Source of the DNA: a virus
Strand: one strand, 5' to 3'
Length of the DNA: 30,792 nt
Virus record (IMG/VR): IMGVR_UViG_3300028557_000137
Coordinates: 1 to 30,792 of that record
The notes beneath the pieces were generated by a model. That model was not told the DNA's origin. It ran no database searches and worked only from the letters and a program-made list of their open reading frames with translations. The translations under genes and the position numbers were made by a program. Every line of letters starts with the position of its first letter. The first letter of the stretch is position 1. Positions 1-30,792 of the stretch are shown here, piece by piece.

Positions 1-136
1 TGTAGGGCCACCGGCACATGCCTTCGGGGAAGGTCACTGCCCACAAAGCAATGCCAGTGCCGACCGCCCAGACGAACACCGTCGCGGCGAGGACAGAAAG
101 CGCGGCCAGACGCGCCAGTTTCGTCGAGGGCTTCAC
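1..136 (-). CDS. Small membrane protein, cut by window edge
   Basis: The reading frame starts at a GTG (136-134) that overlaps the TGA stop of the upstream gene, the coupling used throughout this operon, and runs off the left edge after 45 codons. The visible part has a short basic N-terminus (MKPSTKLARL) followed by about 25 mostly hydrophobic residues rich in Ala, Val, Trp and Gly, so it looks like a single-pass inner-membrane protein with the N-terminus inside. A Cys lies just past the membrane segment. I do not recognise the family. It is the last visible gene of the leftward early operon; the C-terminus is missing, so its full length and any second membrane segment cannot be judged. Confidence 0.55.
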   Translation of the reverse strand, partial: MKPSTKLARLAALSVLAATVFVWAVGTGIALWAVTFPEGMCRWPY

Positions 137-357
137 CGCCGCCCCCACTTCGGCTGGGGCTTGCCCGGTCGCGCCATCGCGGCGTCAAGGCACGCGCTGA
201 GCAACCCGGCGGGCGGTGGCCAGGTGCCGGACGCCTCCCACGCGGCGAAGGCGGCGCGGCGGTCCTGCACCCGGCGGAAGGCGGTCGCGACATCAGGGGG
301 GCAGTCCGCGCCCACTTCCTGGGCTGCCGGACCCCGCTCGGGCATGCTGTCGCTCAT
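133..357 (-). CDS. Hypothetical small protein (74 aa)
   Basis: This 74-residue protein starts at ATG 357, which overlaps the stop of the zinc-ribbon gene upstream (ATGA), and its own stop overlaps the GTG of the next gene. The N-terminal half is acidic to neutral. The middle (about residues 25-45) is a likely helix with many Arg and Ala and the motif RRAAFAAWEASG. The C-terminus is basic and Pro-rich (KPQPKWGRR). No domain is recognised. Support for it being real comes from codon bias and translational coupling on both sides. Operon position suggests an accessory early function. Confidence 0.6.
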   Translation of the reverse strand: MSDSMPERGPAAQEVGADCPPDVATAFRRVQDRRAAFAAWEASGTWPPPAGLLSACLDAAMARPGKPQPKWGRR

Positions 358-605
358 GCCGTCCGCCTCATCGGAACAACCTCGCCGGAGCGCCCGCCAG
401 ACGGCTTCGCGCCCCCGCCCGCTACCACCCTACTAGCCGGCACCCTGCCAGACGCCGCGTAGCGCGCCAGCATGCCGGTTTCTGACCGTGTTGCGCGGTA
501 GGTTGCCTCCCCCACGCGGACGCACCGGCCGCAGATGTCGATTTCGGCGGCTGGGGTGCAGACCCACCCGGCCCCGGCACAGGTCGGGCAATCGGCGATG
601 TTCAC
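354..605 (-). CDS. Small zinc-ribbon-like protein (83 aa)
   Basis: The start is a GTG at 605 that overlaps the TGA of the preceding gene. The same frame stays open far upstream, but that extension is Arg/Pro-rich antisense-like sequence and is rejected. Residues 6-28 hold two cysteine pairs, CPTC and CGRC, about 16 residues apart (CPTCAGAGWVC then DICGRC). This is the pattern of a small zinc ribbon related to DnaJ-type or phage zinc-knuckle proteins. The rest is basic and Gly-rich, compatible with nucleic-acid binding. It sits directly after two probable replication proteins, so a role with phage DNA is plausible but only inferred. Confidence 0.65.
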   Translation of the reverse strand: MNIADCPTCAGAGWVCTPAAEIDICGRCVRVGEATYRATRSETGMLARYAASGRVPASRVVAGGGAKPSGGRSGEVVPMRRTA

Positions 606-1411
606 GGCTCGTCGCCCTGCCACTCGCTCGCCGGCTTGGATCGCGCCCGGATGGCATCGGCGCGCATCGCGGCGGCGGTGTTGCCGAGCCCGGCGAGGTG
701 GTCGTAGTGAGCGAGCAGGACGCCATCGCTGACCGGCAGCGCTTTGACCGGGCCATCGCGGCCGACGCGGTGGACCTCGACGGCGGCGGTGCGGAGTTCC
801 TTGACGCGGCGGGATGCGGCGTCGCGCATGGCGAGCCGCTCGGCATCGGTCGGGAAGCGCGCGGGCTCGGGCGGCGGAGGCGGCGGGCTGGCCATGCTGC
901 GGAGGTATTCGGCGGTGGCGCGCATCTGGCGGGCGCCGGGCTCGACGGCGGCGCGGATTTCGCCGGCCGAGGGGAACCAGTCGGGCGAGAGGGCGCGGCG
1001 GGCCTGAACGTGGAACGCGCCGGCCGGGAGGTCGCCGAGCATCTCGTGAAGCGCGCGGACCCTGACGGCGAGGTCGTCGCGCGACTGCGGGTTGCGGACG
1101 CTGGCGTTGATCGGCGCGAGCCACGCGGCGAGGTGGCCGAGGCTGATGGGCTCCATGGCGCGGTCGATGTATTCGGCGCCTCGCCGGCACTCGACGGCCT
1201 CGGCCTGGCTCAAGACCGGCGTGCGGCGCGGCGGCGGGACGAACATCGCCTCGCGCTCCTCGCGGCTGGCCCGGAGGAACGCCTGCCGTTGGGCCTCGCG
1301 GGCTTCGGCGGCGGTGATGTGCCGGGCGGCGGCGTCGGGCATGACCGGGATGGGCAGGTGCTGCGGCAGGGCGATGGCGTTGGCGCCGAGGTTGGCGACG
1401 GATTGGCTCAC
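602..1411 (-). CDS. Putative phage replication-associated protein
   Basis: I choose the GTG at 1411 because it overlaps the TGA of the DUF1376-type gene (GTGA), giving 269 residues; the longer frame upstream would overlap that gene heavily. The N-terminus is helical and charged (residues 30-65, many Glu/Arg/Ala). The middle (about 90-155) contains the pattern LPAGAFHVQARRALSPDWFPSAGEIR (split here: LPAGAFHVQARRALS, then PDWFPSAGEIR). A similar W-F-P-S/T-x-G/A-E-I/L-R segment occurs in many phage helicase-loader or replisome-organiser proteins. A poly-Pro linker (SPPPPPPEP) follows, then a helical C-terminus. The neighbours, a DUF1376-type protein and RusA, support a DNA replication role. The exact function is an inference; no ATPase motif is visible. 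Confidence 0.6.
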   Translation of the reverse strand: MSQSVANLGANAIALPQHLPIPVMPDAAARHITAAEAREAQRQAFLRASREEREAMFVPPPRRTPVLSQAEAVECRRGAEYIDRAMEPISLGHLAAWLAPINASVRNPQSRDDLAVRVRALHEMLGDLPAGAFHVQARRALSPDWFPSAGEIRAAVEPGARQMRATAEYLRSMASPPPPPPEPARFPTDAERLAMRDAASRRVKELRTAAVEVHRVGRDGPVKALPVSDGVLLAHYDHLAGLGNTAAAMRADAIRARSKPASEWQGDEP

Positions 1412-2262
1412 GGAACGGGCTCCTCTGCGGTCAAATCGAGGTCGAAGCGGGGGGATTGCGAGGCGGGAGCACCACCCAGAAACGGGTTCATCCACGCCAA
1501 TTTGCTAGGCGTTTCAACGGGTTTGCGGCCGGCGGGCAATCGCTCGGCCTCGCGCCGGCACCACCCCCGCCACGTCGCGGACCAGTCGAGTTTCACGGCG
1601 TCCTTGCCGGCCTTGGCGTGCCAAAAGTCGCGGAAATTGGCGGATGTGCGCTCGACGTTGAGCATCAGCCCATCGGCGAAGCCTTCATCCGCCGGGCTTG
1701 GTCGCCAGTCCGGCGCCAGCCGGCTGCCACGGGGGGACCGACCAACCGAAGGTTGGGAGGGGGGTTCTTCTTCTTCTTTTCCCTGTCCCTGTCCCTTGGG
1801 ATCGTCGGGGGATGCCGCCGGGGATTCCGCTGGTGATCCCCGTGGGGATGCCGCCGGGGATGGTGGAACATCTCCCGTAGGGGTTCCCCAGCGCACAGCG
1901 TTTGCCTTCGCGCTGCGCTCCCGCTGGCGAACCCGGTAGAACCACGCCTCACGCGCCTTTTCGGCGACGACCGGGTGATACAAGCGCCCGTCATCGCAAA
2001 GCACCCACCCGCGCAGCGCCACCGCCTTGACCTTCGCCCAAGCCCGGCCAGCGCCTGACAGGTGCGCGAGAATGCGATCGTCATTCGGCACGCTCGCGGC
2101 CGGCACTTGAAGCCACGCCTTGCACCACAGCATGACGGCTGCCTTGAACTCGTCGCCGGTCGAGAGCGCGACAAGATCGCTGTCGCTGAGGCGCACCACG
2201 TCAAGCGGCATGAATGGCAGGCCGCGCAGGTCGCAGTCTGGTGGGGTCAACGGCTCCGTCAT
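1408..2262 (-). CDS. DUF1376 (YdaU-like) replication protein
   Basis: This 284-residue protein starts at ATG 2262, overlapping the RusA stop by 4 bp. Residues 15-120 match the DUF1376 pattern: LPFMPLDVVRL, a helix with W and K, VPNDDRILAHL, then a winged-helix-like part ending LYHPVVAEKAREAW. DUF1376 proteins are found in phage and prophage early operons and resemble replication initiator or organiser winged-helix domains. Residues 125-180 are a low-complexity linker of Ser, Pro, Ala, Gly and a Glu run. The C-terminus (about 205-240) has FRDFWHAKAGKDAVK and DWSATWRGWCRR, a motif common at the C-end of phage replication proteins and thought to contact helicase or DnaA-like partners. The split architecture (DNA-binding head, linker, tail motif) is visible; the replication role is family knowledge plus context. 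Confidence 0.8.
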   Translation of the reverse strand: MTEPLTPPDCDLRGLPFMPLDVVRLSDSDLVALSTGDEFKAAVMLWCKAWLQVPAASVPNDDRILAHLSGAGRAWAKVKAVALRGWVLCDDGRLYHPVVAEKAREAWFYRVRQRERSAKANAVRWGTPTGDVPPSPAASPRGSPAESPAASPDDPKGQGQGKEEEEPPSQPSVGRSPRGSRLAPDWRPSPADEGFADGLMLNVERTSANFRDFWHAKAGKDAVKLDWSATWRGWCRREAERLPAGRKPVETPSKLAWMNPFLGGAPASQSPRFDLDLTAEEPVP

Positions 2263-2654
2263 GCCTTGCGCCTCTTGGCCTTCGGTTTCGGTGGCGGTGC
2301 CTCCGCCCGCGATAGCTGGATCAGCGCCGTGTCTGGCGCCCGCGCGTCGTCCACCGTCAGCACCAAGCGCCGCAGGTGCTTGTCGTCCTCGATCGCGCCG
2401 CCGGCCTGCATCGCATCGAGCAACGGTTTAATTCTGTTGTCCGGGTCGATGCGGCAGCGCGGCAGGATGATGAGGGCGGCGAAGTGAAGCAGCGGGCCAT
2501 CGCCGCCGAGTTGGTGCGCCACGTCGCGCGCGGCGGCATCCTTCCACGCGCGGTATTCGTCTGACTTCACCACGTGGCCGCGCATCTTGCGCCAGATGCG
2601 GTTGGCGCTCGGCGGCAGCGGCAGGGTGATGCAGAGATAAGGCGGGTCTGTCAC
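2259..2654 (-). CDS. rusA: RusA-family Holliday junction resolvase
   Basis: RusA dimers cut Holliday junctions symmetrically and process recombination or replication intermediates before packaging. This 131-residue protein carries the family hallmarks: PLPPSANRIWR near the N-terminus, EYRAWKDAA at 33-41, and the metal-binding core R-I-D70-P-D72-N-R-I-K76-P-L-L-D80-A followed by I-E-D90-D91. The Asp70, Asp72, Asp91 and Lys76 positions coincide with the catalytic numbering known for E. coli RusA, so it is probably active. The C-terminus is basic (KPKAKRRKA), suiting DNA binding. Start ATG 2654 overlaps the stop of the small HTH gene and its stop overlaps the next ATG, so it is translated in a coupled row. 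Confidence 0.93.
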   Translation of the reverse strand: MTDPPYLCITLPLPPSANRIWRKMRGHVVKSDEYRAWKDAAARDVAHQLGGDGPLLHFAALIILPRCRIDPDNRIKPLLDAMQAGGAIEDDKHLRRLVLTVDDARAPDTALIQLSRAEAPPPKPKAKRRKA

Positions 2655-2857
2655 CGCTTGACCTCCACATACCGCACGACCTTGCGCAGCCCGAGCGCGC
2701 GGAGGATGCTCTCGCCCGGGTCGCGGCGAGCATTGAGAACGTCGCTGACATAGGCCGGCGATACGTCATTCGCCGTTGCCCATGCCTGTTGCCCGCCGGC
2801 CTCACAGCACTTGCGGGACAGAAGCGCGCACACGTCCAGGGAGGTCATGCCGGTCAC
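2651..2857 (-). CDS. Small HTH DNA-binding protein
   Basis: The preferred start is GTG 2857, because GGAGGT (2872-2867) lies 9 nt upstream; an ATG at 2848 is the alternative, and a longer version from 2890 would precede this ribosome site. The 68-residue product has a helix-turn-helix of the Cro/C1 kind: GGQQAWATANDVSPAYVSDV followed by LNARRDPGESILRALGL and a short beta-like end RKVVRYVEVK. The pattern (helix, A-x-x-x-x-V-S, x-x-Y-V-S-D-V-L) is typical of small phage regulators placed near replication genes. It lies right behind the methyltransferase remnant, and its upstream region appears to have been fused to that stub. Its operator is unknown. Confidence 0.75.
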   Translation of the reverse strand: MTGMTSLDVCALLSRKCCEAGGQQAWATANDVSPAYVSDVLNARRDPGESILRALGLRKVVRYVEVKR

Positions 2858-2883
2858 CGCGCGCTTACCTCCGTGCTGATGCG

Positions 2884-2958
2884 CTAGCACGAGATGACGA
2901 GCGCCGCATACAGCCTGCCGCAGCCGAGATAAGGCGGGTCTGCATAAGCAAACCTCAT
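2884..2958 (-). pseudogene. Truncated DNA methyltransferase N-terminus
   Basis: A 24-codon frame starts at ATG 2958, overlapping the stop of the preceding gene (ATGA) like every real gene in this operon. It encodes MRFAYADPPYLGCGRLYAA followed by five unrelated residues and a TAG. DPPY is the catalytic motif IV of amino-methyltransferases (N6-adenine or N4-cytosine), and phage methyltransferases of this type often begin with almost this exact sequence and continue for about 200 residues. Here the homology-like part ends after about 19 residues. I infer a deletion that removed the enzyme body and joined its start to the region before the small HTH gene. The stub cannot have enzyme activity. 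The ribosome signal and start survive. Confidence 0.55.
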
Positions 2959-3803
2959 GCGACCCCCCTGCCGTTGTTGACCGGCGCCGCGCACATGGTC
3001 GGGCACTTCGTCACGCGCCCCTCCGCGAGCGCCTGGCGGATCAACTCCTCGGCGTTGGCCGGCGGTGGAATGCGGACCTTCGCGCCGCCGCCCTGCATCC
3101 ATGTCGAAGCGCGGAACCGGGCGGTCTGAGCCTGGTGCGCGGGGCTCTGGCGCGGGTTGGGCGGGGCGCGCTTGCTGGTGGTGCGCTGCTTCTCGGCAGC
3201 CGCCGCGCTCCGCGCCTTGTTGCTGATGTCACGCGCCGCCATGACGACGCTGGCCGGCGCCTTGATGCCGTAGCGCCGGGCGATGTCCTTCGCCTTGCCC
3301 CTGCCCCACCCGAGCCCACGGCCGGCATCGGCAACGGTGCACCTGTTGCGGGCCACGAAGTCGCGCAGCGCCTCCGCGTCGGCAGAGAACCGCATGGCGC
3401 CCTGCCGCGCGCGTGCCATCTGCTGCGCGCGCTTGCGAGCCTCGGGCAGGCTGGTGAGGCGCCATTGCTGGCGGATATTGTCGAGCGCCTTGGCGTTGAG
3501 CCCGGTGGCCTCGGACACCTCGCGAATGGTCATGTACATGGCGTAGAGCGCTTCGACACGCAGCAGCATGAGGCGGCGTTCGGGCGAGACGTTCGGAAAG
3601 CGCGCGGTGAGGTGTGGTTCCCGGCCAGAAAAGCCCCCGACTGCCGATTGCGCGACAGCCGGGGAAGTTCCAGCAACCAGGGAGGACACGGGGGGAATAT
3701 CGCCGCCCCCGCTCGGCATCTGGTTCGGCAGCGGCGAGGAGCGCGATGGGGATGCCACGCCCCCGCCGCTGCCTGGCGCGCAACCGCGCGCTTCTGAGGT
3801 CAT
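2955..3803 (-). CDS. Putative HTH regulator with double helix-turn-helix
   Basis: The start is set at ATG 3803, which overlaps the TGA of the gene upstream; the frame is open further but codes Arg-rich antisense-like sequence. The 282-residue product has a disordered Ser/Pro/Gly N-terminus (1-70). A helical region with an HTH-like segment follows (TIREVSEATGLNAKALDNIR, about 92-111), then a second one (CTVADAGRGLGWGRGKAKDI, about 152-171). After a basic Lys/Arg linker comes a C-terminal motif EELIRQALAEGRVTKCPT. Such VTKCP tails recur in phage and alphaproteobacterial HTH proteins. It may be a DNA-binding regulator of early or late expression. The DNA-binding call is moderate; the target is unknown. 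Confidence 0.65.
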   Translation of the reverse strand: MTSEARGCAPGSGGGVASPSRSSPLPNQMPSGGGDIPPVSSLVAGTSPAVAQSAVGGFSGREPHLTARFPNVSPERRLMLLRVEALYAMYMTIREVSEATGLNAKALDNIRQQWRLTSLPEARKRAQQMARARQGAMRFSADAEALRDFVARNRCTVADAGRGLGWGRGKAKDIARRYGIKAPASVVMAARDISNKARSAAAAEKQRTTSKRAPPNPRQSPAHQAQTARFRASTWMQGGGAKVRIPPPANAEELIRQALAEGRVTKCPTMCAAPVNNGRGVA

Positions 3804-3982
3804 GGCGCCCGCTCCGTCAGCAAATCCACCGCGCGCCCGAGGATGCGGCGCCCCAACTGCATGTGTTCCGCGATGGCGCCCCGGCAGCAGCCCACGGCGA
3901 GCAGCCCGAGCCGCACCTCCGGGAACAGCCCGCCGGACGCGCCGAAGCCGACGACGCCGAGCGTTATCCACACGGAGCCCAT
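3800..3982 (-). CDS. Small membrane protein (60 aa)
   Basis: From ATG 3982 the frame encodes 60 residues, starting with a hydrophobic stretch (MGSVWITLGVVGFGASGGLF) and followed by a second, weaker one (VRLGLLAVGCCRGAIAEHM), then a charged amphipathic C-terminus. A possible upstream start at 4015 would add the basic leader MRRARGYRGRV. The stop overlaps the ATG of the HTH regulator (ATGA). The ribosome site is weak. The same frame remains open back to 4507, so this could also be the C-terminal part of a longer product; see the entry at 3800-4507. I prefer a separate small gene because the DNA in between reads like the antisense of the plus-strand gene 4026-4301. Confidence 0.4.
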   Translation of the reverse strand: MGSVWITLGVVGFGASGGLFPEVRLGLLAVGCCRGAIAEHMQLGRRILGRAVDLLTERAP

Positions 3983-4507
3983 CACTCGCCCCCGATAGCC
4001 GCGAGCGCGGCGCATGGAGGAACTGATGACGGACGAAGTTGCGTCGCTGACGGTGCAGGCCGGGAAGACCGCGCTAACGGTCGGCGCCATGGCAATAGCC
4101 ATGAGGGTTGTGCTCTCCGAACTGGCGAGGGCCGCCGGCCCAGAAGCAAGGGCGCGCGTCGCTGCTGCGCTCAGAGACGAGCTTGCAATCCCGCAGCCCG
4201 AGGCGCCGTTCCCCGACTTGCCATTCAGGACGGTGCCCGAGGAACTGGCGCATTGGCTCTCGCTGGTCGAGCGCATGGGCGTGACGCCACCCGCCGACTG
4301 AAGTTGACGCACCCCCGACGCCGATATCTGCGCGGCGAGTTGCTGCAACTGCTGGATCATCGCCTTCGCCTCGGCCGCGTAGTCGGGCGCCGTGATGTCG
4401 TAGGTCGTGGCCGGCTCGGGCAGCGCGTGCAGGTCGAGAGGCGCGCCCTCGCCCTTCGGCGCTGCCACGACCGCCGCCAGTGCAGTGAAGACGCCGCGCC
4501 GGTTCAT
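3800..4507 (-). CDS. Signal-peptide-like ORF, antisense middle (alternative)
   Basis: From ATG 4507 (or 4531) a 235-codon frame runs without a stop to 3800. Residues 1-70 look genuine: a basic start with hydrophobic run (MNRRGVFTALAAVVAA) resembling a signal peptide, then an ordinary soluble segment (DYAAEAKAMIQQLQQLAAQI). Residues 70-160 are very Ser/Ala/Thr-rich, exactly what the reverse reading of an ordinary Glu/Leu/Val-rich gene gives, and they lie over the plus-strand gene 4026-4301. The last 60 residues again look natural. Either this is one protein with an odd middle, or a secreted-protein gene lost its end when the counter-oriented gene was inserted and a separate small gene follows. 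I lean to the second reading. Confidence 0.35.
   Translation of the reverse strand: MNRRGVFTALAAVVAAPKGEGAPLDLHALPEPATTYDITAPDYAAEAKAMIQQLQQLAAQISASGVRQLQSAGGVTPMRSTSESQCASSSGTVLNGKSGNGASGCGIASSSLSAAATRALASGPAALASSESTTLMAIAMAPTVSAVFPACTVSDATSSVISSSMRRARGYRGRVMGSVWITLGVVGFGASGGLFPEVRLGLLAVGCCRGAIAEHMQLGRRILGRAVDLLTERAP
4026..4301 (+). CDS. Counter-oriented hypothetical protein (91 aa)
   Basis: ATG 4026 is preceded by a strong GGAGG ribosome site at 4016-4020. The 91-residue product begins MTDEVASLTVQAGKTALTVG, then has a hydrophobic/amphipathic helix (AMAIAMRVVLSELARAAG), a helical Ala/Arg stretch, a Pro-rich turn (PQPEAPFPDLPF) and a final helix with Trp. Composition is that of a natural protein, while the opposite frame is Ser-rich. 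It is the only plus-strand gene inside the leftward operon, so it would need its own promoter; I see no convincing one. That orientation fits a moron-type cargo gene. No family is recognised. Confidence 0.5.
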   Translation: MTDEVASLTVQAGKTALTVGAMAIAMRVVLSELARAAGPEARARVAAALRDELAIPQPEAPFPDLPFRTVPEELAHWLSLVERMGVTPPAD

Positions 4508-4535
4508 GCGCGCACCGTGAGGCGCTGACATGGCT

Positions 4536-4757
4536 TCACGAGACCGGCTCGTTCAGGCGGGCCATCCGCGCCTTGTGCATGTCGTTCGCGGTCACGGCGC
4601 CGCCGGTCGCGCGCTCGATTGCCGCCATCATCGCCGGGCGCGGCATTGCTCGCCCCGTGCGCCACTTGCTCAGGGACGCCTCATAGACGCCGAGCTTTGC
4701 CGCGAGGGCGCTACCTGCGCCGGGACCGTTTGCCTTGAGGTATTCGGAGAGCGTCAT
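4536..4757 (-). CDS. Cro/YdaS-like repressor
   Basis: This 73-residue protein (from ATG 4757) matches Cro/YdaS-type regulators: LSEYLKANGPGAGSALAAKL, GVYEASLSKWRTGRAMPRP with the recognition helix, and AIERATGGAVTANDM near the end. Such proteins bind lambdoid-type operators and repress the lysogeny promoter after induction. An ATG at 4766 would add three residues. However, with the TTGACG box at 4794-4789 and a likely -10 at 4770-4765, transcription should begin near 4758, so ATG 4757 would be used on a leaderless message. No Shine-Dalgarno sequence precedes either ATG, which supports this. It is the first gene of the leftward operon and diverges from the CI-like gene. Confidence 0.85.
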   Translation of the reverse strand: MTLSEYLKANGPGAGSALAAKLGVYEASLSKWRTGRAMPRPAMMAAIERATGGAVTANDMHKARMARLNEPVS

Positions 4758-4763
4758 GGCGGG

Positions 4764-4814
4764 CATCTAGCCATTTTCGCCAATCACGCGTCAAGCGATT
4801 TCCGCCAAATTGCC
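4764..4814 (-). promoter_or_regulatory. Leftward early promoter/operator module (copy A)
   Basis: Read on the minus strand, this 51-bp segment holds a TTGACG -35 box (4794-4789) with a weak -10 (CTAGAT, 4770-4765; 18-bp spacing). It also holds two operator-like sites of the form TTTGGCGRAAAT, at 4809-4798 and 4784-4773, 25 bp apart and flanking the -35 box. The segment aligns without gaps to the plus-strand segment 5241-5291 at roughly 37 of 51 positions. It should drive the Cro-like gene and the leftward operon, and be repressed by the CI-like and/or Cro-like protein. Confidence 0.7.
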
Positions 4815-4851
4815 TGTAACGCACGAAATGTGGCTTTGGCATCTTCCGACT

Positions 4852-5229
4852 ATGGGTAAGACAAGCCGCATTCGCCGCATCCCGATGGACCACCTGAAAG
4901 GCTGGCGAGATTCGCTAGACCTCTCTAGGCAAGACGTTGCGGACCAAATAGCCTCTCTAACCAAACGACGGATCGATCAAGCAACCGTCGCGAAATGGGA
5001 GGGCTCTGGCGTGCGTGTCGAAGACCTGCTGTTGCTCGCTCAGGTTTATGGCGTCACCGCCGACCGGCTGTTTTTCCCGCCAGGCGACAAATGGACCCCC
5101 GCCGCGATGCAGGCGGCTCACCACATCATCGTAACGGCAGCCCCCGAAAAGGTGCTGCGATGGCTGGCAATGGGGGCCGATTTAGCGCCAGACACACCCC
5201 CCCTCCCCACGCTAGGGCCTGATGAATAA
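4852..5229 (+). CDS. CI-like HTH repressor, no peptidase domain
   Basis: This 125-residue protein is the probable lysogeny repressor. Residues 14-74 form an XRE/HTH_3 domain: LKGWRDSLDLSRQDVADQIA, then ATVAKWEGSGVRVEDLLLLA and the typical closing YGVTADRLFF. The C-terminal 45 residues are a short helix (AAMQAAHHIIVTAAPEKVLRWL) and a Pro-rich tail, with no S24/LexA-type Ser-Lys peptidase, so it cannot be inactivated by classical RecA-stimulated self-cleavage. Start ATG 4852 lacks a ribosome site; ATG 4885 is an alternative. It is the only plus gene between two inverted promoter/operator modules, placed like lambda cI. Its DNA is visibly more A/T-rich than its neighbours. Assignment as the repressor rests on domain and position. 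Confidence 0.8.
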   Translation: MGKTSRIRRIPMDHLKGWRDSLDLSRQDVADQIASLTKRRIDQATVAKWEGSGVRVEDLLLLAQVYGVTADRLFFPPGDKWTPAAMQAAHHIIVTAAPEKVLRWLAMGADLAPDTPPLPTLGPDE

Positions 5230-5240
5230 TCTGTTACCTA

Positions 5241-5291
5241 GCGATTTTGGCGAAAAACGCTTGACGGTGATTTAGCGAAAATAGCATGATG
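5241..5291 (+). promoter_or_regulatory. Rightward early promoter/operator module (copy B)
   Basis: This is the inverted partner of the segment at 4764-4814. It has TTGACG at 5261-5266, a -10-like CATGAT at 5285-5290 (18-bp spacing), and two operator-like sites: TTTGGCGAAAAA (5246-5257) and TTTAGCGAAAAT (5271-5282), 25 bp apart. Transcription would start near 5297 and reach the first gene at 5330, which has a GGAGGA ribosome site. It should drive the rightward early operon. The paired, evenly spaced sites suggest cooperative binding of one repressor at both modules. Confidence 0.7.
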
Positions 5292-5329
5292 TCCCCACGC
5301 CGGATGCCCCGGCGCGGAGGACAGCCCCG

Positions 5330-5572
5330 ATGCTCGAAACGACCGCCGCCCGCGAACCCGCCGTCGCCTGCGCCACAGGCCCCGGCCCCACCGTCGAGGA
5401 TGACTTCGACCGCCTGATCCGGCGCATCAAGGCCGCCGCGCTGGACGGCACGACGACCGACTTCATGCGCGCGGCGAAGTTCATCGAACACCTCGGCACC
5501 GTGCGCGACCGCTGGACCGCCGGCGATGCGTCGCCCGTGCGGACGGCGAAGGTTGCGAGCGCCGCGCAATGA
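5330..5572 (+). CDS. Hypothetical early protein (80 aa)
   Basis: First gene behind the rightward promoter. GGAGGA at 5316-5321 precedes ATG 5330. The N-terminus is Ala/Pro/Thr-rich; residues 22-57 form a charged amphipathic helix region (DDFDRLIRRIKAAALDGTTT followed by DFMRAAKFIEHLGTVRDRW). The stop overlaps the next ATG (ATGA). I do not recognise a family. As the earliest gene made after induction, and small and soluble, it could act on host or defence functions, but nothing in the sequence shows this directly. Confidence 0.65.
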   Translation: MLETTAAREPAVACATGPGPTVEDDFDRLIRRIKAAALDGTTTDFMRAAKFIEHLGTVRDRWTAGDASPVRTAKVASAAQ

Positions 5573-6009
5573 CCGCCGACCTTGAGCAACGCACCGCGGC
5601 GCTGGAGGCGCGGGTTGCGTCGCTGCTGCCGCCCGAGGGCGTGCGGGTGACGCTGGCGAACCTGCGCAAGAACGCGGTGTATCGGGTGGCGCGGGAGGTG
5701 GATGGGCCGCACGGCTACTTGAACATCGGCGACCTGCTGCACTTCGTGGATGCCAATGACGGCGACATGTTCCCGTTCTTCCGGCGCATTTCGGATGACG
5801 CCCTACACTGTGTCAACATCGCCCGCCTCGACTTCGCCGCCGCCCCGGCCGCCGAGCCCGAGCCGACGCCGTTGCAGGCGCTGGAGGCGATGAACGCCGC
5901 CCTGACGCGGGCATACGGCACGCCCGAGCATGAGGATCTTGCCGCCGACACGGGCAACGCCTGGCGCGCCATGCAGGCCGCGCTCCGGGCGGCGGGGGTG
6001 GTGCTGTGA
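5569..6009 (+). CDS. Hypothetical protein, coiled-coil start (146 aa)
   Basis: Starts at ATG 5569 with a 4-bp overlap to the gene before. Residues 1-20 are a short heptad-like helix (MTADLEQRTAALEARVASLL) resembling phage proteins that begin with a small coiled coil. Residues 25-85 are a compact beta-rich part with the sequence YRVAREVDGPHGYLNIGDLL and FPFFRRISDDALHCVNIARL. After an Ala/Pro linker the C-terminal helix (NAALTRAYGTPEHEDLAADT) follows. No known domain is recognised. Coupled translation on both sides and codon bias make it a real gene. Confidence 0.65.
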   Translation: MTADLEQRTAALEARVASLLPPEGVRVTLANLRKNAVYRVAREVDGPHGYLNIGDLLHFVDANDGDMFPFFRRISDDALHCVNIARLDFAAAPAAEPEPTPLQALEAMNAALTRAYGTPEHEDLAADTGNAWRAMQAALRAAGVVL

Positions 6010-6380
6010 ACGCGCGAGACGGCGGTTATCCCGATGATGTTCGCAGCTTCGACCACGACCCGCGCAGCCCGTTCTACAACAACCGGGCCGAGGACGAAGC
6101 TGCCGAGCGCGAAGAGCGCTTCTACGACGTCTCGCGGTCCATGGAGGCGCTGACCACATGGCTCGATGAGCGGTGGGACCAGGACAGCGACAAGATGCGC
6201 GAGGAGGACGGCGAGCCGGTCGTTGCTGACCTCGAAGTCATCAACGCGGCGCTGGTGAAGGCGCTGACGCCGTGGCGCGAGGAGATTTTGGAATTCACGC
6301 GCGATTATCGCCAGAAGCGCGGCTTTCGCGAGCCGCTGGTGCTGATGGGCGCCCGCATCGCCGTTGTGAGGAGCAAGTGA
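6006..6380 (+). CDS. Hypothetical acidic protein (124 aa)
   Basis: GTG 6006 is used, overlapping the previous stop (GTGA). The product is strongly charged: an acidic N-terminal half (DDVRSFDHDPRSPFYNNRAE, EREERFYDVSRSMEALTTWL) and a helical C-terminal part containing LEVINAALVKALTPWREEIL and a basic end. It is probably soluble and helical. No domain is recognised. It lies in a run of nine small early genes whose arrangement (4-bp overlaps, no promoters between) indicates a single transcript. Confidence 0.65.
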   Translation: MNARDGGYPDDVRSFDHDPRSPFYNNRAEDEAAEREERFYDVSRSMEALTTWLDERWDQDSDKMREEDGEPVVADLEVINAALVKALTPWREEILEFTRDYRQKRGFREPLVLMGARIAVVRSK

Positions 6381-6634
6381 TGACCGATGAACTCGACGCG
6401 CTCTGCCGCCAGAAGACGGGCATGGGCGAGGATTGGAGCGTCTACGAGATGACGGTGGTTCCGATGCCGCCGAAGCCGCCGCTCGGCGTGCAATGCATCG
6501 GCTCGCGGCATCGCTTCCTGACGCGCGGCAAGCGCAAGGGCGAGAAGACGTGGACCAACGACAACAAGATCAGCGTGTTCATCACGGCGGAGGAATACCG
6601 CGCGTGTTTCCCGAAAAAGGAGAAGGCAGCATGA
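6380..6634 (+). CDS. Hypothetical small basic protein (84 aa)
   Basis: ATG 6380 shares its A with the last base of the preceding TGA (TGATG) and follows a GAGGAGC ribosome site. The frame is open upstream but that part lies inside the previous gene. The product has an acidic N-terminus (MTDELDALCRQK), a Pro-rich middle (VVPMPPKPPLGVQCIG) and a basic part (RHRFLTRGKRKGEKTWTNDN) that could bind nucleic acid, ending with a predicted beta/alpha segment. Two Cys are present but no zinc pattern. Function unknown. Confidence 0.65.
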   Translation: MTDELDALCRQKTGMGEDWSVYEMTVVPMPPKPPLGVQCIGSRHRFLTRGKRKGEKTWTNDNKISVFITAEEYRACFPKKEKAA

Positions 6635-6885
6635 CCGACGCCGAGAGGATCGCCGCCACGCTGAAGCTGTTTGCGGACGGCCTGCGGGAGGCCAGCGAAA
6701 AGGGCGAGCCGATGCAGCCGCCGAACATGCTGACACTGTCCGCGCACCTGCGCGACATCGCGTTCCACCTCGCGCCGCCGGTGGACTTCGCGGCGCTGGA
6801 GCGGGCGGCGGGCGGTGTGGTTGTGCGGTTTCCGGCGCGTGGGTGGCACAGCGACGCCGCGCATGGCGACGCGGGGGTCGCGTAG
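6631..6885 (+). CDS. Hypothetical protein (84 aa)
   Basis: ATG 6631 overlaps the previous stop and is preceded by GGAGAAGG. Residues 1-50 form two amphipathic helices (ERIAATLKLFADGLREASEK and MLTLSAHLRDIAFHLAPP); a short Gly/Val strand and an Arg/His-rich tail follow. This helix-turn layout is common among small phage proteins that attach to a partner, but no family is recognised. The next gene begins 1 base after its stop. Confidence 0.6.
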   Translation: MTDAERIAATLKLFADGLREASEKGEPMQPPNMLTLSAHLRDIAFHLAPPVDFAALERAAGGVVVRFPARGWHSDAAHGDAGVA

Positions 6886-6886
6886 G

Positions 6887-7072
6887 ATGAACCCGCTCGC
6901 CATCGAAGCCGCGCGCTTGGCCAAGGCGCTGGCCCGCGCGGAGAAGGCACACCGCCGCATGGCCGAGGCCGCGACGCAGATGAACTTACTGCACATGTCG
7001 GCGCTGGCCGCGCAGATCGAACAAGCCATGTGGGCAATCGACGCGCCCGAAATGAAGGAGCGGGTGGCGTGA
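6887..7072 (+). CDS. Hypothetical all-helical protein (61 aa)
   Basis: From ATG 6887, 61 residues, almost entirely helical with Ala, Lys and Arg heptads (LAIEAARLAKALARAEKAHR, then QMNLLHMSALAAQIEQAMWA). It could form a short coiled coil or dimer. The ribosome site is only the AGG directly before the ATG. The stop overlaps the next GTG. A longer frame exists upstream but lies over the previous gene. Function unknown. Confidence 0.6.
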   Translation: MNPLAIEAARLAKALARAEKAHRRMAEAATQMNLLHMSALAAQIEQAMWAIDAPEMKERVA

Positions 7073-7320
7073 GCGAAGAACCGATCTGCGCGGCGTTGGA
7101 AGCTGCGGGGGAAGCGCTGCGCAATGCCGTGGGGTGGCCGAACGTTCACCAGCCGGACGGCCTCTACACGAAGCATGCAGCCGCCGCCATTGCGGCTTTT
7201 CTTCGCGCGATGCCGACCAAGGGCATTTATCTGGCGGTGGACGGCAAGGTGGTTGCCGCCATCAATTGCCAGGACTTCTGGCATATCGCGGATGCAGTCG
7301 AAGCGGAGGCCGCCCCATGA
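7069..7320 (+). CDS. Hypothetical protein (83 aa)
   Basis: GTG 7069 overlaps the previous stop (GTGA). The product opens with a helix (EEPICAALEAAGEALRNAVG), then contains VHQPDGLYTKHAAAAIAAFL and a small beta segment around GIYLAVDGKVVAAI, and ends in an acidic helix. Two Cys are spaced far apart. No family is recognised. Its stop overlaps the ATG of the tiny membrane gene, so the two are co-translated. Confidence 0.6.
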   Translation: MSEEPICAALEAAGEALRNAVGWPNVHQPDGLYTKHAAAAIAAFLRAMPTKGIYLAVDGKVVAAINCQDFWHIADAVEAEAAP

Positions 7321-7415
7321 ACAGGATAGCCACCTGGCTGGCGCTGCTGCTGATCTGCGTGGCACCGTTTGTATTGGTCGGCGCGCACATTCTGGCCGCG
7401 AGCGTGTGGCCATGA
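7317..7415 (+). CDS. Tiny single-pass membrane protein (32 aa)
   Basis: ATG 7317 overlaps the preceding stop and its own TGA overlaps the next ATG. All but the first three and last few of its 32 residues form one hydrophobic span (IATWLALLLICVAPFVLVGA), so it is a minimal inner-membrane peptide with the N-terminus probably in the cytoplasm. Early-operon membrane microproteins in phages are often superinfection-exclusion or host-membrane modulators, but that is only a possibility here. The coupling on both sides argues that it is real despite its size. Confidence 0.55.
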   Translation: MNRIATWLALLLICVAPFVLVGAHILAASVWP

Positions 7416-7711
7416 GCGGCGTTCAGGCGTGCGGCCCCGAAAACGGCCCATTTGACGCGAACGACTCAAAGCACAGACTGTATTCGGCAGCCCAAGTCGC
7501 TGCGCTGGTCGAGCAGGCCCGGCGCGAGGGCGCGGAGGCTGAGCGCGAGGCGTGTGCTGCGGATTGCGACTGCGGATGCGCGGCGCGACCTGATGTTCTG
7601 CCGCGGTTCGCAACAGATGGGCACAAGCGCGCGTCCTATCTCTGCCCGCACGGCGATTCTTGCCACGCCCTGCAAGCCGCCGCCATCCGCGCGCGAGGAG
7701 ACGCGCCATGA
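7412..7711 (+). CDS. Cysteine-rich hypothetical protein (99 aa)
   Basis: Starts at ATG 7412, overlapping the previous stop. Residues 20-50 form an acidic/basic helix (YSAAQVAALVEQARREGAEA). Next is a dense cysteine cluster CAADCDCGC and, later, CPHGDSCHAL near the C-terminus. The seven Cys and nearby His residues suggest a metal site, probably zinc, although the spacing does not match a family I know. Proteins with the motif YSxxQVxALV-x-x-A-R-R-E are frequent in phage early operons without known function. The stop overlaps the exonuclease start. Confidence 0.6.
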   Translation: MSGVQACGPENGPFDANDSKHRLYSAAQVAALVEQARREGAEAEREACAADCDCGCAARPDVLPRFATDGHKRASYLCPHGDSCHALQAAAIRARGDAP

Positions 7712-8589
7712 CCGCCGAGGCCGAGCGCCTGCGGATGCCGGGCATCTACACGATGCCCGCAGCAACCTACCACGCCGACCCGTGCGAGGTGCCGAGCCTG
7801 TCCAGCGGCATCGCGCGCCTGCTGATCCGCCGCAGCCCGATGCACGCGCACCATGCGCACGCGCGCTTCGGCGGGAACTCTCGCGACCCGTCCGCGACGA
7901 TGGATGCCGGCTCGATCCTGCATAAGCTCATGCTTGGCGAGGGTGACGACTACGAGGCGGTGCAGGCCGAGAACTGGACCACCAAGGCTGCCAAGGAGGC
8001 GCGGGAGGCCATTCGCGAAGCTGGCCGCATCCCTGTCCTCGCGCACCAGCTAGAGGCGCTACAGGCCGGTGCAGAGGCCGCACTGGCGCAGATGCGCGAG
8101 CATCCGGACTGCGGCGCGTTCTTCGACGCAGGCCAGTCTGAGGCCGTGCTGGTGGCCGAAGATCGCGGCGCTTGGCTGCGGTGCATGGTGGACCGCCTGC
8201 CGACCGGCGAGCGCATGCCGTGGTTCGATATCAAGACGACCAAGGCCAGCGCGGCGCCGGTTGATTTTCAGCGCGCCATGATACGCGACCATGCGTTTCA
8301 GGAGGCGTTCTATCGGCGGATCGGGCGCCTGCTCAACCGCAAGCCGCGCGCGTTTTTCTTCGTGGTGGTGGAGCAAGACGCGCCGCACGCCATCGCCGTG
8401 ATGGCTGCCGCGCCGTCGCTGGTCGAGATCGCGGACCTTGAGGTTGAGCGTGCCGTGTCGGTGTGGCGGCGCTGCATGGAGGCGCAGCGGTGGCCCGGCT
8501 ATCCGGCGCGGACTGCCTATGTCGAAGCGCCCGCATGGGCAACGCAGGCCGAGGAAGCCGCGAACATGGATGAGGAAGTCGAAGCATGA
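7708..8589 (+). CDS. PD-(D/E)XK exonuclease (DUF3799/RecE-like)
   Basis: This 293-residue protein (ATG 7708, overlapping the gene before) matches phage exonucleases of the RecE/DUF3799 group, which degrade one strand of double-stranded DNA to give 3' single-stranded ends for annealing. Visible core residues: H72 in SILHKLML, E145 in QSEAVL, D162 in MVDRLP, and D174-x-K176 in WFDIKTT, followed by the helix around FQEAFYRRIGRLL. This is the order of a PD-(D/E)XK site (E, D, DxK). The N-terminus (GIYTMPAATYHAD and LSSGIARLLI) is also typical. It overlaps the ATPase gene by 4 bp and forms a recombination set with it and the SSB-like protein. Active-site residues appear intact. Confidence 0.88.
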   Translation: MTAEAERLRMPGIYTMPAATYHADPCEVPSLSSGIARLLIRRSPMHAHHAHARFGGNSRDPSATMDAGSILHKLMLGEGDDYEAVQAENWTTKAAKEAREAIREAGRIPVLAHQLEALQAGAEAALAQMREHPDCGAFFDAGQSEAVLVAEDRGAWLRCMVDRLPTGERMPWFDIKTTKASAAPVDFQRAMIRDHAFQEAFYRRIGRLLNRKPRAFFFVVVEQDAPHAIAVMAAAPSLVEIADLEVERAVSVWRRCMEAQRWPGYPARTAYVEAPAWATQAEEAANMDEEVEA

Positions 8590-9959
8590 CGTTCACCCTG
8601 CGCCCGGCCGTGCGCGAAAAAATCGGCTTGCTCTTTGCGGTGGCCGGCGCGAGCGGTTCGGGCAAGACTTTCTCGGCGTTGGTGCTGGCGCGCGGCATCG
8701 CCAATGGCACCGGCAAGATTGCCGTGATCGATACCGAGGCCGGGCGCGCGCTGCACTACGCGCCGAAGCCCGGCGCGAAAGCCGATGGCGTGCGGACGTT
8801 CGATTTTCTGCACCTGGACTTTCAGCCGCCGTTCACGCCCGAACGGTATATTGAGGCGATCCAGGCATGTGAGGCGGCGGGCGCGACGGTGATCGTCATC
8901 GACAGCGCCTCGCACGAATGGTCCGGCGAGGGCGGGTGCTCGGATATCCAGATGGCCGAGGCCGAGCGCATGGCCGCGAAGGACGGCAAGAGCGTTGACA
9001 GCATGACGGCGCCGGCCTGGAAGCGCCCGAAGCTCCGTCATCAGCGGATGATGGCGCGGCTGATCCAGTGCCGCACGCATCTGATTTTCTGCCTCCGCGC
9101 GCAGGAGAAGGTGAAGATCGTCGGCGGCAAGGTGACGCCGGTTGGCTTCATGCCGATCTGCGAAAAATCTTTCATGTTCGAAATGTCGGGCAGCGTCACC
9201 TTGCACCCCGAGACGCCGGGCCGGCCGCGCTACGACCTCCCGCACAAGCTCAACGACGAACTGCGGGAAATCTTTGATGAGCAGCACCGCATCGACGCGG
9301 TGGCCGGCAAGCGGCTGCGCGCATGGGCAGAGACTGGCGAGGACCGCCCGGCGCTGGACAAGGCCGCCGTGGGCACGCGCGACCTGGTGGAGCGCATCCA
9401 GGACGCGGCCAGCCTGCCGGCGCTGAAGCTCATCACTGGCGAGGACGCCGTTGTGAAGCAGCGCGCATGGCTGGCGAAGAACCGGCCGGAATTGGCCGAG
9501 CAGGTTGACGACGCAGTGGCCGCTGCGCTGGCGGTGTATGCGCCGGATGACGACGCCGCGCGCGTCTGGGCTCGCCGCTACGCCCCGGAGGTCATGCTCG
9601 GCGTCTACGCGCCTGAGGAATTTGACGAGCCCCCGGCGCAGCCCCGCGAGGTCCAGATCGTGGTGGTGGACGAGCCCAAGGTGAGCCGCCCCGTCGTGCA
9701 GACCGACGCCCTGCTGCCCATCATCTCGCCCATAGACGGCGCGGTGAACCAGGTGCCTGGCCCTAAGTGGCTGGGCGCGGTCCAGCGCGCGTTGGTGCTG
9801 CTGGACGACGCCGAGAAGGTCCGCACCTGGCGCCAGGACATGGGGCCGCACCTCGCCGCCATTGCCGAGCGTGACGACAGCAAGGCCACCGAGGCCGACC
9901 GCATGATTGCCGACCGCCTGGCTGATCTGGGCGAGCGTGAGCCCGGCGAGGAGGGCTGA
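8586..9959 (+). CDS. RecA/AAA-type ATPase, Sak4-like recombination partner
   Basis: The 457-residue protein has Walker A GASGSGKT (21-28), a Walker B-like VIVID (102-106) followed by SASHEWSGEGG, and further conserved elements such as LRAQEKVKIV. Up to about residue 230 it looks like the phage RecA-like ATPase domain (AAA_24/Sak4 kind), which promotes single-strand annealing or strand exchange. The remaining half is helical and acidic, with a Pro-rich hinge near 345-385; it is longer than compact Sak4 proteins (about 250 aa) and may carry an extra interaction module. The exonuclease gene overlaps it upstream, and the SSB-like gene follows after 2 bp. The recombinase role is inferred from family and context. 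Confidence 0.8.
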   Translation: MTFTLRPAVREKIGLLFAVAGASGSGKTFSALVLARGIANGTGKIAVIDTEAGRALHYAPKPGAKADGVRTFDFLHLDFQPPFTPERYIEAIQACEAAGATVIVIDSASHEWSGEGGCSDIQMAEAERMAAKDGKSVDSMTAPAWKRPKLRHQRMMARLIQCRTHLIFCLRAQEKVKIVGGKVTPVGFMPICEKSFMFEMSGSVTLHPETPGRPRYDLPHKLNDELREIFDEQHRIDAVAGKRLRAWAETGEDRPALDKAAVGTRDLVERIQDAASLPALKLITGEDAVVKQRAWLAKNRPELAEQVDDAVAAALAVYAPDDDAARVWARRYAPEVMLGVYAPEEFDEPPAQPREVQIVVVDEPKVSRPVVQTDALLPIISPIDGAVNQVPGPKWLGAVQRALVLLDDAEKVRTWRQDMGPHLAAIAERDDSKATEADRMIADRLADLGEREPGEEG

Positions 9960-9961
9960 CC

Positions 9962-10222
9962 ATGAGCGGCACGCGCGACAACAGCGGCAACATCAGCCGC
10001 AACGAGAAGAAGACCGAGGACCGCCACCCTGACATCAAGGGGAAGGCGACCATCGACGGCGTTGACTACTGGGTTAGCGGTTGGCTGAAAGAGAACGACC
10101 GCGGCAAGTGGTATTCGCTCTCCTTCCAGCCAAAGGACGCGCCGGTAGAGCAGCGCCAGCAGCCGCAGCGGCAGCCGGCGCAGCGTCCCGCCGCCGACCT
10201 CAACGACGACATCCCGTTCTAG
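9962..10222 (+). CDS. SSB-like protein with DDIPF acidic tail (86 aa)
   Basis: The N-terminus is polar and Asn/Lys-rich; residues 23-60 form a compact beta-rich unit (DIKGKATIDGVDYWVSGWLK, then GKWYSLSFQPKD). After a Gln/Pro/Arg linker the protein ends exactly in DLNDDIPF. The same ending (DDIPF) is the docking tip of bacterial SSB proteins, which recruits replication and repair partners. The body is much shorter than a normal OB fold (about 110 aa), so it may be a reduced single-strand binder or an SSB mimic. Directly downstream of the exonuclease and ATPase, it probably completes the recombination set. No OB fold can be proven from the sequence alone. Confidence 0.65.
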   Translation: MSGTRDNSGNISRNEKKTEDRHPDIKGKATIDGVDYWVSGWLKENDRGKWYSLSFQPKDAPVEQRQQPQRQPAQRPAADLNDDIPF

Positions 10223-10232
10223 GTCGCCGCAG

Positions 10233-10427
10233 ATGCTGATCAGGATCATGGAGACCAAGCCCAAGCGCCTCCGCAAGATCGCGCGCTCTTGGGGCGTTCA
10301 CGCCGTTGAGGCGCAAAACCTGGACGTGCTGACCGTGGCCATTGCCGACGCCTACCGCCGCCACGTTGCTGCGGAGGAACGCGCCGCGATGCGCCTGCGG
10401 CACGCCAAGCGGGAGAGCGCCGCATGA
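10233..10427 (+). CDS. Hypothetical basic protein (64 aa)
   Basis: ATG 10233 (or ATG 10248) begins a 64-residue, strongly basic helical protein: KPKRLRKIARSWGVHAVEAQ, LTVAIADAYRRHVAAEERAA, and an Arg-rich tail. It resembles small DNA- or RNA-binding phage proteins, and the IARSWGVHA segment could be part of a helix-turn-helix, but no family is clear. The stop overlaps the next ATG. Confidence 0.55.
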   Translation: MLIRIMETKPKRLRKIARSWGVHAVEAQNLDVLTVAIADAYRRHVAAEERAAMRLRHAKRESAA

Positions 10428-10636
10428 CGCCCGCCGTGTCGTTCAAGCTGCACCCGGACCTCGAGGCGCTGACCAAGGCCCTCGAGGCGCTGACCAAGGC
10501 CCGCGAGACGCCGCGCGCGCCGGGCTTCGCCAATGCCGGCGTGATGCTCGGCCTGCTGCCGGGCCACGCGCCGGCGCATCTGCGGGACGCGGCGAAGTGG
10601 CTGCTGGACCGGGCAGCCCAGGAGGACGCGCGATGA
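10424..10636 (+). CDS. Hypothetical protein with internal 7-residue repeat (70 aa)
   Basis: Starts at ATG 10424 overlapping the previous stop. The N-terminal helix contains LEALTKA twice in tandem, from a perfect 21-bp duplication at 10460-10501, which lengthens the helix by exactly two turns. The C-terminal part (FANAGVMLGLLPGHAPAHLR, DAAKWLLDRAAQEDA) is helical. The repeat may be a recent duplication and could vary between isolates. Function unknown; coupled to the next gene by a 4-bp overlap. Confidence 0.55.
   Translation: MTPAVSFKLHPDLEALTKALEALTKARETPRAPGFANAGVMLGLLPGHAPAHLRDAAKWLLDRAAQEDAR
10460..10501 (+). repeat. Perfect 21-bp tandem duplication
   Basis: The sequence CTCGAGGCGCTGACCAAGGCC occurs at 10460-10480 and again at 10481-10501 with no mismatch (21 bases each). 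It lies inside a coding gene and keeps the frame, adding one LEALTKA heptad. Its perfect identity points to a recent slippage or duplication. Confidence 0.9.
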
Positions 10637-10842
10637 CCATGTTCGCGCTGCTGCTGATCCTGTCCGGCGATCCGTCGCCGCTAGCCCGCGTGTCGTGGCA
10701 CGCCAGCCGCGACGCATGCGAGCGCCAGGCCGAGGTTGAGCTTGTCCACGCCGCGGTGACCACGCGCGCCGTCGAGCATGTCGAGTGCCGCGCTTACCGG
10801 ATGCTGGCGCTCAGGCCGGTGACGGAGGAGATACTGCGGTGA
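10633..10842 (+). CDS. Small exported or membrane-anchored protein (69 aa)
   Basis: ATG 10633 overlaps the previous stop (ATGA) and follows AGGAGGACG. The N-terminus MTMFALLLILSGDPSPLARV has a hydrophobic stretch with a possible signal cleavage or anchor; two Cys (in DACERQAEVE and VECRAYRM) could form a disulfide if exported. Similar small secreted phage proteins with this WHASRDACE-type pattern occur near operon ends. No family is assigned. It is the last clear gene of the rightward operon. Confidence 0.55.
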   Translation: MTMFALLLILSGDPSPLARVSWHASRDACERQAEVELVHAAVTTRAVEHVECRAYRMLALRPVTEEILR

Positions 10843-10964
10843 CCTAGCCCACGAAATCGCTGCGCAACGCTGCGCGTCGCAGCGCCACGCCCGGCATCGC
10901 ATCACTCCGCAACGCAACGCGTCGGTCCGCTCTACGCTTCGCGCCGATCCATGGCCGCATCCAG
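10843..10964. other. Repetitive intergenic stretch with hairpin
   Basis: This 122-bp stretch between the last clear early gene and a small ORF is built from repeated GCAACGC- and CGCTGCG-like words. It includes a perfect hairpin CGCTGCG-CGT-CGCAGCG at 10868-10884, with another CGCTGCG copy just upstream at 10858-10864. No convincing gene is seen; frames on both strands code low-complexity Arg/Cys-rich sequence. It could be an untranslated spacer, a processing site, or a decayed gene start. Confidence 0.35.
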
Positions 10965-11078
10965 ATGGCAGACGATCTGGAGAGCATCGCGGTCGCGCGG
11001 TCGCTCAAGGCCGCCGGCCAGCGCACAAGCTGGCGCAACCTGCACGACGCCAGCGCCGCCCTCTCGGCGGCGCACTAA
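10965..11078 (+). CDS. Possible small protein (37 aa)
   Basis: ATG 10965 opens a 37-codon frame ending at TAA 11076-11078, just before the terminator. The product MADDLESIAVARSLKAAGQR continues with TSWRNLHDASAALSAAH, a plausible amphipathic helix with natural composition, unlike the repetitive sequence before it. There is no clear ribosome site, so this is a low-confidence gene; it may be the tail of a longer decayed gene whose in-frame upstream part ends at a TAG near 10847. Confidence 0.35.
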   Translation: MADDLESIAVARSLKAAGQRTSWRNLHDASAALSAAH

Positions 11079-11091
11079 ACCCCCGAAACGC

Positions 11092-11126
11092 AAAAAGGCC
11101 CCGCCAGCGCGAGCCGGCGGGGCTTT
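11092..11126 (-). terminator. Intrinsic terminator of the late operon
   Basis: GCCCCGCC (11098-11105) and GGCGGGGC (11116-11123) form a perfect 8-bp GC stem with a 10-nt loop. Read on the minus strand it is followed by TTTTTG, a good intrinsic terminator just past the endolysin stop at 11152. On the plus strand only TTT follows, so it may also act weakly on the converging early operon. Confidence 0.8.
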
Positions 11127-11151
11127 GAACTATTCAGCGGGGCTTAAGGGT

Positions 11152-11661
11152 TCAGCCGGGATACGAGCCGCGCGGCAACTCCCAGTGCGGCGCGTCCACG
11201 AACGTCGCCCAGTCACCGCCCCAGGTGACCGGCACGCCCTCGGCCGCCGCGGCCTTCCGCATAGCGATCACCACGCCCGCAAAGTCCGCCTTGGTCATCT
11301 GCGGGATGGGCGTGTCGGTGATCGGGTAGAGGTCCACCGCGTGGCCGGTGATGTGCCGGCTAGCCAGCGTCGTGCTCTTGCCGGCCCGCATCAACTCGGC
11401 CTGCCGTTTCGGCGTGCGCAGGCCCTCGGCTACAAAGAACGGCGCCGTTGCACGCGCGCGCTGCACCACGCGCACCAAGTCAGGATGCACGCCTTCCAGC
11501 CGCGCCAGGTCGCGCGGCGTTAGGCCGGCGGGGGCCGTCGCCGGCCCCTCGCCTATCGGCAACACGCGGATGGCCGGCTGCGGCGCTGGCGGTGCAATCG
11601 GCTCCGGTGCTGCCTCCCGCCGCACGCCCAGGAAGCTGAGCAAGCGCGCCAGCATGGTCAT
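11152..11661 (-). CDS. Endolysin, M15 (VanY-like) peptidase
   Basis: Lysis enzyme that cuts the peptide part of the cell wall, probably as an L-alanyl-D-glutamate or D,D-carboxypeptidase-type M15_4 peptidase. From ATG 11661, which overlaps the holin stop (ATGA), it has 169 residues: a hydrophobic/basic start (MTMLARLLSFLGVRR), a Pro-rich linker to about 45, then the catalytic domain. This domain shows LEGVHPDLVRVVQRA, VAEGLRTPKRQAELMRAG, the zinc site SRHITGHAVDL (H103, D110), and TWGGDW with DAPHWEL (H159). All key residues are present. The N-terminal hydrophobic stretch may be an anchor or a weak SAR signal; this is uncertain. Confidence 0.92.
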   Translation of the reverse strand: MTMLARLLSFLGVRREAAPEPIAPPAPQPAIRVLPIGEGPATAPAGLTPRDLARLEGVHPDLVRVVQRARATAPFFVAEGLRTPKRQAELMRAGKSTTLASRHITGHAVDLYPITDTPIPQMTKADFAGVVIAMRKAAAAEGVPVTWGGDWATFVDAPHWELPRGSYPG

Positions 11662-11819
11662 CGCTTCCGGCTGTAGAGATACCACCCCGCGGTCGCGGCG
11701 CTTGTCGCAGCGCCTGCCACCAGATCCCAGCCGCCGGGATCGACGGTGCCGCGTGCGATGAGCACGCCGCCGATAAGTTGGAGCACATGACGCAGCAGAC
11801 CAATCGCCATGTCTGGCAT
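11658..11819 (-). CDS. Holin (small, two membrane segments)
   Basis: A 53-residue gene from ATG 11819, with a good AGGAGA ribosome site 7 nt upstream, that overlaps the endolysin start by 4 bp. It has two hydrophobic segments, about 5-22 (AIGLLRHVLQLIGGVLIA) and 32-48 (DLVAGAATSAATAGWYL), separated by a short polar turn (RGTVDPGGW), and ends with a basic tail (YSRKR). This is the layout of small phage holins that make the membrane hole releasing the endolysin, similar to Pam3 gp28-like families. Small size, position directly before the endolysin and topology support it. Sequence identity to a family cannot be checked here. Confidence 0.85.
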   Translation of the reverse strand: MPDMAIGLLRHVLQLIGGVLIARGTVDPGGWDLVAGAATSAATAGWYLYSRKR

Positions 11820-11868
11820 TGGGTGTCTCCTGTGTGAAGTGCCGGGCTACCCGCCGGCGGGGGACTGG

Positions 11869-12156
11869 TCAGCGCGCGCTAGCGGTGCGGTCGAGCCGTT
11901 GCAGGATCTCGGTCTGCGCCCGCAGCCGCTCATCCAGTCGGGCCAAGCCCTCGCTGATGCGCCGGTCCTCGATCGCGCGGGCGGTCTCGGCGCTGCGCAG
12001 CGCGTCGATCTGCGCCGCGTGCTGCTCGACGCGGGCCGCCAGGTTGGCCGCCCACCACACCATCCCGGCCGTCTGCGCGGCGAGGCTGACGATCAGCGCC
12101 AGCGGCACACGGCGGTCGAGGTGCCACGGCTCGGGAGAGGGGCGCCCGGTCGTCAT
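11869..12156 (-). CDS. Membrane-anchored coiled-coil protein, lysis cassette
   Basis: Start ATG 12156 shares its A with the stop of the fibre gene upstream (TGATG). The 95-residue product has an N-terminal polar part (WHLDRRVPLALIV), one membrane span (about 18-38, ending AAQTAGMVWWAANLA), then a long charged coiled coil (RVEQHAAQIDALRSAETARA and onward). Proteins of this shape stand next to holins in many phages and may be spanin-like or holin-regulating factors. It lacks a lipobox, so it would be an inner-membrane partner. Function inferred from shape and position. Confidence 0.7.
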   Translation of the reverse strand: MTTGRPSPEPWHLDRRVPLALIVSLAAQTAGMVWWAANLAARVEQHAAQIDALRSAETARAIEDRRISEGLARLDERLRAQTEILQRLDRTASAR

Positions 12157-12428
12157 CAGTTCACCGGGTCTGCCGTCCACACGGTCACGTCACCGGCAGT
12201 CTTGAGGACGGCCTTGTAAGAGGTCGCGGTTGCGAGCCAAATGTTGCCAAACCGGCCGCCGCTGTCGGCGATCACCGGGTTGGCGTTCGGCTGCGTCCGC
12301 GCTGCGTCGGAGTATGTCTCCGCAGGCGTCGTCGTGCCGGCCGTGTAGAAATAGAGCTTCGCGCCCGGCAACGGGTCGCCGTTGTCGTCAAACGCCTGGA
12401 AGCGCGGCTCGTAGAAGCGATCAGACAT
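12156..12428 (-). CDS. Phage tail/fibre-type protein (90 aa)
   Basis: The sequence carries a pattern seen at the start of many phage tail fibres and spikes: FQAFDDNGDPLPGAKLYFYT, then AGTTTPAETYSDAARTQPNA with NPVIADSGGRFGNIWLA and KAVLKTAGDVTVWTADPV. Here the protein stops right after this unit, so it is a free-standing 90-residue module, probably a small virion fibre or adaptor. GGAG stands 9 nt before ATG 12428. It sits at the end of the structural genes, just before the lysis cassette. Confidence 0.85.
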   Translation of the reverse strand: MSDRFYEPRFQAFDDNGDPLPGAKLYFYTAGTTTPAETYSDAARTQPNANPVIADSGGRFGNIWLATATSYKAVLKTAGDVTVWTADPVN

Positions 12429-12445
12429 GGGGGATTACTCCGCGT

Positions 12446-12565
12446 GTGCGTGATGCAGATGACAGCGGGAATGCCGTGTTCTTAGCCGAGATATTGCTGC
12501 GCGCCGTTATGGGGCTGCTGACGGCTGCCCTGGCCGCGTTGCTTCTGCGGTTCCTGTTCGGATAG
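12446..12565 (+). CDS. Possible antisense membrane microprotein (39 aa)
   Basis: On the plus strand, GTG 12446 opens 39 codons: an acidic start (RDADDSGNAVFLAEILLRAV) and a hydrophobic segment with basic end (MGLLTAALAALLLRFLFG). Its second half lies opposite the last 19 codons of the large ejection protein gene. It looks like a single-pass membrane peptide with natural composition, but no ribosome site or promoter is seen and it is in an operon running the other way. Low confidence. Confidence 0.2.
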   Translation: MRDADDSGNAVFLAEILLRAVMGLLTAALAALLLRFLFG

Positions 12566-15284
12566 CCGCGCCAGCCGCGGCATTGGCCGCCGCCTGCGTC
12601 AGCCGATCCATCATGTTCGCCTCGATGTAGCGCACGGCCCGCGCAACGTTGGCCGGCGTGGCGCGAACAAGCAGGAAATGCGCGAACTGCGGATCAGTCA
12701 TGGCCCGCGTCAGCATTTCGCGGGTTGCCGCCTCCGGCGCGGCGTAGATCAGCCGCAGCAGGCCGCCCGCGCTGCCAAGCGTCTGCGCCAGCGGCATGCC
12801 CGGATCCAGCAGGCCGTTCGAGGCGCGGGCGATCAGGTTGGCGACGCTCAGGTTCTGCGCCGTGTTGCTGCCCGCCGCTGCCGTCGTGCGGCTGGCCATG
12901 CCCGTCTCTGCAAAGTCGGCCGCCAGGCGGCGCAACACCCCGATCTGGCTGCTGTCAAACAGGACGCGCGCCACAGGCTCGTTTTGCTCAAAGAAGCGCC
13001 GGAAGCCTGCGGGCGAAAGTGCGCGCGACACGTTGCCGGCGGCATCCGCCACATCACTCGTCGCAGCGGTTGCGCGGAACAAATTGTCTATGAACTGCCC
13101 ACGGAGTTGCTGCCGCACCACGTTCGCTTGCCCGCCCGCCGCCGCCAACGCCTGAAGCACTGACTGCGGCGACGACATCAGGACGCCCGGGACCGAGCCA
13201 TCCGGCAGAACCGGAGCCGCCGGGCCACCGCGCAGCGCCATCTGGACGCCAGACGTGCCAGAAGCATTCCGCCCGAAGTCTTGCGCCAAGTCGCGCCGCA
13301 TCTGCTGCGCGGCGGTCCATCGCGCCGCCTGCTCAGGTGTTAGCGCATTCTCCACACGGAACACGCGCTCAGGAGCGCCAGCGCCCGCCGAAACACTCGG
13401 CGCAGGCCCCATCGCGCCAAGAACGCGCTGCGGATCGTCCGTCAGCGACAGCCCCTGTAGAGCGAGCGCACGGTCAACCTCGCGTTCAGCCGCGCCAAAC
13501 ACGGCGTTCGCCTCCCGCTGCGCCCCGCCGCCGGGATAGCGCACGCGCATGCCGCGCAACTCGGCGTCAATCGCGTCCAGCAGATCCCGCGGCGTGAGGT
13601 TGTCCACCTGGTTGGCGTTATTCGGCAGTTCCGGGAAATAGCCGGCCTCGCGCGCGCGCTCCGCCACGCGGTCAAGAGACTGCGCCTGGTTGTTCAGGAG
13701 GCCGGGGCGCGTGCGTGCCGTCCCGCCCAGCATCTGCCGCGTGTCGCCATCCGGGCGAACGCCGCCATTCTCCACAAGCCACTGCACAAGCGACTTTTCG
13801 CCGCGGGGCATTGTCTGCCGCACGCTTTGCAGGGCCGCCGCCACATCCGGCCGAGCTACAGCGCCCTCCTGCGCGGCGAGCGCGTCAAGATCCTCCAACG
13901 TCACGGCCCGGCCTGCAGGCACCCACTCGCCTGCCGCCCGCGCCGCCGCCGTGTCCAACGAGGCCCGCACGCTGCGCGCCGCCGCTCCCAGCCGCGCATC
14001 GTTTGTCTGCTCGGCCCGATCTTCCAGCGCCGACAACCAAGACCGCAGGTTCTGCGCCGACCGCCACGGCACCGTCTCCCCGGCGCTGCCCACAACATCC
14101 GCGACACGCTGCAACTCCGCAGGCGGGCCGCCCGACATGTCGCCGTAGTAGCGCGCCAGGGCGTCATCCAACGCTTCGCGCACGGGCGCAAACGGCAAGA
14201 CGGCCGTCCCGTCCGGGTCCACCGCCTCATATGCCGCGGACACCGCCGCCCGGCGCTGCCCTTCCTCAGCAAACAGGGCGCCGCGCGCGGAAGCCCCACG
14301 CGCGGCAGGCTCACGGCCGTCCTGCATACGTGTCAGCGCAGCGAGGCGGTTCGCGTTGCGGCGCGCCTCGATGTCCCGCAGCGCCACGGCCGGCGACATG
14401 CCGGTTGCACTGTTTGGCGTGACCTGCGAGCGCATGCCGCTTTCCAGCAGCATCACGCCAGGATCGCCCGCGGCGACGCCAGTCGTCACCGGGCTGCCAG
14501 AAAGGCGCCGCGTCGGATCGGACATGCTGCGCTCAATGCGCCCCGGCAGCCCTACGGGATCCGCCGAACTGCGCAGCAGCACATCCGCCACCATGTTTTG
14601 CCGCCCGCGCTCGGAGAACGGCTGAACCAGAGCCGCCGCAGTGCGACCGGCGCCTTGCAGCGCCTGCACACCGCCTGCGCCAGCCACGCCACCGGCCAAG
14701 CCCGCCGCCAGTTGGCCGACCGCACCAGCGCCGCTCTCAGCCGCGTATTGTCCCGCAAGGCCCGCACCCGCCGCGCCCGCTACCTGCGCCGGCATATTGC
14801 CAACAAGCATTTCCGCCAGCGCTGGCGCCTGCCGCGCGCCTTGCAGCGCCGCGCCGCCCGCCATCATCGGCAGGTTCCCCGCGACGTTGCGCGACACGGC
14901 CGACACGCGCTGCTCCGTAGGCGTCTCGGGTCGCGGCAGCCCTACGGCATCGAGCGCCGCCGCCGTCCGCTGCGAATAGGTCGGGTCGGTAGGCAGGCCA
15001 AGCGCGCCGGCAGCGGCGTTGACCAGCGCCTGCGGAAATTCCAGCAGCATGTTGGGAACCGCCATCAACCCTTCGGCGACGTCGCGCACGCCGAGCCCGA
15101 ACGCGCGGCCGGGCGACGTGCCACGCTTAGGCGCAGCCGGAACCGGCGCCCACTCGCGCCCGTTAAAGAACAGTTCCGCGCCGCTCTGCGGGTTGCGCGC
15201 GCGCCGCGCCGGCTCCCACTCGCCCCCTTGAGACAAGACAAGGATCTCGCCCGTAGCGCGGTTGATCGCGACGCTTTCGCTCAT
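12507..15284 (-). CDS. Large putative DNA ejection / internal virion protein (925 aa)
   Basis: The largest gene of the window. From ATG 15284 (4-bp overlap with the previous gene) it encodes 925 residues. The N-terminus (SVAINRATGEILVLSQGGEW, ELFFNGREWAPVPAAP) is a small beta unit. Residues about 110-215 are a very Ala/Gly-rich, membrane-compatible stretch (AGAAGAGLAGQYAAESGAGA and similar). The rest is helical with a Gln/Arg/Ala bias. This matches the position and style of P22 gp16/gp20-like ejection proteins, which leave the capsid with the DNA and help it cross the envelope. It is larger than P22 gp16 (609 aa). No lysozyme motif is visible. The call comes from architecture and gene order. 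Confidence 0.65.
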   Translation of the reverse strand: MSESVAINRATGEILVLSQGGEWEPARRARNPQSGAELFFNGREWAPVPAAPKRGTSPGRAFGLGVRDVAEGLMAVPNMLLEFPQALVNAAAGALGLPTDPTYSQRTAAALDAVGLPRPETPTEQRVSAVSRNVAGNLPMMAGGAALQGARQAPALAEMLVGNMPAQVAGAAGAGLAGQYAAESGAGAVGQLAAGLAGGVAGAGGVQALQGAGRTAAALVQPFSERGRQNMVADVLLRSSADPVGLPGRIERSMSDPTRRLSGSPVTTGVAAGDPGVMLLESGMRSQVTPNSATGMSPAVALRDIEARRNANRLAALTRMQDGREPAARGASARGALFAEEGQRRAAVSAAYEAVDPDGTAVLPFAPVREALDDALARYYGDMSGGPPAELQRVADVVGSAGETVPWRSAQNLRSWLSALEDRAEQTNDARLGAAARSVRASLDTAAARAAGEWVPAGRAVTLEDLDALAAQEGAVARPDVAAALQSVRQTMPRGEKSLVQWLVENGGVRPDGDTRQMLGGTARTRPGLLNNQAQSLDRVAERAREAGYFPELPNNANQVDNLTPRDLLDAIDAELRGMRVRYPGGGAQREANAVFGAAEREVDRALALQGLSLTDDPQRVLGAMGPAPSVSAGAGAPERVFRVENALTPEQAARWTAAQQMRRDLAQDFGRNASGTSGVQMALRGGPAAPVLPDGSVPGVLMSSPQSVLQALAAAGGQANVVRQQLRGQFIDNLFRATAATSDVADAAGNVSRALSPAGFRRFFEQNEPVARVLFDSSQIGVLRRLAADFAETGMASRTTAAAGSNTAQNLSVANLIARASNGLLDPGMPLAQTLGSAGGLLRLIYAAPEAATREMLTRAMTDPQFAHFLLVRATPANVARAVRYIEANMMDRLTQAAANAAAGAAIRTGTAEATRPGQPSAAP

Positions 15285-16582
15285 CGAACAAGCTCAAAGC
15301 CGGGCGGGGGCGGCGGGATACGGAAAGGCGGGGGGATGCGCATTGGCGCAGGCGCAGGGCCCGGCGGCGGCTCCGCAGTTGGGAGCGGCGAAGATGCAGG
15401 CGCAGTCGGGCCGCTAACGAGGTTACGCGCCCGATCCCGTCCAGCCTGCACGATGTCGCGCAACTCACCCAGCGCAATGCGGAAGTCCGAAGGGCTGGCC
15501 GCGGTGTTCAGGCGCGCAATGGCTTGCGTGGCCTTCTGAGCGTCGATGTCGGTGATTGCGCCGCCGCCCCGCAGGCTTTCAAACGCCTGCAAGAACGCTT
15601 GGCCCTGGATCTGCTCGACGCGCTGCGCAAAATCAAACACCGGCGTGCCCGGAATGCGGTTGAGCAACCGCCCCTGCAAGCCGGTGCCTAACTCTAGTGC
15701 TCGATGGTTCAAGACGCCATCAATCTGCCGAAGCGTCGTTTCCGCTGTCCGAATAGCGTCCGCAGCCCCCGCCAGATCAGTGCCTTCGCGCTGCCCTATG
15801 ATCTGTTCGCTCGCGCGCCCGCGAATATCCACGAGACGCCGAGCCACGATGTTGCCGCCCGGCTCCACCGTCAGGATCTCGGTCCCGGTGTTGATCTCGC
15901 GCGTGCGCGGCGCAATGGACACGCCTTCCGGCGTGCTCCCCTGCACCAGCCCGCCGCGTCCATTTGGGAACAAGACCACCGGCTCCCCGTTCGGGCCGTA
16001 TCCCGGAAGCGGGACGAGGCTGGTTTGCGGCGGCCCCGCCTGATAGCCACCGGCCACCGGCCGCACGCTGCCGCGGTTGCCGAACTGCACAAGCACGCGC
16101 TGGCCGTTCTGCATGACCTCCTGCGGCGCGCTAAAACTCTCCGGGCCGCCGGTCTGCTGCGCCCGCGCAATGCGCAGCCGCTGCGCCTCGGCCTCTGCGC
16201 TCATGCTGTCCGGCCGCTGCACGATCTGCGGCACGCCCAGCCCGTTGACCATCGCCACCGTGCCCGGCCGCAACCCCATCGCGCCCGCCTGCTCGGCCGA
16301 CATCGGAGCCAGCCGCTGCTGTTCCTGCTGCATCAGCGACATCGCCGTCTGGAACCCCGCCGGGCCAGCCGCGGCCAGCCCCGCGATCGAGGCGTTCCGC
16401 TTGCCCGCGTCGGGCGACAGCACGCCCTGGCCGTAGGTCTGCATCGCGACAGCCAGCGCGTTCTGCTGGTCCATCTGCTGCTCTGCCGCGCGCTGCTGCA
16501 TCGCGGCCAGCACGTTGCGCTGCACCGCGCCGAGGTCGAGTTGCTGCACCCCGAGCGGGATGCGGGTGTCCAGTTGCAGCAT
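15281..16582 (-). CDS. Putative ejection / internal virion protein (433 aa)
   Basis: ATG 16582 begins a 433-residue protein. The N-terminus is Gln/Ala/Met-rich and helical (LDLGAVQRNVLAAMQQRAAE). The middle (about 140-250) is a beta-rich Gly/Pro part. Residues 290-390 form a helical domain with IEQ-like and FLQAFESLRGGGAITDIDAQ, KATQAIARLNTAASPSDFRI, a segment typical of phage internal virion proteins. The C-terminus is a poly-Pro tail. It is between two other ejection-type genes, matching P22 gp20 in place and size (471 aa). Its stop overlaps the start of the 925-residue gene. Confidence 0.65.
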   Translation of the reverse strand: MLQLDTRIPLGVQQLDLGAVQRNVLAAMQQRAAEQQMDQQNALAVAMQTYGQGVLSPDAGKRNASIAGLAAAGPAGFQTAMSLMQQEQQRLAPMSAEQAGAMGLRPGTVAMVNGLGVPQIVQRPDSMSAEAEAQRLRIARAQQTGGPESFSAPQEVMQNGQRVLVQFGNRGSVRPVAGGYQAGPPQTSLVPLPGYGPNGEPVVLFPNGRGGLVQGSTPEGVSIAPRTREINTGTEILTVEPGGNIVARRLVDIRGRASEQIIGQREGTDLAGAADAIRTAETTLRQIDGVLNHRALELGTGLQGRLLNRIPGTPVFDFAQRVEQIQGQAFLQAFESLRGGGAITDIDAQKATQAIARLNTAASPSDFRIALGELRDIVQAGRDRARNLVSGPTAPASSPLPTAEPPPGPAPAPMRIPPPFRIPPPPPGFELVR

Positions 16583-16591
16583 CGCGCGCTC

Positions 16592-17167
16592 CTACTTCCG
16601 GAAATACTGGCCGTAGAGCGTCAGCCCGTTGTTGATCGCGCCCGTGATCGCGTTCGCCTGGCCGATCTGCCCCGCCGCCGAAGCGTTCGCGCCCTGGCCG
16701 TAGATGTTCGCGAGGTTCGCCCCATACGCGCCCGCCAGCGCGTTGCCCTGGCTCGTCGCCGTCTGGCCGATGCCGGCGAGGCCCGCCTGCCGGTTCCACC
16801 AGTTGTTGTAGTCCTCGGCCGCGATGCCCTGGCCGAAGCGCAGCAGCGCCTTGTCGCGCGCGCCGCTGCCCACCCTCCCGCGCGCCGAGGCCGCGTTGTC
16901 GATAGCCCGCAGGCCCTCGGTGAACCGGAAGTCGTAGCCGGGCGACTGCGTGTAGCTCTGCCCCGTCGCGGCCACCAGCGGCGCCAGCGCGTTGACGCCG
17001 GATGTGCGCCACGGCTCAAGGTCCGCGCGCTGCTGCTGGTAGATGTCGCGCTGCACCTCGGCCGAGCGGTCCGCCGCCGCGGCCTGGGTCCTGGCAGCGG
17101 AACTCGCCGCGCGGCTACCGAGGAGCGCGCTGCCGAGCGTGGCGGCAGCAGGGATAAGCCATTCCAT
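16592..17167 (-). CDS. DNA transfer / ejection protein, gp7-like (191 aa)
   Basis: ATG 17167 shares a base with the previous TAA (TAATG); the longer open frame upstream is antisense-like and rejected. The N-terminus has an Ala/Gly membrane-like segment (WLIPAAATLGSALLGSRAAS), then a helix ending QQQRADLEPWRTSGVNALAP. The sequences YDFRFTEGLRAIDNAASARG, KALLRFGQGIAAEDYNNWWN and QGNALAGAYGANLANIYGQG follow. The pattern (RADLEPWR, Y-x-F-x-x-x-E-G-x-x-A-I-x-x-x-A-A-A/S-x-G) is frequent in small phage DNA-transfer or ejection proteins and fits P22 gp7 in place and size. The role is inferred. Confidence 0.75.
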   Translation of the reverse strand: MEWLIPAAATLGSALLGSRAASSAARTQAAAADRSAEVQRDIYQQQRADLEPWRTSGVNALAPLVAATGQSYTQSPGYDFRFTEGLRAIDNAASARGRVGSGARDKALLRFGQGIAAEDYNNWWNRQAGLAGIGQTATSQGNALAGAYGANLANIYGQGANASAAGQIGQANAITGAINNGLTLYGQYFRK

Positions 17168-17538
17168 TAGCGTTTCTCCACTTGGACGCGGAGCGTGCCG
17201 CTTGCCAGATCCACCGTGCCCGTGCCGTTGTTGACGAACCACACCGTCACGGTGTCCGCCGCCGTGACCGCGGCACTGATCGCGACGTTCGGGTCGAGCG
17301 TCACGAACGACGCGACCGCGAAGTCGCCCAGCTTCGCGCCCGGCACCGTCACCGTCGCCGACACCCGCGCGCCGGAAGCCAGCGAGGGCGGGTCCGCCGT
17401 CGCATCCACCACGGTCCGCGCGCCGATCTGCTTGGCGACATAGGCGAGCCAGACGTGCCACGACAAGGTGACGCGGCGGTTTATGCCCACCATGTCCGTG
17501 CGCAGCGGCGCCTCTTGGAAATACGACCGAACCGCCAT
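17167..17538 (-). CDS. Virion protein, beta-rich (123 aa)
   Basis: This 123-residue protein starts with MAVRSYFQEAPLRTDMVGIN and then is dominated by Val/Ala/Thr strands (ARVSATVTVPGAKLGDFAVA, ITAADTVTVW-like pattern), ending DLASGTLRVQVEKR. It looks like a small beta-sandwich, similar to units found at the ends of phage fibres or capsid decoration proteins. It overlaps the gp10-like gene at its start by 1 bp. Probably a structural component of tail or head vertex; not assigned further. Confidence 0.6.
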   Translation of the reverse strand: MAVRSYFQEAPLRTDMVGINRRVTLSWHVWLAYVAKQIGARTVVDATADPPSLASGARVSATVTVPGAKLGDFAVASFVTLDPNVAISAAVTAADTVTVWFVNNGTGTVDLASGTLRVQVEKR

Positions 17539-19049
17539 CAGTGGCCCGCCGTGGTGGCGTCAACGTTGACCGCGATCAGCGCCGTCCGTGCCGGGTCGGA
17601 GAGTTGCAGCCGGAACACCCGCTCCCGCGCGCTGCCGAGCCGCCGCCACTCCACGCGGCGCTTCGTGTCGCCGACCGCGCCGAAATTGCGCCACCGCTCA
17701 GACGACCAGTTTCGCCCACCGTCGTCGCTGATGGACAGCATGACGGTGCCGGAGAACGGCAGGTCAATCGGCACGCGGCTGGTGATGCGCGTGTCGCCGC
17801 CCTCGGTGATCCGCACGTCGCCCGCTTCGGTGAGCCGCTCCAGGTCGGTTTCGCCGAGCGTCGCCTGCGCTGCCAGTGTGTTGCCCGCCCCCGCCTCAAA
17901 CTCGGCCGAGAGGCGCGTGTAGACCACGCGCTTGTTGTCCGAATGGAAGCAGTTACCAGTCGCCGTGCGGATGATCTTGGCACCATCCTCGTCCGCCCGC
18001 GTCGGGTTGATGAGGTAGAGCCGCCCGTCGAGCGCATCGCCGCCGATGGCGACCGAGCCGAACTTGCCCGAGTGGACGCAGCGCCAGGTGCCGTAGCCCT
18101 CGCTTTCGCGCTCGTGCCAAAGCTGCGTCGAGAGGTCGTAGACGAACGTCTCGCCGGCGGTCGGGAAGGAGAACGCGTAGAACACGTGGCCTTCCTGCTC
18201 GTAGACCGAGCCCACCGCGTCGGTGATGACGCTGTAGCCGGCGATGGCCTGCTCGATGGCGTGGGTGGAGATCCGCACCGGCTGGAAGCCGTCCGAGCGA
18301 TACACCACGCGATCCTCGCCCAGCCAGAACACCGTCCCAAGCTGCGAGGCCACGCTGTCGCGCGCGATGCAGCCGCGTTCCACGAAGGCGCCGGACACGC
18401 GCTCAAACGGGAAGTCTGCCGCGCCGGAATTGCCCCAGATCTCGGTGCTGCGCTCGCCGAACAGCCAAAGCTGCAAGCCGACGCGGATGGCGCAGATGAG
18501 GTTGTCCGGGCTGCCCTCCGCGCTGGCGTAGTCGAGCGCGTCCCACGATGTCGCGTCGTTCAGCGCCGAGATGTAGAACTTCGTGGCATTGGCCTCGGTG
18601 ACGACGTGGAAGCCGTCCATGCAGGTGACGGAGGACGCGGTCGGGAAATCGACGTCCGTGATCTCGGCAAAGGTGGTGGAGGTGGCGATCCAGCCCTTGC
18701 CGTCCTCGGGCGTGACGATGACCATCTGCGTGCCGTTCTCGGCCATGGTCACGGCGTCGCCGTCCGAAATGAGGTTGCCGGCGGCGGTCAGTTCGGTCGC
18801 CACGCCCGCGCCGGTGACTTTGAACACCTTGCGCCCGCTGACGACGTAGAGGTTGCCGGCCATCTCGGCGAAGCCGCGGATCGGGCCGTCGCCGATAGTC
18901 ACGAAGCGGGCGAGGCCGGGGGTGGGCAGCAGCACGAGGTCGGCCTTGGCGCCGGGCGGCTGCTTTTCACAGAACCAGTTGATGAGCCGCTGCGCCGACA
19001 CCGGCAGCGAGCGGTGCCGGTAGGACATGACGGCGAAGGGAAGGCGCAT
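17538..19049 (-). CDS. Packaged DNA stabilisation protein, gp10-like
   Basis: P22 gp10 is a six-bladed tail-hub protein that sits under the portal and gp4 and keeps the packaged DNA in. This 503-residue protein (P22 gp10 is 472) has the family opening: SLPVSAQRLINWFCEKQPPG, then LVLLPTPGLARFVTIGDGPI and GFAEMAGNLYVVSGRKVFKV. It also carries the repeated blade-type segments around WLFGERSTEIWGNSGAADFP, FERVSGAFVERGCIARDSVA and VFWLGEDRVVYRSDGFQPVR. The C-terminal part is beta-rich. These are diagnostic of the Phage_stabilise family. It lies in the expected order after the gp4-like gene, with one glycine-rich gene between. Confidence 0.9.
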   Translation of the reverse strand: MRLPFAVMSYRHRSLPVSAQRLINWFCEKQPPGAKADLVLLPTPGLARFVTIGDGPIRGFAEMAGNLYVVSGRKVFKVTGAGVATELTAAGNLISDGDAVTMAENGTQMVIVTPEDGKGWIATSTTFAEITDVDFPTASSVTCMDGFHVVTEANATKFYISALNDATSWDALDYASAEGSPDNLICAIRVGLQLWLFGERSTEIWGNSGAADFPFERVSGAFVERGCIARDSVASQLGTVFWLGEDRVVYRSDGFQPVRISTHAIEQAIAGYSVITDAVGSVYEQEGHVFYAFSFPTAGETFVYDLSTQLWHERESEGYGTWRCVHSGKFGSVAIGGDALDGRLYLINPTRADEDGAKIIRTATGNCFHSDNKRVVYTRLSAEFEAGAGNTLAAQATLGETDLERLTEAGDVRITEGGDTRITSRVPIDLPFSGTVMLSISDDGGRNWSSERWRNFGAVGDTKRRVEWRRLGSARERVFRLQLSDPARTALIAVNVDATTAGH

Positions 19050-19056
19050 CAGCCGC

Positions 19057-20109
19057 TCACCCGTATCGGATCTGCGAGAGCAGCGCGTTGGCGCTCGTCG
19101 GCGCCGGGCCGCGCAGCATGCCCGCCAGCGCGTTCGCGGGCGCCTGGCCGCGCACCAGCGCCATCAGCGGCTCGACGCCGTAGCGCGCCACCTGATGCGC
19201 CGGGATGACGATCTCGCCCTCGTGGACGGTTCCAGCAGGCGCATAGGGGTCCACCATGCCGTCATGGCCGGCGCCGGTGTAGCCGCCGCGCATCCAGCCG
19301 TCGGCCGCGTTGCCGCCATAGCCGCCGTCCATGCCGCCGTAGCCGCTGTCGCCGATCCCGCCGTAGTCGCCGCCACCGCCGCCACCATTACCGCCGCCGG
19401 GATCGCCGCCGCCCCAACCTGCGCTCTCAGGGCCAAAGCCCTCGGAGATCGCCGCGTTCATGTCGTTGACGGCCTGCTGCCCCTCTGGCGAAAACCCGCC
19501 TGCGTCGCCGCTGGTGGCGCCGCCACTGGTCACGCCGCCGCTGAACGCCGACAGCGGCGCCTCGGCAAAGGACTCGAAGCCGATCGCGTTGCCGAACTGG
19601 TCGGTGGCGCTCGTGCCGGCCAAACCCAGCGTGGCGTTGTTGGCGAAAGCCGAGCCGAACGACACGCCCGGCGGCAGGCCCATCGTCTCCAGATCCTGGT
19701 TCAGACCGCGCACGTCCGCGTAGGTGCCGAGCGCGCCGACTGCCAGGCCAAGCCCCGGAATACCCATTGCAGCACCGGCCAGCGTGCCCAGTGCCCCGCC
19801 CAGCCAGCCATACGGCGCCGTGCCGAAGCCGCGCTCCGCGTTGCCAGCCTGCGGACCAGGATCGCCCCGCGCATCGCCCGTGCCGGCGCCCTGCCCCATC
19901 TCCTCGGGCGCGCTGCCGGTCAGCAGCCCGCCGCCCGCATTGGTCAGAGACGGCCCCGGCTGCTGCGGCGCAGGCGGCGGCTGGAAACTCGGCGCCTGCG
20001 GCTCATACAGATCCGCCAGCGCGTTCTGTCGCGCCGGCTGCGCCGGATACGCCCCGGTCCACAGGCTCGGGTTGTAGCCAAGCCCCGTGGCATAGCGCGA
20101 TGACAGCAT
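19057..20109 (-). CDS. Glycine-rich structural protein (350 aa)
   Basis: The product starts with Tyr/Pro/Gln-rich sequence (PSLWTGAYPAQPARQNALAD), has a hydrophobic Gly/Ala region (about 100-130, GWLGGALGTLAGAAMGIPGL) and a long Gly-rich repeat zone (about 230-285, GGGDPGGGNGGGGGGDYGG and similar YGGMDGG units). It ends with a conserved-looking VHEGEIVIPAHQVARYGVEP. The motif G-T-V-H-x-G-E-x-V-I-P also appears in tape-measure and other virion proteins. Its place, between the gp4- and gp10-like genes, could make it a needle or tail accessory protein, but this is not shown by sequence. Confidence 0.65.
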   Translation of the reverse strand: MLSSRYATGLGYNPSLWTGAYPAQPARQNALADLYEPQAPSFQPPPAPQQPGPSLTNAGGGLLTGSAPEEMGQGAGTGDARGDPGPQAGNAERGFGTAPYGWLGGALGTLAGAAMGIPGLGLAVGALGTYADVRGLNQDLETMGLPPGVSFGSAFANNATLGLAGTSATDQFGNAIGFESFAEAPLSAFSGGVTSGGATSGDAGGFSPEGQQAVNDMNAAISEGFGPESAGWGGGDPGGGNGGGGGGDYGGIGDSGYGGMDGGYGGNAADGWMRGGYTGAGHDGMVDPYAPAGTVHEGEIVIPAHQVARYGVEPLMALVRGQAPANALAGMLRGPAPTSANALLSQIRYG

Positions 20110-20112
20110 GCC

Positions 20113-20499
20113 TCAGACCTCCCCGAGCGTCTCGCGCCGCCACCGCAGCGCGGGATCGGCCGACAGCAGCCGCTTGCGCGCATAGGCCGCTTGCAGGTTG
20201 CGATAGCCGCGCGCCGCCTGCTCCAGCACGAGCGCGGGCACCTGCACGCCGAACACCGCGGCCAGCCGCAACGTGAGGTTCGCCCGCAGCGCCTCGTTGT
20301 GCGACGCCGGCACCGCCAGGTCGGTGTTGAGCGTCACCGTGCCCAGCCCGAGCGGGATCGCGTCCAACTCCCACGCCGCGAGCATGTCGTTCAGCGTGGC
20401 GAGCCCCACGTCGGCATCCTCCGCGCTCGGCGTCTCGATGGCGTCCACCACGCCCAACTCGCGCAGGCTCCGCGTGATGATGTCGCGCGCGGTCGTCAT
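20113..20499 (-). CDS. Tail accessory factor, P22 gp4-like
   Basis: This 128-residue protein has the pattern of the P22 gp4 family, which binds below the portal ring and closes the head: MTTARDIITRSLRELGVVDA, then TPSAEDADVGLATLNDMLAA WE (up to the Trp), and a helical C-terminal part with NEALRANLTLRLAAVFG. The residues S-A-E-D-A-x-x-G-L-x-x-L-N-D-M-L are characteristic. P22 gp4 has 166 residues; the shorter length fits relatives in other phages. ATG 20499 overlaps the previous stop (ATGA). Confidence 0.88.
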   Translation of the reverse strand: MTTARDIITRSLRELGVVDAIETPSAEDADVGLATLNDMLAAWELDAIPLGLGTVTLNTDLAVPASHNEALRANLTLRLAAVFGVQVPALVLEQAARGYRNLQAAYARKRLLSADPALRWRRETLGEV

Positions 20500-20690
20500 G
20501 GCGCGGCCTTACGCAGGCGACGGGGGCCACGCTTCACGGGCTCTGGCGCAGGCGCCGGCTGCTCGGACGCTTCCGCCGCGGGGCGCCAGTCAGCCGGGCT
20601 CACCCAGCCCTCCGGCACGTCCTCCGGGCGCTCAAACACGCGCCCCTCGCCGCTCGGCGACTTGCGCCAGGCGGGCCAGTCTCTGCTCAT
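20496..20690 (-). CDS. Small hypothetical head-region protein (64 aa)
   Basis: A 64-residue basic and Pro-rich protein starting MSRDWPAWRKSPSGEGRVFE, followed by VPEGWVSPADW and an Ala/Pro/Lys tail ending RRLRKAAP. Sequences of the type D-W-P-x-W-R-x-x-x-x-G-E-x-x-x-F-E-x-x-x-D-V-P-E-G-W are found in small genes next to capsid genes of several phages; function unknown. Start and stop each overlap a neighbour by 4 bp. Confidence 0.65.
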   Translation of the reverse strand: MSRDWPAWRKSPSGEGRVFERPEDVPEGWVSPADWRPAAEASEQPAPAPEPVKRGPRRLRKAAP

Positions 20691-21388
20691 GCCGCCAACT
20701 CCTGCGCGACCTTCTGCCGCTCAAGCCAGAACTCGTGCAAGTTGCCCCGCCAGCCATGCAGGCCGTGGTGAACCAGCGTGATGTTCGGGTCGATCCACAA
20801 CTGGCCGCCCAGCGCACGCCAGCGGCGGCAGAACGAGTAATCCTCGCCGTAGTGCTCCCGGCCCTCGCGGATGCGCGTGAACCAGTCCCAGCACTTCACG
20901 CGCTCGGCGCCCTGCTCATACCAGGCGTCTGGCGCCGCATCGCGCATGCGCTCGAACACCTCGCGCCGGATCAGCGTGAAGCCCATGGCGAGGCAATCGC
21001 ACTCGATCAGGAAGCCCCGCCCGTCCTTGCGCGGCACGCCGATGGGCTCGCCATCCTCTTCGCGGGTCTGCGCCGTCCAGCGCATCCAGGCGTTCTTCAC
21101 GCGGTAGGAACCGCCGATTACGGGCACCTTCGCCGTCAGCAGGCGCTCGATGCCGTCCGCGTCCCACTCCATGTCGTAGTCGAGGAACAGGAGGTGCGTC
21201 GCATCGCCCTCAAGCATGCGCGCGACGTGCCAGTTCCGCATGTCGTCCACATACGCCGCCGAGCCGAGCGACCAAAACTTGCTGGCGATGCCCGCCTGGT
21301 CGAGCATGCGCCGCGTCTGGTCGAGGGCGTGAAGGAAGGGCGCGAACGCCCTTCCCTCCGTGAAGCCCGTCGCGATAACGAGATTCAA
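20687..21388 (-). CDS. Glycosyltransferase-like protein (GT-A fold)
   Basis: The 233-residue protein begins MNLVIATGFTEGRAF and has the GT-A signature: LLFLDYDMEW with a D-x-D metal motif at 70-72, GGSYRVKN-like acceptor region (92-99), LIECDCLAMGFTLIRREVFE (127-146), and HYGEDYSFCRRWRALGGQLW with ending DPNITLVHHG. This is the pattern of sugar transferases using a nucleotide sugar and a divalent metal. It lies in the late operon between the small head gene and the gp4-like gene, so its target may be a virion protein or a cell-surface sugar modified late. It is not a normal P22 gene and is probably acquired. The exact donor and acceptor are unknown. Confidence 0.82.
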   Translation of the reverse strand: MNLVIATGFTEGRAFAPFLHALDQTRRMLDQAGIASKFWSLGSAAYVDDMRNWHVARMLEGDATHLLFLDYDMEWDADGIERLLTAKVPVIGGSYRVKNAWMRWTAQTREEDGEPIGVPRKDGRGFLIECDCLAMGFTLIRREVFERMRDAAPDAWYEQGAERVKCWDWFTRIREGREHYGEDYSFCRRWRALGGQLWIDPNITLVHHGLHGWRGNLHEFWLERQKVAQELAA

Positions 21389-21391
21389 GCG

Positions 21392-21631
21392 TCAGCCGCC
21401 GAGGCCGAGAGTCCGCAGCGCGGCGGTGATCTCGATCAGCCGGCTGTTGATCGCGTCGGCCTGCGTCGAAGAAGCGAAGCCCCAAGGCGTGGTCGAGGTC
21501 GCCGCCGTGGTGGTGGTGTAGGCGCCGACTGTCGGCCGGGAGATCGGCGTGGCGCCGTAGAAACCGACCTTGCCGGCGGTCTGGCCGACGAGAACGCCGT
21601 CGTCGTCGCCGTCGTGAAGCTGCTGAGGCAT
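21392..21631 (-). CDS. Small head protein downstream of coat (79 aa)
   Basis: ATG 21631 is preferred over a TTG at 21661 because it follows a GCAGGAC ribosome-like site. The product has the pattern DDGVLVGQTAGKVGFYGATP then ISRPTVGAYTTTTAATSTTP and a helix ending LIEITAALRTLGLGG. Proteins with VGFYGATP-I/V-x-x-P-T are frequent directly after coat genes and are thought to be head fibres or decoration proteins. It follows the terminator after the coat gene, so expression may be lower than that of the coat. Confidence 0.7.
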   Translation of the reverse strand: MPQQLHDGDDDGVLVGQTAGKVGFYGATPISRPTVGAYTTTTAATSTTPWGFASSTQADAINSRLIEITAALRTLGLGG

Positions 21632-21665
21632 GTCCTGCTGTTCCTGCTTTCTGGGTGACAAGAAA

Positions 21666-21689
21666 GGCGGCGCCCGTCAGGACGCCGCC
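21666..21689 (-). terminator. Terminator/attenuator after the coat gene
   Basis: On the minus strand, GGCGGCGTCC, a TGAC loop and GGGCGCCGCC form a 10-bp stem with one G-T pair, followed by TTTCTT. It lies 6 bp past the coat stop and before the next gene. It is likely a partial terminator that sets the coat to downstream gene ratio, as seen in many phages. Confidence 0.75.
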
Positions 21690-21695
21690 TCATAC

Positions 21696-22913
21696 TCACG
21701 AGCCGCTGAGACGCACCGCGAGGCGCGCATCGATAGCCTTGACCCCGTAGAGGATGTCGAGGCGGATGCGCTCCACGTCGTTCGTCATGTCGTAGTCCTT
21801 GATGATGCGGACCGACATGCCGTCAGCGCTCTCCGTCGCGGAGAAGGCCGCGCCGTCCGGGCGGATCAGCGGACGGGTCACCAGCGCGAAGGCGTTGCGG
21901 TGATAGACCATGTTCTGCGCGGTCACGCCCGAAGCCGTGCCCGCCCAGGTGATCGCCGCGTCGTTGGCGGGGGCAGCACTCACCGTCTGATAGGGGCCAG
22001 AGGTGATGATCGCCGGGTAGATGCTCAGCGTCACGCCGCCGCCCGCCGCCGAGGTGATGCCAGCCCGCACCGTGAACACTTTGAGGTGCGAGAGCGTCGC
22101 CTTCGTCACCGGGTTGACGTCAAAGACGCCATCGATGGTGAAAACGTCGCCTTCCCTGATCGTCACGGCGTTGCCGGCGCCCTTGACCAGCAGGTTCTGG
22201 GTCATCGTGGCCTTCGCGGTCGCGTAGGTCACGTTCTGGTTCGCGCCATCCACCAGCGGCGTGGTGTTGGTGCGGGTGCCCGCCACGTGCGACTGCACGT
22301 TCTGCGCCTTGAAGAGTTCGACGCCCGCCACGTTGCCGAGGATCGCGCGCTCGTAGGCCGTTTCAACCAGACGGTCGGAGGACGTCAGCGCGGTCTGCGA
22401 GCCGGTCAGCGCCCAGTAGTCGCCCGGCGACAGCGCGGCGAACCGCTCGCCCTCGGGCACCGCCAGCACGTCGAGGCGCTTCGGGCCCTCGGCGAACTTG
22501 GCGTAGCTGTTGATCGCCGAGCCGGGCGTGCCGACCCAGTTGTTGACCTGCGTGTAGAGGGACAGCAGGTCGCGATCCACCTGGTTGGCAAGCTGGATCA
22601 TCGCCGGGCGGATGTAGCGCGCGGAATACTCTTCGATGGTGAGCGTCAGGTCCTTGGAAGAGAACTTCCAGGCGACGTGCTTCTGCTTGTCCATCGAGAC
22701 GGTCAGGCTGCCTTCCTCGACATCCTGCACGTTCATCGTCGCGCCGTCAGTCACGGAGAAATCGACGGGGCGGCGCACGGTGATAGTGTCGCCGACGCCG
22801 GTGTATTCGTCGGAGTAGTCCCGATACACGGTGCGCGCGGCGACCATGTTGTTGTTGAGTTGCATCAGCGCCTCGCGGGCGATGACGGTCGGCGTGAGAA
22901 GAGTGTTGCTCAT
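21696..22913 (-). CDS. Major coat protein, P22 gp5-like
   Basis: The capsid subunit (405 residues; P22 gp5 has 430). It starts MSNTLLTPTVIAREALMQLN followed by the family pattern NNNMVAARTVYRDYSDEYT and GVGDTITVRRPVDFSVTDGA. It continues with DKQKHVAWKFSSKDLTLTIE and IRPAMIQLANQVDRDLLSLY. The C-terminal domain contains VTRPLIRPDGAAFSATESAD and SVRIIKDYDMTNDVERIRLD with ILYGVKAIDARLAVRLSG, which is diagnostic of P22_CoatProtein. GAGGA stands 9 nt before ATG 22913. It is between scaffold and the terminator, the expected position, and is likely the most highly expressed virion gene. Confidence 0.94.
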   Translation of the reverse strand: MSNTLLTPTVIAREALMQLNNNMVAARTVYRDYSDEYTGVGDTITVRRPVDFSVTDGATMNVQDVEEGSLTVSMDKQKHVAWKFSSKDLTLTIEEYSARYIRPAMIQLANQVDRDLLSLYTQVNNWVGTPGSAINSYAKFAEGPKRLDVLAVPEGERFAALSPGDYWALTGSQTALTSSDRLVETAYERAILGNVAGVELFKAQNVQSHVAGTRTNTTPLVDGANQNVTYATAKATMTQNLLVKGAGNAVTIREGDVFTIDGVFDVNPVTKATLSHLKVFTVRAGITSAAGGGVTLSIYPAIITSGPYQTVSAAPANDAAITWAGTASGVTAQNMVYHRNAFALVTRPLIRPDGAAFSATESADGMSVRIIKDYDMTNDVERIRLDILYGVKAIDARLAVRLSGS

Positions 22914-22962
22914 CTGTGGGGGTCCTCAGTGCGCCAGCGGCGCCTGTTGCGGGATGCCCCGG

Positions 22963-23778
22963 CTATTGCTTCGCCGCTTGCTTGCGACGCAGCGCCACAT
23001 ACTCGTCGTATGTGCGAGCCGAGGCGGGATCACGGGACGGCGTGCCGGAACCGCCCAGGACGGGCGGCGGCGGCGGCGCCGATGAGACGCGACGGGTGAC
23101 AGCGACACGCTGCTCCAGCCGCGCGATTTCCATGGCCTGTGCGAGCGGCGAAAGCTGCGCGATGCGCGCGGCCTCCTGCTTGTTCCTGCCAAGGTAGTAG
23201 GCGACATCGTGACCGGCCGCGGACTGCATGATCGCCTCGGCCATGTGCTGGCTGATCGGCGTGCTCGGGTCGGCGACGACCAGGTCGAAGTCCTCATACC
23301 GCGCGCGGGCTTCTTCCGCGCGCGTCTGGAACTGTGCGACGACGGCGGCTCGCTCGCGCTGCACGGCCTGCTGCTGTGCCATCTGGGCACGCTGGGCAAG
23401 CTCTGAATGAAAACGCTGCGCGGCCTTCGTCTCCGCCTTGGCGACCAGGTAATCCTCGTATGTCGGGAAGTCCTCGGGCTTGAGTTCGGCCGGGGGCGGC
23501 GCTGGTGCGGCCTGCTGCGGCGCGGGCTGCTGCATGACAGCCGCCTGTTGCCGCCAGTATTCCGCCTCGCGTCGCGCGGCCTCGCGCTCACGCACAAGCT
23601 CTCCAATGCGCTTCTGGATGGGTCGAGATTTCGGCTTGTCGCCGCCTTCGCCCTCCGCGCCGGCATCGTCGGCGGGGGCAGTCTGAGCCTGCTCATGCTC
23701 TGCGGCCGGCGAGTCCGCGTGATCCAGCGCCGAGTGCGCGGCAGGCTGTTCGCCTGTCACGGTGGAGTCGGTGTTCAT
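22963..23778 (-). CDS. Scaffolding protein (gp8-like)
   Basis: Scaffold proteins guide coat assembly and then leave the head. This 271-residue protein (P22 gp8: 303) is polar and helical. It has an acidic disordered start (to about 45), a basic helix KPKSRPIQKRIGELVREREA, a Gln/Ala/Pro linker, and long coiled-coil helices (ETKAAQRFHSELAQRAQMAQ and onward) with FDLVVADPSTPISQHMAEAI. It ends in a basic tail (YVALRRKQAAKQ) that suits coat binding. Position directly before the coat gene fits. AAGGA precedes ATG 23778. Sequence of scaffolds is poorly conserved, so position and composition carry most weight. Confidence 0.82.
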   Translation of the reverse strand: MNTDSTVTGEQPAAHSALDHADSPAAEHEQAQTAPADDAGAEGEGGDKPKSRPIQKRIGELVREREAARREAEYWRQQAAVMQQPAPQQAAPAPPPAELKPEDFPTYEDYLVAKAETKAAQRFHSELAQRAQMAQQQAVQRERAAVVAQFQTRAEEARARYEDFDLVVADPSTPISQHMAEAIMQSAAGHDVAYYLGRNKQEAARIAQLSPLAQAMEIARLEQRVAVTRRVSSAPPPPPVLGGSGTPSRDPASARTYDEYVALRRKQAAKQ

Positions 23779-23856
23779 CGTTGGTCCTTGTGCCGGGGAA
23801 CCGCCCGGCGCGGCTGCTGCGGCTTGCCGGCTATGCGGCGAGCGGCAGAATCTTCG

Positions 23857-24141
23857 TCACGCGCCCACCATCCGGCCGACCATGTCGCTCCTGGCCGCGC
23901 GCAAGCCGTCTGGCGTCTCCACCGGGTCGCCGCGCCGCGTCATCACCGCGAACATCGCGTCCACGCCGTCCTCGTCCACGGAGATCGGCGCGGGCGTCTC
24001 CTCGCCCACCGGCAGCGGCGCGCGGGCACCCACGCGCGGGTCGGCGTAGACGGCGGGCATCGCGGCGGCGACATCTGCGGCGGGGCCATAAAAACCCTGC
24101 CAGTGCCACTCCTGCGGGTCGGGTTCGGTCGTCTCGCTCAT
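23857..24141 (-). CDS. Hypothetical acidic protein (94 aa)
   Basis: A 94-residue protein with acidic/Trp-rich start (SETTEPDPQEWHWQGFYGPA), an Ala/Val middle and a C-terminal part DGVDAMFAVMTRRGDPVETP, ending RSDMVGRMVGA. No family is recognised. It lies between the fibre-like gene and the scaffold; a 78-bp spacer separates it from the scaffold start. Probably a minor virion or assembly factor. Confidence 0.6.
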   Translation of the reverse strand: MSETTEPDPQEWHWQGFYGPAADVAAAMPAVYADPRVGARAPLPVGEETPAPISVDEDGVDAMFAVMTRRGDPVETPDGLRAARSDMVGRMVGA

Positions 24142-24148
24142 GCGGGCC

Positions 24149-25138
24149 TCATGTCGGCAGTGCCGCGACAGCGGCGGCTAGGTCGGTGTCGGACAGGGGG
24201 AAAAGGAGGACGCGGAAGACCGTCGTCTCGCCGAACATTGCCCCCGCGCTGCCCACAGCGACCGCCCCCAGCCGCAGGGTGGTCAGGCCAGAGGTCGGGC
24301 CGCCCGACACGGCGACTACCGAGCCACCTGCGACAATGAGACGAACAGAGCCGTCGCCAGGCAGCGCCGCGCCATAGGCAAAGGGCATGCCCGGCGTGTA
24401 GGTGATTGAAACGCTGCTGGCGGCGCTCGCGCCCGACAGAGCGCGCGCCGCCAACAGGCTTCCCCCGCTCGTCGGATCAGTACGCACCCACAGGCGGTTG
24501 CTCGACGTGCCGTCGTCAACGACAACCATGCCGAACGACCCAGCGCGGGGCACGACACCCGACCAGAGAATGGTGCAGGCGCCATTGCCGCCGACACTCA
24601 ACTCCGACAGCGGCACACTCACCAAATCCGCGCCGCGCGTGGCCTGTCCGCTGTCCGAACGCACGTAGGACGAGGCGAACGCGCCTGCTTCTAACTGCGC
24701 CCGCGTCACCGTCCCGCTGACCGTGAGCGTCAGCGTGCCGGCGGTCGGCGTAAAGATGAGCGTGACCCGGTTGCTCGCGCCCGTGCCAACCAATGGGCCG
24801 GCGGTCGAGGCACCCGACAGCGTGATCGTGCCCGTGCCCCAAAAGCTGAGCGTGTGTGCGGCAGCCGTCACCGTCGCGCTCTGCGTGACCAGCGTGTCCT
24901 GTCCCGTCAGCAGGTTGATGCGCTGCCCCTCGATCAGCAGCCGCCGCGCGACGCCCTGGAAGCGCGGCGCATCAGCGCCGAACAGCGCCAGCGTCGCGCC
25001 GTCCGCGCCGGTCGCGGAGGACTGCACGCCGGAAACCTGCGCGCGGGAGAGGGTCAGCGGGGATCGCAGCACGCTCGGCGCCACCAGCAACCCGCTCTGA
25101 CGCGCACTCCCGCGCACCAGGCCAGGACCGACAATCAC
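24149..25138 (-). CDS. Fibre/spike-like beta protein with LamG-type segment (329 aa)
   Basis: The start is GTG 25138, one base after the previous stop. The product is Thr/Ser/Gly-rich and beta-sheet-like. It carries the segment PRFQGVARRLLIEGQRINLL and later RAQLEAGAFASSYVRSDSGQ followed by ATRGADLVSVPLSELS. These QLEAGAFA-S-Y-x-x-S and T-R-x-A-D signatures are found in many phage spike, head-fibre and LamG-fold tail proteins that bind sugars. It is one of three surface-protein-like genes between portal and scaffold. Exact location on the virion is unknown. Confidence 0.72.
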   Translation of the reverse strand: MIVGPGLVRGSARQSGLLVAPSVLRSPLTLSRAQVSGVQSSATGADGATLALFGADAPRFQGVARRLLIEGQRINLLTGQDTLVTQSATVTAAAHTLSFWGTGTITLSGASTAGPLVGTGASNRVTLIFTPTAGTLTLTVSGTVTRAQLEAGAFASSYVRSDSGQATRGADLVSVPLSELSVGGNGACTILWSGVVPRAGSFGMVVVDDGTSSNRLWVRTDPTSGGSLLAARALSGASAASSVSITYTPGMPFAYGAALPGDGSVRLIVAGGSVVAVSGGPTSGLTTLRLGAVAVGSAGAMFGETTVFRVLLFPLSDTDLAAAVAALPT

Positions 25139-25139
25139 G

Positions 25140-25466
25140 TCAGGTCATCTCGGTGACGTTGAGCGTGGCAGCAGCAGCGACGCCGCGCGCCGCGACCTTC
25201 CATGTCGCGTTTTGATCGACGCGGAAATACTCTATCGCCGCAGCCGGCAGCAGCATGGACGACGACGAAGCCGTCACGCTCGCCGCCGGGCCGATGGCGA
25301 CGTAGCAGTCGGCCGTCGCCACCAGCCGCACCACCACCGTAGTGGCGCCGATGTTGTTGCCCGTCGCCGTCGAGCCGCTGGTGGTGAACGAGATGTTCTG
25401 CACCACGCCCGGCTCCAGCGCCTGGATCGGGAAGTTGTAGCGGTCGGTCGCCAGAAGCGTCGTCAT
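25140..25466 (-). CDS. Small beta-rich virion protein (108 aa)
   Basis: ATG 25466 follows an AAGG ribosome site; the frame upstream of it lies over the tailspike gene and is rejected. The product is a compact beta protein with ADCYVAIGPAASVTASSSSM and LLPAAAIEYFRVDQNATWKV, ending TLNVTEMT. Proteins of this pattern (C/Y-V-A-I/x-G-x-x-P-x-A-x-x-x-S-x-x-L-P-A) recur among phage capsid-associated or decoration proteins. Its exact role is unknown. Confidence 0.65.
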   Translation of the reverse strand: MTTLLATDRYNFPIQALEPGVVQNISFTTSGSTATGNNIGATTVVVRLVATADCYVAIGPAASVTASSSSMLLPAAAIEYFRVDQNATWKVAARGVAAAATLNVTEMT

Positions 25467-25497
25467 GTCGGGTTGCCTTTCGGTCGGCCAATCGGCA

Positions 25498-26979
25498 CTA
25501 GGAGACAATTGCGCGGTCGGTAACACGCCGCCAGTTTGCCCCATCACTGAATGCCGGCACGGCGCCGCCCGCTTCGTCGGATACATAGACGATGCGGCCG
25601 CCTTGCGATGCGCTGGGCAAGGTCGCAACGGTGTAGGCTGGGATCTGCATGTCGGAGACGCACCAGAGCCGGCTTATATTTGTCCTAGGCCCCCCGGTCG
25701 CACCGCGCTCAAAGCTGACGGCGTTGCCGAGGTTTGTTATGCCGTTATCCGCAAAAGCTTGCAGCGTCAGCAATGAGCCGGCGTTCGATCCTGCTTCGGC
25801 GGTTGTGTCGCGGACAAGGTTCCAGCGCATGTTGCCGTTGCGCCGAAACTGTAGCTGCACCGACTGGGCAGTCTCCGCGTCGAGGTTGACCACGGCGGGC
25901 TGACCAACCGGCCGCGCGATGCGCAACGCGCCGACATCCCAAGTGCCGAGGTTGCGGTGCGCAAACGCCACAAGAGAGGCAACGGCGCCTGTCACCTGCG
26001 GCTCAGTTGCTGACCCGAACTGGCTGGATGTGCCAAAGGTAAGCGCCCCCCCCAGGTACGTAGCGACGACGCAATCGGTTGTCCCGTCGTTACCGCTGAT
26101 CGCCGGGTTCGCGTTGGTGGCGCCCCAAACAAACACCCCGTTGATCTCGTTGCGCGTTGGGCCACCTGCGCCCACCGCGTTGTCAGCCAAGATGCAACTG
26201 TTGACGACCTCGACGTCACACACAAAACTGTTGCCGTAGGTGTAGCCGGACAGGTGCAGGCCGTTCGCGGCGTTGCCGGCCGCCAACAGGCCGGAGCAGA
26301 ACTGCACGCCATATAGCTGGATGGCGTCACCGACGCCGCAGCCGCCGCTGTTCGCCACGATGTCGAGGCTGGACTGCAGCACGCCATTAAGGCGCAGGGC
26401 GGCGTCGGCGTTGGCGGCGCCGTTCGTCACCACGATCTTGTGGAAGGTGAAGCTGTTCAAGAAATCGGGGTAGTTGGAGCCGCTCCAGTCGCGGCCGAAT
26501 TGCGCGCCGATTCCGCTGGTGTTGCAGCGGATGCCAAAGTCGCGGAACGACCAGTAAAACGCTGCGCCACTTGTATCCTTCAGCCGGAATTGGGGGCTGC
26601 CGGTGCAAACCTGCACATCAATGATGCTGCGCCGGGCGCCTGCGCCGTAGACGACGCCGCCGACGCGGGAAGACGTGCCACCCGCGACATTAAGGTTGAG
26701 GTCGAGCATCGTGCCGGTGCAGCGATAGGTTCCGGGCGGAATGTATCCCGCGTTTCCAGTGGTGCAGACCGCCAGCCACCACGTATTGATGGCGGTTGTG
26801 TCGTCGGCCACGCCGTCCCCGATGGCGCCGTAATCTTTCAGGCTCAAGCTGTCGCGCGCATATTGAGCGATCTGCGCCATAGTGACGCGCCGCGTCACGC
26901 CGCTCTGATTTGTCTCAAGCTGATTGGTGCCCGCCGCGCTCGACGCCGCCGGCAGATCGGAGATCTTCACGTTCGCCAT
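25498..26979 (-). CDS. Tailspike with pectate-lyase-like beta-helix (493 aa)
   Basis: Probable host-recognition spike. The N-terminus MANVKISDLPAASSAAGTNQ with RRVTMAQIAQYARDSL is an attachment segment common on phage tail proteins. Residues 47-65 (LKDYGAIGDGVADDTTAIN) are the signature start of the Pectate_lyase_3 beta-helix, and about 350 residues of short Gly/Asn/Val strands follow as expected for a right-handed beta-helix. The C-terminus (YTVATLPSASQGGRIVYVSD, EAGGAVPAFSDGANWRRVTD) is a known trimerisation or end module. P22 gp9 has 667 residues; this spike is smaller. It starts 1 base past the portal stop, with an AGGTG site. Catalytic residues for depolymerase action cannot be identified with certainty. 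Confidence 0.88.
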   Translation of the reverse strand: MANVKISDLPAASSAAGTNQLETNQSGVTRRVTMAQIAQYARDSLSLKDYGAIGDGVADDTTAINTWWLAVCTTGNAGYIPPGTYRCTGTMLDLNLNVAGGTSSRVGGVVYGAGARRSIIDVQVCTGSPQFRLKDTSGAAFYWSFRDFGIRCNTSGIGAQFGRDWSGSNYPDFLNSFTFHKIVVTNGAANADAALRLNGVLQSSLDIVANSGGCGVGDAIQLYGVQFCSGLLAAGNAANGLHLSGYTYGNSFVCDVEVVNSCILADNAVGAGGPTRNEINGVFVWGATNANPAISGNDGTTDCVVATYLGGALTFGTSSQFGSATEPQVTGAVASLVAFAHRNLGTWDVGALRIARPVGQPAVVNLDAETAQSVQLQFRRNGNMRWNLVRDTTAEAGSNAGSLLTLQAFADNGITNLGNAVSFERGATGGPRTNISRLWCVSDMQIPAYTVATLPSASQGGRIVYVSDEAGGAVPAFSDGANWRRVTDRAIVS

Positions 26980-26980
26980 G

Positions 26981-28957
26981 TTACTGCACCTGTCTGCTGG
27001 ACGGCTGCTGCACGATCTGCCCCGCGAAGGTCAGCCGCAGCTTCTCAAACTCAAGCGCCAGCCGGTCGCGCTCTATCGCCAGCTTCGCCTGCTCAATCAT
27101 CAGATCGGCCTGCATCTGCTGCTGCTTCATCTGCAACTCGGCCTGCTGCGCCTGCAAGTCCGCCTGCATCTTCATCTGCTCAGGCGACGGCTGCTGCATC
27201 ATCTGCATCACCTCGGGCGGCACCTCTTCGCCCTTCGCCTCGGCAGCAGCCCTCTCGGCCACGCCAGGCGGCAGCAGCCCCTTGAGGCGCGCCGCGATGA
27301 CGCGCGAGCCGGGCCAGTCCATCGCATCCGCCAGCATGTCGCCCAGCAGCGGCGCCGACTGCGGGAACACGCGCATGAACTCCAGCATCGCCTGCGCGCT
27401 TTCCTCGCGGCGGCTGGAGAAGCTCGGCCCCGTTTTGACGGTGACGTCGTAGCGCCCGACCGACAGGTCGTTAAGGCGGCGCCCGTCCGGCGTCTGGATG
27501 TTCAGCGTGGCAACATCAGACGCCCCGTCCTCGCCCAGGATGCGGACCACGCGCTCGGTGTCGTAGATGCGCGGGATGATGTCCACCAGGATGCGCCCGG
27601 CGTGGCCGATCGCCTTCGCCAGGTTGTCGATGTAGTGGTAGGTGCCGACGTCGCCCTCGCGCTGGCGGGCGAGGATGGCGCGGCCGCTCGTCTCGTTCGA
27701 CCGCTGCCCCAGCGCGGCGTCATAGATGCCGGTGGTGGCCTTCATGTCGTCGGACGAGAGCGCCGACTCCTGGATCAGCGCGGCCGGCACCGGCGGCGGC
27801 GCGATGCGCTGCGGCGGTCCGCCCGCCTGCGGGTCGGGGTTGTAGAGCAGGACCGACAGATTGTCCTGGTTCGCCCGCGCCCAGTCGTCCTCGAAGTTCT
27901 TGACCTGCTCCGGCGTCGCGATCCACGGCGACTTCGGCGCGAGCGCGATGGCCTCCACAGCGGCGCTGCGGTGGTAGTTGTACATGCGCTGGGGGTCCTT
28001 GGCGAAGCGCACAAGGCCGTGGCGGATGACGCGGTCGCCGGTGACGATTTCCGACCCGATGACCGGCACGATGGGGATGTATTTGCCCGGCCAGTCAAAC
28101 GGCCCCGCCAGCACGTCACCGGCGCTGATGAGGTAGCTGCAGATTTTGTGGCCCTTGCTGTCCCGGATGCGGGCGCCGGCCATCTGCAGGGCCGCCAGTT
28201 CCTCGGGCGGGGCGTCGCTGACGTCCAGCACCTCGCTTGTCGGCAGCGCAGCTAGGCGCCGCGTGATGGGCTTGCGGACCCAGTATTCGGCGAGCAGCAC
28301 CGTGTCGCGGCTGGCCCAGTCGCGCCATTCGGTCGGCACGGGCCGGTCCATGTCGGACAGGGCGGCGTTCGGGAAGCGGGCGCGAAACGCCTTACGCGCG
28401 ACCCGCTCCAGCACGAAGCAATAGCGGGCATCCTCGCGCGTCAGCTTGGTCGCCTGCGGGTCCCAAACGACGGCGAACGTGTTCCGCACCGGCTCGATGC
28501 GGATGTCCTGCTCCCAGGCGTCGTCGGCGACGTACTGCGTCGTGACCCGGAAGTGGCCCATCCCGCAGGCGACGGCATGCTCGGCCGCCTGGACATAGGC
28601 CGTGTCGGCGTCGGAGACGCTTTCAATATTGCGGATGAGGCCCGAGTAGAGCGCGGCGACCCTAACGTCAGCGCCGCCGTCCACGGGGCGCACGACGATG
28701 GCGGGCTTGTTGAGGCGGATGTCGCCGGTGACCTGGCGGACGAACTGCGGCAGGCGGTTGACGGTGAGCGTCGGGCGGCCGTCGCGCTGGCGCTGGCGGC
28801 GGACCGTCTCGTCCCACTGCTCGCCGCTCAGAAAGCGCAGGTCGTCATAGGCCGCGTCGCGGTTGTCCTTGTCCGCGTCCAGCGCCTCACGATAGGCGTC
28901 GAGCGCGTCCTGCAGGATGTCGCGCGGGTCGTAACCCTCCCTCACGCTGCCATCCAT
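26981..28957 (-). CDS. Portal protein, P22 gp1-like
   Basis: The dodecameric DNA gate of the head; 658 residues (P22 gp1 has 725). Family features: the N-terminal NRDAAYDDLRFLSGEQWDET then LTVNRLPQFVRQVTGDIRLN and PAIVVRPVDGGADVRVAALY. The central part has FDWPGKYIPIVPVIGSEIVT with RMYNYHRSAAVEAIALAPKS, then ETSGRAILARQREGDVGTYH. The C-terminal coiled coil (about 590-645, rich in Gln, Met, Lys and Ala, like QMKMQADLQAQQAELQMKQQ) corresponds to the P22 barrel. ATG 28957 overlaps the terminase stop by 16 bp. Order and length fit a P22-like head. Confidence 0.95.
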   Translation of the reverse strand: MDGSVREGYDPRDILQDALDAYREALDADKDNRDAAYDDLRFLSGEQWDETVRRQRQRDGRPTLTVNRLPQFVRQVTGDIRLNKPAIVVRPVDGGADVRVAALYSGLIRNIESVSDADTAYVQAAEHAVACGMGHFRVTTQYVADDAWEQDIRIEPVRNTFAVVWDPQATKLTREDARYCFVLERVARKAFRARFPNAALSDMDRPVPTEWRDWASRDTVLLAEYWVRKPITRRLAALPTSEVLDVSDAPPEELAALQMAGARIRDSKGHKICSYLISAGDVLAGPFDWPGKYIPIVPVIGSEIVTGDRVIRHGLVRFAKDPQRMYNYHRSAAVEAIALAPKSPWIATPEQVKNFEDDWARANQDNLSVLLYNPDPQAGGPPQRIAPPPVPAALIQESALSSDDMKATTGIYDAALGQRSNETSGRAILARQREGDVGTYHYIDNLAKAIGHAGRILVDIIPRIYDTERVVRILGEDGASDVATLNIQTPDGRRLNDLSVGRYDVTVKTGPSFSSRREESAQAMLEFMRVFPQSAPLLGDMLADAMDWPGSRVIAARLKGLLPPGVAERAAAEAKGEEVPPEVMQMMQQPSPEQMKMQADLQAQQAELQMKQQQMQADLMIEQAKLAIERDRLALEFEKLRLTFAGQIVQQPSSRQVQ

Positions 28958-30222
28958 CCGCCGCTCCTTGCCGCCCGCAGGCGCGACTTCACCGCTGCCA
29001 TGTCAGGCTGCTCCGCTCTGTGGCCGACTGCGAACACCGCGAAGGCGTCCGCCGCGTGGCTTGTCCAATCGTGCCGCGGGCGATCCCGGAAGGTCTTGAG
29101 CCGCTCGTCGTAGTCGCGGCGGTAGAGCCGCAGGGCTTCGAGGCCCGCCTTGCACCGCTCGGCGTCGAACCAGCAGCGCGGCAGGATCAGGCGCACGGCG
29201 TTGATGCTGTCGTCCTTGGCCTGCGCGGGGACGACGGTGGCCTTGATGCCGAGGCGGGCCAGCGTCTCGACGCGGGACGTGCCGGTGCCGAGTTCGCGGG
29301 CGGCTGCGTCGTGCGGGAGGTAGTGCGTGCCCCACAGGTAGGGCTTGGATTGCAGCACGCGGGCGTAGTGTTCGAGGCCCTCGCCGCTGGCCTCGTAGTG
29401 GTCGATCACGTGGATCTCGCGGCCGATGGCCTGGAAGAACCAGAGCGCGGTGCTGTCGCCGATGCCGAGGTCCCAGGAGGTGTGAACCTGCGCGGCGGAA
29501 TCGTAGGGCACGCGGCAGATGCGGCCCGCCTGCTGCGCGTCGTCCAGCAGCTTGCCGTAGTAGGCGCCGAGGACGGCAGCGTCGAACGAACACTCAAATT
29601 CCTGAAGGAAGGCGTCCTCGGTCAGCCGGCGCCGCGCGTCCTCCAGTTCCTCGGGCGAGAGAATGCCCGTCTCGGAAGCCCGCAGGCTGATGGCGAGCCA
29701 CGCCGGATCGCGCGTGGCCTCGTCATAGACCCGGAAAAACTCGTTTCGCCCCTTCGGCGTGCCGATGAACAGCGCGCGCCCGGCGCGATCCGACAGCGCG
29801 GGACGGACAACGGGCCAGATGCCCGGCTGCATGTCCGCGAACTCGTCCAGCACCACGTCATCGAGGTAGAGCCCGCGCAGCGCGTCGTAGTTCTCCGCAC
29901 CAAACAGGCGGATCTGCGCGCCGTTGGGCACCGTGACGCGGAGTTCGCTCTCATGCACCGCGCTGGCGATGTCGCGCGTGTAGACTTTGAGGTAGTCCCA
30001 CGCGACCGCCTTGGCCTGGCTGTAGGTCGGCGCGATGTAGGCGCAGCGCGGGCGGGGTTTCGGGCAGGACAGCGCCGAGATGATAAGTCGCTGGATGGCG
30101 GCGACGGTCTTGCCGGCACGGCGATGCGCGACGGCGACGGCGTAGCGGCGATCAGTCGTGACCAGCGGGCGAAGCTGCCGGCGCACCGGCAGCGTCAGAT
30201 CCTTCGTCAATGATGCGGACAT
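28942..30222 (-). CDS. Terminase large subunit (DNA packaging ATPase/nuclease)
   Basis: Motor that cuts the concatemer and pumps DNA through the portal. Residues: Walker A AHRRAGKT (about 32-39), Walker B VVLDE (123-127) with the coupling segment FIGTPKGRNEFF, and the C-terminal RNase H-like nuclease with TSWDLGIGDSTALWF (D251) and final DWTSHAADAF (385-394). All motifs are intact. 426 residues, compared with 499 in P22 gp2. ATG 30222 gives a 71-bp overlap with the small subunit; GTG 30186 or TTG 30204 are possible shorter starts. It overlaps the portal by 16 bp. Confidence 0.95.
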   Translation of the reverse strand: MSASLTKDLTLPVRRQLRPLVTTDRRYAVAVAHRRAGKTVAAIQRLIISALSCPKPRPRCAYIAPTYSQAKAVAWDYLKVYTRDIASAVHESELRVTVPNGAQIRLFGAENYDALRGLYLDDVVLDEFADMQPGIWPVVRPALSDRAGRALFIGTPKGRNEFFRVYDEATRDPAWLAISLRASETGILSPEELEDARRRLTEDAFLQEFECSFDAAVLGAYYGKLLDDAQQAGRICRVPYDSAAQVHTSWDLGIGDSTALWFFQAIGREIHVIDHYEASGEGLEHYARVLQSKPYLWGTHYLPHDAAARELGTGTSRVETLARLGIKATVVPAQAKDDSINAVRLILPRCWFDAERCKAGLEALRLYRRDYDERLKTFRDRPRHDWTSHAADAFAVFAVGHRAEQPDMAAVKSRLRAARSGGWMAA

Positions 30223-30601
30223 TCAGTTGGATCGGTCCTTCGCCGTCAGGGCCGGCGTGCAACTGCTTGTCGCCGTAGAACTTCGCGGCGAGCTTCCCGG
30301 CCCGCCATTGGCGCGCCCAAATCTGGAGCTTCACAACCTGCCAGTTGTCGGGCGTCGCCTGATCGGCGAGGTCCACCGTCTCGTCCACGATGGCGTGCTG
30401 CTGCGCTTCTCGCGCGCGGGCGATAACTGTCCGAAACTGCTCGTCCGTTGCCATGCGCAGATAGACGGCGCTGCGCTGCGGCATGCCGTCGTCGGCGCAG
30501 ATCTGGCTCAGACCCTCACCGGCACAGAGGCGAGCGCACAGCGCCTCGACAACTGACGGATCGTCCAGCGACGGGCGAACCGGTGGTCTGCCGCGCGGCA
30601 T
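30152..30601 (-). CDS. Terminase small subunit
   Basis: ATG 30601 shares a base with the preceding stop (TGATG). The 149-residue protein has the pattern of small terminase subunits: MPRGRPPVRPSLDDPSVVEA, then CAGEGLSQICADDGMPQRSA VY (HTH, about 28-50), FRTVIARAREAQQHAIVDET and LQIWARQWRAGKLAAKFYGD K. The HTH binds the packaging start and the helical part makes the ring. The C-terminus is Ala/Pro-rich. It is directly upstream of the large subunit, the usual order. Confidence 0.87.
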   Translation of the reverse strand: MPRGRPPVRPSLDDPSVVEALCARLCAGEGLSQICADDGMPQRSAVYLRMATDEQFRTVIARAREAQQHAIVDETVDLADQATPDNWQVVKLQIWARQWRAGKLAAKFYGDKQLHAGPDGEGPIQLNVRIIDEGSDAAGAPAASPAGHD

Positions 30602-30792
30602 CAGATCACGCCGGAGACTGCCAGCACGTTCGGGCAGGCGATGCGAAACCGCGCCACGCCGATCTCGCTGCCGCTGGTGGCGGTGCAAATGAGTTCCGCG
30701 ACGGTGCCCTCGGTGAGCCCGGAGACGGTGATGGATGCGGTGGAGCCGCTGACGGCGGCGGCGCTGCTGTTGGCGCCGGTGACGGTCCATAC
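30601..30792 (-). CDS. Partial virion-like protein, cut by window edge
   Basis: The frame enters from the right edge without a start and ends at TGA 30603-30601, which overlaps the terminase small-subunit ATG. The visible 63 residues are beta-strand-like: VWTVTGANSSAAAVSGSTAS, ITVSGLTEGTVAELICTATS and GSEIGVARFRIACPN, ending VLAVSGVI. It resembles an Ig- or fibronectin-like unit of a structural protein. The N-terminal part lies outside the window; no further identification is possible. Confidence 0.6.
   Translation of the reverse strand, partial: VWTVTGANSSAAAVSGSTASITVSGLTEGTVAELICTATSGSEIGVARFRIACPNVLAVSGVI

Follow-up and report, generated by a model that had tools for sequence, protein, structure and literature searches.

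The analyzed stretch of DNA, hereafter the window, is a virus record of 30,792 bases with a G+C content of 69%, in which a PHROG search detected portal, terminase and capsid genes. It carries a recombination module on the (+) strand, whose first gene encodes an exonuclease VIII (RecE-type PD-(D/E)XK nuclease; 7660..8589; phrog_412, E 1.7e-55; Pfam DUF3799 PDDEXK-like, E 2.9e-17). The stop of the nuclease gene is overlapped by the start of the gene for a RecA-like ATPase of the AAA_24 type (8586..9959, (+)), which was recognized by PF13479 (E 7.9e-10) and phrog_1366 (E 2.1e-70; PHROG label: unknown function) and further by the UvsX-like phrog_97 (E 2.4e-4). Judged by its sequence, the ATPase is a probable recombinase or annealase. 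Residues 324-421 (window 9555-9848) match the C-terminal part of the RecT-like phrog_561 (E 1.7e-7), a similarity that suggests fusion of the ATPase to an SSAP-associated domain.

The third gene (9962..10222, (+)) starts with an ATG two bases past the stop of the ATPase gene, and its Shine-Dalgarno sequence GAGGAGG (9948..9954, (+)) lies inside the end of the latter. It encodes a small putative phage SSB of 86 aa ending with ...ADLNDDIPF, which confirms the reading frame and the DDIPF tip noticed in the sequence-only reading. The product comprises a predicted four-stranded β-body (residues 8-57; 9983..10132), a disordered Q/P/R-rich linker (residues 61-80; 10142..10201; pLDDT <50 at residues 64-81) and the SSB-type C-terminal tip NDDIPF (residues 81-86; 10202..10219), all on the (+) strand. 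From exonuclease VIII via the AAA_24 RecA-like ATPase to the small SSB, the genes overlap or nearly touch each other; the SSB gene closes this tight operon.

The protein belongs to a widespread phage family

Searching the window protein by hmmscan retrieved phrog_7364 (E 1.9e-13) and phrog_18154 (E 3.9e-12), each carrying the label single strand DNA binding protein; the match to phrog_18154 spans profile positions 5-105 of 105, i.e. body and tail. No Pfam family matched at E up to 1, nor did any NCBIfam family, and the plasmids collection contained no match. By tblastn, 102 phage records were found to contain relatives, none of which reaches 60% identity and many of which are annotated as ssDNA-binding protein, while a profile scan of viral contigs yielded at least 599 candidate stretches, of which at least 586 encode a relative. 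The family is widespread in phages, and PHROGs as well as many GenBank records already name it SSB; the PHROG label is, however, annotation only, which we counted against the SSB reading. No structure or assay of a family member was found in the open-licence literature and any such work appears to be unreported; the available excerpts of PMC8515928 and PMC8775771 do not mention the window protein.

For comparison, 75 distinct proteins were aligned, which derive from 80 kept of the at least 586 relatives plus seven loci found separately; start codons were assigned by rule to the nearest ATG within 36 bases upstream. Both PHROG families match all 75 members. The window protein stands for its identical copy L001, also designated L180 (15,367 bases), whose DNA stretch does not match the window exactly. 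The relative L002 aligns over the full length with 67% identity, and among 84 codons compared with the window 42 are identical, 16 differ synonymously and 26 non-synonymously. Kinship with DUF736 (PF05284) was also considered, as a motif resemblance is visible, but hhalign returned a probability of 0.8% (E 0.066); PF05284 matches 2/75 members weakly (best E 0.037) and one DUF736-named BFVD model appeared at E 0.047. Hence, this kinship is not claimed.

The gene resides among recombination and replication genes

ORFs located upstream of the family gene were inspected at 71 loci (the window ATPase and 70 others) and encode a YqaJ nuclease in 30 and ERF in 17 cases. At odds with this picture, phrog_19855, labelled virion structural protein, also matches 25/71 of these ORFs; perhaps this label sits on a YqaJ relative. 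In some relatives, the family gene follows Erf. Among 78 Erf loci, 63 carry the small SSB family, a figure partly reflecting common descent because the loci were seeded from an Erf gene adjoining a family member, and an SSB-tailed small protein is present in 9 of the other 15. In several loci (L313:4286-4576, L312:2454-2783, L291, L318, L320-L323, L329) a SpoVG-like protein of 96-109 aa with an acidic ...PF tail is encoded directly after Erf, where relatives possess the small SSB. PHROGs do not name it SSB, and the resemblance to SpoVG, seen in two types examined among the SSB-tailed proteins of Erf loci, is weak.

In phages SH-Ab 15497, Bm1, BUCT555, VP5, PSA28 and PMBT28, helicase and PolI genes are found near the family gene. 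Four of these six additionally carry an adenylosuccinate synthetase gene, which in our reading is of the PurZ kind, i.e. the 2-aminoadenine type.

To assess what occupies the position downstream of the ATPase, 80 ATPase-related loci were fetched, of which 64 were non-redundant, and 2.5 kb downstream were scanned. An SSB or SSB-tailed gene was present in 31/64 loci, encoding a canonical OB-fold SSB (10 loci), a DUF3127-type (11), L208-type (7) or L226-type protein (2; phrog_743, SSB) or the small SSB (1); the DUF3127, L208 and L226 types were first chosen by their tails, so that the canonical count alone is backed by an independent profile. No SSB-type gene was found in 23 loci and 10 were too short to judge. 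Canonical SSBs in this slot include those of L338, which ends with E-D-L-P-F and follows the ATPase directly, L191 and L234. As the slot is filled by different SSB bodies, position rather than body sequence marks the SSB role. Pairing of the small SSB with the AAA_24 ATPase is rare (1/64 loci), which counts against the SSB reading, and the nearest ATPase relatives L181-L186 lack a small SSB downstream, arguing against a specific partnership. Proteins of the L208 type (L208:4839-5213, L215:5026-5403, L193, L204, L205, L209, L211, L218) have 88-125 aa, carry a D-L-P-F tail and are encoded downstream of an AAA_24 ATPase; PHROGs assign them to phrog_18029 of unknown function, and we regard them as candidate SSBs.

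A canonical SSB (PF00436) was detected in 0/42 tested records carrying the small SSB family, comprising the window, 31 hand-picked longer viral contigs and 10 phage genomes. PF00436 scored above the cut-off in 14/46 records that carry an ATPase relative and lack the small SSB family; these represent 46 of the 80 ATPase loci, after removal of the carrier L180, of short contigs and of near-duplicates. Fisher's test ignoring kinship gives p 4.6e-5, a value that is indicative only because many records are fragmentary and interrelated.

One could imagine that the protein is a recombination mediator or loader similar to UvsY or RecO, whose body contacts the recombinase while its tail competes with host SSB and displaces it from ssDNA without coating by the protein itself. 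Such a role would agree with neighbouring SSAP, nuclease and RecA-like ATPase genes. However, family genes also adjoin PolI and helicase genes where the inspected stretch has no annotated recombinase, and true OB-fold SSBs take the slot in ATPase relatives; we therefore consider a mediator improbable.

The body is conserved at least as well as the tail

Residues G9, G27, G33, W37 and W41 are invariant in all 75 members, while N14, P23, S39 (71/75), K43 (70/75), G48 and L53 as well as K58 just past the body (70/75) are near-invariant. At the tip, P85 is kept in 73/75 and F86 in 72/75 aligned members. An exact P-F end is present in 61/75 proteins and 67/75 contain at least three acidic residues among the last ten, indicating that the tail does not occur by chance. 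The linker varies in length across the family. Three observations were counted against the SSB reading: 12/75 members lack the terminal F, 10/75 have residues past P-F, and the mean net charge of the body is only ~+1.8. Pockets that bind the SSB tip in the host would not favour tails lacking the terminal F or continuing after P-F. In L101 (5001-5516), a phiVC8-like two-domain SSB, the frame extends 14 residues beyond D-D-D-I-P-F.

Members of the Vibrio VP5/phiVC8 type (L016/L100/L101) share the HMM family, body and tail of the window protein and of other phrog_7364/phrog_18154 proteins, but contain two bodies with a single tail (domain E-values 1.6e-14 and 6.7e-14), whereas the shorter window protein has one body. 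Conversely, L040:4003-4197 encodes a member of 64 aa without tail, with helicase, PolI and PurZ relatives close downstream. Two bodies with one tail and a tail-less member indicate that the body is a functional unit. This bears on the mimicry proposed in the sequence-only reading, according to which a body without DNA binding would present D-D-I-P-F to sequester host SSB-interacting proteins, e.g. RecO, PriA or exonuclease I. The small body, the tail near the bacterial consensus and the failure to find a Pfam DNA-binding domain in the window protein would suit a mimic, but the invariant W37, W41, G27 and G33, the tandem bodies sharing one tail, the tail-less member encoded shortly upstream of replication genes and the residues beyond P-F speak against it, rendering mimicry unlikely.

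Structure prediction yields four strands without a recognizable OB fold

AlphaFold2, supplied with the 75-row alignment, predicted strands at residues 8-13, 25-31, 34-45 and 48-57 followed by the disordered linker, with block-mean pLDDT values of 87-95 over residues 11-60 and no helix. The body is thus somewhat larger (~50 residues) than the ~40 residues estimated previously, but as anticipated it stays below normal SSB size, i.e. below the 104-position canonical SSB model. The predicted fold is not recognizable as an OB fold, which is a five-stranded barrel. Judging from residue spacing rather than coordinates, W37, S39, W41 and K43 occupy every second position of one long predicted strand, so that their side chains would point in one direction, as would suit a surface that binds nucleic acids.

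Among solved structures, a sequence search returned only efflux-pump matches (E 0.7), and in the profile search the SSBs 7f2n (E 0.031) and 1eqq (E 0.095) aligned at the tail only, the other chains being unrelated. Foldseek found no PDB match for the monomer model at E up to 0.001; the Enc34 phage SSB was listed with just 22 aligned columns (E 2.4). Ten viral models in BFVD matched with E no higher than 0.001, followed at 3.9e-3 by a protein of Vibrio phage JSF9 that bears the name single stranded DNA-binding protein. In the L100 model the four strands are repeated twice at lower confidence (mean pLDDT 67.6); it likewise had no PDB match by Foldseek at E up to 0.001, so that no dimer geometry could be read from it.

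Weak structural matches to ssDNA binders were obtained with Borrelia Pur-alpha (Z 4.2), the T5 PC4 homologue (Z 3.7), human PURA (Z 3.6) and MoSub1 (Z 2.9). The strands in ssDNA-binding sheets of the PC4/PUR-alpha type are antiparallel. Like the window model, the sheets of the PC4 and PUR-alpha proteins have four strands, but the alignment is weak (Z 2.6-4.2), within the range of common arrangements, and PC4/PUR/Whirly-like folds combine a curved sheet with a dimerizing helix that the model lacks. As unrelated proteins reach the same scores, the likeness is only a hint.

Discussion

Taken together, we consider it likely that the product of 9962-10222 is a very small phage SSB, which would coat ssDNA and recruit partners via its tail. 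It is probably an SSB of a structurally uncharacterized type, with putative DNA binding. The reading builds on the gene, its family, the conservation, the operon, slot replacement and the predicted strands, and from these we infer ssDNA binding, oligomerization and a partner of the tail. Of the two functions envisaged in the sequence-only reading, the reduced single-strand binder thereby gains support from family label, neighbourhood, slot replacement, four-stranded body and lack of canonical SSB in the same records, binding itself staying putative; the mimic hijacking host SSB partners is disfavoured.

According to this model, the ~50-residue body, probably assembled into dimers or larger oligomers, would coat ssDNA arising from the exonuclease and from replication. 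The flexible linker and the acidic D-D-I-P-F tip would attract the phage recombinase from the preceding gene or stimulate its activity, with the AAA_24 ATPase as presumed partner, and the tip may possibly also recruit host SSB partners. There is precedent in phage HK620, where, according to the available part of PMC5928155, the SSB from the adjacent gene stimulates the RecA-like annealase Sak4 and needs its own last six residues to do so. In HK620 as in the window, the gene of a RecA-like recombinase precedes one for a phage SSB whose acidic tip ends with ...PF, but the HK620 SSB (DUF669, N4 SSB-related) has a monomer mass of 21.3 kDa according to the same paper, in contrast to the 86 residues of the window protein, for which Pfam returned no DUF669 match. 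The canonical SSB of bacteria (PF00436, E. coli type) shares the D-D-I-P-F tip and the disordered linker with the window protein, but features an OB fold described by a 104-position profile in place of the ~50-residue four-stranded body, for which PF00436 gave no match.

Phage SSBs with bodies unlike bacterial SSB can complement an E. coli ssb mutant, as stated in the available part of PMC3208561, and another phage SSB carries a DUF3127 domain (excerpt of PMC8004638). None of the four SSB groups of dsDNA phages summarized in the accessible text of PMC5686142 is an obvious match for the predicted four-stranded body. With somewhat more doubt than confidence, we propose that the family is a further class of dsDNA-phage SSB, in which the standard SSB tip is joined to a minimal four-stranded non-OB (PC4/PUR-like) body that may be the smallest known SSB module, and that phages appear to swap unrelated bodies (canonical OB, DUF3127, SpoVG-like, small SSB) while keeping tip and slot.

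If the protein is a true SSB, few SSB modules would be as small as its ~50-residue body, which would add a type beyond the four groups in the part of PMC5686142 referred to above. It would also provide a compact partner for recombineering enzymes, for which Sak4-SSB is the precedent. Since the family is present in phages with a PurZ-kind gene, the small SSB may coat modified ssDNA. Finally, the pattern of body swapping offers a direct experimental way to ask what the SSB tip does in phage recombination.
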